Positions 1 to 64,000 of a stretch of 64,000 nt of DNA are shown piece by piece. The notes beneath the pieces are model-generated. The model made no database searches and had not been told where the DNA came from. It was given only the letters and a program-made list of their open reading frames with translations. Origin of the DNA: an uncultured Fibrobacter sp. (GTDB taxonomy: Bacteria > Fibrobacterota > Fibrobacteria > Fibrobacterales > Fibrobacteraceae); NCBI RefSeq assembly GCF_947166265.1, contig NZ_CAMVDO010000001.1, forward strand, positions 62,001 to 126,000, in the 5' to 3' direction. A program made the translations under genes and the position numbers. The first letter of the stretch is position 1; the number at the start of each line of letters is the position of its first letter.

Positions 1-1
1 A

Positions 2-664
2 AAAGAGACCTACAACGTCAAAAAGCCTGATTACGATATGGATGCAGACATCTTTGGCGTTTACGGCAACTGGAACCGCATCAAGGTCGAAAATTCTGGA
101 TATTCCTCCATTTTCGGTCTCGGTGGCGGCTACGCCAAGAGCGAACTGGACGCAGGCGGCAGCTCAACTTTGGATTTGAGCGGTTTCGACGTGAACCTTA
201 AATTCGGTATCGGTTTTGCTCCCCTTACAAGCGACTTCATTCTTGCAATTCATGCCATTATGGGATTTGATTTCAAGATGCTATCGGCGACCATCAAGGA
301 CGACCCCAAAGACAGCGATAAAGGCAGCTTTGAGTACGACGGCTATACCATAGACATCGAAGAGTTGGAAGAATACGGGGTAGACTACGAACATAAAGCG
401 GAACTTTCGCTCCTCGCTTTCGACGTGGTTCTGGGTGGCGACCTCGTCCTTGCCTACCAGGTGTTCGAGCACTTTGGCGTCATGGCCGGTGTTGACGTCA
501 CCTGCAACATGATCGGTGTCGGCTATTTCGGTTACGAAGAATCGGCGACGGTGAGTTACCAAGGGCGATCGGAATCGGATTCCCAAAGCGATAAAAAATT
601 CCTGATGTATAACCTGACCGGGCCTAACATCATCCCGCGCGCAGGTATATTCTTTGTGTTCTAA
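2..664 (+). CDS. Outer-membrane beta-barrel-like protein, 5' partial
   Basis: The frame is open to the window edge, so the true start lies upstream; an internal ATG is at 38. The visible part has alternating hydrophobic/polar strands rich in Gly, Tyr and Phe (for example GLGGGYAKSEL and FDVNLKFGIGFAPL) and ends with an aromatic residue (GIFFVF), as transmembrane beta-barrels do. An acidic loop lies at about residues 85-130. It resembles in style the barrel-like proteins at 15.6-17.2 kb, but I see no specific family. Function unknown; a surface-exposed or outer-membrane location is inferred from composition alone. Confidence 0.55.
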   Translation, partial: KETYNVKKPDYDMDADIFGVYGNWNRIKVENSGYSSIFGLGGGYAKSELDAGGSSTLDLSGFDVNLKFGIGFAPLTSDFILAIHAIMGFDFKMLSATIKDDPKDSDKGSFEYDGYTIDIEELEEYGVDYEHKAELSLLAFDVVLGGDLVLAYQVFEHFGVMAGVDVTCNMIGVGYFGYEESATVSYQGRSESDSQSDKKFLMYNLTGPNIIPRAGIFFVF

Positions 665-701
665 ACAGTCCCAAGCTAAAGACAATCTCACCCGTTTTTA
701 G

Positions 702-718
702 AAAGCGAGGTCACCATG
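702..718 (+). promoter_or_regulatory. Ribosome-binding leader shared with the gene at 31554
   Basis: The 17 bases AAAGCGAGGTCACCATG, including the start codon, are identical to 31540-31556. They contain a good Shine-Dalgarno core (GAGGT) 7 bases before ATG and support both starts. Nothing else upstream is shared. Confidence 0.6.
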
Positions 719-1876
719 ACTCATTTTAAACTATCCTCTGGAGCAGCCCTCCTTGTGGCCGCCTCCTTTAGTGTGGGACTTTTCGGTTGCTCAACAGAAA
801 ATAGCGTCGATTCGCTCCGCTGCTTTACCGTCAAATGCACCGACAACGACTACGATGACGAAGATGAAAGAGAAGACGATGATGATTACGACAAGGGAAA
901 ATCATCGTCGAGCACCACCAAGTTGCCTCGGGGCTGCGACAATTACGTAAGCAGTCTTTCAATTGCTCCACACTGCTATCTCGAAGATTTTGGCACCACG
1001 CTCTACGACGAAGACACCAAGACTATTTATTCGTGCGAAGAGAATGGCTATACAATCGAGGGATATTGGCAAGAGCATAATTCGTTCAAGAACTGCGACG
1101 AATATGTATCGCCTTATTCAAACTATAAGGACTGGTTCAGTAGCAGCTCGGACGAGGATTTCGACGACTGGAGTTCCAGCAGTTCTAAAGAAATCCTTCC
1201 AATTATCGAAGGCGAATTGTTCGATGATCGAGATGGCAACATCTATAAGACCGTTACCATAGGAACACAAACCTGGATGGCCGAAAACCTCAGATACCGT
1301 TACCTGCAACCGACCGAAGATCTCGATTCCTCCAGTTTCTGCTATAACGAAACGGTTGAGGACTGCGACAAATACGGACGTTATTATTTATGGTCTGCTG
1401 CCATGGACAGTGCAGGATATTTCACCAATGACGGCCTCGGTTGCGGAAACGGCGTATACTGCGAGCCAACTTACCCGGTACAGGGACTATGTCCAGACGG
1501 ATGGCACTTACCTCGCGAAGAGGAAGTAGAAACATTGCTGGAATACACACATTCCAAATCTGATGGCGGACAATCTTTAAAAGCCACAGACGGTTGGGTC
1601 ATTCCCGGAACAGACGAATACGGCTTCAATGTCCTTGCTAGCGGAATTTGGTACCCAGGCGACAGCATTCACGCGCAAGGAACATACGACGAAGGTTGGT
1701 ATACGGCATTTTGGATTTCAACCGAATTCAATAACACAAACTCCGAACATTCCGGTGAATTCGCCAGCATATTCCGTGTCAATATAAGCGACGACGTTAT
1801 CTCCGAAATTTCCAATGATGAAATCGGACATAAATGGCGTGGTTTGCACATCCGCTGCCTAAAGGACTCTGAATAA
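716..1876 (+). CDS. FISUMP-domain lipoprotein
   Basis: A 386-residue lipoprotein. Residues 1-25 form a signal peptide ending in the lipobox LFGC, so the mature protein is probably lipid-anchored at Cys25. It is followed by an acidic Asp/Glu stretch and Ser-rich linkers, as in other Fibrobacter surface lipoproteins. The C-terminal ~200 residues carry the FISUMP (TIGR02145) signature: WMAENLRYR, GRYYLWSAAMDS, CPDGWHLP and a final HIRCL. The start is supported by the GAGGT ribosome site at 707-711. FISUMP proteins are a large paralogous family of Fibrobacter; their function is unknown. Confidence 0.85.
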   Translation: MTHFKLSSGAALLVAASFSVGLFGCSTENSVDSLRCFTVKCTDNDYDDEDEREDDDDYDKGKSSSSTTKLPRGCDNYVSSLSIAPHCYLEDFGTTLYDEDTKTIYSCEENGYTIEGYWQEHNSFKNCDEYVSPYSNYKDWFSSSSDEDFDDWSSSSSKEILPIIEGELFDDRDGNIYKTVTIGTQTWMAENLRYRYLQPTEDLDSSSFCYNETVEDCDKYGRYYLWSAAMDSAGYFTNDGLGCGNGVYCEPTYPVQGLCPDGWHLPREEEVETLLEYTHSKSDGGQSLKATDGWVIPGTDEYGFNVLASGIWYPGDSIHAQGTYDEGWYTAFWISTEFNNTNSEHSGEFASIFRVNISDDVISEISNDEIGHKWRGLHIRCLKDSE

Positions 1877-1918
1877 ACAAGGAACATTGTTGAACAAAGC
1901 CGGTTCCGGTCGCCCGTG

Positions 1919-1967
1919 AGCGACAAAGCCCCATGCGTTAAGCTGGGGCGGTCGCGAGAGCACGAGC
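1919..1967 (+). repeat. Dispersed repeat, copy 1 (GCGTTAAGCTGGGGCGGT core)
   Basis: The 18-base core at 1935-1952 recurs exactly, inverted, at 15441-15458. The flanks also resemble each other (ACAAAGC and GAGAGC on the two sides). It lies in the noncoding stretch after the FISUMP gene. Downstream, GCACGAGC (1960-1967) can pair with GCTCGTGC (1994-2001). Confidence 0.65.
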
Positions 1968-2012
1968 CAAGTATAAGAATACACTCATTTGCAGCTCGTG
2001 CGGTCGTTATAT

Positions 2013-2048
2013 AAAAAAGCCGTGTCTCGCAAGTCGGACACGGCTTTT
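2013..2048 (+). terminator. Rho-independent terminator after the FISUMP gene
   Basis: A perfect 8-bp stem, GCCGTGTC (2019-2026) and GACACGGC (2037-2044), with A's before and TTTT after. It is nearly symmetrical, so it may act on both strands. Confidence 0.75.
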
Positions 2049-2195
2049 CCCGACAGGTAAACCTGTCGGGGCTAGGGTCTTGACCACGGTTTGTTCTCAA
2101 CCCCCAAACAATCCCGTGAGCCAAGGTATATCCAAACCACTCCCTAGCCTGAGGTGTTTTAGCCTATTTAGCTATCTCTAAGATAGGTTTTTAAT
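2049..2195. other. Noncoding stretch with nested inverted repeats upstream of rel
   Basis: The 451-base gap 1877-2327 has no convincing gene. It contains a perfect hairpin CCCGACAGGT/ACCTGTCGGG (2049-2070). An outer stem GCTAGGG/CCCTAGC (2071-2077 with 2142-2148) encloses CACGG/CCGTG (2085-2089 with 2114-2118) and TTTG/CAAA. A small hairpin CTATCT/AGATAG before T's follows. It could be a structured RNA or leader for rel, or decayed repeats; no known RNA family is recognised. The remainder up to rel is AT-rich and probably holds the rel promoter. Confidence 0.3.
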
Positions 2196-2327
2196 CGATA
2201 AAAAGGAATACCTCAAGGCAACAAAGTGTTGTTTACCAGAACAACGGTTTATAAATCAAAATTCCCTTATTTTTCGCTTATTTCGCATTTTTCCATACAT
2301 CAATGCTCCAATTTTTAGATATTATTT

Positions 2328-4478
2328 ATGCTGATGGAGCAAAAGAGCCTAACATCGAACCAAGAGCACATCATAGACGTGCTCATCAAGAAGAATCCCA
2401 ATCTTGACCGCGGGATTCTTTCGAAGGCTGTAGCCTTTATTGCCGAGGCTCACGAAGGGCAGTACCGCAAAAGCGGAATGCCCTATACTGAACACCCCTA
2501 CGAAGTCGCCAAGATCCTTGCCGACCTAAAGCAGGACCAGTCCACAGTTCTCGCGGGACTCTTGCACGACGTGGTCGAAGACACCGACCACTCCCTTGAA
2601 GAAATTGCTGAAAAATTCGGCGAAGACACCGCCTTCATGGTCGATGCCGTCACCAAAATTACGGCCGCCCAGGAATCTAGCAAGACAGCCCAAAAAGCGG
2701 AAACCTACCGCAAGCTGATTGTCGCCATGGCAAAAGACCCTCGGGTCATCATGATCAAGATCGCAGACCGCATCCACAACATGCGCACCATGCGGTACAT
2801 GAAACCCGAAAAGCGGCAAATTATCGCGCAGGAAACGCTGGACATCTACATTCCGCTCACGCACCGTTTCGGTCTCTACAAGCTGAAAAACGAGCTTGAA
2901 GACCTGAGTTTCAAGTACGTGAACCCGGACGAATACCAGAAGCTGGTGGACTTGCTCATCGAGAACAAGGAATCCCGCGAAAAGTATATCCAGTCGGTCA
3001 TCGGCCCGCTCCAAATCAAGATGGCTCTCGAAGACTTCGACTGCACCATCCAGGGCCGCACCAAGAACATTTACAGCATCTACAACAAGATGCTTAGCCG
3101 CGGCTGCCAGTTCGAAGACATCTTCGACATTTTCGCCATTCGCATCATTGTCGAAACCATTCCCGAATGCTACCTGGCCCTGGGCTACGTCCACAACCTG
3201 TGGACCCCGCTGCAGAGTCGCTTCAAGGACTATATCGCGACCCCGAAGCCGAACCTTTACCAGAGCATTCACACCACCGTGATCGGTCCCGAAAACAAGA
3301 TGGTCGAAGTCCAGATCCGCACCAAGGACATGGACCTCACCGCCGAAAAGGGATTCGCCGCCCACTGGGCCTACAAGATGGAAACCCAGCACGAGGGCGA
3401 GGAACTGGAATGGCTGAACCACATGGTAAAGCTCCAGTCCGAAATTTCGGACTCCAAGGAATACCTCGACTTCTTGAAGGTGGACCTGAAGCCCACCGGA
3501 ATGACGGTATTTACGCCCAAGGGAACCTCGATTGAACTCCCGCAGGGCTCTATCGTTTTGGATTTTGCCTTTGCGGTTCATACCGAACTTGGCCTGCACT
3601 GCATTGGCGCAAAGATCAACGACGAGGTGGTAAACCTCGATACGGTCGTCGAACACGGCGCCACTATCCAGGTACTCAAGAGCCCGAACCAGGAACCGAG
3701 TCCCGAATGGCTCGACATGGTAAAAACCGTGAAAGCCAAACAGGAACTGCGCCGCTGGATGAAAAGCAGCATCATGAAACAGGCGCTCGACCTCGGCAAG
3801 GAAATCTGGGACCGCGAACTTCGCCTGCAGAAAATCGAAAAAGCGAAGCGCCCCGCCGAAGAGTCCATCTGCAAATATTTCGGAACGCCCACTATCGACG
3901 ACTTCTACGAAAGACTCGGCCAAGGCGAACTTCCGCTGGCGGACATCCAACGTTTCTTGAACGGCGGCGAAACTACGACCAAGGAGTCGAACTCGCTCCG
4001 ATTCTTCCCCATGTTCAACAAGGATGCAAAGGTCGAACGCCGCGACGAGATGCCCCTGCAGATTGGCCAGGAAACCAGTTTGGTGGTGCATTTCGCCAAG
4101 TGCTGCAGCCCCGTGCCCGGCGACCCGATTGTAGGCGTTTTGCGTCCGAAAATCGGTATCGAAGTTCACAATACGGACTGTCCGCAACTCAAGAACCTGC
4201 CCATGGAGCAGCGCATCGCCGTCGAATGGAGCGAAGACATCAAGCATTCGTTCGAGGCGCACCTCACTATCGAGACCGAGAACCGCAAGAACATCACCTT
4301 CGACGTGCTGCAGGAACTCAAGCGCGCAAACGTATTCCTCGAAAGGGTCACCTCGGCAAGCAAGCATTACTCGGGCCGCATCAGACTCGTATTCAAGGCA
4401 TTCCGCAAGGAACAGGTCGATTCCATTATCAACGCCATAAAGAATATTAACGGCGTAAAGCAGGTGGTCAAATCATGA
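2328..4478 (+). CDS. rel: Bifunctional (p)ppGpp synthetase/hydrolase, RelA/SpoT family
   Basis: Makes and degrades the alarmone (p)ppGpp in the stringent response. It is 716 residues long, the usual length for long Rel proteins. The N-terminal HD hydrolase domain has the metal-binding HDVVEDT at about residues 80-86. The synthetase domain has RFKDYIATPKPNLYQS near residue 298 and EVQIRT; the RxKD form is the one typical of bifunctional enzymes. A TGS domain (VFTPKGTSIELPQGS, ~395-455) and a C-terminal ACT domain follow. ATG at 2328 or 2334 is possible. The only long RelA/SpoT protein in the window; it heads the co-directional run that continues into nuo. Confidence 0.95.
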   Translation: MLMEQKSLTSNQEHIIDVLIKKNPNLDRGILSKAVAFIAEAHEGQYRKSGMPYTEHPYEVAKILADLKQDQSTVLAGLLHDVVEDTDHSLEEIAEKFGEDTAFMVDAVTKITAAQESSKTAQKAETYRKLIVAMAKDPRVIMIKIADRIHNMRTMRYMKPEKRQIIAQETLDIYIPLTHRFGLYKLKNELEDLSFKYVNPDEYQKLVDLLIENKESREKYIQSVIGPLQIKMALEDFDCTIQGRTKNIYSIYNKMLSRGCQFEDIFDIFAIRIIVETIPECYLALGYVHNLWTPLQSRFKDYIATPKPNLYQSIHTTVIGPENKMVEVQIRTKDMDLTAEKGFAAHWAYKMETQHEGEELEWLNHMVKLQSEISDSKEYLDFLKVDLKPTGMTVFTPKGTSIELPQGSIVLDFAFAVHTELGLHCIGAKINDEVVNLDTVVEHGATIQVLKSPNQEPSPEWLDMVKTVKAKQELRRWMKSSIMKQALDLGKEIWDRELRLQKIEKAKRPAEESICKYFGTPTIDDFYERLGQGELPLADIQRFLNGGETTTKESNSLRFFPMFNKDAKVERRDEMPLQIGQETSLVVHFAKCCSPVPGDPIVGVLRPKIGIEVHNTDCPQLKNLPMEQRIAVEWSEDIKHSFEAHLTIETENRKNITFDVLQELKRANVFLERVTSASKHYSGRIRLVFKAFRKEQVDSIINAIKNINGVKQVVKS

Positions 4479-5068
4479 TTTCAAAGCTCCACCACAGCGA
4501 CTACACTTTAAAGAACCGCGCCTTCAACTGCCGTATGCGCAACCGTTACTACGAGGAAGTGTACTACGCCTTCAGGGCGATTTTCCCGAACGAAATCGCA
4601 GAGCGCAAAGAAGCGAATCCGGTGGCAGACACCATCTGGTTCCAGAGCCTGAGCAAGGAAATCAAGCGCTACGAAAGGCTGATCATGACCTGCCTCGAAT
4701 ACGCACAGGCGGCCATCTTTTACGGCAAGGCCGAAAACAAGGCGATGTATTCCAAGGACAAGCGCTGGGGTATTTTGCAAGAAGAAATCTTTTTAGTCCA
4801 CTTTTTGCAAGAGCTACTTTCAACCACGCGCTACGTGATTGCACGAATCGACACCGACCAGATGGTTCAGCATTGGGCTGGAGAAATGCAAGATTTAAAG
4901 ACTAGGCCCGTTGCCTCTGGCTACGTGAACAACATTCAAGAAAAACTGAACGAAATGAACGCGGCAACCAAGGACGAATTCAAGGACCTGCTACGACACG
5001 TACAAGACAGATTCCAAATCGGAAACACGCTGTTTGGAACGGTTCAAGAGCTACAGAACTTTTACTAA
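4475..5068 (+). CDS. Conserved-looking hypothetical protein coupled to rel
   Basis: A 197-residue soluble, mostly helical protein. Its ATG overlaps the rel stop codon (ATGA), so it is probably translationally coupled to rel. There is no signal peptide, membrane segment or recognised motif; it is rich in Tyr, Arg and Glu, with amphipathic helices (for example SKEIKRYERLIMTCLEYAQ). It sits between rel and nuoA with only 30 bases before nuoA. A role linked to the stringent response is possible only by position. Confidence 0.75.
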   Translation: MISKLHHSDYTLKNRAFNCRMRNRYYEEVYYAFRAIFPNEIAERKEANPVADTIWFQSLSKEIKRYERLIMTCLEYAQAAIFYGKAENKAMYSKDKRWGILQEEIFLVHFLQELLSTTRYVIARIDTDQMVQHWAGEMQDLKTRPVASGYVNNIQEKLNEMNAATKDEFKDLLRHVQDRFQIGNTLFGTVQELQNFY

Positions 5069-5098
5069 ACGAGAGACGAAAGACAAGAGACACAAGAA

Positions 5099-5479
5099 AT
5101 GTCAGAGTACATCATCCTTTCCATTTTCCTTTTCTTGGGCGCGTTTATCGCGGCGGCGGCCACCGTTACTGGACTTCTGCTCGGCTACCGCACCAAGAAT
5201 TCAAAGAACAAGATGGCGCCGTACGAATGCGGCATGGAAACCATCGGCAACGCGCGAATCCAGTTCAAGGTGGGCTACTACCTGTTCGCGCTTTTATTTT
5301 TGGTGTTTGACATCGAAGCGCTTTTCCTGTTCCCCGTAATGGCGAACTTCAAGGAAATCATGGCCGGGGGCACAATACTCAACCCCTCGATCGTCATTAT
5401 CGACCTAGTCATTTTCATGGCAATTCTCGTTTCGGGACTTGCCTACGCCTGGAAGAAAGGAATCCTTAAGTGGGAATAA
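5099..5479 (+). CDS. nuoA: NADH-quinone oxidoreductase subunit A
   Basis: Small membrane subunit of complex I at the junction of the membrane and peripheral arms. It is 126 residues with three membrane helices. The NuoA signature [20 protein letters not shown] is present, followed by [10 protein letters not shown]. It is the first gene of the nuo run (A, BC, D, H-N) and lies 4 bases upstream of the nuoBC start. Confidence 0.95.
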
Positions 5480-5483
5480 CCCT

Positions 5484-6743
5484 ATGGGAATTATAAACCT
5501 AGCTCCTAAGATTTTAGACCCGATCCCCGGTGGAAAGTACGTCGTCAATGCAGTTGACTACGTTGTCAACTGGGCCCGTGCAAATTCCATTTGGCCGCTT
5601 ACCTACGGTACAAGCTGCTGCGCCATCGAAATGATGAGTAGCTCCATGGCCCGCTACGATATCGCCCGCTTTGGCTCCGAAGTGTTCCGCGCTTCGCCCC
5701 GCCAGGCGGACCTTTTTATTATCGCCGGAACCATTACCCGCCGTATGGCGCCCGCACTGCAGATGCTGTGGGAACAGATGCCCGGCCCCAAGTACGTGCT
5801 CGCCATGGGCGCCTGCACCATCAGCGGCGGCCCCTTCATTTACGACAACTACGCCGTGGTGCGCGGGGCACAGAACCTGATTCCGGTGGACGTTTTCGTT
5901 CCCGGTTGCCCGCCTCGCCCCGAAGCGCTGTTCCACGGACTCTTGACGCTCCGCGAAAAGATTCTCAAGGAAACCTGCCGCGACCCCTGGCACGAAGGCG
6001 AACCGAAGGACGTTTCGACCATGGACCGCTACCGCGAAGCCGCAAAGACCTGGGCAGCCCTTGAACGCATCAAGGACGAAGAAATGGCCGAAGCCCGCGC
6101 AAAGTTCAAGGAAGAAAATCCCGACTACAAGAGCAGCTTCAAGCCCGTGCGCGTGAAAAAGGAAGACTTCCCCGAAGTGCCACGCGTTGCCTGCAAGCGT
6201 TTCGGCTTAAGCCAACTTGACATTTACAAGAAGCTCAAGGCGAAGTTCCCGGACATCACCGTGCATACGCACAGCGAAGACCCGATTGAAGACGTGGTCG
6301 CCGCCATGCCCGCCGACCGTCCGCTCGAAGTGATGATCAGCGTAGAAGACTACCTCGCCGCCGTGGAATACGTCAAAAACGATCCCGAATTCAAGATGAA
6401 TTACCTGATCGACGTTACGGCAATCGACTACGACGACCACTTCGACATGGTAACGCAGCTCCGCAGTATCGAGCTTGGCCACAAGGTGTTCTTCTGCGTG
6501 CAAATCAAGAAGAACTTCGACATTCCCGAAGAAGAACGCCCCACGTCACTCCTCGGAACGGTTCCGACCATCAGCCACCTCTACCCGGGCGCCGAAGTCA
6601 AGGAACGCGAAGTCTACGACATGTTCGGCATCAACTTTGAAGGTCACCCCGACCTGCGCCGCATCTTCCTGGACAAGGACTTTGTAGGTTACCCCTTGCG
6701 CAAGGACTTCACCCACCCGCAAATGATCAAGAGGCCCGTATGA
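5484..6743 (+). CDS. nuoBC: Fused complex I subunits B and C (NuoB-NuoC)
   Basis: A single uninterrupted frame of 419 residues carries two complex I subunits. Residues ~10-175 are NuoB: the N2 cluster ligands are visible as C45 and C46 (TSCCAIEMM), C111 (GACTISGG) and C142 (PGCPPRPE). A charged linker (~175-235) leads to NuoC, ending with [19 protein letters not shown]. The frame extends upstream inside nuoA to 5439, but ATG 5484 just after the nuoA stop gives the natural NuoB N-terminus. Known fusions are usually C-D (as in E. coli) or B-C-D; here D is a separate gene overlapping the end by 4 bases. Confidence 0.93.
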
Positions 6744-7882
6744 GTATGACAAGACTCCCGCCGGGATTCAAGATTACCCGCGACACCAATACCGAAGAAT
6801 TTTTCATCAACATGGGTCCGCAGCACCCGAGTACCCACGGTGCACTCCGCCTCGCGCTGCGTATGGACGGCGAAACGATCGTTGAAGTCGTACCGCACTT
6901 CGGCTACATCCACCGCGGCATGGAAAAGCAGGCGGAATCGATGAGCTACCTGCAGTACATCGCGATGTCTGACCGCCAGGACTACCTGACGGCCATCCAG
7001 AACAACCTGGGGGTCGTGATTGCACTTGAAAAAGGCATGAACATCGGCGTCCCCGAAAAGGGCGAATACATCCGCGTGATGCTTTCGGAGCTGGGCAGAA
7101 TTGCAAGCCACCTGGTGTTCTTCGGCTGCTTCGGCGGCGACTTGGGCGGACAGACCTGCTTGCTGTTCGGCTTCAAGGAACGTGAAATGATCCATGACAT
7201 CTTAGAAGAAGTCACCGGGTCGCGCCTCACCACCAACTTCTTTAGACCGGGTGGCAGCCGCTTCGACGTTCCCGAAAACTTTATCGACCGCGTGAAGGCA
7301 TTCCTCAAGCACCTCGAAGGTGCGATGAAGGACTACGAAAGGTTCCTTTCCAAGAACATCATCGTGCTCGAACGTAGCAAGGGAATCGGCATCCTTTCCG
7401 CCGAAGACGCCATCGCTTACGGATGCTCCGGCCCGGTACTCCGCGCAAGCGGCGTCGACTTCGATGTGCGCAAGGCAAACCCCTACAGCATCTATGACCA
7501 GCTGCAGTTCGATGTGCCCGTGACCTACACCGGCGACTGCTACGACCGTTACACGGTGCGTATCGCCGAAATCCACGAGTCCATGCGTATTCTATACCAG
7601 TGCATTGAGAAGTTCCCGAAAGAAGGCCCGTGGCGCGCCAAGGAAAAGCCGGTACGTCTTCCGGTCGGCCGCTACTACAGCGAAATCGAAACCGCGAAGG
7701 GTCTGTACGCCACATACGTGGTGGCCGCGACAACCGGCGAAAAGCCTTACCGTATTCACACGCGGGGCCCAAGTTTCCCGCACATTGCCGCCCTCAACAA
7801 GATGGCGCAGGGCCACAAGATTTCGGACCTTGTGACGATCATGGCAACGCTTGACCCGGTGATTCCCGAAATTGACAGGTAA
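6740..7882 (+). CDS. nuoD: NADH-quinone oxidoreductase subunit D
   Basis: The 49-kDa subunit, homologous to the large subunit of NiFe hydrogenases; with NuoB it forms the quinone site. It is 380 residues, with [14 protein letters not shown] near the start, [13 protein letters not shown], and a C-terminus ending DPVIPEIDR, all typical. Its start ATGA overlaps the nuoBC stop. No insertion or truncation is seen. Confidence 0.95.
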
Positions 7883-7885
7883 TAT

Positions 7886-9004
7886 ATGTTTGTACCTTCT
7901 ATTACACATCCTGTAGGCGACTTTATTCGCGATTGGGTTCCGAAGCTTTCGGCATACTTGCCTGAACAGCTGCAGTCCCAGACGCTCGACAGCATCGCCG
8001 CCTTCTTGATTAACGCACTTATCTGCATCGTAGCGGTCTGCGCCGTGAACATCGGTTCAGCCCCGATCCTCATCTACATGGAACGCAAGGTGTGCGCCCA
8101 CGTACAATGCCGCTTGGGCCCCATGCGCCTCGGTTGGCACGGTACGCTTCAGACCATCGCCGACGTGATCAAGATGCTCTTCAAGGAAGTCTATTCCCCG
8201 AGCGGCGCCGACAAGCTGATGTTCTACGTGGCACCGCTGATTGTGCTGATTGCCCCGTTCATTATCGCAGCCCTGATTCCGTTCGACCACAACCTGATTG
8301 TCGCCGACATCGACATGGGCATCCCGATGATTATCGCAGTGAACGGTTTCGGTGTGCTGGGCATTTTGCTCGGCGGCTGGAGCAGTAACAACAAGTATTC
8401 CTTGCTCGGTGCTCTCCGTAGCGGCGCCCAGATGATCAGCTACGAAATCTCTTTCGCGATGATTCTCCTGTTCGTCGTGATGATTTCGGGTTCTACGAGC
8501 CTGATGGATATCGCGCAGGCCCAGGACGGTACGGTTCTTGACTGGTTTATCTTCAAGATTCCGGTGCTCGGCTTTATCGCGTTCATTCTCTTCTTTATTT
8601 CGAGTACCGCCGAAATGAACCGCGCCCCCTTCGACATCGCCGAAGCGGAACAGGAACTGACCGGTGGCTACCACACGGAATACAACGGCACTCCGTTTGC
8701 CATGTTCTACCTAGCTGAATACATCGCCTTGGTGACGAACTCGGCACTTGCCGCCACCTGTTTCCTGGGTGGATTCCATGCGCCCTGTATCGGCGTTGCC
8801 GCTATCGACACCTACCTGCAGATGGTGCCCGGAGTCGTGTGGCTCTTCGCGAAGATTTACTTTATGATTTGGTGCTACATGATGGTGCGCTGGACCTTTG
8901 TGCGCCCGCGTGTGGACCAGCTCATGGACTTTGAATGGAAATTCCTTTTGCCGGTGAACCTGGTGCTCCTCGCCGCCGGCGCCGTTTATATGATTCTTGT
9001 CTGA
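7886..9004 (+). CDS. nuoH: NADH-quinone oxidoreductase subunit H
   Basis: Membrane subunit that helps form the quinone chamber. It is 372 residues with about eight membrane helices. Hallmarks are YMERKVCAHVQCRLGPMRLG, RSGAQMISYEISF and AEMNRAPFDIAEAEQELTGG. It follows nuoD by 3 bases and has an extra N-terminal amphipathic stretch before the first helix. Confidence 0.95.
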   Translation: MFVPSITHPVGDFIRDWVPKLSAYLPEQLQSQTLDSIAAFLINALICIVAVCAVNIGSAPILIYMERKVCAHVQCRLGPMRLGWHGTLQTIADVIKMLFKEVYSPSGADKLMFYVAPLIVLIAPFIIAALIPFDHNLIVADIDMGIPMIIAVNGFGVLGILLGGWSSNNKYSLLGALRSGAQMISYEISFAMILLFVVMISGSTSLMDIAQAQDGTVLDWFIFKIPVLGFIAFILFFISSTAEMNRAPFDIAEAEQELTGGYHTEYNGTPFAMFYLAEYIALVTNSALAATCFLGGFHAPCIGVAAIDTYLQMVPGVVWLFAKIYFMIWCYMMVRWTFVRPRVDQLMDFEWKFLLPVNLVLLAAGAVYMILV

Positions 9005-9038
9005 CACCTGATCCCTGGTACCTGATACCTTTTATAAT

Positions 9039-9512
9039 ATGCAAGAAAGAATTTCAACACGCCGATACATCAAGCGTTACCTGAAACGCTGCATTACGGG
9101 CCCATGGAGCCTGATTTGCGGTTTGTCTGTTTCGCTCAAGTATTTCTTTGACCCCAGACGCATCGTGACCGAGCAGTATCCTGAAAATAGGAAGACACTC
9201 AAGATGCACGAACGCTACCGCGGTCGCCTCGAAATGATCGAGGACGCCGACGGAAACAACCACTGCACCGCTTGCGGCATGTGCGAACGCGCTTGCCCGA
9301 ACGCCTCGATCAACGTGCTTTCGACCAAGAACATCGCGGGCAAAAAGGTACTCGGCCGCTATGTTTACCACTTCGCGAGCTGCACCCAGTGCGGGCTCTG
9401 CGTCGAAGCCTGTCCGTTTGGCGCTATACGCATGAGCCAGGCATTCGAAGTCGCCACGACCGACCCGAATACGCTCGAAATGATTCTTAATAAAAAGGAG
9501 GGCCAAGGCTAA
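9039..9512 (+). CDS. nuoI: NADH-quinone oxidoreductase subunit I (2x4Fe-4S)
   Basis: Electron-transfer subunit holding clusters N6a and N6b. It is 157 residues with two ferredoxin motifs, CTACGMCERACP and CTQCGLCVEACP. With NuoE, F and G absent from this operon, NuoI would be the outermost iron-sulfur subunit and the likely docking point for the unknown electron donor. Its stop overlaps the nuoJ start by one base. Confidence 0.95.
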   Translation: MQERISTRRYIKRYLKRCITGPWSLICGLSVSLKYFFDPRRIVTEQYPENRKTLKMHERYRGRLEMIEDADGNNHCTACGMCERACPNASINVLSTKNIAGKKVLGRYVYHFASCTQCGLCVEACPFGAIRMSQAFEVATTDPNTLEMILNKKEGQG

Positions 9513-10093
9513 TGATCCAGAATCTGTTGGCTGGGCTTATCCCACAGAATGTCGCCTTCCCCATGGGCGGAATGGATTTGGCATTCTACCTGGTAGCCTT
9601 TATTATCCTTGTCACCGCAGTCTGCACGGTTGCCGTCAAGAATATCTTGCAGAGCGCCGTTTTCCTGATTTTCAGCTTTGTCGCCACCGCCATTCTCTAC
9701 CTGCTCCTGCATGCGGAATTTACCGCGCTTGCACAGGTGATGGTCTACGTGGGCGGCGTCGTGATTTTCGTGGTGTTCACCATCCTCTTGACGAGCCGCC
9801 TCGGCGAAGACGCCTTCGCGGTGAAGATTCCGAGAGTATTCGCCGCGTTTGCGCTCTCGATTATCTTCGTGCTGGTGATGGTCAAGTGCCTGTTGCCGAT
9901 TGAAGGTCTGTCGAGCGGAACGGCCCTCGCCCCCGAAGGTTACGCATCGCTCAAGGCGTTCGCCCTTAGATTGCTTGGCTACGGCGAAGACGGATTCGTG
10001 ATTCCGTTCGAAGTCGTGAGTATCCTTCTCCTGATGACGCTCATCTGCGCCATCACCATCGCCCGCAAAGGCAAGGAGGAAGAAGAAAAATGA
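9512..10093 (+). CDS. nuoJ: NADH-quinone oxidoreductase subunit J
   Basis: Membrane subunit of 193 residues with five helices. The VYVGGVVIFVVFTILL segment is the conserved third helix. It overlaps nuoK by 4 bases and begins 1 base inside nuoI, with a GGAGG ribosome site. Confidence 0.93.
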   Translation: MIQNLLAGLIPQNVAFPMGGMDLAFYLVAFIILVTAVCTVAVKNILQSAVFLIFSFVATAILYLLLHAEFTALAQVMVYVGGVVIFVVFTILLTSRLGEDAFAVKIPRVFAAFALSIIFVLVMVKCLLPIEGLSSGTALAPEGYASLKAFALRLLGYGEDGFVIPFEVVSILLLMTLICAITIARKGKEEEEK

Positions 10094-10395
10094 CCCTGAT
10101 GAATTGCCTTATTCTCGCATTCCTGCTTTTCGGCATTGGCGTGTGGGGCCTGATGCGCCGCCGCCACTTGATCGGCATGCTGATTTCCATCGAGCTCATG
10201 CTGAACGCAGCGAATATTAACTTTATTTCATTTGCCTACTTTAGCGCGAAGGACTCCACGGCAGGAGCACTCTTCAGCATCTTCGTGATTGCGGTGACCG
10301 CCTGCGAAATGGCTATCGCCCTTGCGATTATCGTGTCGATGTACCGCCGCTACAAGAGCCTGGACGTAGAACAGTTGAGGGACCTCCATGATTAA
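10090..10395 (+). CDS. nuoK: NADH-quinone oxidoreductase subunit K
   Basis: A 101-residue membrane subunit, related to MrpC, with three helices. It has the conserved GMLISIELMLNAANINF with the functional Glu, and a second Glu in TACEMAIALAI. It overlaps nuoJ and nuoL. Confidence 0.95.
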   Translation: MTLMNCLILAFLLFGIGVWGLMRRRHLIGMLISIELMLNAANINFISFAYFSAKDSTAGALFSIFVIAVTACEMAIALAIIVSMYRRYKSLDVEQLRDLHD

Positions 10396-12343
10396 CGACG
10401 TTTCCATCAGCTATTTAATCTTCTTGATGCCGCTTATCGTATTCGCGGTGAACGGCCTTTTCCTCGGTCGTAAATCCGACAAGGCGGCCGCAGCGTTTGC
10501 CGTCGTCGGAAACGGCATCGCCATGGTTTCCGCGCTGATTGTCGCGGTTCACTATTTCAGCTCCACCTTCGCCCCGCAGAAGGCAGTCCTGTTCGATTTC
10601 CCGTTCCTGAATTTTGCGGAAAATTTCGCCGCAAAAATCGGACTCTTGATCGACCCGCTTTCGGTGATGATGCTCGTGGTCGTCACGGTGATTTCTTTCC
10701 TCGTGAACATCTACAGCATCGGCTACATGAAGGGCGACCGCAGTGCCGGCCGATTCTTCTCGATTCTTTCGCTGTTCAGTTTCAGTATGCTCGGCCTCGT
10801 TGCCGCCACCAACCTTTTCCAGATGTTCATCTTCTGGGAACTCGTGGGTGTTTCCAGCTACCTGCTCATCGGCTTCTGGTACCATAAGCCGTCTGCAGTG
10901 AGCGCTTCGAAGCAGGCATTTATCCTTACGCGCTTTGCCGACAGTTTCTTCCTGCTCGGCATCGTCATCGTGAGCTACGTGGTGCAGAGTTTCGACTTCT
11001 TTGCGCTGAACGGACTTTCGCTTGCCGCCTTCAAAAAGGAAACGATTGACCTCGGCCTGATGGTCGTCTCCAAGGCAGACGCGCTCATTATCGGATCCAT
11101 CCTGATATTCACCGGTGGCTGGGGCAAGTCCGCCATGTTCCCGATGCATATTTGGCTTCCGAACGCCATGGAAGGTCCGACACCGGTTTCTTCTATCATC
11201 CACAGTGCCACCATGGTGGTCGCGGGCGTTTACCTGGTCGCAAGACTCTTCCCGTTCTTCGCCGTGTGCGGAAACTCGCTTACGCTCATTATGTGGGTCG
11301 GCGCCTTCACGATGGTCTTTGCCGCCGTTATCGCCTGTACGCAAAAGGATATCAAGCGCATTCTCGCCTACTCGACGCTTTCGCAACTCGGCTACATGAT
11401 GTTTGCGCTCGGCGCTTGTAAAATCGGCGACGCAGTCATCACCACCGGCTGGACAGCCTCAACCTTCCACATCTTTACGCATGCTTTCTTCAAGTGCGCC
11501 TTGTTCCTCATCGCAGGTTCCCTGATTCACCAGGTACATACCAACGACCTGGACGCCATGGGTGGACTCCGCAAGAAGATGCCGCTCACCTACTGGAGCA
11601 GCCTCATCTGTGTGCTCGCCATCGCGGGCATTCCGCCGTTCTCTGGATTTTTCTCCAAGGACGAAATTATCCTGGCGGCTTTCCAGGGGCACCATTACGC
11701 AGTATTCGGACTTGCAATCCTTACGAGCGGCCTCACCACCTTCTACATGTTCCGTTTGTTCTTCCTCGCCTTCCACGGGGCACCGCGTTCTGAATCGGTG
11801 AAGCAAGGACATGTGCACGAAGACTTCTTCATGACGCTCCCGATCGTGATTCTCGCCGTACCGGCCCTGTTGAGCGGTATCCTCGGCAAGGGAATCTTCG
11901 AGCACTACTTTGTACCGGGTAGACTCCGCGTGCCGCAGCTGGTGCTGCTCCCCCACGCCGAATGGATCCCGTACGTCGCCGTCGCTGTTGCCGCCGTCGC
12001 ACTTCTGGTTGCATGGTTCTTCTACGCAAGCCCGAAGGCAAAAGTGGAACGCGCCCTCGACGAATCCAACCGCAGCGCACTCTACAAGGTCGTTTACCAC
12101 AAGTTCTACTTCGACGAAATGTACTACGCCGTGGTGCGCCAGTTCGTGATTGGCGGCATCGCCCGCGTGGCCCGTTTCATCCAGGACTACATTATCGAAG
12201 GAATCCTCGCATTCTGCATCTGGTTCATCCACAAGCTTGGGGACCTTGTGCGTTACGCGCAGGGCGGCAACCTGAGTTTCTACCTGGGCACCCTGATTGT
12301 AGGCGTTTTGCTGTGGCGTTTTTTGGGACAACTCCCGCTGTAA
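10388..12343 (+). CDS. nuoL: NADH-quinone oxidoreductase subunit L
   Basis: Distal proton-pumping subunit, 651 residues, Mrp antiporter family. It has the conserved FWELVGVSSYLLIGFWY, WLPNAMEGPTPVSSIIHSATMV and FFKCALFLIAGS, with the long C-terminal part that carries the lateral helix. It overlaps nuoK by 8 bases. Confidence 0.95.
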   Translation: MINDVSISYLIFLMPLIVFAVNGLFLGRKSDKAAAAFAVVGNGIAMVSALIVAVHYFSSTFAPQKAVLFDFPFLNFAENFAAKIGLLIDPLSVMMLVVVTVISFLVNIYSIGYMKGDRSAGRFFSILSLFSFSMLGLVAATNLFQMFIFWELVGVSSYLLIGFWYHKPSAVSASKQAFILTRFADSFFLLGIVIVSYVVQSFDFFALNGLSLAAFKKETIDLGLMVVSKADALIIGSILIFTGGWGKSAMFPMHIWLPNAMEGPTPVSSIIHSATMVVAGVYLVARLFPFFAVCGNSLTLIMWVGAFTMVFAAVIACTQKDIKRILAYSTLSQLGYMMFALGACKIGDAVITTGWTASTFHIFTHAFFKCALFLIAGSLIHQVHTNDLDAMGGLRKKMPLTYWSSLICVLAIAGIPPFSGFFSKDEIILAAFQGHHYAVFGLAILTSGLTTFYMFRLFFLAFHGAPRSESVKQGHVHEDFFMTLPIVILAVPALLSGILGKGIFEHYFVPGRLRVPQLVLLPHAEWIPYVAVAVAAVALLVAWFFYASPKAKVERALDESNRSALYKVVYHKFYFDEMYYAVVRQFVIGGIARVARFIQDYIIEGILAFCIWFIHKLGDLVRYAQGGNLSFYLGTLIVGVLLWRFLGQLPL

Positions 12344-12357
12344 GGTAAGGTTTGAAT

Positions 12358-13854
12358 ATGGATACTTTGCTTTTTAACTTAATCTGGATAATACCTCTTT
12401 TCACGGTACTGGTCTGTGTTCCGATTCCCTCGCAAAAGGAATCGCTCCTCAAGACCATCCACGCCGTTTCGGGAACCCTGGTGCTGTTGCTCGTGGGCTA
12501 CCTGACTTACCGTCTCTACACACTCGGCATCGCTTCCGCAAGCGCCGAATCGGCCCCGTTGCTGTTGCACTACTACATGGATCTCCCTTGGATCCACACG
12601 TTCAACGCCCACTACTCTGTCGGTGCAGACGGACTCAACATGTTCCTCCTGTTCCTCACGGCGGTCATCGTCTGGGCGGGCATTCTGGTCAGCTGGAAAA
12701 TCAAGGGAAACCAGAAGGTTTTCTTCGCACTCATCCAGCTCCTTGCTACAAGCGTCTACGGCGTATTCATGAGCATGGACCTGGTGCTGTTCTTCGTATT
12801 CTATGAAATGGAAGCACTCTGCATGTACCTGATGATTGCAGGCTACGGCTCGGGCCGCAAGGACTACGGCGGTAAGAAACTGACCCTTACGCTCGCCTTC
12901 GGTTCCTCGATGATTTTGGCGACGCTTTTCGGCCTCTACTTCGAAAGCGGAATCAACAGCTGGAGTATCGTGGAACTTTCCAAGGTGACGCTCCCGATGG
13001 ATTACCAGATGTGGGCTTTCCCGCTGATGTTCATGGGCTTTGCCGTTTCGAGTTCCCTGTTCCCGTTCCACTTCTGGAGCCCCGACGGCCACTCCGCCGC
13101 ACCGACCGCAGTTTCGATGCTTGCCGCCGGTGTGATGATGAAAATGGGCGCTTACGGATGCCTTCGCGTCGCAATGTTCCTGATGCCGGAAGCCGCCAAG
13201 ATTTGGCTCCCCTACGTGGTGGCGCTCCTGATTTTCAATGTAGTACTCGGCCCCTTCATTGCGCTGCGTCATAAGGACCTCAAGTACATTACGGCCTACA
13301 GCTCCATTAGCCACCTGGGCCTGATTTTCCTCGGCCTCGCGGCACTTACGCCGGTGGGACTTCGCGGAGCATCACTCCAGATGATTTCGCACGGATTCCT
13401 GACAGGACTTTTCTTCGCGACCATCGGCATGATTTACGAACGTACACATACCCGTGACATCACCGAGATGGGCGGCATTATGCGCAAGCTCCCGTTCCTC
13501 GGAGTCGGTTTCGTGATCGCAGGCTTTGCCGGCCTCGGGCTCCCAGGCTTCAGCGGATTCATCGCCGAAAGCAACATCTTTATCGGAGCCTTCCAGCAGG
13601 ATTCTACGCTCACCCGCATCGTGACCGTGCTTGCGATTCTCTCCATTACGACAACCGCCGTCTACATTTTGCAGACGGCAAACCGAATGCTCCACGGCAA
13701 GATGCCCGCCAAGTACGAAACGCTCACCGACGCCTGCTTCCGCGAAAAGCTCGTGGTCGTGGTACTCGTGCTCTGCCTCCTTTTGATTGGCGTGTTCCCC
13801 GGATGGATTGCCGATATGCTCGACCAAAGTATTGCACCTATGATGAGGTGGTAA
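12358..13854 (+). CDS. nuoM: NADH-quinone oxidoreductase subunit M
   Basis: Proton-pumping membrane subunit of about 498 residues. It has FYEMEALCMYLMI (pump Glu), FPFHFWSPDGHSAAPTAVSMLAAGVMMKMG (read as two adjacent motifs) and YSSISHLGL. A TTG at 12352 could extend the frame by two codons, but ATG 12358 has the better spacing to AAGGTAAGG. The gene lies 14 bases after nuoL. Confidence 0.95.
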   Translation: MDTLLFNLIWIIPLFTVLVCVPIPSQKESLLKTIHAVSGTLVLLLVGYLTYRLYTLGIASASAESAPLLLHYYMDLPWIHTFNAHYSVGADGLNMFLLFLTAVIVWAGILVSWKIKGNQKVFFALIQLLATSVYGVFMSMDLVLFFVFYEMEALCMYLMIAGYGSGRKDYGGKKLTLTLAFGSSMILATLFGLYFESGINSWSIVELSKVTLPMDYQMWAFPLMFMGFAVSSSLFPFHFWSPDGHSAAPTAVSMLAAGVMMKMGAYGCLRVAMFLMPEAAKIWLPYVVALLIFNVVLGPFIALRHKDLKYITAYSSISHLGLIFLGLAALTPVGLRGASLQMISHGFLTGLFFATIGMIYERTHTRDITEMGGIMRKLPFLGVGFVIAGFAGLGLPGFSGFIAESNIFIGAFQQDSTLTRIVTVLAILSITTTAVYILQTANRMLHGKMPAKYETLTDACFREKLVVVVLVLCLLLIGVFPGWIADMLDQSIAPMMRW

Positions 13855-13860
13855 TTTAAT

Positions 13861-15294
13861 ATGTATATTCCCTATTTTATCATCCCCGACCTTCTGCTTC
13901 TGCTTTTCCCGTTCATCGTGATTGGGAGCAGGCTCTTTTGCACCGACCGTTCGAAGGTTCCTTGGCGCATCGCGAACATCGGTTTCATCCTGATTTTCGT
14001 ATTGCTGAACCTCATTCCGCTCGCAAGCGGCAACGGCAGATTCTTCATCACGAACTGGCACATTGACGACTTCGGTGTGCTCATGCGCGAAGTGCTCATG
14101 GTCTCCGCCCTCCTTGGCATTTGGCTTGCAAAGGACTACTTTGAACACGGCGGCGACGGCAAGCCCGCCATGCACCAGATTGCAGAATTTATCGGCACCA
14201 TGGCATTCGCCACCTTCGGCGGATTCACCGTCGTGTCGGCCTGCGACCTGCTCACGTTCTTCCTAGGACTTGAAATCGCAACCATCCCGATGTATGCCCT
14301 TGCCGCTTGGAACAAACGCGACCAGTACGGTTCCGAAGCCGCCACCAAGTACATTTTGATGGGCTCCGTGGCAACCGCTTTCGAATTGTTCGGTTTCAGC
14401 TACCTCTACGGTTTTGCAGGTTCCATCCATTTCGATGCCATTCAGCAGGCCGTTGCAAGCGGCACCTCTCCCCTATTGTGGATCGCGGTGCTGTTCCTGT
14501 TTGCAGGCATCGGTTTCAAGCTGACCTTGTTCCCGTTCTACACCTGGGCACCCGACGTGTACGAAGGAGCCCCGACGCCTGTTACCGCAATTCTCTCGGT
14601 GACCTCCAAGGCAACAGCCATCGCCTTCCTTGTGGTATTGGTCTTTGGCCCCCTTGCCCCGATTCAAGAAAAGGTCGCCCCGTTCATCGCACTCCTTGCA
14701 GGAACCACGCTCTTTGTCGGTAACTTGGGCGCATTAAAGCAGTTCAGGCTCCGTCGCTTTATGGCATATAGCTCTATAGCTCAAGCCGGTTACATCATGG
14801 TGGCGCTCCTTGGTCCAGCGGCGACCGCAAAAACAGCAATCATTTACTACCTGTTCGTGTACGCAGTTTCGAACTACCTCGCCTTCTTTATTTTCGGCAT
14901 TATCGGACACCACCGCGAAGAGACCTTCAACTCCCTGCGCGGACTTTCCAAGCAGAAGCCGATGCTTGCCATTGCGCTTGCAGTCGCCATGTTCAGTTTG
15001 GCAGGTATTCCGCCGCTTGCAGGTTTCTTCGGAAAGTTCCACCTGTTCTTCAGTGGCGCATCGACCGGCCATTACGGCATCGTGGCATTCGCCGTGCTGA
15101 ACAATGTGCTTGCCCTGTTCTACTACTTGCAGCTCATTAAGAGCGCCTGGATAGACGATACCGACGAGCACCTGAATCCGCTCCGCATGACCAAACGCCA
15201 ACGCGGTGTTATCGGACTTCTTACGATTTCGGTGATTGTTCTCGGTGTGCTACCGTTCCTGAGCGACAACATTTTCGCCGGCTTTACTTTTTAG
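13861..15294 (+). CDS. nuoN: NADH-quinone oxidoreductase subunit N
   Basis: Third antiporter-like subunit, 477 residues, last gene of the operon. It has FFLGLEIATIPMYALAAW, FYTWAPDVYEGAPTPVTA and FMAYSSIAQAGYIM, typical of NuoN. It starts 6 bases after nuoM and is followed by a strong terminator. Confidence 0.95.
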   Translation: MYIPYFIIPDLLLLLFPFIVIGSRLFCTDRSKVPWRIANIGFILIFVLLNLIPLASGNGRFFITNWHIDDFGVLMREVLMVSALLGIWLAKDYFEHGGDGKPAMHQIAEFIGTMAFATFGGFTVVSACDLLTFFLGLEIATIPMYALAAWNKRDQYGSEAATKYILMGSVATAFELFGFSYLYGFAGSIHFDAIQQAVASGTSPLLWIAVLFLFAGIGFKLTLFPFYTWAPDVYEGAPTPVTAILSVTSKATAIAFLVVLVFGPLAPIQEKVAPFIALLAGTTLFVGNLGALKQFRLRRFMAYSSIAQAGYIMVALLGPAATAKTAIIYYLFVYAVSNYLAFFIFGIIGHHREETFNSLRGLSKQKPMLAIALAVAMFSLAGIPPLAGFFGKFHLFFSGASTGHYGIVAFAVLNNVLALFYYLQLIKSAWIDDTDEHLNPLRMTKRQRGVIGLLTISVIVLGVLPFLSDNIFAGFTF

Positions 15295-15351
15295 ACCGAA
15301 TCGGCTAAATTCAACAGAATCCTTACTCTGAAGCCGATTCTCTCGCAAACA

Positions 15352-15377
15352 CGACCCGTTAATACGGGTCGCTTTTT
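15352..15377 (+). terminator. Terminator of the nuo operon
   Basis: Perfect 7-bp stem CGACCCG/CGGGTCG (15352-15358 with 15365-15371) followed by CTTTTT. Just before it, GAATCGGCT (15298-15306) and AGCCGATTC (15332-15340) form another inverted repeat. Confidence 0.85.
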
Positions 15378-15379
15378 GC

Positions 15380-15547
15380 TCACGGTAAGACCGCTCGCGC
15401 CCAATCACACAAGTGCGTCCCCAGAGCGCTCGCTCTCACCACCGCCCCAGCTTAACGCCTGGTGCTTTGTGGTTCACGGTAAGACCGAATTGTCTGCAAT
15501 CATCGCGTACAGGCTAAACCAAGGCTCCACCAAACATTAGCCTGTAC
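15380..15547. repeat. Repeat-bearing intergenic stretch (inverted copy 2)
   Basis: The inverted second copy of the 1935-1952 core lies at 15441-15458. It is bracketed by a 14-base direct repeat TCACGGTAAGACCG (15380-15393 and 15474-15487), about 94 bases apart. Next comes a perfect 11-bp inverted repeat GTACAGGCTAA/TTAGCCTGTAC (15507-15517 with 15537-15547). No gene is seen between nuoN and 15574. Confidence 0.6.
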
Positions 15548-15573
15548 AAGCCCCCATTTTGCTCGCGAATCAA

Positions 15574-16455
15574 CTATCCGCGAGTGAGTCTGATAAAGAG
15601 ATTAATGGACTGGCGTTCACCTTTACCGTCTTCACCACTCTCAATGACGTAGACATTGATATAGGCGAAACCCACACCGATCGACCACGTTTCGCTTACC
15701 CACCAGTCCTTTCCAATTTCGTAACGGGAAAAGATTCCTCCGGTCGAAAGGATCGAGAAACTACCTTCCATATTGGCGTCAAATCCCTCGAAACCTCCGG
15801 AAGCCCCTATGTACAAGCCGTTCAAGGGCGAAGACGGATTTCGGAACGGATAAATAGACAAGCCAAGTCCCGCGGAAACGGAAAAGCCAACAGCCTCTTC
15901 CTTTCTTAAAGTCGTATCCTGTTTCAGGGTATCCACCGACGTAAGGACTCCATCCTGATTATACAAGTATTCTATTCCGTAATTTGTCCTAAAATACTCA
16001 GCATTGCCCCGATAAAGGCTACCCGAGAAAATAGAGTACAAGACCACCAGATTGCCGATAGACTTTCCAAAGCGATATTCTATATACGGCAGGCCAAAGC
16101 AGCTCATTTCTTCATGAACTTTCTTACCATAGTAGTATTCATTTTGCGGAATATAAACATAACTATCCCCTGGATAAGAATACCCGCCCCCCGAACTAAA
16201 GCTTAAATCATCCTCATCCGAAGTTGTACTCAAATACGAGAATCCGATTCCCATGCTGAAAAAGAATCCGCGATGTTCATAGGGAGGGCGCACCTTCTTC
16301 GCTTGTACTTTTTGAGGAACCGAATTCAGGTTCTGCGGGACATTTTCCCCAGGCAATTCCGATTCGGGTTCCATGGCGACCGTCGCCACATCGTCTTGCG
16401 ACCAGGCGGCAACTGTTACCGCCATCGCAAGGAAAAGGCTCTTCGCAAATTTCAT
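15574..16455 (-). CDS. Outer-membrane beta-barrel-like protein
   Basis: A 293-residue secreted protein with a signal peptide (MKFAKSLFLAMAVTVAAWSQ) and beta-barrel-like strands. It shares with its upstream neighbour the YEHRGFFFSMGIGFSY-type first strand, FRNPSSPLNGLYIGASGG, KDWWVSETWSIGVGFAY and the same ending (RLTRG), so the two are paralogs. The start has a GAGAGGA ribosome site. A 3-base gap separates it from the upstream gene, indicating an operon. Function unknown. Confidence 0.75.
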   Translation of the reverse strand: MKFAKSLFLAMAVTVAAWSQDDVATVAMEPESELPGENVPQNLNSVPQKVQAKKVRPPYEHRGFFFSMGIGFSYLSTTSDEDDLSFSSGGGYSYPGDSYVYIPQNEYYYGKKVHEEMSCFGLPYIEYRFGKSIGNLVVLYSIFSGSLYRGNAEYFRTNYGIEYLYNQDGVLTSVDTLKQDTTLRKEEAVGFSVSAGLGLSIYPFRNPSSPLNGLYIGASGGFEGFDANMEGSFSILSTGGIFSRYEIGKDWWVSETWSIGVGFAYINVYVIESGEDGKGERQSINLFIRLTRG

Positions 16456-16458
16456 GGT

Positions 16459-17220
16459 CTATCCTCTCGTGAGTCTGAACGAAAGCGAAATCACGTTGTC
16501 GGAAGCATGAGAATCGACCGTATACATAAACAGGCTGGTACGGGCATAGCCGAGCCCCACACCGATAGAAAGATGGTCGTTCACCCACCATTCCTTACCG
16601 AGTTCAACCTGAAAACCAATGCCCCCGTTTGCAGCGGCATCCTTTTCACCATCGTTAATCACGGACACGAAAAACGCATATCCGACGGAGCCCCCTACAA
16701 AGAAACCATTCAAAGGGGACGCCTTATCGATGAACGGATATAGGGTCGAGCCAAAACCAATATAAGTCCTAAAGTTATAGGCATCTGACGAAGATTCACT
16801 GAACTCTTCCTTTTTCACGGTTTCAACACAGGAATTTTTCGTATAACATATCTCATCGTATTCTTCGTAAAAATAATCCATCGTTCCCGGGAAGGCTCCC
16901 AGATTGAACACCGTATAGAACGAAACCAAATTGGCAAGGGCCGTTCCGAACTTAAATTCTAGCGTCGGGAAGGTTGCGCCACCGAATTCAAATAGGTCCA
17001 GTTCACGTTCCTTGTGTGAATCCCAATCTTCACTACCGATGTATTTTTTCTCAATATTTACCTTGCTAGACTTGTACCAGTTATAGGCAGCACCAAACGA
17101 CACGCTGCTATAAAATCCGCGATGTTCACGCGGAGCAGACGAAGCAAAAGATGGGGCCGATTGAGCGCAAACAAGCGCCGTCAAAGAAAGAAGCAGAATC
17201 GAAAACAATCTTTTGTTCAT
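16459..17220 (-). CDS. Outer-membrane beta-barrel-like protein, paralog of the next gene
   Basis: Signal peptide MNKRLFSILLLSLTALVCAQ, then a barrel-like body of about 250 residues. Conserved blocks REHRGFYSSVSFGAAY, DKASPLNGFFVGGSVGYAF, KEWWVNDHLSIGVGLGYAR and the ending SFRLTRG match the gene at 15574-16455, as expected from tandem duplication. The frame extends to a GTG at 17232, but the ATG at 17220 gives the proper signal peptide. No function is assigned. The 274-base gap to the next gene (17233-17506) shows no further feature. Confidence 0.72.
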   Translation of the reverse strand: MNKRLFSILLLSLTALVCAQSAPSFASSAPREHRGFYSSVSFGAAYNWYKSSKVNIEKKYIGSEDWDSHKERELDLFEFGGATFPTLEFKFGTALANLVSFYTVFNLGAFPGTMDYFYEEYDEICYTKNSCVETVKKEEFSESSSDAYNFRTYIGFGSTLYPFIDKASPLNGFFVGGSVGYAFFVSVINDGEKDAAANGGIGFQVELGKEWWVNDHLSIGVGLGYARTSLFMYTVDSHASDNVISLSFRLTRG

Positions 17221-17506
17221 ATTCCTAATCACTTGTTAAAAAGCAGGCCAAATATAAAAAATATGGCAAGGGGGGAAGCCTCCCCCTGCCTTCAGCCCCG
17301 GCTCCATTCAATCTCAAGTCAACATTCCCGCCGGATCTTCCTTCACCCCTTCGAACGGGGCCTCAGGCGCCGGCCCCGTAACGCCCCGCTTCGATTTACA
17401 AAAGCTCCATTTTGTAAACACTTTTCGCAAGGTTTCGCTATTCGTAAGCCCCCAGAATTTGTAACTTTATACTCGTAAAAATTTAACCCTATTCATGGAA
17501 ATAACT

Positions 17507-20500
17507 ATGAGCATCAAAGATTACCTCGCCGGCGCCAAACAGGCCGGTTCCGTCCAGAAGCTGATGACCCCGGGCCTCGCCGTGGAATTTATCCAGCCCT
17601 GGTACACCCCGCTTTCTACGACCCCCTCTACCACGGGTATTGCTGTCGGCGGTATCGGCTCGACATTCACCGCCACGCCTGCGGGCACCACTCCCGTGAT
17701 GAACGTGATGCCGGGTGTGCAGGTCCGCACCGAGAAGCCCTCTGACCTCCGCTTCAACAACTTCTTCTTCCGCGAATCCGTGATTGGCGCGAAGGCAGCG
17801 CTTGAAATCGGTGACTTTGCCGGCTTTACGCAGATGCTCGCCAAGTACCCGCTCGTGGACGCAAAGGGCGAAGCACTCTTCAGCGCCACTGAACTTGCGA
17901 ACCAGAAGAAGGCCGAGGCCAAGCTCAACAAGACCATCGCCGAGAAGGACTTTTTCAATAACAACAAGGCCGACTTTGAACGCTGGCACATCGAATGGAG
18001 CGACCGCACCGCAGCTCTCTTGAACAAGGCCGGTGCCGAACTCAACCGCAGCGCCGTCATCGACTTCTTCAACGGTGTCGTGGGCGAAAAGGTTGTGCGC
18101 CAGGGCGCCCTCACCGCCGCCTGGGCAAACGACAGCGAATTCCTGGGCCAGGCTGGTTACGATGCCGCCAAGATGCAATACGCCGCCCTCTACCCGGTGA
18201 GCGAAACCAAGTACGAAGGCAAGGGCGTGCAGATTACCAAAACCCAGTCCAGCTACGTGACTCCGGGTGATGAACGCCTCTCCAGCCTCCCGGTGAACGC
18301 TACCGTGTTCACTCTCGAAAATACCACCAAGGAAACCCGCGAAATCACCATCGTGCAGGTGCAGGACTGCATCGCCGGTTACATGGCGAAGAAGGACCGC
18401 CAGGGCGTTCAGGACTCTAGCTTCGTGCTCGTGCCGTCTGCACGTTTCCCGAAGGGTGTCAAGTTTAGCAAGCAGGTGGGCGACCGCGAAGTCCGCGGCC
18501 TCGAATTCTACAACGAAAAACCGCTCGCCGAAAGCGATTTTAACGGATGCATGGGCGTGTCCGTCGCCTGGAATAAGAAGGACAACCTGAACGTTTCCGT
18601 GAAGCCGATGTTCTACCAGGATGACGCAGCCTCTGTGCTGAAGGGCGCTCTCCGCAGCGGCCGCGTTTGCGAAGCCTGGGTCAAGAACGTTTACAGCGGC
18701 CGCGAAACGATGGCCGGTGCTGTCGCCGTTACCGCCGTTTTGAAGCCGAAGCAGAAAGTCAGCTTCCAGTTCAACCTGGTGCTCGACTTCCCCGAAATCA
18801 AGCTGAACAAACTTACTTCCGCCAAGAAGTACACCGCGTTCTTCCCCGAAGCCTATGGCCGCGTGGGCGCCATCCTGGTCGAAGCCCTCGCTGCCGACAA
18901 GAACTTCGACGCTCGCCTCAAGGCATTCGAAGCCCTCGTGCCGAAGAAGGCCGTCGCCAAGCTCTACAAGACTGCCGCCAAGCAGGACGAATTCAAGAGC
19001 CTCGCCATCAACACGCTCAGCTTCCTCGCCGAAGCCACCGTGTGGGACAAGGAAGACCGTTTCCTCGTTCGCGAATGCGCCGACTATCCGTTCTTCAACT
19101 CTCTCGACGTTTACTTCTACGGCAGCTTCAGCCTGATGGCCCTGATGCCGCGCCTCGACGGTGTGGTGATGAAGCGCTTCGGTGACGCGATTCTCGCCGT
19201 AAACGACAACCGTCGTCGTCACCACGAATATGTGAACCACCCGTTCGCCGACCTTCCGGATCCGAAGCTTGAAGGCCCGCGCGCCGTGCGTGGCGCCGTG
19301 ATTCACGACCTCGGAAGCCCCTTCGACGCTGAACCCGATGCCTACGACTGGCACAACGTGAAGGAATGGAAGGATCTCGCTCCGAAGTATGTGCTGATGG
19401 TTCTCCGTCATTACGTGAAGACGCAGGACAAGCAGAACTTGCAGGATTGCAAGGAAGCCGTTTACGCCGCCATGCAGTACCTTGAAAAGATGGTGAATGA
19501 AGGCGAAAACTTCCCGCTCACCCACGGTACCGACGACACGTTCGACAACCTCTCCAGCCACGGCATTTCCGTGTACTGCGGTAGCCTCTGGATTGCAGGC
19601 CTCCGCGCCGCCGCCAAGATTGCCGAAATCCTCGGCGATAAGGCGCAGGCCGACACCTGGAACGCCAAGGCCGACGCCGCCAACAAGGAATTCGATGAAG
19701 CACTGTGGGACGAAGCCGAAGGCTACTACCACTTCTTCGTGACCCCGATGGAAGCGAAGGACGTTGTGGCTGACAAGCTCCCGCAACTCGCCGACGCCAT
19801 CAAGGAAACGCTCGTCATCGACGGCAAGAACGTGAAGGCAGCCCTCAAGACCATCAACGAATGGCTGAACTCCGGCAAAATTCCGAGCGACGTGGAACTT
19901 TCCAAGAACGAACTCCGCGGCCTCAAGAAGGCATGGCTCACCGCCCAGTGCAAGGACGCCTTTACCGCCAGCTGGAACGCAAAGATTGCAAACGACTGCG
20001 ATGACGTATTCGCCGACACGATGCTCGCCGACACGTACCTGCGCCTGCTCGGCCTCAAGCCCATCAGCGACGAGAAGAAGGCCAAGGCCAACCTGCTCCG
20101 TGTATTCAACACGAACTACAAGGCCAACAGCCCGCTCATCGGTGCCGCCAACCTTGTGCGTAAGGACGGCTCTCCGCTCGATGAATTCAACTTCCAGGCT
20201 CACGACGTGTGGATTGGCATTCAGTACAGCATTATGTGCGCCATGATGCACCACGGCCTCGAAAAGCAGGCTGCCGACATGGGCGACTCCATGATCCGCA
20301 ACCTCTACGAAGAAGCCCGCATCCCGTTCGCCGCACCGGAAGGATTCAACGGTTCTTGCCGCCTGCACCCGGAAGCCCTCGTGAAGGCATTCGGCCTCAG
20401 CGCTACCGCCGCCGACAAGATGCACAAGGAACTCCTGAAGAAGGGCGCCCTCCTTGCCGACAGCCGCATCAGCCCGAAGCTCCCCCGCAACCTGCCCGCC

Positions 20501-20641
20501 TTTACGAAGGCATTCGGCAGCATCGCCAAGGCCAACAAGGTCGAAGTAAGCGCGCTGTTCATGCTGCTCCACAGCACGGCACTCAAGTACACCGCCGGCA
20601 AGTACTTCCGCCCCGGCATGGTGTTCGCATTGCTGTACTAG
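17507..20641 (+). CDS. GH116 family glycosidase (GBA2-like)
   Basis: About 1044 residues, no signal peptide, so probably cytoplasmic. The C-terminal half matches the GH116 (beta-glucosidase/glucosylceramidase GBA2) catalytic domain: VIHDLGSPFDAEPDAYDWHN, a WKDLAPKYVLMVLRHYV block, GTDDTFDNLSSHGISVYCG and DVWIGIQYSIMCAMM. By comparison with GBA2 as I remember it, the Glu in RECADYPFFNS (~residue 523) would be the nucleophile and the Asp in DDTFD (~675) the acid/base. ATG 17507 is preferred over 17495 because GGAA lies at proper spacing. Codon choice is strongly G/C-ending. Likely role: breakdown of imported gluco-oligosaccharides; substrate not determined. Confidence 0.82.
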   Translation: MSIKDYLAGAKQAGSVQKLMTPGLAVEFIQPWYTPLSTTPSTTGIAVGGIGSTFTATPAGTTPVMNVMPGVQVRTEKPSDLRFNNFFFRESVIGAKAALEIGDFAGFTQMLAKYPLVDAKGEALFSATELANQKKAEAKLNKTIAEKDFFNNNKADFERWHIEWSDRTAALLNKAGAELNRSAVIDFFNGVVGEKVVRQGALTAAWANDSEFLGQAGYDAAKMQYAALYPVSETKYEGKGVQITKTQSSYVTPGDERLSSLPVNATVFTLENTTKETREITIVQVQDCIAGYMAKKDRQGVQDSSFVLVPSARFPKGVKFSKQVGDREVRGLEFYNEKPLAESDFNGCMGVSVAWNKKDNLNVSVKPMFYQDDAASVLKGALRSGRVCEAWVKNVYSGRETMAGAVAVTAVLKPKQKVSFQFNLVLDFPEIKLNKLTSAKKYTAFFPEAYGRVGAILVEALAADKNFDARLKAFEALVPKKAVAKLYKTAAKQDEFKSLAINTLSFLAEATVWDKEDRFLVRECADYPFFNSLDVYFYGSFSLMALMPRLDGVVMKRFGDAILAVNDNRRRHHEYVNHPFADLPDPKLEGPRAVRGAVIHDLGSPFDAEPDAYDWHNVKEWKDLAPKYVLMVLRHYVKTQDKQNLQDCKEAVYAAMQYLEKMVNEGENFPLTHGTDDTFDNLSSHGISVYCGSLWIAGLRAAAKIAEILGDKAQADTWNAKADAANKEFDEALWDEAEGYYHFFVTPMEAKDVVADKLPQLADAIKETLVIDGKNVKAALKTINEWLNSGKIPSDVELSKNELRGLKKAWLTAQCKDAFTASWNAKIANDCDDVFADTMLADTYLRLLGLKPISDEKKAKANLLRVFNTNYKANSPLIGAANLVRKDGSPLDEFNFQAHDVWIGIQYSIMCAMMHHGLEKQAADMGDSMIRNLYEEARIPFAAPEGFNGSCRLHPEALVKAFGLSATAADKMHKELLKKGALLADSRISPKLPRNLPAFTKAFGSIAKANKVEVSALFMLLHSTALKYTAGKYFRPGMVFALLY

Positions 20642-20644
20642 TAC
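20518..20644 (+). repeat. Left copy of the duplicated GH116 3' end
   Basis: The last 127 bases of the intact GH116 gene, including the stop and TAC after it, align without gaps to 24176-24302. I count 11 mismatches (about 91% identity), most at third codon positions. Confidence 0.85.
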
Positions 20645-20661
20645 ATCAACCTGCAAAAATT

Positions 20662-20694
20662 AAAACAGGTGTCCCAAGCAGGGCACCTGTTTTT
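20662..20694 (+). terminator. Terminator of the GH116 gene
   Basis: Stem AAACAGGTGTCCC / GGGCACCTGTTT with one bulge, followed by T's. A closely related hairpin lies at 24478-24510 after the duplicated gene tail. Confidence 0.8.
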
Positions 20695-20719
20695 GATTGA
20701 ACCTTATCCCACAATTTAT

Positions 20720-21292
20720 CTAGCAGTCAGCAAACTTCGAACAGTCCCACTTACTCAAGTCTCCAAAATCCACATTCTTGCAATCAAACATATGTGCCAT
20801 TTTGGTCACGTTCGATACATTCCATTTGCTTATGTCCAAGCGGATTTTACAAAACCAACCTTTTTGGGGACTCGGCGACACATCAAAATTCTTAAACAAG
20901 CCACTCATATCCGTCACCTTGGATACATCCAAAAAATTCAAATTTATCGTCACGCCCAAATCAACAACATTTCCGTTTATTCCAACTATTGCACATAGCG
21001 GAGCCATACCAGCTTCCGATTCAGCAATATATCGAACAAATCCAATTAGAGCATCCAAATGTTTGCGATTCTTTGCGACAATTGGCTTTATTACTTTGTC
21101 CCAGTCTTTGATGACATATCCTTTTTCATCTTCACCAGTTACAGCCATAACAATTATTTGACGTTCGGATTCGGTCAATTCATAGCAAGTATTCACTTCA
21201 TTTTCGTTCACATCATCTTCGGCCAGTATTTCCTCAAAATCATCAAGAATTCTTTGAACGATCTTGGGTATTTTTTTATTCGGTTTATCCAT
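20720..21292 (-). CDS. DUF285/BspA-like repeat protein
   Basis: A 190-residue protein without a signal peptide. Its C-terminal half has the short repeat style of DUF285/BspA-like proteins: LDVSKVTDMSGLFKNFD, then LDISKWNVSNVTKMAHMFD, ending LSKWDCSKFADC. The N-terminal half is acidic and helical. The repeat count is lower than in typical family members, so it could be a fragment. It is AT-richer than the GH116 gene beside it and lies in the block between the two GH116 tails. Function unknown. Confidence 0.7.
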   Translation of the reverse strand: MDKPNKKIPKIVQRILDDFEEILAEDDVNENEVNTCYELTESERQIIVMAVTGEDEKGYVIKDWDKVIKPIVAKNRKHLDALIGFVRYIAESEAGMAPLCAIVGINGNVVDLGVTINLNFLDVSKVTDMSGLFKNFDVSPSPQKGWFCKIRLDISKWNVSNVTKMAHMFDCKNVDFGDLSKWDCSKFADC

Positions 21293-21373
21293 AATCTAGT
21301 AGTCCTTTTGGGAGGCGAAGTCCTTATGATCTTTATACATATAATCGTCTTTTGGATTAGATTTGTAAAAAAG

Positions 21374-21414
21374 GTCAAAAAAAAATACATACTCCTTAAT
21401 CAAAGTATGTATTT
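21374..21414 (-). terminator. Terminator of the gene at 21440-22102
   Basis: Perfect 11-bp stem AAATACATACT/AGTATGTATTT (21383-21393 with 21404-21414) followed on the minus strand by nine T's. Confidence 0.85.
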
Positions 21415-21439
21415 CCTGTTTTATTCCGAGAATTAATTA

Positions 21440-22102
21440 CTATTCGAATTTGACCGTTCTTTCGCCCCACATGTCTTCCTTTCGCACCCAAACGCTATGA
21501 GGATAAATGATTAAGTTCGACTGAATCGCGGCAATGTCTTTCTGCGGAAAGGAAGAATCTACACGCATTTCAGCAAGAACTGAATTTCTCGGAAAAGATG
21601 CGGCATCCACACTATAACCATTAGCATTATTAAATGCCAAAGACGCGTCCTCGTCAAGTTTATATATCCCAAGAAATACATACTGGGGTTTGCATCCGCA
21701 AAGTTTGCCAAAAATCAAACGCGTCGTGAAGCCTTCTCGAATAATGTTTTCTGGATGATATAATCCGGTCTTTTCTACCGCGCCAGGCTTTGTTGGAACC
21801 TCCAAGGGTGAGTATATTTCATGTACAACTCTTGTATTCTTCAAAAACCAATCCAGGTCATTCGAATTTTTCAAAAGCTCTGACTTCGTCACCCCTTCAA
21901 ATTCATTCCACCAATTTTGGTTACCTTCAGGGAACTGTTCCGCATAAAAATTAAGCTTAGCAGCACTGTATTTCGAATTGCAGGCTAAATGTGGGATAAA
22001 AGAAGGAACAGCGGAAAAACCTTTACCATTATTCAATCGTTTTAATTCGGTATTGATTCCTGTTGGACCGTACCATTCATAATATCTGTCACCTGCTTCC
22101 AT
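21440..22102 (-). CDS. Hypothetical protein in the GH116-tail block
   Basis: A 220-residue soluble protein, no signal peptide. It opens with MEAGDRYYEWYGPTG and has Trp/Tyr-rich segments (NQNWWNEFEGVTKSEL) and a central GLYHPENIIREGFTTRLIFG. The ATG is preceded by AAAGGGA and the gene ends in a strong terminator, so it looks like a functional single-gene unit. AT-rich composition sets it apart from the neighbouring housekeeping genes. No family is recognised; an effector or accessory role is only a guess from context. Confidence 0.6.
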   Translation of the reverse strand: MEAGDRYYEWYGPTGINTELKRLNNGKGFSAVPSFIPHLACNSKYSAAKLNFYAEQFPEGNQNWWNEFEGVTKSELLKNSNDLDWFLKNTRVVHEIYSPLEVPTKPGAVEKTGLYHPENIIREGFTTRLIFGKLCGCKPQYVFLGIYKLDEDASLAFNNANGYSVDAASFPRNSVLAEMRVDSSFPQKDIAAIQSNLIIYPHSVWVRKEDMWGERTVKFE

Positions 22103-22627
22103 TTTTTATCCCTTTCTGCCAAGAGCAGTCTGCGAGCAGCGATCTTGTTCGGAAAAGCCCACGATTCTCGCCTACGCGAGAATGACGATTATGGATTGCG
22201 TCCCTCTTCGAAGGTCGCAACGACGATATTCCATACATTTTTCAGGAAACAAAAAAGGCATGGTGTCGCTCGGCTTATGCTTTGAAGGCTCAGGTAAACC
22301 TACTACCCTAAGCACAACGGCAAATATCTGCCGTTGATGGCAGCGCAAAGCCGCGGGCGACCGCCCAACGACCCACACCCGATCGGTGTGAGCGTTCGTT
22401 TTCTTCCCAGGTAGCGAAGCAAAAGTCTCTCAAAAGTTTACCAGACTTTTCAAAGTGGGAACAAGAGTACTACTCTAATTCAACATGTCAACGAAAATAT
22501 ACATAAAGGTGAATGTCGTGGCAACAGTCACACGGCAAGCAAGGCACGGAAGCAGTCCTAAATCCCACCCCACTTGCGCAATTCATCGGATAATTGTATA
22601 TTATTGCCCAAAAGAGCACGACACACG
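22103..22627. other. Noncoding stretch with small palindromes
   Basis: No convincing gene. Contains the hairpin repeat GATTCTCGCCTACGCGAGAA (22163-22182), similar to 27941-27963 and 62871-62894, and an inverted repeat CACACC/GGTGTG (22374-22379 with 22385-22390). The promoter of the AlbA_2 gene presumably lies in its last 150 bases. Confidence 0.5.
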
Positions 22628-24166
22628 ATGACAAAAGACGAATTGAAAGCACTATTCAGCGACTTGGAAAGCGACCATATCGAGCGCACCATTTCGACAA
22701 CAAACACCGACAAGTTCGGTCAAGCCATTTGTGCTTTTGCCAACGACTTGCCATACCACCGGAAGCCGGGGTATCTGTTCCTGGGCGTAACCGATGACGG
22801 GAAAGTCCAAGGGATAGACGTTACTGACGCCATCCTGAAAAATGTGGCCGCAATTCGCACCGACGGGAATATTCAACCGCAACCCTCCATGACTGTCGAA
22901 AAGGTTTCGATGGACGAAGGCGATATCGTGATGGTAAAGGTCGAACCTTCGATATTCCCGCCCGTCAGATACAAGGGGCGCATTTGGGTAAGAATTGGCC
23001 CACGCAAAGGGGTTGCGAACGAAAACGACGAACACATTCTAATGGAAAAACGTCGGGCTAAAGTTACCTCGTTTGATTCGGCTCCGTGCCTTAACGCAAC
23101 CATTGACGATTTGGATCTAGGCCTGTTCAAGCATTACTTTTTGCCCAAGGCGATGACAGATGAAGAGCTCGAAGCAGAAAGCAGAGAAAATCGCGATATC
23201 AAGCACCAGCTAACTGTATTCGGTTTTTTCGACCTTCTTCGTGATTGTCCAACAAACGCAGCAATGCTATTCTTCGCAAAGAACCTAAGAACGTTTATTC
23301 CCGGAGCATACATCCAATACGTCCGTTTCGCAGGAAAGGACCGTTCTGGCGACATTCTGACGGAACATGAGTTCAAAGCAAACCTCTGCACGACTTTGCC
23401 AGAACTTGACACTTTCATCAAGACGGCTATTGCAAATCGCCGTCCCATACCCGTCAGCGCACTGCGCGAAGAACAGGTAGTAGATTACCCCGACTGGGCT
23501 ACGCGAGAGCTATTGATGAACGCCATCTGCCACAGGGATTATTCAACAAACGGACCGATACAATTTTACCAGTATGACGACCGCATCGAGATTATGAACC
23601 ACGGCGGATTGTATGGTCGAGCCAACGAGAGCAATTTCCCCAACGTGAACGATTACAGGAACATCGTGGTCGCCGAAGCGATGAAGGTTTTGGGCTTTGT
23701 AAACCGCCATAGCCGAGGCGTGTTAAGGGTGCAAAAGGAGCTGAAGGCCAATGAAAATGGCGAAGCAATCTATGATTTCGGCTACCAGACCGCAGTCCTT
23801 GTGCGGGAAAATAAATCGCCACTTGGGGAACGAATGATGGCTGAAGCCGTCGCTAATGGCTACTTGACCGAAAATGTCGAAACCAGCGTAAAAACGGCAA
23901 TTTCGAGCAAAAAACCGTCAAAAAAACAGACAGAAAAACAGACAAAAAAACAGCCAAAATTCATCATTCCCGAATTTCCGTCACAAGTCGTTGAGAATGT
24001 TTTCAAGGCTCTTAAGCTAAACCGAAAAGCAAAATATTCATGGCTCGCAGACAATCTAGGTGTAAGTGAACGAACCATACAGAGAGCCATTGACGACCTC
24101 AAAAAAATGGGCTACATCAATTCGGAACACTCGAAGGTTAAAGGCGAATGGCAATTGCTGAAATGA
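22628..24166 (+). CDS. AlbA_2 (Schlafen-like) putative DNA-binding protein with ATPase-type domain
   Basis: 512 residues from MTKDELKALFSD; the frame extends to 22574, but this start fits the family N-terminus. Residues ~10-135 form an AlbA_2 domain (ICAFANDLPYHRKPGYLFLG, GRIWVRIGPRKGVAN). A C-terminal HATPase_c_4-like region has LLMNAICHRDYSTNGPIQFY and RIEIMNHGGLYG. A Lys/Gln-rich linker (~425-440) leads to a winged-helix end (LADNLGVSERTIQRAIDDLKKMGYI). Such proteins are often labelled RecG-like or transcriptional regulators and occur on variable islands; some relatives act in phage defence. Role here unknown. Confidence 0.75.
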   Translation: MTKDELKALFSDLESDHIERTISTTNTDKFGQAICAFANDLPYHRKPGYLFLGVTDDGKVQGIDVTDAILKNVAAIRTDGNIQPQPSMTVEKVSMDEGDIVMVKVEPSIFPPVRYKGRIWVRIGPRKGVANENDEHILMEKRRAKVTSFDSAPCLNATIDDLDLGLFKHYFLPKAMTDEELEAESRENRDIKHQLTVFGFFDLLRDCPTNAAMLFFAKNLRTFIPGAYIQYVRFAGKDRSGDILTEHEFKANLCTTLPELDTFIKTAIANRRPIPVSALREEQVVDYPDWATRELLMNAICHRDYSTNGPIQFYQYDDRIEIMNHGGLYGRANESNFPNVNDYRNIVVAEAMKVLGFVNRHSRGVLRVQKELKANENGEAIYDFGYQTAVLVRENKSPLGERMMAEAVANGYLTENVETSVKTAISSKKPSKKQTEKQTKKQPKFIIPEFPSQVVENVFKALKLNRKAKYSWLADNLGVSERTIQRAIDDLKKMGYINSEHSKVKGEWQLLK

Positions 24167-24175
24167 GAGTCGTTA

Positions 24176-24302
24176 CAGCATCGCGAAGTCGAACAAGGTT
24201 GAAGCAAGCGCTCTGTTCATGCAGCTCCACAGCACGGCTCTCAAGTACACCGCTGGTAAGTACTTCCGCCCCGGCATGGTGTTCGCACTGCTGTACTAGT
24301 AC
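24176..24302 (+). pseudogene. Diverged duplicate of the GH116 3' end
   Basis: Translates in frame as the last 41 residues of a GH116 enzyme (SIAKSNKVEASALFM then QLHSTALKYTAGKYF and so on) and keeps the TAG stop. It differs from the intact gene at 11 of 127 positions, mostly silent, with four amino-acid changes at most. The homology starts abruptly 9 bases after the AlbA_2 gene stop. No start codon or upstream domain remains, so it is a remnant. Confidence 0.85.
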
Positions 24303-24324
24303 CAAACGCTACGGAGACTACTTT

Positions 24325-24378
24325 ACACGCTCGCATGGCCTTGGCCTTCGGCCAACGAATGCTCGCTTAGCAAAGTCA
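24325..24378 (+). repeat. Dispersed repeat (GCTCGCATGGCCT...GAATGCTCGCTTAGC)
   Basis: Nearly identical to the reverse complement of 63660-63720, which lies inside the truB frame. The shared ends are CACGCTCGCATGGCCT and GAATGCTCGCTTAGC; the middle is the palindrome GGCCTTCGGCC or GGCCTTGGCCTTCGGCC. Confidence 0.75.
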
Positions 24379-24426
24379 TCTCCTTCGCTTTTGCAATGCC
24401 AATAAGGCAGCAAACGCCCCACAATT

Positions 24427-24470
24427 GTCATCCTGAGCGTAACGCCGTAAGGCGTGAATCCGAAGAATCT
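24427..24470 (+). repeat. Degenerate copy of the GTCATCCTGAGCG...AAGGATCT repeat
   Basis: Starts GTCATCCTGAGCGTAACG and ends CCGAAGAATCT. Compare 50086-50120, and the reverse complements of 31381-31414 and 63526-63567. Confidence 0.6.
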
Positions 24471-24477
24471 ATAACTT

Positions 24478-24510
24478 AAAACAGATGTCCCTGCGGGGCA
24501 TCTGTTTTTT
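24478..24510 (+). terminator. Terminator after the duplicated GH116 tail
   Basis: Stem ACAGATGTCCC/GGGGCATCTGT, loop TGC, then T6. It is related to the hairpin at 20662-20694, so the duplication may have included the terminator, with repeats inserted later between stop and hairpin. Confidence 0.75.
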
Positions 24511-24540
24511 ATTCCAATCTTCTAAGCATTTGGTATTACT

Positions 24541-24759
24541 TTACACCTGTTTGAAGCACGGATCCACACCTCCATTAGCGGCCTCGCGGGCACGTTTTTC
24601 GGCCATGCCAATTTCATAAGCCTTTTTCATGAATTCGTAATTTTTAAGGCGTCTTGCACGCGCTTCAGGAGATTCCTTGCGATTTTCCTGCATACGAGCA
24701 AGAAACCGGCGAGCATCTTCACCGAAAAGGATAGGCGTTTCTCTAATGGGTCTAGCCAT
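24541..24759 (-). CDS. Small hypothetical protein (MARPIRETPIL type)
   Basis: 72 residues, basic and helical: MARPIRETPILFGEDARRFL, then Arg/Glu-rich helices. I recall similar short proteins in anaerobic bacteria next to toxin-antitoxin or Fic-type genes, but no partner gene is seen here. A complete start (MARPIR) and family-like N-terminus suggest a real gene. The 228 bases upstream (24760-24987) contain only short inverted repeats such as the GTTTGTTCTACAAAC palindrome near 24922-24936. Confidence 0.55.
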   Translation of the reverse strand: MARPIRETPILFGEDARRFLARMQENRKESPEARARRLKNYEFMKKAYEIGMAEKRAREAANGGVDPCFKQV

Positions 24760-24987
24760 ATTGAACCCAGCAACACACCTAATGGGGGTGGTATCTGTAA
24801 TATAGATTCTTATAAAATCAAAAACAAGGGGGCAAGCTTTTCACCGTTCATTTTGCAAACAGCCCCAAGCCGAGTGTTACACCAAACGAGCTTGCTCATA
24901 TTGGTATAACCGAGGCGGTTGTTTGTTCTACAAACAGTTGTTTGCAAGAAATACAATGTTTTACATGACCGAGTGCCACAGGATGGC

Positions 24988-27909
24988 CTACGGAGCATCC
25001 TGGAGGCAACGAACGGATAACCCTAAGTCCTTAGTGAAAGGAATGTTGTCATTCAAGAACGCAGCGTCGCTGTCGCTCAAACTCATGAGATCGGCGGTGT
25101 CTACAGAGTGCTCTGATGCACTCCAAAAGACAGCTAAAGTGTAACTGACACCTCTGAAGCCGTTTTCACCGCGGAGGTCGGCAGGAATCGCCGAGAAGGC
25201 ATAGGCGTCCGTTCCATTACCCACCTTCCATCCCGTCTGAGACTTAAGAACCTTACCTGCCGTAGATGAACCACCCACCGCAGTGATCAAAGTTTGCCAT
25301 TCAGCATAACTAGGCAGGTGCCAACCCTTAGGGCAGATGCCTCGGATTGGAGTCTTTACGGTACAAGTTTTGCCATAACCGCATCCCTTGCTGTTTTCGG
25401 AATAAATTCCAGCACTATCCATTGCCGCAGCCCAAGTGTAGTAGCGACCGTATGTTTCGCCATTATCGGCATTGGTATAGGTACCATATGAAGAACCGTC
25501 CACCTTGTAATCAAAGTTCAGGTTTTCAGCCATCCAGATTTGCGTTCCAATCGCAGCAATCTTGTATATTTTACCATCGCGAGAATCTTTTAAAGAACCA
25601 CTCCATTCTCCATTCAAGCATTTCGTCTGAAGACCTGTCAATAACTGAATTTCAACACCATCCAAATAACTTACACAAACCGAGCCATAGAAATCAACTA
25701 CCGAAGTATCCGTTTTTGTTGCAACCCTAAACGTATCGGCATCGCAAACAAATTCTTTGGTTTTGCCAGTTTCATCGTAAATCAGCGTTTGGATAGAGCC
25801 ATCCTTGGCGCAGTTTGTCTTGGACCAAGCATCACTTATTTTCCAAACATTTTTTTCGCAAGTGTAGGTATGGATTGCATTTTGGCGTTCCGCAGATTTT
25901 CCATCAGTGTAACTGACGCAAGCAAAATTATAAAGCGAATCGTTTGCCGTTGCCACACGGAATGTATCTGCATCACAGACATAGCCTTTTTTCTTGTCCG
26001 AGGCTTCGAAGAACATTTCAGCAATCTTTCCATCCTTCGTGCAGTTGCCAGTCGCCCAGCCAACCTTCCAGGAGCCATTCTTACAAGTATAGGTATGAAT
26101 GTCGTTTTTACGGTCAAACGATTTGCCTTCTAAGTAGCTAACGCAAACTTGCCCTAAAGCAGTATCCAATGGGTCTGCCAGAACAAATTCATCATTGGAG
26201 CACTTATAGTATTTTCCGTCACTGAATTTATGCAGTTTACCATCCATAGTACATTCGGTATAGTATTTATCGACCTCGACAGCGGTCGCTTCGCGCCAGC
26301 CATTACCGCAGATATAGTATTTATCCTTATCGACATTGCCCGGAATTACGAGCCCAGCGACATCGCATACGTTGTTCTTGGTGTTGTATTCAAATTCTCC
26401 AATGTAACGCCAACCATTACTTTCGCAGACAAAATAATCGTCCTTATGTTCGCTTGCAGAATTCTGATTTTTCTTGATTTCATCAATGCGGTCTTCGGTG
26501 CAGCGACCGATGCCGTATTCAAGCCCCCAGAAATCCTTGATATATCGTTCAAAGGCAGGAACCGTGTTGGAAAGGCCCCAGCTAGCGACATTACTGCGAT
26601 AGCTTCCAAGACTCCCCAAGCTATCCGCTTCGTAGGCAAAATCAGCGATCACGGTACGCGCCGTTTTTCCCGTCCACTGACCGTCTTCCTTCAAGTCTTC
26701 ACGGAAGTCCTTCATCATGTCAATCACGTTGAATTCCGATCCCGCAACGCCCTGAATCATGATAGAAATGGCTAGCAAAGCACCATTCGCTTCGCCGTCC
26801 TTCGTGATGTCGAGTTGTTCTGCAGAGCCCGTCACATTTTCGATATGGAATGCTGAAAGGACTTCGGTGAGAGCGCGTTTCTTTGCGCCCGCGATATTGT
26901 AGCCCTCGTTTTGAACAAGATACTTTACACGTTCATATTCCAAGTTCGTAATCATGTTGATGTTCGCACCCTTCTGCACGTCCACAATGGCTCCGATAGT
27001 CATCTGCAAGTTACTCTTCTTACCTGTGAGTTCGCTGCGGTAGTAACCACTCGCCTCGATCATTGCATATTGGCTTGGTAGATTCAAGTCACAGAAGGTA
27101 TAGGTACCCATACTATTGTTGAATTGGTCGGTAAGCGTGTCGCCCGTGGGCTTGAGCGTCTTGCCGTCGAGCGGAATGATGCGATAAGTAGAACCCTGCA
27201 GATACGGGCCCTTCTGCGCCACACCCGTAATGGAACCGTCCTTGATCTTGATGACGCCTTGGTCCACAAAATCTTCTGGGTCGGCAACGTAGCTGGAACT
27301 ACTCCAGATGGCCGTATCAAGGTAGCACTTGAGCGGAGCGTTCGGGTCAGTCGTCTTGAGACAAATCACCTGAGCATCCGTGTCCTTGGGCGGGTTCTTC
27401 TCCGGACGCCAGAAATCGTCGTAGCAGCGATAGGTCGTACCGTTGTAGGTCATGTACTTGTCATCAAACTCAGGGGCACATTTGCGAAGCGTGGAATCGA
27501 TGCCCGCCAACGTGTCCAGCGAGATAATGGTATCGCCCGTTTCAGGGTCCACGGTAATAACCGTGTCGATAACCGACTTGTTCGAGGAGCTGGATTTTCC
27601 CTTCTGATCCGCCTTGCCACTGCTGGAACTCTTGGTTTCAACGGCTTCATCGTCTTCAACCCACTTGCCATTTTTGCAAACGTAACCCTGGTCCTGGTCT
27701 ACCACGTAGGCTGTTTCACCATCACGGGATTCCGTACACGAAGGAAGCCCCCTGTAAGAATCCGCCTCGTAGTCGGCATCGCTGATTTTCGGAGTGCTGT
27801 CGGTGCCGCTGGAATCACCGCCGCACGCGGCAAAGAATAAACATAGTGCGGCCGCCACGCATGCTTTCAGCAAATTCGCGACGTGTTTTTCTACGGAAGG
27901 ATTTTTCAT
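24988..27909 (-). CDS. Large FISUMP-domain lipoprotein
   Basis: 973 residues with lipobox FFAACG at ~29. After a Ser-rich linker (~95-115) comes a domain shared with the next gene (GVAQKGPYLQGSTYRI ... YAMIEASGYYRSELTG ... NLEYERVKYLVQNEGY). The middle has at least three Cys-containing repeats of the CVSYLEGK...HTYTCKNGSWKV type. The last ~190 residues are FISUMP: IGTQIWMAENLNFDY, GRYYTWAAAMDSAG, CPKGWHLPSYAEWQTL and LSVRCLQD. Probably exported and surface-attached; function of the family unknown. Confidence 0.85.
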   Translation of the reverse strand: MKNPSVEKHVANLLKACVAAALCLFFAACGGDSSGTDSTPKISDADYEADSYRGLPSCTESRDGETAYVVDQDQGYVCKNGKWVEDDEAVETKSSSSGKADQKGKSSSSNKSVIDTVITVDPETGDTIISLDTLAGIDSTLRKCAPEFDDKYMTYNGTTYRCYDDFWRPEKNPPKDTDAQVICLKTTDPNAPLKCYLDTAIWSSSSYVADPEDFVDQGVIKIKDGSITGVAQKGPYLQGSTYRIIPLDGKTLKPTGDTLTDQFNNSMGTYTFCDLNLPSQYAMIEASGYYRSELTGKKSNLQMTIGAIVDVQKGANINMITNLEYERVKYLVQNEGYNIAGAKKRALTEVLSAFHIENVTGSAEQLDITKDGEANGALLAISIMIQGVAGSEFNVIDMMKDFREDLKEDGQWTGKTARTVIADFAYEADSLGSLGSYRSNVASWGLSNTVPAFERYIKDFWGLEYGIGRCTEDRIDEIKKNQNSASEHKDDYFVCESNGWRYIGEFEYNTKNNVCDVAGLVIPGNVDKDKYYICGNGWREATAVEVDKYYTECTMDGKLHKFSDGKYYKCSNDEFVLADPLDTALGQVCVSYLEGKSFDRKNDIHTYTCKNGSWKVGWATGNCTKDGKIAEMFFEASDKKKGYVCDADTFRVATANDSLYNFACVSYTDGKSAERQNAIHTYTCEKNVWKISDAWSKTNCAKDGSIQTLIYDETGKTKEFVCDADTFRVATKTDTSVVDFYGSVCVSYLDGVEIQLLTGLQTKCLNGEWSGSLKDSRDGKIYKIAAIGTQIWMAENLNFDYKVDGSSYGTYTNADNGETYGRYYTWAAAMDSAGIYSENSKGCGYGKTCTVKTPIRGICPKGWHLPSYAEWQTLITAVGGSSTAGKVLKSQTGWKVGNGTDAYAFSAIPADLRGENGFRGVSYTLAVFWSASEHSVDTADLMSLSDSDAAFLNDNIPFTKDLGLSVRCLQDAP

Positions 27910-27940
27910 AAAGATTCCCTCGGATTATAAATGCAGGAAT

Positions 27941-27963
27941 ATCCTCGCCTTCGCGAGGATGAC
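27941..27963. repeat. Short palindromic repeat (ATCCTCGCCTTCGCGAGGAT)
   Basis: Hairpin ATCCTCGC/GCGAGGAT plus GAC. Related copies at 22163-22186 and 62871-62894. Confidence 0.6.
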
Positions 27964-28102
27964 GTAGGAAGGTCTTTCGCGGGAAAGACAATTCCGTATA
28001 CTACAATTTAAATTTTTATTTGCAAAAGTTCAAGTGTAGAACCTTTCCAAATTAAAACAGACGCTCCAGCGGGGTCTCTGTTTTTCTTTCTCAAAACATT
28101 AA

Positions 28103-28124
28103 AGCCTTGTCCGTGGACAAGGCT
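28103..28124. terminator. Hairpin between the two large FISUMP genes
   Basis: Perfect 10-bp stem AGCCTTGTCC/GGACAAGGCT with a 2-base loop (G/T side TTTT on plus; TTTAATGTTTT on minus). Probably the terminator of the minus-strand gene ending at 28183. A weaker hairpin lies at 28054-28085. Confidence 0.6.
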
Positions 28125-28182
28125 GTTTTCTATTTAAAAGGCTGACTTACCAAATGGGAGCAGTCCTTTTGTAGGAAGATGG

Positions 28183-31100
28183 CTAGGGAGCTGCAGGATC
28201 GTCCTGGAAACAACGGACAAAGAAACCATGGTGTTTGTAGCGGTTGTAATTGCCTCTCGAGTAATAGTCGAGGGTCGCAGTATTTGCATCCAAGGACCAG
28301 AAGTAAGCGCTAAGGCTACCATCCTCAGTGGCACTCCAAAAATGTACGTTTAAGCCAATGTCGTAGAAAGAGCCCTCATAGTAGAGGCCTGCAGGGAACG
28401 CGGAGAATCCACTAGAGTCCGTAGCCTCAGTCCAACCATAAAAACCCCTCATCTGTTGCACAGCATAGTCACTTACCCCAGTATACCAATCTGTATTAAA
28501 CAAAGTCTTCCATTCTATATCATTCGGTAAATGCCAGCCTTCAGGACAAATTCCCTGATGAGGATTCTTAATCAAGGCGGACGCACTGGTCCTTAGCCAC
28601 TGTTTATTTAAATTCACCGCCGCAGTCCATGTATAGTAGCGTCCACCTATTTTACAGTTTTTCATTTCGTTATTATAACACCATGTCTGGCCCTTCAAAT
28701 TAACCGTAGTCGCACTATCCGCATAGCGCAAGTTTTCGGCAAACACACGTTTTCCGTTGATGACAACCGTTCTATAAGTATTGTTATCACGCGGGTCTGT
28801 AATTATCGAATCAGAATTCACCCCAGCTTTTACCATTGCCGCATTGTAGGCATCACGCTTTGCGTTCCATGCATCAAGCGTATATTCAAACGGACTTGTT
28901 ACCGCATGCCAATGATCTTCGGAGCATACATAGTCGATTTTAAAGCTTCCAACCGTTTCGCAGGCCTCCACAAGGGAACTGTCGTTCGCCATGCACAGCC
29001 CCATTTTCTTTTCGGCGCAGTTAAACTCGCGCCAGTCTTGCTTGTCGCATACATAGAAGACACCGTCTCGCTTTTCCGTAAATCCCTGCATACTTTCCGT
29101 ACACAAGCGACACACGCCTTTGTTACGACAGGCAATTTCCTCCTGAGGAGTAGCCGGTCTCCATTCATCCGCATCACAAACGAAATAAATATCTTCTACA
29201 AGCCCTAGTTTCATTATCCCCACATAGCCCTTAGTGCATCCCTGCAACCCAAGTGAACAATCATCATCGTTTCCCGTACGCCAGCCCCTATAAACTGCAC
29301 TCGTATCATACACGTAGCAAAAGCCTGTGCTATCCCCCCTCTTGGCAAGACCATCTGTTCCGTTCTCCCAGCCCTGCGTATCGATCATCAGGTAATTATT
29401 TGTAAGCACCCAAGTATGCGTAGCCTTTTGGCACTGGTAGTAACCAGCCTCATTCGCACCGCGATAACTACGGATAGAATCGTAAAGGGCTTCTACGCAA
29501 CCGCCATAGACGTTTTCCACGGCAACCGCCATACGCCAACCCACGGTGCCATTGTAGCTGCCGGTCTTATCGTACACATACTTCGCATCGGTTACATCGC
29601 CATTCTTGAGCGCACCGTCCTTCCCCGCTTTCCACTGGTACGTATCCTTTTCAAAATCAGAGGCAATCGCCCAGCGCATATCACCAAGGCCGTCAATATC
29701 CTTGCAGATGAAACGCGTCTTAGAGCCTTTGCGCTTGCCTGCGGTCGCAGCCTTGACCGTTCCCGCCATTTTTGCATTGCAGCTATCGAGGCCATATTCG
29801 GTTGTCCAGAAATGACGTATGTATTGTTCAAAATTCGGGACCATGGCAGAAAGTCCCCAAGCAGCCACGTTGCCACGAATTGTCGCAAGGCGGCCAGAGC
29901 TATCCGTATCGGCACTCCAGTCCGCGATATCCATACGGGTCTTCGCATCATCCCACGTACCGTCCTTTTCCATATCCGTCGAAATTTTCGTCAAGAGTTC
30001 TGTCAACTGAGCCACGGAGCGGTCGCCTTGGAACATAATCGAAAAGGCAAGCAAAGCTCCGTCCTCATCGCTAGAGCCCGCGATACTCAAGCGCTCAGAA
30101 TTGCTGAAGCCCGTCGCATCAATGTCCAGCAAACCGAAGATTTCCTTCTGCGCCTGTTCCTTCGCTTGCCTAACAGTCATCTTTTCGTGGACCACTAGGT
30201 AGATGACGCGTTCGTATTCCAGATGCGTCAGCAAGTTGATGTTCACGACATTGCCGAGCAACACGTTCGTCACGCCAAACAAAGTTAACGGCGATTTCGA
30301 TTCTTCGCCGGTCACTTCGTTGCGGTAGTACCCCGAGGCCTCCAGCATCATGTACTGGCTCACCATCATGCGCGAGGGAATCCTGAATTCGCCCTTATCA
30401 TTCAAAATTTTTCCATCGAAATTGTTACCCGTCTGAGCCAAGGTGCGACCGCTTTCAAGTTCCTTCACCTGCACCTTGGAACCAGAAAGGAACGGTCCCT
30501 TCTGCGATACGCCCGAAACGGAATCGAGCGAAACAGAAACTTTTTCAGAGTCGAGTTCAACAGTATCCACAACCGAGCCACTCCCCGAGCCGATATCTAT
30601 TGTCGTCGATTTTTCACCACAGGTAATCGTAACCTTCGTCCCCTTCTGGGCTAGCGTGCAACCGGTACCGTCTTTTCCATTGGTTCCATTCGTTCCGTTA
30701 GTTCCGTTCTTACCATCTTTGCCGGCTGCACCAGGGTCGCCCTTTTCGCCGGTATCACCTTTTTCACCTTGAATTCCTTGTTCACCATCGGCACCATCTT
30801 TACCGGCAACACCTGGTTCCCCCTGAAGACCTTGTTTTCCGTCGGCTCCATCTTTTCCATTTGCACCGTTCAGCACCACACCAATGGAATCGCCATTACA
30901 GATAATCTTAAGTCCGCTCTTGTCCTTGAGTTCCTTGGTCGTGCAGCTAAAATCAGCAGAAGTATCCTTCGCGACTGTCGCAAACCACTTGCCATCTACG
31001 CAAATTCTTGCGGACGGTTCTCCCTTCACATAAGCAAATTCACCCTGATTGTTCTTAGTGCATTTGGGGAGGTCTTTCACCGAGGAAACGATTTCGGTGC

Positions 31101-31341
31101 CGCCGGTAGCCACTTCCACGATTTTTTCGGTAGTGGTATTTTCGCCGCAAGCCGTGAGGAGGACGGCAATAAGAAACGCTGCTAGAGATCCTTCGACGCG
31201 CTTCGCTTGCACTTCGGCAGGCTCAGTGTACCACTCAGGATGACAGTTTTGTATGGATCTTGCCATGGCAAAACAGCCCTTCGGCAGGCTCAGGGACCTA
31301 TAGTTCGAGGATGACGTGACGGGGGAAGAAAATTTTTTCAT
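28183..31341 (-). CDS. FISUMP lipoprotein with collagen-like region and repeat-extended signal peptide
   Basis: 1052 residues. The N-terminus is unusual: MKKF is followed by ~47 residues encoded by dispersed repeats before the hydrophobic core and lipobox (LAAFLIAVLLTAC). Residues ~165-235 form a collagen-like run of Gly-X-Y triplets (GKDGADGKQGLQGEPGVAG and on). Next comes the domain shared with the 24988 gene (SGVSQKGPFLSGSKV, MLEASGYYRNEVTG, LEYERVIYLV), then Cys-rich segments. The C-terminal FISUMP domain has VFAENLRY, GRYYTWTAAV, CPEGWHLPNDIEW and FFVRCFQD. AAAGGTG upstream supports the start. Surface protein of unknown role. Confidence 0.85.
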   Translation of the reverse strand: MKKFSSPVTSSSNYRSLSLPKGCFAMARSIQNCHPEWYTEPAEVQAKRVEGSLAAFLIAVLLTACGENTTTEKIVEVATGGTEIVSSVKDLPKCTKNNQGEFAYVKGEPSARICVDGKWFATVAKDTSADFSCTTKELKDKSGLKIICNGDSIGVVLNGANGKDGADGKQGLQGEPGVAGKDGADGEQGIQGEKGDTGEKGDPGAAGKDGKNGTNGTNGTNGKDGTGCTLAQKGTKVTITCGEKSTTIDIGSGSGSVVDTVELDSEKVSVSLDSVSGVSQKGPFLSGSKVQVKELESGRTLAQTGNNFDGKILNDKGEFRIPSRMMVSQYMMLEASGYYRNEVTGEESKSPLTLFGVTNVLLGNVVNINLLTHLEYERVIYLVVHEKMTVRQAKEQAQKEIFGLLDIDATGFSNSERLSIAGSSDEDGALLAFSIMFQGDRSVAQLTELLTKISTDMEKDGTWDDAKTRMDIADWSADTDSSGRLATIRGNVAAWGLSAMVPNFEQYIRHFWTTEYGLDSCNAKMAGTVKAATAGKRKGSKTRFICKDIDGLGDMRWAIASDFEKDTYQWKAGKDGALKNGDVTDAKYVYDKTGSYNGTVGWRMAVAVENVYGGCVEALYDSIRSYRGANEAGYYQCQKATHTWVLTNNYLMIDTQGWENGTDGLAKRGDSTGFCYVYDTSAVYRGWRTGNDDDCSLGLQGCTKGYVGIMKLGLVEDIYFVCDADEWRPATPQEEIACRNKGVCRLCTESMQGFTEKRDGVFYVCDKQDWREFNCAEKKMGLCMANDSSLVEACETVGSFKIDYVCSEDHWHAVTSPFEYTLDAWNAKRDAYNAAMVKAGVNSDSIITDPRDNNTYRTVVINGKRVFAENLRYADSATTVNLKGQTWCYNNEMKNCKIGGRYYTWTAAVNLNKQWLRTSASALIKNPHQGICPEGWHLPNDIEWKTLFNTDWYTGVSDYAVQQMRGFYGWTEATDSSGFSAFPAGLYYEGSFYDIGLNVHFWSATEDGSLSAYFWSLDANTATLDYYSRGNYNRYKHHGFFVRCFQDDPAAP
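31187..31312 (-). repeat. Composite dispersed repeat inside a signal-peptide coding region
   Basis: Reading the minus strand: AGGTCCCTGAGCCTGCCGAA followed by GGGCTG (31265-31293), a ~20-base spacer, then GTCATCCTGAG...GTCGAAGGATC (31188-31246). The same two-part arrangement occurs at 31381-31464 and 63526-63616. Confidence 0.8.
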
Positions 31342-31380
31342 AAGAAAGCACCTTTTTCCCCTACAATTTAAATTATTATA

Positions 31381-31464
31381 GATCCTTCGACTCGTTACAC
31401 TCGCTCAGGATGACACTTCTATGTGGATCACACATTCGGCCCTTCGACAGGCTCAGGGACCTTA
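31381..31464 (-). repeat. Composite dispersed repeat, intergenic copy
   Basis: GATCCTTCGACTCGTTACAC...CAGGATGAC (31381-31414), 22-base spacer, then CGGCCCTTCGACAGGCTCAG GGACCTTA (31437-31464). It lies between the start of the FISUMP gene and the gene at 31554, only about 70 bases from the in-gene copy. Confidence 0.8.
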
Positions 31465-31553
31465 TTCACGTGAAATCTATCAAATTGTCATTTTATGACA
31501 CCATCTTTTTATATATTTAACGGAGCACCAGACACTTTCAAAGCGAGGTCACC

Positions 31554-32219
31554 ATGTCCCCAAAAACATCCAGACAACAGTCCAAGCAACAGGAACATAC
31601 AAAAAGTGTCTTCACCTTGCGCGTTTTGCGCTATCTCAGGAACGAAAAACACAGTTATAGGATTGAGAAGAACGATTTCCTGTTTTGTCAAGCGGTTAGC
31701 CCCGGATTCTGGATAAAAAATGCAGAACTCGGATTTTATCAGACTCTCGCCGACGCCGAAAAAGAAATTCAGAAGGTCGCCAAGCAAAACAAGGGGGACA
31801 TCTACGGTTTCTTCGTGGGCGAAAGACCGCTGAACAAGCTAGAAGACCCGTATCTCTTTATCACATGCCGTCGCTATTTCGGAGACGGCTCCCTTTGGCT
31901 AGAAAGTAGGACGCCTTTCGAAGGTCGCAATCCAGAGACGATTCGTTTTAAGGAAGGCGACTTTGTCGAATTCGAGGACCACGGCTATGTAAGGCTAGGA
32001 ATCGTATGGAGTTTTCTCAACGAAAGTCCCCACAACGACCAATACAAAATCATCGATTTCGCCATGACGGAAGACGGTAAGACAAGCTATGCCGAGTGGA
32101 ACATGCCTGCAGTCAAGGTTCTTCCGCCTTCCTGCCCCGTTCCAAGAAAGTTCGCTGCAGAACTCCGCAAACAGTTGAAGCAGGCGCAAGAAGACGAATT
32201 AGACAACTTGCCGTTCTAA
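31554..32219 (+). CDS. Hypothetical protein
   Basis: 221 residues, soluble, no signal peptide. It starts after the same AAAGCGAGGTCACCATG leader as the gene at 716. The N-terminus is basic, followed by mixed alpha/beta sequence (FLFCQAVSPGFWIKNAELGF, YGFFVGERPLNKLEDPYLFI, GDFVEFEDHGYVRLGIVW) and a Gln/Glu-rich C-terminal helix. It converges with, and overlaps by 4 bases, the lipoprotein gene ending at 32216. No family recognised. Confidence 0.65.
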   Translation: MSPKTSRQQSKQQEHTKSVFTLRVLRYLRNEKHSYRIEKNDFLFCQAVSPGFWIKNAELGFYQTLADAEKEIQKVAKQNKGDIYGFFVGERPLNKLEDPYLFITCRRYFGDGSLWLESRTPFEGRNPETIRFKEGDFVEFEDHGYVRLGIVWSFLNESPHNDQYKIIDFAMTEDGKTSYAEWNMPAVKVLPPSCPVPRKFAAELRKQLKQAQEDELDNLPF

Positions 32220-33406
32220 TTTTCCCAATTAGGGTCAACCACATACGTAATCACGTTGACTGCGTAGACGACATCCTTAAACTGGACGTACCTGGCAGCA
32301 GTATTCTCCGGTTCAAGCAAGAATTCGAATTTATCAAAGGTGCAGATGCACCGGGTCATATTCAATTGGTTGTAATACTCCAGTTTCAGGGTATCACCGA
32401 CCATCTTTTGAGACACCTTCGCATCTATCCCGCAATAATCAATTACGTTTTTCAGCGTCAAGACGGTATTGCCGTTCATATAGGTAATCTGCGTTGCTTC
32501 GGGAAGTTCCGAGGGCGCCATCTTCGCAACGGGCTTCGCGGCAAAATCATCATTCTGGCACTGGCCCCTTTCATAACCGTTCAATTCCAGTTCCGTCAGG
32601 TTTACAGTATCTTGTTTTACGGGGTAAGAATCTTCATCAGGAGGCATCTCTCTCAGGATTTGCATTCTGTCACCCCAATCATCGCCACGCACCACCACCA
32701 GAAGCGTTGCATTCAGGAAAGCGGAATCAGCCTTGATCTTGAAAACGACTCGGGACTGACAGCGACATTCATTTTGGGTGGCCGATGAATCGACTTCCAA
32801 GTTCATATATAGCGTATCGCCAGAAGCGGTAAGTTCGGCGCTGCGGACGGACGGTTGCCGGATCACGCTAGCGGTTCCGCTGATTGCCATACACGACAGG
32901 GAAACATTATCCACTATAATCACCGCTGAGTCAGGATTTTCATCGACACTCATATAGGCAATCGGCGGGAGCGCCCAATCAACTACCGGCTGCTGGCAAG
33001 ATGCCCCCTCGGGACATTCAACCCCATCGGTAATTCGGCTTTTTGTATCACGGCAGAGGCCGAAAATATCGTCTGCCACCTGGACAAGTTTTTCACCTTG
33101 CGACGAAGACGATTCGGCATTTGCGCTCGAAAGTGGTTCCGTTTTAGAAGACGAGCTACTCTCCGGTTCGCCCGCTGACGAAAGGCCCTTTCCTTCGCTA
33201 GACGAAGAATCCTTCACCTTGCAACAGGTCGTATCCGTCGGCATTTCGCTAGAAGACGATTCCTCGACAGCAGAACTGCCACCATCGGAAACCGAAGGCT
33301 CCGGCGCCGTCGAAGACGAATCGTCGCCGCAAGCGAGCAGCGCAAACGAGAGTGCTGCAGTGATCGATGCGGTTACAATACCGGTAAGAAACTTTTTGTT
33401 TTTCAT
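32216..33406 (-). CDS. Ser-rich lipoprotein, paralog of 35243-36439
   Basis: 396 residues: signal peptide with lipobox ALLACG, then a Ser-rich linker with EMPTDTTCCKVKDSSSS shared with the 35243 gene. The folded part has two related segments, each with a DTLY/DTLKLEYYN strand followed by C-x-C (ECRCQSRVVFKI; TRCICTFDKFEFL), suggesting an internal duplication stabilised by cysteines. Its start overlaps the upstream lipoprotein gene by 4 bases, so it is cotranscribed with it and probably with the TIGR02147 regulator. Function unknown. Confidence 0.75.
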   Translation of the reverse strand: MKNKKFLTGIVTASITAALSFALLACGDDSSSTAPEPSVSDGGSSAVEESSSSEMPTDTTCCKVKDSSSSEGKGLSSAGEPESSSSSKTEPLSSANAESSSSQGEKLVQVADDIFGLCRDTKSRITDGVECPEGASCQQPVVDWALPPIAYMSVDENPDSAVIIVDNVSLSCMAISGTASVIRQPSVRSAELTASGDTLYMNLEVDSSATQNECRCQSRVVFKIKADSAFLNATLLVVVRGDDWGDRMQILREMPPDEDSYPVKQDTVNLTELELNGYERGQCQNDDFAAKPVAKMAPSELPEATQITYMNGNTVLTLKNVIDYCGIDAKVSQKMVGDTLKLEYYNQLNMTRCICTFDKFEFLLEPENTAARYVQFKDVVYAVNVITYVVDPNWEN

Positions 33407-34215
33407 ATTACTCCTCCCTCTTGTTTATTCTGTTGAGGTTTCTCCGGAACAGACGTCGAATCATCCACCGGGAAAGCATCCTTTCGATTAAAGACCGTAT
33501 AGTCAAAGTCTGAATACCACTTATCCAGTATAAACTCTACCCTGGCCGCACAAACACAACCGTACGTAGATTCATTACCACGACTTTCATCACTACGCGT
33601 ATCGGCAACATATAACGTATCGCCTTCAAGATTTACCTGAATATGGCTCCCGGAGCTCAGCATTTTCAAGAACAACTCCCGCCTAGAAGCATCGCATGGA
33701 ACTTCGAGACCGACATCACTCAAGGTCACCTGAACCCAATCCTTCTCCACAATTTTGTAGGCGGAAGGCGTCACCATACCCGTTTCGTCCCCAGAAGCAT
33801 CCTTGTTCAGCGCAAATATTTCGCTCACGCATTGGACCAAGGGGCTACTCGGATTTATGACATCATCGATCCACGACGAAGACGACACGGGAATCGGATC
33901 CAAGCCTCTACCATCATTCAACGAGCTGCTACTGACATCCCTTATACGCTCCATTGACGAACTGGATTCAATCTGTGGCGTATGCGCGCCCCCGTTTTCG
34001 CTCGAGGAACTCAGAACTTTCTCAGGATCATCCTTCGACGAACAGGACCGGCTCTCATCGGGAACCGTCGACGAAGAAATCATTTCAGATGAGCTACTCA
34101 TCTCGGCAAAGGTATTGGGGTCGATTGTCCCACCGGCCGTCGTTTCTCCACCGCCGCAGGCAATGAACGACAGGAACAGAAAACTTTCCGCGATAAAAGC
34201 AAACTTCCTAAGCAT
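33403..34215 (-). CDS. Ser-rich lipoprotein with one C-x-C segment
   Basis: 270 residues with lipobox SFIACG at ~20, a long Ser-rich linker (~35-130) and one copy of the module seen twice in the neighbouring lipoproteins: VQVTLSDVGLEVPC, GDTLYVADT, YGCVCAARVEFIL. It overlaps the TIGR02147 gene by 8 bases upstream and the 32216 gene by 4 bases downstream, so the three form an operon. Confidence 0.72.
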   Translation of the reverse strand: MLRKFAFIAESFLFLSFIACGGGETTAGGTIDPNTFAEMSSSSEMISSSTVPDESRSCSSKDDPEKVLSSSSENGGAHTPQIESSSSMERIRDVSSSSLNDGRGLDPIPVSSSSWIDDVINPSSPLVQCVSEIFALNKDASGDETGMVTPSAYKIVEKDWVQVTLSDVGLEVPCDASRRELFLKMLSSGSHIQVNLEGDTLYVADTRSDESRGNESTYGCVCAARVEFILDKWYSDFDYTVFNRKDAFPVDDSTSVPEKPQQNKQEGGVI

Positions 34216-35041
34216 GGCTCCCCTCTTTGATTTTGTCCGTTACCGGGAAAAACTGAAAATTGATTCTACAGACCTGATCCTGGTCCTTGTATTCATTCGC
34301 TATCGAAAGCACCTTCCTGCAGCAGACATCGAGTTCTTTTGCAATCCGAGCACTCGCCTCTTGATTCACGCTGAGCGTCACTCCGGTAAAGTAGCGTTCG
34401 CTTGCCGAATAACGGTCTATGGCGCGGGCGGCCATGTTCGCCATTTCCTTGTGCATGGCACGAATCGCAATGGGCAAGGCTTCCTTCGAACCGATTACGG
34501 TCTGTTCCGTCTGCGAATAGACCTTTTCGCCCTCCTTTTTCAGGAAACCGGCCTTCACCAAGAAATTCAGAACGTCGCGAACCTCCTCGGCGGACACATG
34601 CTCCTTACATTCGTCGGCTATGTCGCGGGGAGTCGCCCCCGGCATCATCGGAATGAGTTCCCTTAGAACCGGATACTTCCAGGATTCATAATACTGAAAC
34701 GCGTCGCCATCGACCACGCGCACCTTGTGCTCCTGCGCAATCCGTTGCATTTCAAGGAGAGCAGCCTTCTTGACGTCATCTTTTTCGGCATTGCAAAAGA
34801 CGACCATTTCACGGAAATAGTCCTCTTCAAAACCGACAAGTCCCATCGCCTTTGCCACATCGCCCACCTTGACCTTGCTGAGCTTACTCTGGCCCATGCA
34901 CACCAGTTTCAAGAAATTCGGCGAAGTAAAACCGGCACTCTTGCAGAACTCACGCCACGAGAACGCACCCAGACGCTTGCGTTCGTCGTAGTAATCCTGC
35001 ATATAGCGGTGATAGTCTTTGTATTCAAGGACCGATTTCAT
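34208..35041 (-). CDS. TIGR02147 family protein (Fibrobacter-type putative regulator)
   Basis: 277 residues from MKSVLEYKDYHRYMQDYYDE, the N-terminus typical of TIGR02147, a family expanded in Fibrobacter succinogenes. Next comes SWREFCKSAGFTSPNFLKLV, helix-turn-helix-like, then KVGDVAKAMGLVGFEEDYF and a winged-helix-like block ending RDVLNFLVKAGFLKKEGEKVY. The frame extends upstream to 35080, but the family start is at 35041. Being first in an operon with two lipoproteins suggests it regulates them; that is inference. Confidence 0.82.
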   Translation of the reverse strand: MKSVLEYKDYHRYMQDYYDERKRLGAFSWREFCKSAGFTSPNFLKLVCMGQSKLSKVKVGDVAKAMGLVGFEEDYFREMVVFCNAEKDDVKKAALLEMQRIAQEHKVRVVDGDAFQYYESWKYPVLRELIPMMPGATPRDIADECKEHVSAEEVRDVLNFLVKAGFLKKEGEKVYSQTEQTVIGSKEALPIAIRAMHKEMANMAARAIDRYSASERYFTGVTLSVNQEASARIAKELDVCCRKVLSIANEYKDQDQVCRINFQFFPVTDKIKEGSHA

Positions 35042-35242
35042 ACCTAGGAATATACCTAATTCGCGTGCTCCAGTCAACAAATTTATTATACAAAAATAAC
35101 ATTTTTAAGCAAAATTACGCAATTTTTATCAATATTTCGCAAATATTTTTCTCATATAATACAAACCGTATAATTAGCCAAAAGGCATTCCCTAAGGAAC
35201 ACCCTTTCATGCATCAGATTTGCACACGGGACTTCGGAGGTC

Positions 35243-36439
35243 TTACTCCGGTACAGCGGAATCTTCTTTCCGCACCACCTTGAAGAAACTTCCCTTAAAC
35301 GAGACTATTTTCGCTCCCGTATTTTCCGGCGCAATCAGGAACTTGTGCGAATCAAACAAACAGATGCATTTCGCAACAGCGCCCATGTTATAGTAATCCA
35401 GGAACAGGGTATCGCCGCTCATCTTTTGCGAAACCATCGCCGTCACTTTACAATAGTCCATTACGTTGTTCACTTCCAGAACAGATTCCCCGCTCGCATA
35501 AGAAGTCAAGGTCGCTTCGGGAAGTTCCACAGGAGCGGCTTTCCTAGAAGCCTCATTTGGCGCGCCAGCCTTAGGTCCATGATCGCCAAGGTCAGCATCA
35601 TTCATGCATGTTCCTAAAACGAACCCGGACTTTTTCAGCTGATTCATTTCGTCCGATTCGTAGGAACCATCCTGCAACTGATAGACAAGATTCTCGCCAC
35701 GATCATACATCAGGAAAGTAGCCCCGGTAAAGTCGCCATCCTTTTCAATCTTAAAGGAGACTCGCGTCTGACAAAGGCAGTTAGTCACCGGCCCGGACTG
35801 ATCCAGCACGGGATCCACGTAAAGCGTATCGCCCCCTGCATAGACATCGATGCGTTCAAAGACAGAAGCGCAAGGCATCATCACCTGTTCCACGACAATC
35901 GTCACGAAACCGTCTTCGCCCACGTATTTCCTTGCAACCGGAAGCGTTTCGGCGGAAACATCGAGCAAATCATTCAGGTCAACTACAAAATCCGAGGAAT
36001 TCTTTCCTGTCGGAGCGGTATTGCTAAGGATTCGCCCGTCATCGAAGTCCTTGTCACATTCAGCAGAAAGATCTTTCGCCTGCTGATGCGGAAGGTTTAC
36101 CGAAGAAGAAGATTTATCTGTCTCGCCGGACTCCGCACTCGAAGAGGAAACGAGAGCCTCCGAAGAATGTCCATGGGATTCACTCGACTTTGGCGATACA
36201 GACGAAGAGGACTTATCTTTTGCACTTGACGAAGATTTATCCTTGATCTTGCAGCAAGTCGTATCTATCGGCATTTCGCTAGAAGACATGCGGTCTTCTG
36301 CGGCGGAGCTTTCCCCACCCACGGCAGAATTATCCGGTCCACTCGACGACGATTCGTCACCACACGCACAGAGCATAAGCGAAAGCGATGCGACAGACAG
36401 AGCGGCTACAACGGAAGCTCCCAAAGATTTCTTTTTCAT
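35243..36439 (-). CDS. Ser-rich lipoprotein, paralog of 32216-33406
   Basis: 398 residues: lipobox LMLCACG, Ser-rich linker containing EMPIDTTCCKIKDKSSSS, then the two-segment body (GGDTLYVDPVLDQ with CLCQTRVSFKI; GDTLFLDYYNMG with CICLFDSHKFLI). The pattern matches the 32216 gene over nearly its full length. It is separated from the TIGR02147 gene by a 200-base AT-rich gap (35042-35242) in which I see no gene. Confidence 0.75.
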   Translation of the reverse strand: MKKKSLGASVVAALSVASLSLMLCACGDESSSSGPDNSAVGGESSAAEDRMSSSEMPIDTTCCKIKDKSSSSAKDKSSSSVSPKSSESHGHSSEALVSSSSAESGETDKSSSSVNLPHQQAKDLSAECDKDFDDGRILSNTAPTGKNSSDFVVDLNDLLDVSAETLPVARKYVGEDGFVTIVVEQVMMPCASVFERIDVYAGGDTLYVDPVLDQSGPVTNCLCQTRVSFKIEKDGDFTGATFLMYDRGENLVYQLQDGSYESDEMNQLKKSGFVLGTCMNDADLGDHGPKAGAPNEASRKAAPVELPEATLTSYASGESVLEVNNVMDYCKVTAMVSQKMSGDTLFLDYYNMGAVAKCICLFDSHKFLIAPENTGAKIVSFKGSFFKVVRKEDSAVPE

Positions 36440-36611
36440 AAATTCCTCCTTTCCTTACAAATCTACACAAAAAAAGTCGCCCCTACAAGCATAATCCTCA
36501 CGAACAGGCATTTTTTCCATCCAAATTAAGGCACGGCTTGCCTACCGCCATACATTTTTTTATCTTTGCTACAAATTAAACACTCTTGGGAAATTTATAA
36601 AGGAGAACAGA

Positions 36612-37253
36612 ATGAAAAAAGCTTTGTTGAGCGCCTCCATGGTGTCCATGGCAATTCTCTCCGGTTGTGGAGACTCCGATACCGAGTCCGTTGCTTCTGC
36701 ACCGATGCCCGACGGAGTCGTCAAGACGGTCGCCGACCTGGGTACCTGCAGCGGTTCCAGCGGCAACGTTATGCAAGTCATCGCGACGGGCAGCTATTAC
36801 CGTTGCGAAGGCGGCGAATGGGTCGAACAGGGCTGGTTTAAGGAAAAGCCGGCCTCGTCCAGCACCGTAACAATCAAGGACGAATCCAGTTCCAGCGCCA
36901 AGAAGAAAGACTTTGACGATTCCAGCGCAAGCACCGCTCCTAAAAGTTCCTCGTCCGAAGAGTTAGAGTCCAGCTCCTCCGAAGAAGAAGAATTGGAATC
37001 CAGCTCCAGCGAAGAGGAAGAAATCGAAAGCTCTTCCTCCGAAGAAGAAGAATTAGAATCCAGCTCCAGCGAAGAAGAGGAAATCGAAAGCTCCTCCTCC
37101 GAAGAAGAAGAATTAGAATCCAGCTCCAGCGAAGAGGAAGAAATCGAAAGTTCCTCCTCCGAAGAAGAAGAACTGGAATCTAGCTCCAGCGAAGAAGAAG
37201 AGGTCATTGGAAGTTCGGATTCTAGCGAGCCGATTCCTGACGAAAACGACTAA
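36612..37253 (+). CDS. Lipoprotein with Ser/Glu tandem repeats
   Basis: 213 residues: signal peptide with lipobox ILSGCG, a short folded part with three Cys (DLGTCSGSSGN, YYRCEGGEWVEQGW; the latter resembles the short GxW segments of FISUMP lipoproteins), then ~80 residues made of alternating EEEELESSSS and EEEEIESSSS units. The GGAG ribosome site supports the start. The tail may be a flexible, highly charged stalk. Confidence 0.8.
   Translation: MKKALLSASMVSMAILSGCGDSDTESVASAPMPDGVVKTVADLGTCSGSSGNVMQVIATGSYYRCEGGEWVEQGWFKEKPASSSTVTIKDESSSSAKKKDFDDSSASTAPKSSSSEELESSSSEEEELESSSSEEEEIESSSSEEEELESSSSEEEEIESSSSEEEELESSSSEEEEIESSSSEEEELESSSSEEEEVIGSSDSSEPIPDEND
36949..37205 (+). repeat. Minisatellite coding for ESSSSEEEE units
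   Basis: About eight units of 30 bases coding for E-E-E-E-[LI]-E-S-S-S-S. The DNA alternates 60-base double units (Leu type, Ile type) that differ only by silent changes such as TCC/AGC. Likely variable in length between strains. Confidence 0.85.
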
Positions 37254-37321
37254 CGGATTCGACTAGAACCACAGGAACGGTTTCCTGCTACACAAGCAAC
37301 AATCCATCTTCTATTGAAAAG

Positions 37322-37348
37322 TCCTGGCAGCTTCGCCAGGATTTTTTT
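37322..37348 (+). terminator. Terminator of the Ser/Glu lipoprotein gene
   Basis: Stem TCCTGGC/GCCAGGA (37322-37328 with 37335-37341), then seven T's. Confidence 0.85.
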
Positions 37349-37392
37349 GTGCATAACAATTCTGGGCATAGCAATTTTGTGTATAACAAGGA

Positions 37393-37419
37393 AAGGCCTC
37401 CGGAATATCCGGAGGCCTT
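37393..37419. terminator. Second hairpin between convergent genes
   Basis: Perfect 11-bp stem AAGGCCTCCGG/CCGGAGGCCTT with a 5-base loop. Probably terminates the minus-strand gene ending at 37448. Confidence 0.65.
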
Positions 37420-37447
37420 CTTGTCTAAGGAGTAAAAATGAGGCTTG

Positions 37448-38734
37448 CTACTTTTCGATCGTGTACTTCACGAATTCTGCGTCTTCGATATCGGCTTCGA
37501 CACCTTCATCGTTGACCGGAAGAACAATGTAGTACAGAGTCGTCACGGACGAGCTGAAGTCATCCAGATCGATCGTGTAGGTCGTATCGGTCGTGTAGGT
37601 GACATAGGAGAAGTCATTCGCCACGTTCGTCTTGCGATAGATGTTGTAGCGATAGACATCTTCCTTAGATTCATTCCAGGAGAGAACGACTTCGTCATCG
37701 TAGAATTCATCCGGTTCGATCTTCAAGCCCTTGACGTTATCGGGCTTTTCGCTGCTAGCGTGCTGACCCACCACGAACGAGGTGCTCACCTTAGAGGAGG
37801 CGCCATCGACAGAGTAAACGGTACCGGTAACGGTGTAGGAGCTACCCTTGGTCCACTTGCCGGAGTAGGGAGAAACAGAGACCGTTCGCTTGTCGGAGCT
37901 CAGCGATACAGAAATCAGCACGTTCCTGCCAGCACTGGTTTCAACACTCCAGTTCGCAGTCGTAACAGAATCGCGTTCGAGTTCGGTTGCATAGGTGAAG
38001 GTGACATCGGAGGTCGTGTCAATTTCGGTAGTGTTGTCAGCAACACGGACCACCTGCTGCGTGCTCTTGGAGAGGTTGATGGATGCCACGTTGACAACAT
38101 CACCGGCCCTAAAGGTTTCGCCGCCAATGAGAATAGCCTCGCCGCCGACATACTTCTTGGAATCGATCTGTTCCTGTCCCACATAAATGGAAACTTCGGT
38201 ACCTTCAGGAAGGTTGTTGAAGGAATATTCACCGCTTTCAGTCGTCTTTTCCGTAAGTTCGGACGGAACGAAAATGTCGGGCAGTTTGGCATAGACGGTC
38301 ACGCCCGAGGCGGCCTTCAGCTTGCCCTTGTCGTCGTGATAAAGAACGATACCCTTAGCCTGCACACCGGCCTTGTACATCGGAACGGTCGCAATGACAT
38401 CGCCCACGCGAGGAACATCGCCCTTACCCTGTTCTTGGAGGGTAACGAAGGCATGAACCGTAGCATAGCCATCCTTGGAAACCTGATAGCTATGGTCGCC
38501 CAGGAGCTGGTCGCTCCACACGGAAAGGCCAAGTTCATCGGAAACAACAGTTTCGTCGTCTACCACGGAATAGACCGTGACGCCAGAAAGGGCTGCACCG
38601 GAATGGTTATCGACCGCCTTGATTGTAATCGTACCCGTATTCTTAGCATCGTCGTTGACATTGGTCACGGTGCTATCACAGGCCACCAGGAATGCCGTTG
38701 CGGCAGCAAAAGAAAATGCATGATAAAAACGCAT
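37448..38734 (-). CDS. Lipoprotein with Ig-like and fibronectin-III-like domains
   Basis: 428 residues from MRFYHAFSFAAATAFLVACD; the start is set by GGAGG and the lipobox FLVACD, although the frame extends to 38773. An N-terminal carboxypeptidase-regulatory-like beta domain (GTITIKAVDNHSGAALSGVT) is followed by a second similar one, a Big-like domain (DTTSDVTFTYATELERDSV) and a C-terminal FN3-like domain (LSWNESKEDVYRYNIYRKT). All are structural modules; a surface or periplasmic scaffold role is likely. No catalytic motif. Confidence 0.78.
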   Translation of the reverse strand: MRFYHAFSFAAATAFLVACDSTVTNVNDDAKNTGTITIKAVDNHSGAALSGVTVYSVVDDETVVSDELGLSVWSDQLLGDHSYQVSKDGYATVHAFVTLQEQGKGDVPRVGDVIATVPMYKAGVQAKGIVLYHDDKGKLKAASGVTVYAKLPDIFVPSELTEKTTESGEYSFNNLPEGTEVSIYVGQEQIDSKKYVGGEAILIGGETFRAGDVVNVASINLSKSTQQVVRVADNTTEIDTTSDVTFTYATELERDSVTTANWSVETSAGRNVLISVSLSSDKRTVSVSPYSGKWTKGSSYTVTGTVYSVDGASSKVSTSFVVGQHASSEKPDNVKGLKIEPDEFYDDEVVLSWNESKEDVYRYNIYRKTNVANDFSYVTYTTDTTYTIDLDDFSSSVTTLYYIVLPVNDEGVEADIEDAEFVKYTIEK

Positions 38735-38796
38735 TTGTCCTCCTACATAAAAAATACGCACAAAATATAACAAACAAAGTACTCCCCGTCAACAAA

Positions 38797-38822
38797 AATC
38801 GCGCCCCGAAAAGGGCGCGATT
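38797..38822 (-). terminator. Terminator of the nrdD-nrdG operon
   Basis: Stem AATCGCGCCC/GGGCGCGATT (38797-38806 with 38813-38822) followed by TTTT on the minus strand. Confidence 0.85.
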
Positions 38823-38847
38823 CCTAGCATTTCTACTTAAAATGGAA

Positions 38848-39417
38848 TCAACAGGTGGCGAACTCCGGAACCAGGTCGGGGCGGGCCTTCATTTCGTCCA
38901 GTTGAATCTGGTGAAGCACTACATGGCCTTCAAGCAGGCTCTGTTGCACATCGATAATGCGCTGGTTGCTGGAGCCCCTGAACTTGAGTTCCAGGGAGCG
39001 CTTTGCCAAGATAAACGGGCCGTCAATCAAAATGTCCGCAAAAGTCAAGAGTTCGAACATTTCGGGACGCTCGTGCGTCAGTTCCATCAGGCGTTCGTAG
39101 GTGTAGCCGGTGAAAATCACCAGGTTCATGCCCCGTTCCTTGATTTCACGCGCCAAAGGGATCAGGGCTGCCGCCTGGTCCATCGGATCACCGCCACTAA
39201 ACGTGATGCCGTCGAGCAACGGGTTTTCCTCGATCATATCGAGGATTTCTTCAATATCAATAAAATGACCCCCGTTAAAATCGTGGGTCTGCGGGTTCTG
39301 GCACCCGGGGCAATTATGGTGACAACCTTGAGTAAAGATTGTCATGCGGATTCCGGGACCGTCCACGAACGATTCGGGTTCGATTCCGGCAATCCGCAAG
39401 CGAGGGTATTCGTCCAT
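38848..39417 (-). CDS. nrdG: Anaerobic ribonucleotide reductase activating protein
   Basis: Radical SAM activase that installs the glycyl radical on class III ribonucleotide reductase. It is 189 residues. The cluster motif C32-x3-C36-x2-C39 (CHHNCPGC) follows FVDGPGIRMTIFTQG, the typical NrdG N-terminus; GITFSGGDPMDQ is the SAM-binding GGE-like motif. It starts 1 base after the stop of the 48-residue glycyl-radical gene, so the two are tightly coupled. Confidence 0.95.
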   Translation of the reverse strand: MDEYPRLRIAGIEPESFVDGPGIRMTIFTQGCHHNCPGCQNPQTHDFNGGHFIDIEEILDMIEENPLLDGITFSGGDPMDQAAALIPLAREIKERGMNLVIFTGYTYERLMELTHERPEMFELLTFADILIDGPFILAKRSLELKFRGSSNQRIIDVQQSLLEGHVVLHQIQLDEMKARPDLVPEFATC

Positions 39418-39418
39418 A

Positions 39419-39565
39419 CTATACGCCGTGCTTCACGCGATCGTTCACTTCGGCACGCTTGGCGTTGTTGAAGCGATCGACGGTACCGACGAGGTAACCC
39501 GTGATGCGGCGGATACGTTCGAATCCAACACCTTCACCATACTTGTTCAGTTCTTTTTCGGACAT
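39419..39565 (-). CDS. Stand-alone glycyl-radical segment of class III ribonucleotide reductase
   Basis: A 48-residue protein: MSEKELNKYGEGVGFERIRR, then ITGYLVGTVDRFNNAKRAEV, ending NDRVKHGV. R20-I-T-G23-Y matches the glycyl-radical signature, and RFNNAKRAE..DRVKH matches the end of normal NrdD proteins. The ATG has a strong AAGGAG site 8 bases upstream. It lies between nrdD (91 bases upstream) and nrdG (1 base downstream). By analogy with GrcA/YfiD for pyruvate formate-lyase, it should bind NrdD and carry the radical at Gly23. A frameshift of nrdD is unlikely given the gap and its own ribosome site. Confidence 0.85.
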   Translation of the reverse strand: MSEKELNKYGEGVGFERIRRITGYLVGTVDRFNNAKRAEVNDRVKHGV

Positions 39566-39656
39566 TGTTGTTTCTCCTTGCTAGAAAATTGTGATTTCGG
39601 ATTTCAGAATTCAGAATTATTTTTCAATTCCGAAATCTGAATTCCGCATTCTAAAC

Positions 39657-41987
39657 TTACCTGATTCCTTTGAATACGGGCATGCCGGGGTACAGCTTGC
39701 GAAGTTCCTCGATCTTTTCGGGAGCAATCGCATGACCTTCGGTACGGCCGCAACGCGGGCAGCAGTCACCGATGACGCCCACGAATCCGCACACCGGGTC
39801 GCGGTCGACCGGGTGGTTAATGGATCCATAACCGATACCGGACTTCGCCATGTGATGCACAATCTTTTCGAATGCATCCAGGTTCTGCGTCGGGTCGCCG
39901 TCAAGTTCGATATAGCTGATGTGACCAGCGTTGGTAAGCGCGTGGTACGGGGCTTCCAGCGAAATCTTCTTGAAAGCGGAAATCTTGTAGTACACCGGAA
40001 TGTGGAAAGAGTTGGTGTAGTAGTCGCGGTCGGTGACGCCCGGGATAATACCGAACTTCTTCTTGTCCATGCGCACGAAACGGCCGGACAGGCCTTCGGC
40101 AGGCGTAGCGAGCAAGCTGAAGTTGAGGCCGAGACGTTCGGATTCCTTGTCGCAGAATTCGCGCATGTGGCCGATAATCTTGAGGCCGAGCTTCTGGGAT
40201 TCTTCGGATTCGCCGTGGTGCTTGCCCGTGAGCATCACCAACGTTTCGGCAAGTCCGATAAAGCCGATCGAAAGCGTACCGTGCTTGATGACTTCGCCCA
40301 CGGTGTCTTCCCAGCCGAGCTTGTCGGAATCAATCCACACGCCCTGTCCCATAAGGAACGGGAAGTTCTTGACCTTGCGGCGGCTCTGGACGGCAAAGCG
40401 TTCCATGAGCTGGTCGCTCACCAGCTGAAGCATGCGGTCGAGTTCCTTGAAGAACAGGTCCACGGACTTCATCTTGATGGCGATACGCGGAAGGTTGATT
40501 GACGTAAAGCTCAGGTTGCCACGGCCGAAGCTGATTTCGCGGGACGGATCGTAGTGGTTACCGATCACGCGGGTACGGCAGCCCATGTAGGCAATTTCGG
40601 TTTCAGGGTGGCCCGGCTTGTAGTACTGCAGGTTGTACGGGGCATCCTGGAAGCTGAAGTTCGGGAACAGACGCTTGGCGCTCACGCGGCAAGACAGCTT
40701 GAACAAATCGTAGTTCGGGTCTTCCGGGTTCAGGTTGATGCCTTCCTTGACGCGGAAAATCTGAATCGGGAAGATAGCCGTTTCACCACCGCCGAGGCCT
40801 TCTTCGGTCGTGAGGAGCAAGTTCTTCATGACCATGCGGGCTTCGGGCTCCGTGCACATACCGTAGTTGATGCTAGAGAACGGAGTCTGGGCACCGGCGC
40901 GGCTATGCATGGAGTTCAGGTTGTGGACGAAAGCTTCCATGGCCTGGAAGGTCGCCTTGTCGGTTTCTTCGTAAGCCATCTTTTCGGCAAACTTCTGGGC
41001 GTTGATCACCACCTCTTCGCCATAAGTCTTGGAAAGTTCACGGGCTTCGGTATCCTGGAACTTTTCGTTCGGCACGAGTGTTGCCACCATGCCCATTTCG
41101 GCCATTTCGGAATGGAGCTTCTTGACGACCGGCAGAATTTCTTCTTCGGTCTTGGAAGTCAGGAGCATAAGAGCCTTAACCATGTTGGCCAAATAGCTCT
41201 TACGGTACGTGATACGCACGCCGTCGGCCATGGCGTAGTCAAAGTTCGGAATGGACTGGCCACCGTGCTGGTCGTTCTGGTTAGACTGGATTGCGATAGC
41301 GGCCAATGCGGCATAGCTACGGATATCCTTGGGTTCACGCAGATGACCGTGACCGGTGTTGAAGCCGTTCTTGAAAAGCTTCTTGAGGTCAATCTGGCAG
41401 CAGGTCATGGTAAGGGAATAGAAATCCAGATCGTGGATATGGATATCGCCTTCCATGTGGGCACGGCTGTGCTCGGGCTTGAGCATCATCATCGTGTAGA
41501 AATGCTTGGCCGATTCGGAACCGTACTTGAGCATGGTGCCCATGGCGGTGTCGCCATCGATGTTCGCGTTTTCACGCTTAAGGTCGGATTCCTTGGCAGA
41601 ACTGAAAGTAATGTCGCGGAGCGTATGCATGAGGCGAGTGTTCACTTCGCGCACGCGGGTACGTTCGGCACGGTACAAGATGTAGCTCTTCGCGGTATCG
41701 GCGTAGCCGCCTTCGGTAAGAGACTTTTCTACAGCATCCTGGATTTCTTCGATTTCGGGAACGGTCTTGCCCTCGGCTTCGAGCCTGCCCACTACATCGG
41801 CAGACACCTTGAGAGCCGTGCTCGTAAGCACGTCATCGCTACCCAACAAATTTAACTGACTTTGGGCGGCCTTGATCTGTTCATCAAGTTCACCCGAGGC
41901 GCGGAAAGCCTTGACAATAGCATCGGCGATTTTTTCAATGTTGAACGGCATCTCACGGCCGTCACGCTTCCTTACAGAAACAATCAT
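39657..41987 (-). CDS. nrdD: Anaerobic ribonucleoside-triphosphate reductase, catalytic part
   Basis: Reduces ribonucleoside triphosphates to deoxy forms in anaerobes. It is 776 residues. An ATP-cone (~1-90, VSVRKRDGREMPFNIEKIADA) is followed by the barrel (HMEGDIHIHDLDFYSLT, QNDQHGGQSIPNFDYAM). The C-terminus has a Cys-rich segment (VCGFVGVIGDCCPRCGRTEG) resembling the Zn site but stops at MPVFKGIR, without the R-V-x-G-Y radical loop normally at the very end. That loop is encoded separately at 39419-39565. From memory it fits the divergent Bdellovibrio-like class III group (TIGR02827). Confidence 0.92.
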   Translation of the reverse strand: MIVSVRKRDGREMPFNIEKIADAIVKAFRASGELDEQIKAAQSQLNLLGSDDVLTSTALKVSADVVGRLEAEGKTVPEIEEIQDAVEKSLTEGGYADTAKSYILYRAERTRVREVNTRLMHTLRDITFSSAKESDLKRENANIDGDTAMGTMLKYGSESAKHFYTMMMLKPEHSRAHMEGDIHIHDLDFYSLTMTCCQIDLKKLFKNGFNTGHGHLREPKDIRSYAALAAIAIQSNQNDQHGGQSIPNFDYAMADGVRITYRKSYLANMVKALMLLTSKTEEEILPVVKKLHSEMAEMGMVATLVPNEKFQDTEARELSKTYGEEVVINAQKFAEKMAYEETDKATFQAMEAFVHNLNSMHSRAGAQTPFSSINYGMCTEPEARMVMKNLLLTTEEGLGGGETAIFPIQIFRVKEGINLNPEDPNYDLFKLSCRVSAKRLFPNFSFQDAPYNLQYYKPGHPETEIAYMGCRTRVIGNHYDPSREISFGRGNLSFTSINLPRIAIKMKSVDLFFKELDRMLQLVSDQLMERFAVQSRRKVKNFPFLMGQGVWIDSDKLGWEDTVGEVIKHGTLSIGFIGLAETLVMLTGKHHGESEESQKLGLKIIGHMREFCDKESERLGLNFSLLATPAEGLSGRFVRMDKKKFGIIPGVTDRDYYTNSFHIPVYYKISAFKKISLEAPYHALTNAGHISYIELDGDPTQNLDAFEKIVHHMAKSGIGYGSINHPVDRDPVCGFVGVIGDCCPRCGRTEGHAIAPEKIEELRKLYPGMPVFKGIR

Positions 41988-42070
41988 CTACCAATCCTTG
42001 AGTCCGGCGGAATCGGCCCCCTGTGGGCAAATTCCGTATCGAACATACAATTTTCTTTCAATTCCATTCT

Positions 42071-42119
42071 TTACTATATCTTGTGCCTTTGAAGCTTTCA
42101 TAAACACAAGATATGGAAA
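42071..42119 (-). promoter_or_regulatory. Candidate NrdR operator pair upstream of nrdD
   Basis: TTACTATATCTTGTGC (42071-42086) and ACACAAGATATGGAAA (42104-42119) match the 16-base NrdR box ACACWATATATWGTGT at 12 and 11 positions. They are 33 bases apart start to start, near the usual three helical turns, and lie 85-130 bases before the nrdD start. The shared core also makes an inverted repeat TATCTTGTG/CACAAGATA. A TATAGT on the minus strand within the first box could be a -10 element. No nrdR gene is in the window. Confidence 0.5.
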
Positions 42120-42260
42120 ACAATATAATAAATGTCTAAGTCAATGGAAGGTATTTTTCGCGATTTTTATCAAATTTAAGTAAAAAATATTTTTACAAAA
42201 AGCAACTTATCAACAATCCGAACAACGGACCCCGGCGATACTTTTGATAAATTCAACGAC

Positions 42261-42296
42261 AAAAAAAGCTAACCCCTTTATTTATAAGCAGTTAGC
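42261..42296 (-). terminator. Terminator of the SIMPL gene
   Basis: Minus strand: GCTAAC ... GTTAGC (42291-42296 with 42269-42274), followed by seven T's. It lies ~90 bases after the stop at 42388. The rest of the 400-base gap 41988-42387 holds only the nrdD promoter region. Confidence 0.7.
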
Positions 42297-42387
42297 AATC
42301 TTGACAAAAACAAATGTTTATCAACAGAAAAATGAAAGTTTTTTGTATGTTACATCTTGACAAAATCAAAAACTTGTTTTAGCACCC

Positions 42388-43170
42388 CTATTGGAGCAAT
42401 TCTGCAACCAGATGAATCGACGCACGGATTTCCACGGAATCCGCCACTGCAGTAAGGTTGTCGGCACCGGCCGCATCAAAGGACGCGTATTTCGCACCCA
42501 GAACATTTCCCATGAGAGAACGTCCATAGACTACCCCGCTCGGGCCATTTTCACTCACCGAAAGGACTCGTCCCAACTTGCCCCCCACACTTTCGGCATA
42601 GCTGGTCGCCTTTTCAAGCGCCTTTTTCCCGGCCGTATGGATAATTTCCCTTTTCAGTTCGGCCTCGTTCTTGAGAGATGCCGTCGTATGGTTGATTTCG
42701 ACATCCAGTTCGGCAGAAAGCACCGCAATAACGGCAGCCGCCGTTACCCTGGAAGAAGTCCTGATAGCAAAATACTGACACACGACATAGCCCGTAAGGC
42801 TGCGCGTCCCCTTGTCATAGGACCATTCCTTACGCATTTCGACACTGTTCTGTTCAATGTCCCCTTCCGTAACGTCCAGGCTATTCAACTGACTAAAGAT
42901 AGACGCACGGCGGCTAGTCAACTGCTTAAACAGAAGTTCCTTGTCCTTACCATGCAGCTCCAGCATGGCAACCGTCACGAACTCGTTCGCCTCGTACTTC
43001 TTGGATTCCGACACCTGTACCTCGACAGAAGGAACCGCAGAGGAGTTCCCCATACGCGGAATCATCTGCGAAAGCCTTTCCGCAGAGGAATCATCCCTAT
43101 CCACCGAAACCACGATGAAGGCGACAAAAATCAAGAGGACAATAACGAAGGGCAGCAACTTATTGGACAT
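42388..43170 (-). CDS. SIMPL-domain (DUF541) protein
   Basis: 260 residues from MSNKLLPFVIVLLIFVAFIVV; this start has TAGGAG upstream, although the frame extends to 43224. A single N-terminal membrane anchor is followed by a SIMPL domain: VTVAMLELHGKDKELLFKQL, RREWSYDKGTRSLTGYVV-like segment, AGKKALEKATSYAESVGGKLG. It likely sits in the periplasm or outer face of the membrane. It overlaps the symporter gene upstream by 11 bases, so the two are cotranscribed. Function of the family is unclear. Confidence 0.8.
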   Translation of the reverse strand: MSNKLLPFVIVLLIFVAFIVVSVDRDDSSAERLSQMIPRMGNSSAVPSVEVQVSESKKYEANEFVTVAMLELHGKDKELLFKQLTSRRASIFSQLNSLDVTEGDIEQNSVEMRKEWSYDKGTRSLTGYVVCQYFAIRTSSRVTAAAVIAVLSAELDVEINHTTASLKNEAELKREIIHTAGKKALEKATSYAESVGGKLGRVLSVSENGPSGVVYGRSLMGNVLGAKYASFDAAGADNLTAVADSVEIRASIHLVAELLQ

Positions 43171-44665
43171 GGTTACTCCTATTGTTAAACAGATTTGCAA
43201 TTCCATTGACAAGCATAGCAACAACGACAGTCGTCGTCATGCTGATAAAGGGCATCCAGGGCCAGCTGAAGATTCCGCCCAACACGGCAGGCACTCCAAA
43301 CGCAGGAATCCCCTGCACAAGAATCAGGCTTCCCATGCCGCAAAGAACAGCGACAATCACGACCCATCCCCGAAGCTTGTTCATACCTACGCCAAAGAGC
43401 TTATCGCCAAAGAAGGCGAGCAGGAACATGCCCAGGAGCGGCCCCGTGAACAGCCCCGTAAAGAACAGGGCATTCTTGAGAAGACTCCCCTGCTGGGTTG
43501 CGGCAAAAAGTGCAAAAAAGATACCGAGAACACCCCATACGACCGTCCAAATCTTAGCTCGCTTGAGGCCGCCAATTCCCTCGTTTTCACCCCAGCCCAG
43601 GATATCGCGTTCGGAGGTGTTCCCCAGCGAATTGATGGCACTCGAAAGGCTACTCATGGCCGCGGCACAAATCGCCGCCACGATAAGGCCAGTAACGCCC
43701 GCCGGAAGCCCGTTCACAATGAAATACGGAAAGACGTCGTTCTGTCCCAGACCTTCGGGAAGGCTTGCCACGTGCGCCTTCTGGTAGTAGACATAGAGGG
43801 CGGCGCCCACCCAGTAAAAGAGAATAGAGACCGCACAGCCGAGCACCATCGAAAGCACACTCGAACGGTTCGCCGCCTTGACATCCTTGCAACTGAGGTA
43901 ACGCTGCACGAACTGCTGGTCGCAGCCACGGATCGCAATTTCAAGAATCGCGTAGGCAAGCCCCGCCGACACCAGCGTACGGGCATTCGAAATATCCATC
44001 GAGGCATCCCACCACTTGGTCTTTCCCGCCTCGGAGGCGAGTGTGGCCATTTCGCCGAATCCGCCGACAGAATTCGCAATCACCAAAAGCACCAGGACGC
44101 CGCCACCAAAGAACACGCAGAACTGCATCACGTCGGTCCAGATGACCGCCTTGATGCCACCAAACCACGTATAGAATATGGCCACCGCGGCAGACACGAT
44201 AGTGGCAAGTTTAAGGTCGATATGCAGAATCTGCGCAAGCACCAGCGACGGAGCAAACAAAAGGATTCCCGTACGGAGTAGCAAATGCAGGCAGTAGAAA
44301 ACGGCAGCAAGCCTGCGGACCGATTTCGAGAAACGCACCTCGAACAGCTCATAGGCGCTATTGATTCCCGAACTGCGGAATCGGGGGATAAAGACGAAGC
44401 CGACAACCACGATGCTGATAAGCGCTCCTATCTGGAACATCAGGAACGTCATGTTGTCGCCATACACATCGGCAGGCGCCCCGAGGAAAGTCGTCGCGCT
44501 CACCGACGTTGCAATCAGGCTGATGCCCACGGCCACCCACGGAATGGAACCGCCGCCGAGCATGTATTCCTTAAGGTTCTTGTTGCCACGAGAGACGAAC
44601 AGGCCTATGGCAACGGAGAGCAACAGGTAAAGGACAAGAACAATCCAATCGAGAAGGGTAAACAT
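43160..44665 (-). CDS. Sodium:solute symporter (SSS family)
   Basis: 501 residues with about 13 membrane helices. It opens with LLDWIVLVLYLLLSVAIGLF, then GGGSIPWVAVGISLIATSVS, the SSS-family Na+-site region, and AAAMSSLSSAINSLGN, the conserved helix-8 Ser motif. Substrate cannot be told from sequence (sugars, sialic acid or small organic acids are possible). It overlaps the SIMPL gene. Confidence 0.9.
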   Translation of the reverse strand: MFTLLDWIVLVLYLLLSVAIGLFVSRGNKNLKEYMLGGGSIPWVAVGISLIATSVSATTFLGAPADVYGDNMTFLMFQIGALISIVVVGFVFIPRFRSSGINSAYELFEVRFSKSVRRLAAVFYCLHLLLRTGILLFAPSLVLAQILHIDLKLATIVSAAVAIFYTWFGGIKAVIWTDVMQFCVFFGGGVLVLLVIANSVGGFGEMATLASEAGKTKWWDASMDISNARTLVSAGLAYAILEIAIRGCDQQFVQRYLSCKDVKAANRSSVLSMVLGCAVSILFYWVGAALYVYYQKAHVASLPEGLGQNDVFPYFIVNGLPAGVTGLIVAAICAAAMSSLSSAINSLGNTSERDILGWGENEGIGGLKRAKIWTVVWGVLGIFFALFAATQQGSLLKNALFFTGLFTGPLLGMFLLAFFGDKLFGVGMNKLRGWVVIVAVLCGMGSLILVQGIPAFGVPAVLGGIFSWPWMPFISMTTTVVVAMLVNGIANLFNNRSNHVQ

Positions 44666-44688
44666 AGTTGGAAGTAGGAATTAAGGAT

Positions 44689-44752
44689 GTCATCCTGGAG
44701 CGCAGCAACGGGATCCAGCACAGGATTTTCCCCTGCGGTCGAGAATGACGTT
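44689..44752. repeat. Dispersed repeat with GTCATCCTGG and GAGAATGACG ends
   Basis: An imperfect palindrome-like unit, TGTCATCCTGGAGCGCAGCA to CGGTCGAGAATGACG, between the symporter gene and the GGDEF gene. Its ends belong to the same GTCATCC/GGATGAC style as the other repeats. Confidence 0.55.
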
Positions 44753-44757
44753 TCTAG

Positions 44758-46578
44758 TTAAACTGCCGCAGGTTCGGGTTCAGTGGCCTGGAACTGCACT
44801 ACCTGGTTACGGCCGCCTTCCTTGGCACGGTAAAGCGCCTGGTCGGCATTGTTGACCGCCTTCTGCAAGTCCCCGTTAAAGCCCGGCGAAAGAAGGAACG
44901 CACCGATACTCACCGTTACGCGCAAAGGTTCCGCCTGGTGCACGTCAAAGACCAGTTTCTGCACCGACTTACGGATGCGTTCAGCCGTTTCGACCATCCC
45001 CTCGGCATCGGTGTCGATCAGGGCAACCACGAATTCTTCGCCACCGAAACGCGCCACGATGTCGATATCGCCGCGGATTTCCTTGCTGATGGTGTCGGCA
45101 ATTCCCTTGATGACCACATCGCCAATCGGATGCCCGTACGTATCGTTTACACTCTTGAAATGGTCAATATCCATCATCAAAACACCGATACTGTACTGGT
45201 TGCGGTCCGCGCGGCTCTTTTCGGCACGCAGCTTTTCGAACATCGTCTTCTTGTTGATAAGCCCGGTATGTCCGTCGCGCATGGCCTGTTCACAGCCCTG
45301 TTCAAACTTGCAGGCACGGTCGTATGCAAAGCCTGCCACACTCGCAAACGCCTTGAGCAGCTCCTTTTCATGATCGTTATAGGGCATGGGGCTGCTGCTT
45401 TCAAGGCAAATCGCGATTTCGGCCATTTCGGCATCGTGCTTTGCCGCAATAGGCATCACAAAAATCTGGCGCAGGTTCAGGTTCCTCTTTTCGGAATCGT
45501 TCAGGCGCGGCACGTAATCCTTGAACCCAGGCGCAAAGCTACGTTCTATAGGACGGTTGCGCATGATCGACAGCACGAAAATGCCCTTGTCCGAAAGCGT
45601 GAAGCGCTTGTTCAGGAACTGTTCGGAATCCACGCCGTCACAGAAGACCACGCGGCCATTCATCTCTTCGTCCTTGTCGAGAGCAAGAATCGTCAGGCGG
45701 TCGTAGGCCATATTCGCCTTGACGTAATTGATGATTTCCTTATAGATATCCTTGACTGACATGGTCTTGAAGAACTTGCGCAAGTAGTTGTAAAGTCCAC
45801 TATACTGCTGCAGGGCGATATGCTTCTGCGCCGAATAGAATCCCTTGTAGTCGAGCATGGAGATGGCACTAGCCACAAAGCTGAGTGCACGCGCCGTCAT
45901 GTCATTAAAGGCATTCGGGTAAGTAGAATCCAGCACCACGGCACCTACGCGGATGCCGCTACCGTGATCCACCAGGGGAACGGCCACCACGGACTTGATC
46001 GGGGTCGAATCCACGTAATACTGCAGGCTTTTCGCTCCCGGCAAATCCCCTTCAAGGAGCCTTGTCACACCGGAACGGAAAAGCTGGCTCAAGAGCCCGG
46101 ACGTTTCCGAAATACGGGCGGAGGGGTTCACCGAGATTTCCTTGTCGTTCACAAAGTTACGCACCCCCCATTCCCTGGGGTTGTCGAACTGGGTAAAAAC
46201 CAGAGCGGAATTCACATGGGGCACGACCGACTTGAGGGCGAGGAGCATATCGGTCATCGCACGGTTAATGTCGGCATTGGCACGCGCCCACACCTGGCTC
46301 ACCTTGAGGGCGGCCTCGGGTTCGTTCGCCATGCCGTTACTGTTGCGGAATTCCGAACGCAGATCGGGGGCAACCTCGGGAATGGCCCCCGTCGCACGTC
46401 CCTTGATAATCATCGGAAGGGAACCCGTCGACGACGGACCCGCGAGGCGCGGACGGTTCAGGCAGGCAAGCACAAAGGCCACCACCGCAAAGGGAATCAA
46501 GAACAGGAGCATTCCCCCCTGGAACGCAAGGCCAATAAAGAGCCCCGCAACGACGAACAATACCTCAGCAACAGCCAT
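44758..46578 (-). CDS. GGDEF-domain diguanylate cyclase with GAF-like domains
   Basis: 606 residues. Two N-terminal membrane helices (~1-42) precede two GAF-like regions (~75-220 and ~255-420). The C-terminal GGDEF domain has DIDHFKSVNDTYGHPIGD and the active-site RFGGEEFVVAL, so cyclic-di-GMP synthesis is expected. The Arg of the usual RxxD inhibitory site is replaced by Gly (GDIDIVARF), so product inhibition may be weak. It starts 10 bases after lptG, suggesting cotranscription. Confidence 0.88.
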   Translation of the reverse strand: MAVAEVLFVVAGLFIGLAFQGGMLLFLIPFAVVAFVLACLNRPRLAGPSSTGSLPMIIKGRATGAIPEVAPDLRSEFRNSNGMANEPEAALKVSQVWARANADINRAMTDMLLALKSVVPHVNSALVFTQFDNPREWGVRNFVNDKEISVNPSARISETSGLLSQLFRSGVTRLLEGDLPGAKSLQYYVDSTPIKSVVAVPLVDHGSGIRVGAVVLDSTYPNAFNDMTARALSFVASAISMLDYKGFYSAQKHIALQQYSGLYNYLRKFFKTMSVKDIYKEIINYVKANMAYDRLTILALDKDEEMNGRVVFCDGVDSEQFLNKRFTLSDKGIFVLSIMRNRPIERSFAPGFKDYVPRLNDSEKRNLNLRQIFVMPIAAKHDAEMAEIAICLESSSPMPYNDHEKELLKAFASVAGFAYDRACKFEQGCEQAMRDGHTGLINKKTMFEKLRAEKSRADRNQYSIGVLMMDIDHFKSVNDTYGHPIGDVVIKGIADTISKEIRGDIDIVARFGGEEFVVALIDTDAEGMVETAERIRKSVQKLVFDVHQAEPLRVTVSIGAFLLSPGFNGDLQKAVNNADQALYRAKEGGRNQVVQFQATEPEPAAV

Positions 46579-46588
46579 ATTTATCCCA

Positions 46589-47728
46589 TTATAACCGGAA
46601 AGAACGATACAGCATCACGACAGATACGCCACCGTAAACAAAGTGACTAATCCACGCCGCCCAGAAAGGCGATAGTGCACCATTTTCTCCCATCTTTAAA
46701 CCAATTCTTTCAAGGATATAATAGCTAAAAACAATCAACAGGCCAACCCCGAACTTCTGGGAAAGGCCCCCAGAACGGCTATACCGGTGGCAAAGGGCGG
46801 CCCCGATCAAAAGAACGATCAAATTCATCCAGTGAGCGGATCTCTTAAACTCAAGGGCGGTCTCCATGGCACGCGTATCTTCACCGGAACGGCGCAGCAC
46901 GTTGATTCGCGCCTTCACCATCTTGGAATCCATTTCGTCTGCCGTCTGGCGCTCGTTAATCAGGTCGTTCGGATGGGTTCCTACCTTATTGCAAATCTTT
47001 TCATGCGTAATCGGGTAGACGTTCACCGAGCCGTCCTTGTTGAATTCGCGACGGTTCCCCTTTTCGAACTGCCAGCATCCCGGTGGCGGGTCAACACTTT
47101 CGAGCCTCGCCAGCGAGTCGAGGGAATCGGCAGGGGGTGTTTCTACCCAACGGACCATCTTGGCGTCATAGCGTTCCTGCAGGCGCCCCTGGTCCCTCAA
47201 GAGCAGCACCACGTCACGGCCGAGGCGGCTCTTGCCCGAATAATGCCTAAAGAACCAGCTCGCGCGTTCGCTATCGATAAAGGTAAAATCGCGTTTTTCC
47301 TTGATGCGCGGATTCTTCTTTTTCTGGGCGTTGGTTTCCATCGTTTCGAGGCGCTTGTGGTTTGCGTCAGGGAGCCAGAGTTCGCTCATTTCGTAGGAGC
47401 CTATCGACACGAGGACACCGAAAATAAAAATCGGGAAAAGCGTTTTCAGGGGACTCTGCCCCGAGCTCTGCATGGCACTCGTCTCCAGGTGACGCGCCAT
47501 ATTCCCCACCGAGGCCAGCACGGCGATAAAAAGGGCGACCGGCGTAATCAGGTACACCATGTAGGGAATGTAGCTTACATAGTATTCTACCGCATCCTTG
47601 GTATCGCGGGCAAGCCAGGTCTTGATATTTCCAACAAAGTCAATGACCGCAAACATGAGGATTGCGCCCAGAAGCACCAGCAGGAACATCTTCATGAAGT
47701 TCCACATCATGTAACGGGTGAACTTCAT
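46589..47728 (-). CDS. lptG: LPS export permease LptG family
   Basis: 379 residues; YjgP/YjgQ family inner-membrane protein of the LptB2FG transporter that extracts lipopolysaccharide. Helices 1-3 (MFLLVLLGAILMFAVIDFVG; LITPVALFIAVLASVGNMAR) and three C-terminal helices flank a periplasmic domain. SSGQSPLKTLFPIFIFG follows the coupling helix. Its ATG overlaps the lptF stop by 4 bases. The F/G assignment rests on order and length and could be swapped. Confidence 0.8.
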   Translation of the reverse strand: MKFTRYMMWNFMKMFLLVLLGAILMFAVIDFVGNIKTWLARDTKDAVEYYVSYIPYMVYLITPVALFIAVLASVGNMARHLETSAMQSSGQSPLKTLFPIFIFGVLVSIGSYEMSELWLPDANHKRLETMETNAQKKKNPRIKEKRDFTFIDSERASWFFRHYSGKSRLGRDVVLLLRDQGRLQERYDAKMVRWVETPPADSLDSLARLESVDPPPGCWQFEKGNRREFNKDGSVNVYPITHEKICNKVGTHPNDLINERQTADEMDSKMVKARINVLRRSGEDTRAMETALEFKRSAHWMNLIVLLIGAALCHRYSRSGGLSQKFGVGLLIVFSYYILERIGLKMGENGALSPFWAAWISHFVYGGVSVVMLYRSFRL

Positions 47729-49137
47729 CCGAACCTCCTGCCGAAAAAGCCGAAGATGTTCTTGAAGAAACGCCCCACGGCACGAATCGCCCTGAAGAAC
47801 TTGGAATCCCCCGAGAACCGGTCACGAACCATCGCAATCGTAATGAATATACCGAACGAACCGATAATGATATTCGACGCCCACATGGCAAGAATCGGAT
47901 TGATAAGCAACCTATCCGCCATATTTTCGCCCCCGATCAGGCAAATCCAGTAAATCACGAAGAACGAAAGACTGTAAAGGATACCCGTACCGATGCCACC
48001 CTTGCGAGCCATGATACCGAGAGGCGCCCCGATTAGGATAAAGATAAAGCAGGCAAAGCCCGTACTGTATTTCTTGTGGATTTCGACCGTGTACTGCGCC
48101 TTGCGCTTGAGTTCCGCTTCCATGCGACCGTACAGGCGTTCCGTGGTACGAAGGGAAGAAATTTCCTGGATGCGAATGCGCTGCAAGGACCTGCGACGCT
48201 GGATGGAATCCAGGGCTACGCCGCTTTTCACCTCGCTTGGGACAATCGAATCCCCAAGGATATTTTCCTTCATTGCAACTAGCGTACTCAAGCGAGACTC
48301 GAGAGCCTGCGTCTTGGCCTCGTCGTATTTCTTTTCGGCATCTTCCACGACTTCCGTCATCATTTCGATAGGCATTTCGCGGTCGCTCCTGTAGTTCCTG
48401 CTACGGCGTTCCAGGCGGTCATCGACGTTTTTCATGGCGAGGTCTTGCGAGAAGAAGCGGATTCGGAAATAGTTTTCGGGGTTGTCCGCATCGGTCATGT
48501 GCGTTTCGCCACTGCGCAAGCGGAGCATGAGCGTTGCCCCGTTATCGGCATATTCCATGGTCGCGCTATCGGCGTACACAATGCGCGGAGCCCCGCGCCG
48601 TTCCATTTCAAAGATCTGGATTCCGTACAAAGTTCCCGACACCGGATCGATATGGCTCACCCACAGCTGTACATCGGGAAACTGAGTGATAAGCCTACCC
48701 GCATCGATAAACACGTGCGGTTTCTTTCGCGACACGGCATTCATGAGTTCCACCGAACGGTGGTTTGCCTCGGGCAGCACCCAGTTGTTAAAGACCACCA
48801 TCAGGACCGATATCAACATCGAGACAATCAGCACCGGGCGCATCAGCGAAAGAGGCGAAACGCCCGCCGCCTTGCAGGCCGTAATTTCCTGGTCTCCCGA
48901 AAGACGTCCAAACGCCATAAGGCTTGCCACAAGGACCGCCATCGGAATCGAAAGCGAAAGCATCCAGGCGAGGTTCAAGGCAAAAATTTCAAGAACCGTC
49001 GAGGCCGGAAGCCCCTTGGAAAGCACGTTGTCGAGGATTTTTACAAGGAAGTCCACCACGAACAGGAACGTTATGCCGAAAAGGGCCGCCAAAAATGGGG
49101 CTATCAGCTCTTTCAACACATAGCGGACTAGAATCAT
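47725..49137 (-). CDS. lptF: LPS export permease LptF family
   Basis: 470 residues; partner of LptG. MILVRYVLKELIAPFLAALF starts helix 1; SIPMAVLVASLMAFGRLSGDQEITACKAAG is the conserved region (split here into two motifs around SGDQE). The periplasmic domain is longer than in LptG, with a charged coiled part (~255-330), and the C-terminus has a basic tail. It is divergent from the bamD-like gene across a 65-base promoter region (49138-49202). Confidence 0.82.
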   Translation of the reverse strand: MILVRYVLKELIAPFLAALFGITFLFVVDFLVKILDNVLSKGLPASTVLEIFALNLAWMLSLSIPMAVLVASLMAFGRLSGDQEITACKAAGVSPLSLMRPVLIVSMLISVLMVVFNNWVLPEANHRSVELMNAVSRKKPHVFIDAGRLITQFPDVQLWVSHIDPVSGTLYGIQIFEMERRGAPRIVYADSATMEYADNGATLMLRLRSGETHMTDADNPENYFRIRFFSQDLAMKNVDDRLERRSRNYRSDREMPIEMMTEVVEDAEKKYDEAKTQALESRLSTLVAMKENILGDSIVPSEVKSGVALDSIQRRRSLQRIRIQEISSLRTTERLYGRMEAELKRKAQYTVEIHKKYSTGFACFIFILIGAPLGIMARKGGIGTGILYSLSFFVIYWICLIGGENMADRLLINPILAMWASNIIIGSFGIFITIAMVRDRFSGDSKFFRAIRAVGRFFKNIFGFFGRRFG

Positions 49138-49202
49138 CTTTTCTTGAATTACAAAATTTTCTACTTTACGGGTGTAAAATTAGAATTAACCAAAGAAAAA
49201 AA

Positions 49203-50057
49203 ATGAAGCTGTTCAAGAATATCCCCCTATTCCTTTACCTTTTGGCGTCCGCCGTAGCCCTGATCGGCTGTTCCTCCAGCGGACAGACCAAAATGAAACA
49301 TACCGAATGGTGCAGGATCCGTTTCGAAAACGCCGAAGAACTTTTCAAGAAAGGAAAGTACGGACGTACAACAGACAAACTCGAAGAAATTCTTTCGACC
49401 TGTGCCGGCACGGGATACATGGAACAGGCCCAGTTCCTGATGGCAGAAAGCTATTTCAACATGGAAGACTGGATCGAGGCGCGTGGCGAATACGGTAGCT
49501 TCATCTTGAACTTCCCGGGTTCTCCCTTTATCGAGACCGCCGAATTCCGCAAGGCCGTTTCCTCGTTCAACATGGAATTCCGCGTGAGCCGCGACGAAGC
49601 GAATACGACCGTTGCCATGAAGGACTTCGAACGCTATCTGTCGAACTACCCCGAATCCCCGTTACGTGACTCGGTGAACTACTACTACAACCTGCTGGTG
49701 GAGCGCCTCGCCGAAAAGGAATTCCAGACCGCAAGGCTCTATATGCGAATGGACAAGTACCAGGCTGCAGTCATATACCTCAAGGAATTTTTGGAAACCT
49801 ACCCCAACAGCAAGCGCCACACCGAAGCCCTGTTCATGATTACCGAGGCCTACAACGAACTCGACCAGTTCGAAACGGCAAAACTCTACCTGAACATTGC
49901 GCGCAACGAGGCCTCGCCCGACGACAAGGACATCCAGAAGAGAATCGAAAAGAACGAAAAGGCGATCAACAAGTCCGAAATCGCCTTCGCCAAGCGCATG
50001 AAAAAGGATTCGCAGAAGAAGAGATTCTGGAAAGAAGACCGGCAGATGCAGAACTAA
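49203..50057 (+). CDS. bamD: BamD-like outer membrane assembly lipoprotein
   Basis: 284 residues from MKLFKNIPLFLYLLASAVAL with lipobox LIGCSS. Tetratricopeptide-like repeats follow: RFENAEELFKKGKYGRTTDK, AQFLMAESYFNMEDWIEARG, and ARLYMRMDKYQAAVIYLKEF, as in BamD/YfiO, which supports beta-barrel insertion by BamA. A charged coiled C-terminal tail ends ...FWKEDRQMQN. The frame runs upstream through lptF, but the lipoprotein start is at 49203. Confidence 0.82.
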   Translation: MKLFKNIPLFLYLLASAVALIGCSSSGQTKMKHTEWCRIRFENAEELFKKGKYGRTTDKLEEILSTCAGTGYMEQAQFLMAESYFNMEDWIEARGEYGSFILNFPGSPFIETAEFRKAVSSFNMEFRVSRDEANTTVAMKDFERYLSNYPESPLRDSVNYYYNLLVERLAEKEFQTARLYMRMDKYQAAVIYLKEFLETYPNSKRHTEALFMITEAYNELDQFETAKLYLNIARNEASPDDKDIQKRIEKNEKAINKSEIAFAKRMKKDSQKKRFWKEDRQMQN

Positions 50058-50085
50058 GGGAATTCGGATTGAAAATATTGGAGTG

Positions 50086-50120
50086 TCATCCTGAGCGAGT
50101 GTAACGAGTCGAAGGATCTA
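50086..50120 (+). repeat. Dispersed repeat abutting a TTG start
   Basis: GTCATCCTGAGCGAGTGTAA then CGAGTCGAAGGATCT: the exact reverse complement of most of 31381-31414. It ends 5 bases before the TTG start at 50126, and its AAGGA is the only ribosome-site-like stretch. Confidence 0.8.
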
Positions 50121-50125
50121 AGAAG

Positions 50126-51160
50126 TTGAGAATTCTTTTACACATTCTCCTTGTGGCAGTCTTAGCCGCAACAGTCATGGCCGACGAAGAGACTTCGACT
50201 CGCGACCGTTCCAAGCTGTCCGTCTTTTTGCAGCCCGCCGTTTCCTTTTTGGATTTTCCCGAACGTGAATATTTCCAGAACGCCGTCGATACGCTCTACT
50301 ACAGCTTTAAGGAAGACGCCCTGACCGAAAGCGAATCGCTAAACGTCGCAAAGCAGGATTTTCAGAAGGTGAATTTCTGCTTTCCCCTTTCGGCCGGACT
50401 CCAGTACCAGATTTTTCCGGATAACTTCGTAAGCGTCGGGGTAAGCTTTATCTACGACCACGAATCGGTGGTCCTTACGGACCGCAAAAGCCGTTCCCAC
50501 AACTACAGCTACACCATTCAGGGCATGCCCCTTTTCCTGGAATACAGGATCGGCATTCCGAGAAATCTCATGACCCTTTCGGGAGAAAGCCTGTTCAGCG
50601 TCGCCGTGCGCTGGTACTGGGTGCTTCCCGGCACAGAAATCTACACCACCTGGGGTGGGCTCGAAGCGGAAACGCCCCTACTTGGAGCAGGCTTTGGCGT
50701 AAGCATCGGCTATCTTATCGCGAACTGGAAGAACTTCAACATTTACGGGGATATCGGCTACAGTTCCATCAAGGTGCAATCCAACGAAATGTTTTCCGAC
50801 ATCGTTCCCGACGGTCCCGAAAAGAAGGCGAAGTGGAACATCGGAGGACTTACGATGCAGGTGCGCATAGGCTTTGGCCTTTGGAACGAACCTGAACCCA
50901 TCGAAGAAGATGACGATAACGACAAGCCGACGGAACAGACGACCGAAAAGGTTACCCAAACAACGTTGCCGCCGCCACCGCCCGGAAACAATGCTTCCGT
51001 AGACGAAGCAACCACAGGCGAAAGCGCAAAACCTGCAGAACCGCCTGCCAGCGAACCCGTGGAACAGGCAGCAAAAGAACCTGTAGAAAAGAACGAACCC
51101 GCCGCAGAAAAAGAGCCGACCGCAGCACCCTCGACCGACAAGAATTCCCCGGAGGAATAA
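50126..51160 (+). CDS. Outer-membrane barrel-like protein with Pro/Glu-rich tail
   Basis: 344 residues. It starts at TTG, with signal peptide MRILLHILLVAVLAATVMA. The body (~20-265) has barrel-like strands (PLSAGLQYQIFPDNFVSVGV, GAGFGVSIGYLIANWKNFNI). The last ~75 residues are low-complexity Pro/Ala/Glu/Lys (TTLPPPPPGNNASVDEATTG onward), reminiscent of peptidoglycan- or partner-binding linkers. Its stop overlaps the next ATG by one base. Confidence 0.7.
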   Translation: MRILLHILLVAVLAATVMADEETSTRDRSKLSVFLQPAVSFLDFPEREYFQNAVDTLYYSFKEDALTESESLNVAKQDFQKVNFCFPLSAGLQYQIFPDNFVSVGVSFIYDHESVVLTDRKSRSHNYSYTIQGMPLFLEYRIGIPRNLMTLSGESLFSVAVRWYWVLPGTEIYTTWGGLEAETPLLGAGFGVSIGYLIANWKNFNIYGDIGYSSIKVQSNEMFSDIVPDGPEKKAKWNIGGLTMQVRIGFGLWNEPEPIEEDDDNDKPTEQTTEKVTQTTLPPPPPGNNASVDEATTGESAKPAEPPASEPVEQAAKEPVEKNEPAAEKEPTAAPSTDKNSPEE

Positions 51161-52752
51161 TGAGCTTTCTTCCCGGAGAACGGCTACACTACGCCGAGAC
51201 GCATTTCAAGTTCAAGCTTCCCTGGTCGCTTCTCTATAAACCGTGGCCCGAAATACTTGTGGACGCCCCGTTTCAGTTCGTTCCCGGAACAGAACCTACC
51301 TTATGGATCGTCATTCGCGATGCCCACCGTTTTCCGACACTTCTCGAAGAAATGGAGCTATCCATTAAGAGCGTCAGTGATCCTAGCGGAATATCGCAGA
51401 CTAAGGAAGAAACGGTTATACGCAAGACCATCGACCTTCAGATTCATGCCAAGGAGCAGTTCGAATTTCACCCCCTAAAAATCGGCGCACTCCCTCCCGG
51501 AAACTACGAAATCGCCAGTACCCTGACCGTACGCCGAGAAAGCGAAGGAGAAACATTAAAGGCCTCCAAAAAGTTTAGCCGCTGGAACTACCCCGGATTA
51601 AAGCCCGCCCCGTTAAGAATTCAGGTTCTCGCCGAAGTTCTTCCCAAGGCACCGGGATTTGTCGCCGGGGAAATGCACTGCCATACACATTATTCGGCAG
51701 ACCACGTGGAACACGGAGCCTCACCGGAAGTCTTGCAGCACGCGGCAAAAGCCGTCGGACTCGACTTTGTGAGCTGCACCGACCACGCCTACGATTTCGC
51801 CTATACAACGGAAGACTACACCAAGGAAGCGGACTCGCCTCTTCCCCGCTTCGATTCCCTCCGCGAAGAAATCAAAGCGCTGAACCAGGCCGAAGGAATG
51901 CCGCTCATGGTCGCAAGCGAAGAGGTTTCCGCAGGAAATTCAAAAGGCGAAAACGTCCACATGACAGTCCTTGGCCCCGAGGGATACCTCCCCGGACTCG
52001 GCGACTGCGGACGGAACTGGCTCAACAACAAGCCCACGTTCAAAATTCCAAAGCATCTGGAAATGACAACGGCACACTGTTTCGCGGCGCACCCGATGCA
52101 ACCCATGGGCTACCTCGAAAAGTTCATCTTCAGACGCGGTTACTGGAGTCACAAGGATTTAAACCTAGACCGTCCTCATAAAATTCGCGGCATCCAGTTC
52201 TGGAACGGAATCCGCGATGAAGGTTTCAAGCTCGGATATGAATGGTGGATCGAGGAACTCGGCAAGGGAAACGACCTACTCCCCATTGGAGGAAACGACG
52301 CCCACGGAGACATGAACGACACAACATCCGTCAGTATGCCGCTGTTTTCGCTCAGGCATAGCCGCGATCATGTTTTCGGGAAAGTCAGAACAGTTGTGAA
52401 GTTAGACGAGAGACCGCTCACGCTCGCCGCCATAAACGAGGCCTTCGCGGGCGACAACTGCTACATTACCGACGGGCCCGCCCTCTGGTGGGAACGTGGC
52501 GAAAAGCAAATCATATTCCACGCGCGTAACACCGCAGATTTCGGCGGCGCGTTCCGCTACATCCGCATCTACGGGCGCCGCCGAGCCGCCAACGGAAAGT
52601 TGGCTACCGAGGAAACCCTCTGCATGGAAAGCCTAGTCGCCGCCCCCGAGAAGACTGACATTACAGTCTATGCGGACAATTTCGCCTACTTGCGCGCAGA
52701 ATGCGAAACGGCTTCGGGCAGATTCGCCCTGACATCGGCCGCCGTACTCTAG
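51160..52752 (+). CDS. PHP-domain metal-dependent hydrolase (CehA/McbA-like)
   Basis: 530 residues, no signal peptide. An N-terminal beta-rich domain (~1-165) precedes a PHP-type domain with GEMHCHTHYSADH (~169-181), SCTDHAYDF, AHCFAAHP and GGNDAHGDMND, supplying the metal-binding His/Asp residues. This pattern fits the CehA/McbA group of metallo-hydrolases; substrate unknown. GGAGG precedes the ATG, which overlaps the upstream stop. Confidence 0.82.
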   Translation: MSFLPGERLHYAETHFKFKLPWSLLYKPWPEILVDAPFQFVPGTEPTLWIVIRDAHRFPTLLEEMELSIKSVSDPSGISQTKEETVIRKTIDLQIHAKEQFEFHPLKIGALPPGNYEIASTLTVRRESEGETLKASKKFSRWNYPGLKPAPLRIQVLAEVLPKAPGFVAGEMHCHTHYSADHVEHGASPEVLQHAAKAVGLDFVSCTDHAYDFAYTTEDYTKEADSPLPRFDSLREEIKALNQAEGMPLMVASEEVSAGNSKGENVHMTVLGPEGYLPGLGDCGRNWLNNKPTFKIPKHLEMTTAHCFAAHPMQPMGYLEKFIFRRGYWSHKDLNLDRPHKIRGIQFWNGIRDEGFKLGYEWWIEELGKGNDLLPIGGNDAHGDMNDTTSVSMPLFSLRHSRDHVFGKVRTVVKLDERPLTLAAINEAFAGDNCYITDGPALWWERGEKQIIFHARNTADFGGAFRYIRIYGRRRAANGKLATEETLCMESLVAAPEKTDITVYADNFAYLRAECETASGRFALTSAAVL

Positions 52753-52763
52753 CCGCATTTCAA

Positions 52764-53216
52764 TTAAAGTTCGCCGTACTTTTCCTTAGGTTTCATGTCG
52801 CTTGGGAGCAACTGTCCGGGGCTGGTACGTTCCGCATCCTTTCCCTTCAAATTCGGACTGAACTGCTTGACCTTCGCCTTTTTCTGTTCAGCCTGCAGGT
52901 CGATCATGTGACGTTCCCATTCCTGCATCGCCTGGTCCAGTTCCGCACGGGCATTGAGCATCAGCTCCTTAAGTTGCATCAGCTCAAGCATCCTGTCGCG
53001 CTTCATGATCCACAGTTCCTCTTCTTCGGGCATACGCTCGATGTTGAAGAGCAGGTTCAAGTAATCCTCTTCGGCGGCGCGGTACGCCTTTTCCATTTCC
53101 TTATAGACCATGTAACGGTCATCCACCATCGTCTGCTGCGGGGAAGGATGAGACGCACACCCCACCAGGATAAGGGTTACTAAGAAAAACAATTGTGCAC
53201 AAAAAAACTTACGCAT
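52764..53216 (-). CDS. Small coiled-coil lipoprotein
   Basis: 150 residues from MRKFFCAQLFFLVTLILVGC (lipobox LVGCAS). The remainder is a highly charged, continuous helical segment (KEMEKAYRAAEEDYLNLLFN, ELMLNARAELDQAMQEWERH), likely a coiled coil. The frame could start at a TTG at 53225, three codons earlier. It follows the 53284 gene in the same direction. Function unknown. Confidence 0.72.
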   Translation of the reverse strand: MRKFFCAQLFFLVTLILVGCASHPSPQQTMVDDRYMVYKEMEKAYRAAEEDYLNLLFNIERMPEEEELWIMKRDRMLELMQLKELMLNARAELDQAMQEWERHMIDLQAEQKKAKVKQFSPNLKGKDAERTSPGQLLPSDMKPKEKYGEL

Positions 53217-53238
53217 AAACTTCAATAAATGAAAAATG

Positions 53239-53285
53239 AAGAATTAAAAATGAAATCAATTCTTCATTCTTAATTTTTAATTCTT
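53239..53285. repeat. AT-rich inverted repeat between lipoprotein genes
   Basis: Perfect 13-bp arms AAGAATTAAAAAT (53239-53251) and ATTTTTAATTCTT (53273-53285); alternative inner arms AATGAAGAATT/AATTCTTCATT. It may attenuate readthrough from the 53284 gene to the 52764 gene. A loosely similar AT-rich palindrome lies between nrdD and the glycyl-radical gene (39595-39645). Confidence 0.6.
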
Positions 53286-54195
53286 AATTTCCTTCTGGTT
53301 TCTTCACCGTGTAAAGTCTTTCAAGCGTCACCTGGCTCTTGAAGGTAGCCGTATCCTTCGTATCGGGATTCACCATCGTGTGCGTACCGACCTTGACTTC
53401 GCGTTCCTGGCAGGGCACACCCGTCGTCGGATCAATCATCACCTCGAACTGGGTCTGGTATTCAGCCTTGAGTCCCTTGTTGTACTTTTGGAACTTTTCA
53501 GGAACGATACCGCTATTCACGTGTTGCTCCCAGATATAGTATGGGAAATTTTCCGTTTCCTTCAGGTACACAATGTAGTCTAGACAGTGGCGGTGGTCGC
53601 GATTTTCAAAGCCCTTCACCACCACGGAATCCACCTGAATCAGCGCAAAGTTCAAGCGTCCTTGATCCTTGAGCATCTGCGTGATGTTACCCTTGGTAGG
53701 GACTTCACCGAGCAGCATGTGGTCCATTTCCCAGCGGTGCTTTTCGAGACGTTTCAGGTGAGGTTTATAATCCGGATTCAGCAGCTGCTTACGCCAGACC
53801 TCGGGCATGGGAATCCGCGAAAGAAGCGAATCATAGCCGTCATCGAGACCTTCCACGTTCTTTACCTCGCGGTCAATCGCTGTCATGTCCACGGACTTTA
53901 CGCGCCAGGCAAGTTCAGACGGCATATAGTTCTTGAGGTAGCCACGGGACTTGTCCATCACGTATTCACGATGGAGTTTGAGCGAATCCCCCACACTAGA
54001 ATAGGTGAGGTTCGCGTATGCGGCAGTCACCGTTCCCATCTTTTCTTCGCCCTTCAAATCAATTGTCGAAAAATAACCTTCCGCGTAAAGTTCCACATCG
54101 ACCGGAGCCGATACCTTGTAGTTCACGTTCACTTTGGATTCACCGCAACCGCCAAGTACAAGGGCAGCTGCGACTGCGCATAACATCTTTTTCAT
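53284..54195 (-). CDS. Hypothetical lipoprotein
   Basis: 303 residues: MKKMLCAVAAALVLGGCG with lipobox LGGCGE. The body is mixed alpha/beta with charged stretches (VDMTAIDREVKNVEGLDDGY, HRWEMDHMLLGEVPTKGNIT, YQTQFEVMIDPTTGVPCQER). No family recognised. Lies 3 bases downstream of the next lipoprotein gene (54199-54636), so the two form an operon. Confidence 0.7.
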   Translation of the reverse strand: MKKMLCAVAAALVLGGCGESKVNVNYKVSAPVDVELYAEGYFSTIDLKGEEKMGTVTAAYANLTYSSVGDSLKLHREYVMDKSRGYLKNYMPSELAWRVKSVDMTAIDREVKNVEGLDDGYDSLLSRIPMPEVWRKQLLNPDYKPHLKRLEKHRWEMDHMLLGEVPTKGNITQMLKDQGRLNFALIQVDSVVVKGFENRDHRHCLDYIVYLKETENFPYYIWEQHVNSGIVPEKFQKYNKGLKAEYQTQFEVMIDPTTGVPCQEREVKVGTHTMVNPDTKDTATFKSQVTLERLYTVKKPEGN

Positions 54196-54198
54196 GAA

Positions 54199-54636
54199 TT
54201 ACCGATTCTTAGTCAATAAAATTTGCTTGGACAAGAGAACCTTTCCGTCACCGCTCACTTCGATCACAACGGGTCCCGGTTCCTTCTTGCGGCACAACTC
54301 TCGAGCGGTCATGAGTCCTCCGTGGCGAGACTTTCCTTGCAACGTATAGACGCCCATCTTTTCGCTCACGGCCACCTCGTGGCTCCAAATTTCAGCACCC
54401 TTGCTTTCAAGCGTACCTTCGTAGAAAGTCGTTTTCAACTTGGCAAAATCAAAATTCTTGCCGTAGCGGAACTGCACAATCAACTGGTCCTTCATTTCGA
54501 ATTCGCTCGTCGTATCGGCAACGACTTCCAAATTGGGATTCCATTCCCTGCCGCACACAATCGCCGTTTCTTCGACCGAGCAACCAACAAACAGGCAACT
54601 CAACATTGCCACTGCGGAAAGCAACCACTTTTTCAT
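54199..54636 (-). CDS. Small hypothetical lipoprotein
   Basis: 145 residues from MKKWLLSAVAMLSCLFVGCS; the start is set by GAGGAGG, although the frame extends to 54654. Beta-rich body (DQLIVQFRYGKNFDFAKLKT, GPVVIEVSGDGKVLLSKQIL). First gene of the operon with 53284-54195. No family recognised. Confidence 0.7.
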   Translation of the reverse strand: MKKWLLSAVAMLSCLFVGCSVEETAIVCGREWNPNLEVVADTTSEFEMKDQLIVQFRYGKNFDFAKLKTTFYEGTLESKGAEIWSHEVAVSEKMGVYTLQGKSRHGGLMTARELCRKKEPGPVVIEVSGDGKVLLSKQILLTKNR

Positions 54637-54690
54637 ACAAGCCTCCTCGTACAAATCTATGGTTAAACTAGCAAATTCCAGATTTTTCGG

Positions 54691-55968
54691 CTAACGAGAA
54701 AGCACAGACATCATTTCCAAATGGGGGGTCTGCGGGTAAAAGGCGAACCCTTCAGCCTTTTTCAGGCTAAACCCGGCCTCACGGAACTTCACGTAGTCGC
54801 GGGCAAACGTTACCGGATCACACGAAACGTAGATAAGTCTGTTAACGGAACTTTTCACGATCGCCTCTAAGGAACTCGGCGGAAGCCCCGTCCTTGGAGG
54901 ATCCACGATCAAGGTTGCAGGAACATTAACCACGTTTTCGGAAAGCCAGTCCTCGGCCGGGGCGGAAACATTTTCAATTAATTTATTCAGATTCTCGTCT
55001 AAATTCACCTTGGCATGTTTCAGGCAACCCTCGTCACGTTCCACGGTCGTGATTTTCTTGAAACGATCTTTTAATAGGGCCGCAAAAAAGCCAACGCCGC
55101 TGAACAAATCAATGAGCCATGCGTCGCTCGCCTCGCCATTTGCAATGCCTTCATCGACGGCCTTCTGCACCGCATCTACAAGTTCCGGCAACAGAGAGAG
55201 ATTGCTCTGGAAAAACACAGACGCATCCGAACGGATTTTCTTCCCTGCGATTTCGACGACGCACACGGCATTCTTTTCGAAATCAGAGGCGGGCATTCCC
55301 TTATAATAATAGCTGATTTTGCCATTTCCATTGTCAAACAGATTGACATCCAATTCAATCCTGGATGTATTCCGATTGGCCTTGCGGTTCGTAAAGCGAT
55401 TCGGTTTTTTCTTATCGGAGTTCTCGGAATTCAGGACAAATTCATCATAAATTTTCGAAGCATTTTCTTTCAAAAACTCATTCAGCGCAGAGGTCAATAC
55501 AGGGCATCTTTCAAACGAAATAATGCCGTTACTCTTTTGCATACGGAAGCCATAATGCACACGACCGTCTTTTGATGCAGAAATCACCACGCGAGCGCGA
55601 TTCCTGTACCCCCAGGCGGGTCCCGTATGCACCTTGAAATTTTCCGGCAGTTCCGTACGCGTAAGACGCCTGAAATTTTCGCGAGTCACCGTTTCGTAAA
55701 AGAGAGCCTGTTTTTCGCTATCCAAGTGTTGCAAGCTGCATCCGCCGCACTTTCCATAAAGCGGGCACTTCGGTCGCACGCGATCATCGCTTTTTTCGAT
55801 GACTTCTACAGTATGCCCCTGGGCAAAGTCTTTCTTGTCACGAACAATTTCTACGCGACAAAGTTCTCCAGGCAAGCCACCTTGTACAAAACACACGCGA
55901 CCATCCGGAAGATAGGCCAGGCCCTCGCCGCCCTGCACCAGTTTTTCTATACGCAAATCAAGAAGCAT
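54691..55968 (-). CDS. 23S rRNA m5U methyltransferase-like protein (RlmD/TrmA family)
   Basis: 425 residues. An N-terminal TRAM domain is followed by a 4Fe-4S motif C-x5-CGGC (CPLYGKCGGCSLQHL). The methyltransferase domain has LIDLFSGVGFFAALLKDRF, VDPPRTGLPPSSLEAI and the catalytic SCDPVTFARD Cys. This layout fits RlmD/RumA, which makes m5U in 23S rRNA with SAM. RlmC or TrmA cannot be fully excluded. Confidence 0.9.
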   Translation of the reverse strand: MLLDLRIEKLVQGGEGLAYLPDGRVCFVQGGLPGELCRVEIVRDKKDFAQGHTVEVIEKSDDRVRPKCPLYGKCGGCSLQHLDSEKQALFYETVTRENFRRLTRTELPENFKVHTGPAWGYRNRARVVISASKDGRVHYGFRMQKSNGIISFERCPVLTSALNEFLKENASKIYDEFVLNSENSDKKKPNRFTNRKANRNTSRIELDVNLFDNGNGKISYYYKGMPASDFEKNAVCVVEIAGKKIRSDASVFFQSNLSLLPELVDAVQKAVDEGIANGEASDAWLIDLFSGVGFFAALLKDRFKKITTVERDEGCLKHAKVNLDENLNKLIENVSAPAEDWLSENVVNVPATLIVDPPRTGLPPSSLEAIVKSSVNRLIYVSCDPVTFARDYVKFREAGFSLKKAEGFAFYPQTPHLEMMSVLSR

Positions 55969-56087
55969 CGGAGCAAATATAGTTATTAGCTGGCAGTAGG
56001 ACGAAGTCCGTTAGTAGTTTGTGATTAGAAATGAAAAGCAGAAAAAACTACAAAATATAATCACGTTTTTGGGCAAAAACGAGAATT

Positions 56088-56124
56088 CCCTCAATTTTGC
56101 AAACAACTGTTGACAAAATGAGGG
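56088..56124. promoter_or_regulatory. Inverted repeat upstream of the coiled-coil gene
   Basis: CCCTCAATTTTG (56088-56099) and CAAAATGAGGG (56114-56124), arms of 11-12 bases with one bulge, ~75 bases before the 56197 start. It contains TTGACA, a possible -35 element. Could be an operator or attenuator; low certainty. The rest of the gap 55969-56196 shows nothing else. Confidence 0.35.
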
Positions 56125-56196
56125 TAAAATCTTTTTTCTCTTGTTTTTACAAAAAAGCTTTTCTAACTATAGCCGCCACCAAGCATCAAGGCCCCT

Positions 56197-57774
56197 ATGA
56201 AAAACTCGTACAAAATTCAATCGTTCGACCCCTATTTCGAAAAGAAATTCATCACTCTCTGTGGCGAAATTTCACAAGACAGACCTCTTCCGTACACTCT
56301 CTTTACCGAAATAGAACTCAGGGACGTTCCCATACAGGACATCTACAAGATCATCAATCTCGGTTGGCAATTCAACCACATCGACACTCTTGACCTTTCT
56401 AAAAGTTTTAACGACAACCTGACCGACCTTATCCATTCCGGATGCGACCTGACCGGCAAATGGACAGATATTACGCAAATCGGTTCAACCTCCATCATCG
56501 CCTGCGAATTTCGGCGGCTTTCCCCCGAAGCAAACATCCGTTTTGTACTGCGCAGTCAAAGCAAGAAAAAGCACGCCCGAATTTTCATTTCCGTTTTCGA
56601 CACGGATAAGAACAAAGTAAATAGAATTATCAACGAAGTTCTCGACATTTTCAATATTTTCGCAAGCAAACCAGAAACACGAATATTCACGGTATCCATG
56701 GGCGAAGCGTTCCGGACAAACCCCATCACCGTCTGCCTTAAAATTTTCCGTGAACTAGTCATTCGCCAAACGCCGCCCATCCATGTTCCAAAATTTTTGT
56801 CAAGCGGTCCTGACACCCAATGGAAAATAAACCTTTGCGGGCGCAAGGAAGATCCTACACGAAAAGTCATCAAGGAAGTTATCCATACCGAGAAGGGAAC
56901 CGTCAACTTAAAAAGGTTTGCAACCGAAAAGGAACAGAAAAAGGGAGCCAAAAAGGCGAAACGCGAAAAACTCGAAGATAAGGTTGCCCGTCAGGACAAG
57001 GCCCTGGAACAGTTGCAAGAAAAGCTCCAGTCCGTCGAAAAGGCCTACGCAGCGCTCCTGAGCACAAGCAATTCGGCCACCCTGAAACGGGACCGCGAAA
57101 TAGAAACGCTACAGCAAAAGATCGAACGGCTCAAGCGTTCCAAGGATTTCGCGATCGAAAGGAAAAACGAAGAGATCGAAGAAATTCAGAAGCTCACCAA
57201 CCAGATGCTTGAGCACAACAACCAGGAAAAGATTCTACTCGAAGACGACAACCGAAATTTCGGCAAGCGCCTCCAGGATGCCGACTGGCATATTCAAAAC
57301 CTACAGGCACAGGTAAGTTCCCTAAGGCAACGGCAGGAACGCACCGGAATCGTAATCCCCCCTGAGCAGGAATCGGAAAAATTTGCCGGAGAATTCGAGA
57401 TTGCGCTAATGAGTGCCCTCCACTTTGCAACGGAAAACTATTCGGGGAAAGCCAATTCATGTAAATTAAGATCACAAGATATATGGAAGGCTTTCATATC
57501 GGCAAATTCCGATGCGGAACGACGCTACGAGGCATACAAGCAAGACGTTTCACAACTGCTCAACGCAAGCCGCAAAAACAACTTTCTCCGAAATACGGAC
57601 ATTCTTGGCAAATTCGGAATCAAGTGCGATCATCATACGAACAACCATATCAAAATTCGATTTTCCGATGACGACCCTCGTTATTCCAGTACGCATGGGT
57701 CAACGCCCAGCGACAACACCTGCGGCGCCAAGAATTTTGCAGAAGACCTCAAGAACGCCTTCTTTTATTATTAG
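56197..57774 (+). CDS. Large coiled-coil hypothetical protein
   Basis: 525 residues, soluble. The N-terminal domain (~1-230) is alpha/beta (YTLFTEIELRDVPIQDIYKI, ARIFISVFDTDKNKVNRIIN). A long coiled coil (~245-395) follows, rich in Glu/Lys/Gln (QDKALEQLQEKLQSVEKAYA). The C-terminal domain (~400-525) has Ser/Asp-rich GSTPSDNTCGAKNFAEDLKN. No family is recognised. It is a stand-alone gene between a tRNA/rRNA-type methyltransferase and the cellulase. Confidence 0.65.
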   Translation: MKNSYKIQSFDPYFEKKFITLCGEISQDRPLPYTLFTEIELRDVPIQDIYKIINLGWQFNHIDTLDLSKSFNDNLTDLIHSGCDLTGKWTDITQIGSTSIIACEFRRLSPEANIRFVLRSQSKKKHARIFISVFDTDKNKVNRIINEVLDIFNIFASKPETRIFTVSMGEAFRTNPITVCLKIFRELVIRQTPPIHVPKFLSSGPDTQWKINLCGRKEDPTRKVIKEVIHTEKGTVNLKRFATEKEQKKGAKKAKREKLEDKVARQDKALEQLQEKLQSVEKAYAALLSTSNSATLKRDREIETLQQKIERLKRSKDFAIERKNEEIEEIQKLTNQMLEHNNQEKILLEDDNRNFGKRLQDADWHIQNLQAQVSSLRQRQERTGIVIPPEQESEKFAGEFEIALMSALHFATENYSGKANSCKLRSQDIWKAFISANSDAERRYEAYKQDVSQLLNASRKNNFLRNTDILGKFGIKCDHHTNNHIKIRFSDDDPRYSSTHGSTPSDNTCGAKNFAEDLKNAFFYY

Positions 57775-57873
57775 CAATTGTAGTTTTCAAGCGTAACCAC
57801 TTTCTATAGCGCCCCCTATACCACCCCCGAAATAAATGGTTTAGATTTACGACAAACACAAAAGGATGGTTGT

Positions 57874-59778
57874 ATGGGCATCAAACAAAATATTCACACA
57901 GCACTCGCTTCGGCACTCACGCTAACCGCACTTAGCGCAACAGGACTATTCGCCGCCACCGCCTACCAGAACCAGGTCGGTTTCTTGACAAAGAGTCAAA
58001 AACAAATGGCTGTCATCGGAGCCGAAGGGTCTGAAATTGTCTTTAAGGACGCCTCGGGTACCGAAGTCCTCAAGACTACGGTTCCTGCCGCCCAGGCATG
58101 GGCTCCCGCAGGAGATACGGCCGCATCGCTCGTCGATTTTTCAGAAATCAAAACAGCCGGAAGTTACCAGGCCTACATTGACGGCTCCCCCATCGGTCAC
58201 CCCATTACCGTAGCAGACAACGCCTTGGAAGATATTACCAAGGCATCCCTCAAGTTCTTTTATTATCAACGTTCCTCGACCGAACTCACCGAGGAATACG
58301 CAGGAATTTACGCCCGCCCCGCAGGGCACCTCGACACCGCCGTCAGATACCACATTTCGACAGGTATCGACAATTCCGAAGCCCGTTTCAACGGAGCCAA
58401 GGGCTGGTACGACGCGGGCGATTACGGCAAGTATATCGTGAACTCGGGCATTACCACCTACACGCTGTTGCAGCTCTACCAGCACAACAAGGAATATTTC
58501 AAGAAACTCAACCTGAACATTCCCGAAAGCGGAAACGACGTTCCCGACATTCTCGATGAAATCCGCTGGAATCTGGAATGGATGCTCACCATGCAAGATA
58601 CGACCGACGGAGGCGTTTTCCACAAGCTGACCACCCTGAAATTCAGCGGAACCGTCATGCCCGCAGGCGATGTCGTACCTCGCTACGCGATTGGCAAATC
58701 GACACAGGCCACCTGGGATTTTGCAGCCGTCATGGCTCTTTCTGCAGACATCTACTACCCCTACGACAAGGATTTTGCAACCAAGTGCGCAGCAGCCGCT
58801 TCCAAGGCTCGCTGGTGGGCCATCAACATGCAAACGGCCTACTTTACGCAGCCTTCCGGCGTCAACACCGGCACCTACGAAGACCGTAACGCAAGCGATG
58901 AAAAAATCTGGGCAAACGCGGAACTGTACCGCATTTCCAAAAACCCCGTTTTCTCGGAAGTCATCGAAGCTTTCCCCCTCGTTTCCGGACGCTGGAGACT
59001 TCAGAGCTGGCAAAGCACGAACGCCCTTGCAGCAATGACAATCGCCACTAACCCCGAAATCTTCCCGAAGGACTTTGTCGATTCAGCCACCGCCTGCATC
59101 TATTACCTGGCAGACAACTACATTGAACTCCTCGCAGAAAACGGATACGGCGTCGCCATGACCGAAAACGACTTCAACTGGGGTTCCAACAGCTTTGCGG
59201 CAAACAAGGGAATGATCCTTATCCACGCCTACATCCTTTCTAAGGACCAAAAATACCTCGATGCCGCCACGGGACTTCTCGACTACCTGCTCGGCAGGAA
59301 CCCGATGGACATTTCGTACCTCACCGGTTACGGCGTCAACTCCGCCAAGGATCCGCACCACCGTCCGAGCCAGGCTGACGGCATCGACGCACCGATTCCC
59401 GGAATGCTCGTCGGAGGTCCGAACTACACCGCGAACGACTGCGCGAAAAACATGGTCGACAACAAGGCTGTTGCCAAATCCTATTACGACAACAGCTGCA
59501 GCTACGCCACCAACGAAGTCGCCATCAACTGGAACGCCCCCTTCGCCTACCTCGCCGGAAGCTTGCAGGCCATTGCCGCTACCGGCAAGAGCTACGACAT
59601 TACGGAACTCCCCTCAAACGCCTATACCGTCGACAAAATTTCCAAGAGTAAGCCGACTTCAAAGCCCCTGAGCACAACGAACAAGCTGATTTTCCGCAAC
59701 GGAGGACTTCAGGTCAAGAAAACCGACGCCCAGGGCAACATCCAATACTTTAACATGAGCGGAAAACGTATCCGCTAA
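57874..59778 (+). CDS. GH9 family endoglucanase
   Basis: 634 residues, secreted (signal peptide to ~27, ...TGLFAAT). An N-terminal Ig-like CelD_N domain (~30-115) leads into GH9: GWYDAGDYGKYIV supplies the catalytic Asp pair, DPHHRPS the conserved His region, and NEVAINWNAPFAYLAG the general acid Glu. It hydrolyses beta-1,4-glucan. The C-terminus ends with a ~25-residue basic tail (LQVKKTDAQGNIQYFNMSGK then RIR), reminiscent of a type IX secretion signal. Sequence is complete; length is normal for GH9 plus Ig domain. Confidence 0.93.
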   Translation: MGIKQNIHTALASALTLTALSATGLFAATAYQNQVGFLTKSQKQMAVIGAEGSEIVFKDASGTEVLKTTVPAAQAWAPAGDTAASLVDFSEIKTAGSYQAYIDGSPIGHPITVADNALEDITKASLKFFYYQRSSTELTEEYAGIYARPAGHLDTAVRYHISTGIDNSEARFNGAKGWYDAGDYGKYIVNSGITTYTLLQLYQHNKEYFKKLNLNIPESGNDVPDILDEIRWNLEWMLTMQDTTDGGVFHKLTTLKFSGTVMPAGDVVPRYAIGKSTQATWDFAAVMALSADIYYPYDKDFATKCAAAASKARWWAINMQTAYFTQPSGVNTGTYEDRNASDEKIWANAELYRISKNPVFSEVIEAFPLVSGRWRLQSWQSTNALAAMTIATNPEIFPKDFVDSATACIYYLADNYIELLAENGYGVAMTENDFNWGSNSFAANKGMILIHAYILSKDQKYLDAATGLLDYLLGRNPMDISYLTGYGVNSAKDPHHRPSQADGIDAPIPGMLVGGPNYTANDCAKNMVDNKAVAKSYYDNSCSYATNEVAINWNAPFAYLAGSLQAIAATGKSYDITELPSNAYTVDKISKSKPTSKPLSTTNKLIFRNGGLQVKKTDAQGNIQYFNMSGKRIR

Positions 59779-59814
59779 CAGAACAAGAACCTCCCAATCC
59801 CTCCTCCATACACC

Positions 59815-59845
59815 AAAATGCGGCGCCGTTCGGTGCCGCATTTTT
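59815..59845. terminator. Terminator between GH9 and coaE
   Basis: Stem ATGCGGCGCC/GGTGCCGCAT with loop GTTC and T5 on plus, A4 on the other side. It serves convergent genes; its edge overlaps the coaE stop. Confidence 0.85.
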
Positions 59846-60410
59846 ATAGCATTTTCAAGACCGCAGTCCGCAACGTATTTTCGTCGCCGGAATTGTCGAT
59901 AAAGCGGATTTTCTTTCCAGGGAAAAGCTCTCGCCAAAAACCTTCGCCATCGCGAACCCGCTGCAGTTCAATGCGGCGGCATGCATCCTCTTTACTAAAG
60001 TTGCGGTTTTCCACAAGGCGTTTCAGGCGCACCTCCTCGCTTGCAGTCACCACCCAGATTTCATCGAGGGCCTTCACTAGTTCGGGAACGTTTTCAAGAA
60101 GCGCCGCCTCCACAAAAGCGGGATTTTCCCGAAGCAGGTAAGATGTCAGCACCGGATACACAAGCGATTCAAGATGCGCCCTCGCAGACGAATCCTTAAA
60201 AATCAGGTCGGCCATGCGGCTACGGCAAATACCCTTTTCGGTAAGCATGTCCGTTCCAAAGGCATCGGCAATTGCAGCGCGTAAACCGGCATCATCGCGG
60301 TACAAATGATGCACGGCAACATCAGCGTCAATCACGCGAATATTTCGGTCACGCAAAATGCGACCGACTAGCGACTTTCCCGCCCCTATTGAACCTGTTA
60401 TGCCAATCAT
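59844..60410 (-). CDS. coaE: Dephospho-CoA kinase
   Basis: Last step of CoA synthesis: phosphorylates the ribose 3'-OH of dephospho-CoA. It is 188 residues. The P-loop GSIGAGKS is at residues 6-13, then VIDADVAVHHLY, and VEAALLENVPELVKALDEIW, all typical of CoaE. It directly follows the EamA transporter gene (no gap), so it is cotranscribed with it. Confidence 0.92.
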   Translation of the reverse strand: MIGITGSIGAGKSLVGRILRDRNIRVIDADVAVHHLYRDDAGLRAAIADAFGTDMLTEKGICRSRMADLIFKDSSARAHLESLVYPVLTSYLLRENPAFVEAALLENVPELVKALDEIWVVTASEEVRLKRLVENRNFSKEDACRRIELQRVRDGEGFWRELFPGKKIRFIDNSGDENTLRTAVLKML

Positions 60411-61280
60411 CTACTTTCCCAAAGCAATCAGACAAATACCCACAATCACGCCGAGCAGGGCGACAAATTTCATCTTGCTCTTGCGTTCCTTGAAAAACAG
60501 GAGTCCCGCGAAGAACGAAATAAGCACACTCGAACGGCGAAACACCGTAATAATCGAAATCAGCGCGTCCTTGTCGCTCACCGCCACAAAGTAACAGCGA
60601 TCCGCGATAATCAAGAGGACGGCGACTAGCACCATAGACCAACGGAACTGAAACGGAGTTGTCTTGTGGCGCCGCGGAAACCAGGTAACGGCACAGATGA
60701 CAAACTGCCAGAGCATCATGTAAATACTGAACCAGACCTGCACCGTCAGGGGATCAAAGTTCATACGCTGCAAAATAAACTTGTCGTAAACGCCGCTGCA
60801 TGCCGCAAGGATTGTCCCGAGCACCATGCAAATCACCCAGCCGTTGCTAAAGAAATGTCCCATTTCCTTGCGGCCGGCCAAACTCAAGCCCACATACGAG
60901 CAGATACAGATTGCCACCCCCACCCACTGGAGAGCAAAGGGGCGCTCCCCCATGAACGTGACGGCAATAAAGATCGTGAAAACCGGAGCCAGGGCGCGAA
61001 TCGTCGTCGCGATACTCAGCGGCAGGTGCGCAAGCGCATTGTAGGTCAAGATCCAGCTTCCCCCCACAATCGCCGCCTTACCGAACAAGTACACGTGACT
61101 TTGAAGGGGAAGGCTTTCGCAATGTCCCGTAAAAAGCATCGGGGACATAAAAAGGGCGTAAAAGGCGCTACACAAAAAAAGCGTCACACGGACAGCATTG
61201 TCCTGCACCGACTTTTTCTTGGCAAGGTCGTAGCACCCGAGAAAAAACGCCGACAGAAGGGCCAGAATAAACCATGACAT
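60411..61280 (-). CDS. EamA-type drug/metabolite transporter
   Basis: 289 residues with ten membrane helices in two EamA halves. First half ends TTIRALAPVFTIFIAVTFMG; second half ends VFRRSSVLISFFAGLLFFKE, the repeated family motif. Substrate unknown. First of a two-gene unit with coaE. Confidence 0.85.
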   Translation of the reverse strand: MSWFILALLSAFFLGCYDLAKKKSVQDNAVRVTLFLCSAFYALFMSPMLFTGHCESLPLQSHVYLFGKAAIVGGSWILTYNALAHLPLSIATTIRALAPVFTIFIAVTFMGERPFALQWVGVAICICSYVGLSLAGRKEMGHFFSNGWVICMVLGTILAACSGVYDKFILQRMNFDPLTVQVWFSIYMMLWQFVICAVTWFPRRHKTTPFQFRWSMVLVAVLLIIADRCYFVAVSDKDALISIITVFRRSSVLISFFAGLLFFKERKSKMKFVALLGVIVGICLIALGK

Positions 61281-61362
61281 AGCACTCCAAATTTAGAAAA
61301 CCCTCTTGCCAAAGCGATATTTTAAACATATTTTTATCTTAACTTCAACAAAAGGATCCAAT

Positions 61363-61806
61363 ATGGGTATCAAAGGTAAAGCAACATCCCTGATCGAAGA
61401 ATTCAAGGCCTTCGCATTCAAGGGAAACATCGTCGATATGGCCATCGGTGTTATCATCGGTGGTGCTTTCGGTAAAATCGTGACTTCCTTCGTAAACGAC
61501 ATCGTGATGCCGGGCGTTACAGCCATCATCGCCATGGCGGGCGGCAAAGATGCCGGCGAAGGCCTCAAGTCCCTTTCCTACACCACAGCTGCCGGCGTCG
61601 AAATTCCCTACGGCAACTTCATCGGTGGAATCGTCGACTTCCTCATCGTCGCCATCGTGGTCTTCCTCGTGATGAAGAAGTTCCTCGGATTCATGCAGAA
61701 CATGCGCAAGCAAGAAGCTGAAGCCCCGGCAGCACCTCCGGCACCTCCCGAACCCTCCGCCGAAGAAAAGCTTCTCACCGAAATCCGTGACTTGCTGAAG
61801 AAGTAA
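61363..61806 (+). CDS. mscL: Large-conductance mechanosensitive channel
   Basis: 147 residues; releases solutes under osmotic downshock. FKAFAFKGNIVDMAIGVIIG is the N-terminal helix plus TM1; YGNFIGGIVDFLIVAIVVFL is TM2; EKLLTEIRDLLKK is the C-terminal helical bundle. An Ala/Pro linker precedes the bundle. AAAGGA sits upstream of ATG 61363; the longer frame from 61306 lacks support. Confidence 0.95.
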   Translation: MGIKGKATSLIEEFKAFAFKGNIVDMAIGVIIGGAFGKIVTSFVNDIVMPGVTAIIAMAGGKDAGEGLKSLSYTTAAGVEIPYGNFIGGIVDFLIVAIVVFLVMKKFLGFMQNMRKQEAEAPAAPPAPPEPSAEEKLLTEIRDLLKK

Positions 61807-61836
61807 TCACACCCTAGCGAGAACACCCTGCAAAAC

Positions 61837-61867
61837 ACCCCGACAGTGATGCCGGGGTTTAATTTAT
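61837..61867 (+). terminator. Probable terminator of mscL
   Basis: Short stem ACCCCG/CGGGGT (61837-61842 with 61853-61858), then TTAATTTATT. Confidence 0.5.
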
Positions 61868-61875
61868 TCTGCCAT

Positions 61876-62793
61876 TTATTCAGCCCAGTGGTTACCGTTG
61901 TAGTTGCGTGCGGTATCGGCATCCATTCCGATCTGGCGGACCAAATCGTCCAGACTCGGGAATTTTTTTTCAGGGCGCAAGTAGGCCATCAGGTCCAGGA
62001 CCATCGGGCGACCATAAATGTCCTCGCTAAAGTCAAGCAGGTACGCCTCGATTGCAAGTTGCTGATTTCCCGTAGAAGGCTGCGTACCGATATTCACCAC
62101 GGCACGGAATACGCGTTCATCGTGGGCGCCATCGGCATCGACGACACCCGGAAGGCGCGCCGTCGCCACATACACGCCACGCTTGGGCAGGAACTTGTAC
62201 TTTTCCACCTGAAGATTCGCTGTCGGAAAGCCGATCGTATGTCCAAGACGCTTTCCCGAAACAATCGTTCCGGACAAACGATAAGGGCGCCCCAGATAAG
62301 TCTGCGCTCGCGACACGTCGCCATTCAACAGCGCATTACGCACGGCAGAAGAACTCACGCGTTCCCCCTTATGGAGCACGATCGAAAGCATCGCCGTCGA
62401 TAGTTCGGGGAAAGCCGCGGTAATCGTCTCATAGTTCCCCTTGCCACCGGCACCAAAGCAATGGTCATGTCCAAAGAACATGGCGCACACACCACGCTTT
62501 TCGATAAGTTCGTTTCTAACAAAATCGTCAAACGGAAGCTTCGCCACTTCAGGAGTAAAAGGAAGCACCAAAAAATCAAGGCCAAGGCTCTCGATAAATT
62601 CGCGTTTTTCTTCGGTAGTCGTCAAAAGCAGCGGATCGCCGGGGCCACGCAGAACGTAATTGGAATGGGGTTCAAAACTGATAACCGTCGGAGTCCAGCC
62701 GTTCACTTCGGCAACGGCCTTGAGCGTACGGAAAAGCGCCTGGTGTCCCAGGTGGCATCCGTCAAAATTTCCCATCGTTACCGCACGCTTCAT
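61876..62793 (-). CDS. ribF: Bifunctional riboflavin kinase/FAD synthetase
   Basis: Makes FMN and FAD from riboflavin. About 305 residues from MKRAVTMGNFDGCHLGHQAL, the nucleotidyl-transferase start; FFGHDHCFGAGGKGNY follows. The kinase domain has GKRLGHTIGFPTANLQVEKY and a FRAVVNIGTQPSTGN block. The frame could start 6 codons earlier, but GAGGT fits ATG 62793. Three bases into the next region lies a repeat-rich gap before truB. Confidence 0.93.
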   Translation of the reverse strand: MKRAVTMGNFDGCHLGHQALFRTLKAVAEVNGWTPTVISFEPHSNYVLRGPGDPLLLTTTEEKREFIESLGLDFLVLPFTPEVAKLPFDDFVRNELIEKRGVCAMFFGHDHCFGAGGKGNYETITAAFPELSTAMLSIVLHKGERVSSSAVRNALLNGDVSRAQTYLGRPYRLSGTIVSGKRLGHTIGFPTANLQVEKYKFLPKRGVYVATARLPGVVDADGAHDERVFRAVVNIGTQPSTGNQQLAIEAYLLDFSEDIYGRPMVLDLMAYLRPEKKFPSLDDLVRQIGMDADTARNYNGNHWAE

Positions 62794-62870
62794 TTTTACC
62801 TCATTTATCATTCCCGCGACCCATCACTATCATGCCAGTCTCTTTTCTGTCATTCCCGCAGCCCTACACT

Positions 62871-62894
62871 GTCATCCCCGCGAAGGCGGGGATC
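62871..62894. repeat. Short palindromic repeat between ribF and truB
   Basis: GTCATCCCCGCGAAGGCGGGGATC; similar hairpins at 22163-22186 and 27941-27963. Partial copies (TCATTCCCGC) precede it at 62812-62860. Confidence 0.65.
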
Positions 62895-62901
62895 ACCTTT
62901 T

Positions 62902-63999
62902 TTATTCATCTTCCCCTAAGTAGAACTTCGGCTTAATGCGCCCCGGTTCATAGTGACATAGGCTCAGGACTTCGCCCTGCATATTCGCGACAAACACATG
63001 GCCCTCGGGGCCTACGCCCTCGATTTTCTCTTTCCACGGGAGCCAATTGCCCTGGCGAATGACGGCCACCTGTTCATCGGTCAGGCGCACCACCGGAAAA
63101 TCGAGCACCGCATCGACCGGCAACAGGTTTTCTCGGGTCAAGTCCTCGCCACGCACCGCCTTATCGAGAGTCACGTTACCGATGCGGTGTCTGCGAATCT
63201 GCGATACGCAGGCGTAGGTCCCGAGGGCTCGTCCGATGTCGCGTCCAAGAGCGCGGATGTATGTTCCCTTGGAACATTCGCAAATCAAGTCGAATGTCGC
63301 AAATTCCTTGCCGGAACAGCCCTCGGTTACATTTCCCTCGCCAATCACCTTGAGTTCGCTAATGCGAATCTTGCGGGGTTTTAATTCAATGTTGCGGCCG
63401 CGCTCCATCAAGTCGCTTGCACGGACACCGTTGATTTTGACGGCACAGTATTTCGGCGGCACCTGTTCGATATCGCCAACAAACTGCGGGAGCACCGCTT
63501 CGAGCATTTCGCGAGAAACGCCCTGGATCCTTCGACTACGAGCCTCCGGCTCTTCGCTCAGGATGACACTTTCATTTTTTCCATCTTTCGGCCCTTCGAC
63601 AAACTCAGGGACCTTACTAGCAACATCGCCCTGGATGCCAATGTCTTTATCTGGCATAGGCTGCGAATCGCTAAGCGAGCATTCATCGGCCGAAGGCCGA
63701 GGCCATGCGAGCGTGCAATTTGCAGCCGGAGCCACAACAACGCCTTCGGCTCTAGGATGACGTTCGTCAGCCGAAGCCACATCAACAGCACGTTCATCCT
63801 GCGCGACGACTTCGCCATCCCACTCGAGGGTATCGGTTTCGTAGCCCAAGTGCAGCCTAAAACTATAGCACTTGTCCTTCGCCTCGACAAACGGCAAAAG
63901 ACGCGTGCAGCGGCCGGTCGCCGCAATAATCAAGCCAGACGCGCGCAAGTCAAGCGTACCCGCATGACCTACGCGTTTCGTAGAAAAGACCCTTTTCAG
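62902..63999 (-). CDS. truB: tRNA pseudouridine(55) synthase TruB, 5' partial, with repeat-derived insertion
   Basis: Makes pseudouridine 55 in tRNA. The frame enters from outside the window with KRVGHAGTLDLRASGLIIAA, containing the catalytic Asp of the GTLD motif. Then GRCTRLLPF, DKCYSFRLHLGYETDTLEWD and the C-terminal half (VGDIEQVPPKYCAVKINGVR, YIRALGRDIGRALGTYACVS). Between GEVVAQDERAVDVA and VSREMLEAVLPQF lie ~88 residues coded by dispersed repeats (63526-63770) that normal TruB lacks. No stop or frameshift interrupts the gene. Confidence 0.92.
   Translation of the reverse strand: MKRVFSTKRVGHAGTLDLRASGLIIAATGRCTRLLPFVEAKDKCYSFRLHLGYETDTLEWDGEVVAQDERAVDVASADERHPRAEGVVVAPAANCTLAWPRPSADECSLSDSQPMPDKDIGIQGDVASKVPEFVEGPKDGKNESVILSEEPEARSRRIQGVSREMLEAVLPQFVGDIEQVPPKYCAVKINGVRASDLMERGRNIELKPRKIRISELKVIGEGNVTEGCSGKEFATFDLICECSKGTYIRALGRDIGRALGTYACVSQIRRHRIGNVTLDKAVRGEDLTRENLLPVDAVLDFPVVRLTDEQVAVIRQGNWLPWKEKIEGVGPEGHVFVANMQGEVLSLCHYEPGRIKPKFYLGEDE
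63526..63616 (-). repeat. Composite dispersed repeat inside truB
   Basis: Minus strand: TAAGGTCCCTGAGTTTGTCG AAGGGCCG, 20-base spacer, then GTCATCCTGAGCGAAGAGCC...GTCGAAGGATCC. Same two-part order as 31381-31464 and 31187-31312. Read in frame as SKVPEFVEGPKDGKN and SVILSEEPEARSRRIQ. Confidence 0.85.
63660..63720 (-). repeat. Dispersed repeat inside truB, second type
   Basis: Minus strand GCACGCTCGCATGGCCTCGG...CGAATGCTCGCTTAGC type; matches 24325-24378. Read in frame as NCTLAWPRPSADECSLSDSQ. A third partial unit (TCATCCTAGAGCCGAAGGCG) lies at 63741-63761. Confidence 0.8.
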
Positions 64000-64000
64000 T

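Follow-up and report, generated by a model that had tools for sequence, protein, structure and literature searches.

The truB gene at the edge of this Fibrobacter sequence raises the question of how a conserved tRNA-modifying enzyme came to carry a long extra segment in one of its loops, and whether that segment is a domain of its own or repeat DNA read as protein. We analysed a stretch of 64,000 nucleotides, here called the window (C1:62001–126000 of a 3.77-Mb genome in 89 contigs). The truB frame comprises 388 codons, is uninterrupted and begins with a TTG start immediately after the rbfA stop codon, in a gene order that we take, TruB apart, from recognition of the translations to be infB, rbfA, truB, ribF. 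The best match of the product among solved structures is RNA-bound E. coli TruB (1k8w), and a search of the genome returned a single truB copy, which, together with the unbroken frame, rules out a pseudogene lying beside an intact gene.

The variable loop follows TDTLEWDGEVV and extends up to FxGDI, linking the DTLEWDGEVV strand to the helix that precedes GDIEQ. It measures 107 residues compared with 19 in the relatives L003 and L005, an excess of exactly 88 residues, as the initial annotation had estimated; the corresponding loop has about 18 residues in E. coli TruB (1k8w) and 18–20 in TruB of several other phyla. The 88 extra residues are four stacked dispersed repeats, all with relatives elsewhere in the genome, which follow one another along the gene in the order B, D, C, A (Table 1). 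At least two repeat families had been proposed for positions 63526–63770; the repeat-bearing stretch at 63524–63762 agrees with this, and the families are in fact four modules. Full-length relatives of module B were found in L018, L027 and L036, and a Pfam search of TruB gave no match inside the insert.

Table 1 Features of the truB locus, repeat copies in the window and related genes elsewhere (L-numbered loci carry their own coordinates).
Feature	Position	Strand	Remarks
truB, tRNA pseudouridine-55 synthase	62902..63999	minus	5′ end beyond the window, at C1:126068; Pfam TruB_N, E 2.5e-38
Variable TruB loop	63484..63804	minus	107 codons vs 19 in empty relatives
Module A, full-length TGTC-tagged REP, CCA tail	63524..63568	minus	Read as SVILSEEPEARSRRIQ
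Module C, related repeat, type AAGGTCCCTGAG...TCGAAGGGCC	63589..63615	minus	Read as KVPEFVEGP; repeat family D3 (31272, 31435)
Module D, GCTCGCATGGCC repeat	63668..63716	minus	Read as CTLAWPRPSADECSLS; inverted copy 24323–24371, 92%
Module B, CGTC-tagged REP, 3′ side truncated	63741..63762	minus	Read as RHPRAEG
Module D copy outside truB	24323..24371	plus	
Intergenic module A copy	24426..24471	plus	
Intergenic composite, modules A + C	about 31376..31464	minus	
Intergenic module A copy	about 50077..50120	plus	
TilS with repeats at three places	L129:1213–2421; also L144–L161	minus (L129)	
RluA-like pseudouridine synthase	L117:1321–2418	plus	Linker ahead of the catalytic domain carries a single sense REP (TACHPEQAKHVEGSN), in frame

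For the 365 TruB residues encoded within the window, AlphaFold modelling from 24 sequences gave a mean pLDDT of 75, with the core mostly above 85 and insert residues 79–157 below 50. Because the TruB fold is kept and the insert has low pLDDT, the insert is predicted to form a disordered excursion on an otherwise normal enzyme.

REPs are short, imperfectly palindromic, non-autonomous elements, and the repeats found in truB are dispersed in a comparable manner. The motif of module A (TCNGGATGACA) has 84 matches in the genome compared with one for a reversed control, and 36 of 45 sampled copies were intergenic, as judged for one family by simple ORF calling in 40 stretches (about 200 kb) plus the window. 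Module D has at least nine genome copies, module C recurs outside truB at 31272 and 31435, and the A + C composite also recurs; the between-gene copies first reported at 24325, 31381 and 50086 are real (Table 1). Comparison of target sites yielded as consensus only a G before the tag, shared by 18 of 26 copies. Across the phylum, the REP motif was present in 28 of 28 Fibrobacter genomes searched and nearly absent from 18 other genomes. At 36944–37201 the window also holds an array of 30-nt units in tandem, whose similarity alternates at 60 nt.

Module A reads TGTC-ATCCT-GAGC...GTCGA-AGGAT-CCA and folds with its tag and tail unpaired; within the fold, GA mismatches separate an outer stem of 5 bp from a hypervariable inner stem or hairpin, also of 5 bp. 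The outer stem hardly varies among seven copies of 45 nt, and all five inner-stem pairs vary on both sides yet stay paired (98.8% of cells). Inner-stem covariation was 0.452 compared with 0.119 in shuffles, none of 500 of which reached the observed value; because a single genome supplied all seven copies, which are related, this is not a strict probability, and slid controls (at most 0.056) agree with it. The first two stem positions are complementary A/T pairs in all seven copies (columns 5–42 and 6–41, A-U and U-A). An unpaired end tag was found as TGTC in module A and as CGTC in module B, L025, L051 and L016, and for the unpaired tail the TruB copies of the window, L025, L051, L016 and L027 have CCA, many intergenic ones CTA or CTC. 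Two of the four modules, A and B, thus bear a CGTC-type REP tag; modules C and D were placed in no published family.

We then compared TruB in 35 of 36 genomes of the genus and at 19 further Fibrobacter loci from a second, overlapping collection, giving 55 loci that represent 45 distinct combinations of core and loop. In the same-genus genome G008, estimated to be 99% complete, the search returned no TruB, which may reflect loss of the gene, a break between contigs or a diverged sequence. Loop length ranged from 19 to 107 residues over the 55 loci, always with an intact frame, and loops were either empty (19–20 residues) or filled with differing repeats, the two states being mixed over the tree. 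Fillings differ by clade: the loop contains CGTCATTGCGAACCCCGAAGGGGTGAAGCAATCCA in L051, CGTCATTGCGAGCGAAGCGAAGCAATCCA in L025, TGTCATTCTGAGCG...GAATCTA in L013 and L014, and TGTCATCCTGGAGCCGAAGGCGATAGGATCCA in L036, and other filled loops contain runs of the heptamers GGAATTC or GAGACGA. The near relative L002 carries modules D and A at the same positions as the source genome, and two closely related pairs differ in state, L005 (19 residues) and L055 (61 residues), which are sisters with support 98/91, and L033 (20 residues) and L036 (67 residues), with support 89/81. Outside the genus, no more than about 40 bases separate the two loop-flanking matches, so that a large insert is absent there.

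With the loop left out of the tree, parsimony requires no fewer than 12 changes in tag presence. Read cautiously, this would correspond to about ten independent gains, a number that is approximate because support is low at many nodes and one repeat type lies in an unresolved clade. Exchange of truB between species, or conversion of repeats, could mimic independent gains.

Two further features of the filled loops were observed. The L036 insert begins with sequence from a distinct dispersed repeat, about 100 nt long and present many times in each of G004, G000, G001, G019 and G033 (72–100% identity). The tandem heptamers GGAATTC/GAGACGA, read as EFGIRNSEFGI or ETRDERRETRDER, share loops with REPs in TruB of L009, L011, L015, L022 and L021 and in the RluA linkers of L163, L174 and L178; a change in length by one unit would shift the frame.

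The search for repeats inside genes, covering one family in the sampled stretches, extended the initial annotation beyond truB: in the same genome, in-frame repeats are also present in two genes that, from their translations, we take to be tilS (two repeats) and an RluA-like pseudouridine synthase (one repeat). TilS open frames range from 349 residues where tagged repeats are absent (G003 and G005) up to 604 residues (G006), lengths that can include sequence upstream of the true start, and TilS shows the TruB pattern of repeats in stronger form. The RluA linker was dropped as evidence of recurrence, being naturally variable and containing a tagged repeat only in this genome. Elsewhere, repeats form the C-terminal tail of a probable regulator (L126:1369–2376, minus strand), and at L105, L111 and L120 they occur at the N-terminus of ORFs for putative lipoproteins, the true start codon of which is uncertain.

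Orientation is uniform, or almost so, within each gene: tags were sense in 20 of 20 distinct tag-bearing TruB loops and nearly all antisense in TilS, which simple random insertion followed by selection for an open frame does not predict. Stop codons were rejected as the reason for the sense orientation in TruB, since 26 copies gave 33 open frames in sense and 39 in antisense, and a replication-strand preference was likewise rejected, as both orientations occur among the four family-A copies in the window. In the source genome, 15 of 19 family-A copies between genes of the same direction were in sense (p 0.02), which suggests a bias linked to transcription. A bias of this general kind could explain TruB, where 11 independent events at 15/19 would give 0.07, but not TilS.

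Y1 transposase genes were detected in 7 of the 23 Fibrobacter genomes searched and in none of the other 16. A CGTC-like repeat occurred near one of ten Y1 transposase loci sampled, and these loci lacked the flanking repeats of a cognate RAYT. Whether or not a genome had the gene made no significant difference to its repeat number (Mann-Whitney p 0.16), and a RAYT or other Y1 transposase is not supported as the mobiliser; among the Fibrobacter genomes and Y1 loci searched, we found no repeat-linked transposase.

Our main reading, to which we assign a probability of roughly 85%, is recurrent in-frame insertion of repeats into a permissive TruB loop, the insert being kept as a disordered excursion with little catalytic effect. 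Repeats would insert throughout the Fibrobacter genome, perhaps mobilised in trans by a hairpin-recognising enzyme; insertions that break needed genes would be lost, and those leaving an open frame in a solvent-exposed loop would be tolerated. The TruB loop would be one such permissive site; it has gained repeats on many separate occasions within the genus, and once occupied it may accept further ones, giving composite inserts. The insert most likely remains in the mature protein with little effect on catalysis; we infer that it is translated and nearly neutral. The many empty and differently filled loops, together with the dispersed copies, support the original proposal that mobile-like repeats may have been tolerated in frame here.

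A single ancestral insertion, later diversified by internal change, nesting, gene conversion and deletion, with short loops as secondary losses, would explain why some neighbours clearly have in common an inherited insert whose centre has changed: L009, L011 and L015 keep an outer repeat around differing inner parts, and module D is common to L001, L002, L006, L007 and L053, shortened in L007. The same ambiguity, between a hotspot and one old decaying insert, has been raised for RPE-4, 6 and 7 of Rickettsia (PMC3767692). We consider this history unlikely, since empty loops have the length seen in E. coli and other phyla and hold no repeat remnant, and from one clade to another the loop is filled by repeats that are unrelated in type and differ in their boundaries. 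The uniform orientation per gene would be accommodated if TruB and TilS contained true insertion hotspots, with the mobiliser's target or strand preference fixing the orientation and some repeat-encoded loops having been co-opted to bind RNA or to regulate these tRNA-modification genes, a combination that we regard as a little less likely still.

Selection of the repeats for a function in tRNA-modification genes, either as mRNA hairpins tuning translation or as RNA-binding loops, would fit the finding, from a small survey of genes, that three RNA-modification genes of this genome (TruB, TilS and RluA-like) carry in-frame repeats, and their consistent orientation within each gene. It is nevertheless quite improbable, given that sister species lack inserts altogether, that insert sequence and length differ and that disorder is predicted. 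A genuine extra TruB domain, or an assembly error, is suggested by the length of the insert alone; the alignment of TruB over Fibrobacter showed insert-free loops in many species, other repeats elsewhere and no homologous conserved domain, there is no Pfam match, and comparable inserts occur in many genomes, including L002, making this explanation close to negligible.

In the gut bacterium genus Fibrobacter, before-and-after versions of repeat DNA turning into protein sequence can be compared directly. Dozens of species have an empty, singly filled or stacked loop in two enzymes, so that the rate, neutrality and structural tolerance of the process become testable. Much of the length variation of housekeeping enzymes in Fibrobacter would, on this evidence, be repeat-derived, not domain gain. 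Palindromic repeats that lie in frame within genes have been known since the work on Rickettsia; what is added here is a new phylum, a variant architecture of the repeat, a range of empty and filled loops in one genus and the reuse of one loop by different repeats. A literature search, conducted mostly without subscription papers and supplements, found no prior report for Fibrobacter, and the genus name has 0 occurrences in PMC3733652.

Among known systems, the closest is the CGTC class of REPs, in which a CGTC (often TGTC) tag precedes a stem of 8–9 bp beginning with AT, a loop of 4–5 nt and a tail that is mostly CCA, odd loops being allowed in some families (PMC3733652). REPs of this class lie within truB in S. 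maltophilia, E. litoralis and S. alaskensis, RPE-1 lies in truB of R. conorii, and no dedicated transposase has been found (PMC3733652). With intragenic REPs, including those in truB, already published, the phenomenon is known in kind. The Fibrobacter repeats share with this class the unpaired CGTC/TGTC tag, the AT stem start, the short tail, a mostly intergenic distribution with occasional in-frame copies, including in truB, and the lack of a dedicated transposase. They differ in that module A has a 5-bp outer stem, GA mismatches and a variable 5-bp inner hairpin instead of a continuous stem of 8–9 bp with a loop of 4–5 nt, and we therefore term it a CGTC-like variant, outside the four published families. 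REPIN/RAYT systems are likewise short hairpins of high copy number and mostly intergenic, but bear a GTAG tag, whereas the Fibrobacter tag is CGTC or TGTC. Rickettsia palindromic elements, the parallel drawn by the initial annotation, are also palindromic and in frame in housekeeping genes, with orthologues that are empty or carry other groups nearby; Fibrobacter truB, too, is a conserved gene with an in-frame repeat that orthologues lack. Fibrobacter differs in being free-living and not a reduced intracellular host, in its many empty-site species and in the several unrelated repeat types within one loop. The parallel nevertheless holds, and is closer than first thought, because RPE-4 and RPE-6 have themselves been classed as CGTC REPs (Di Nocera, De Gregorio and Rocco 2013, PMC3733652).
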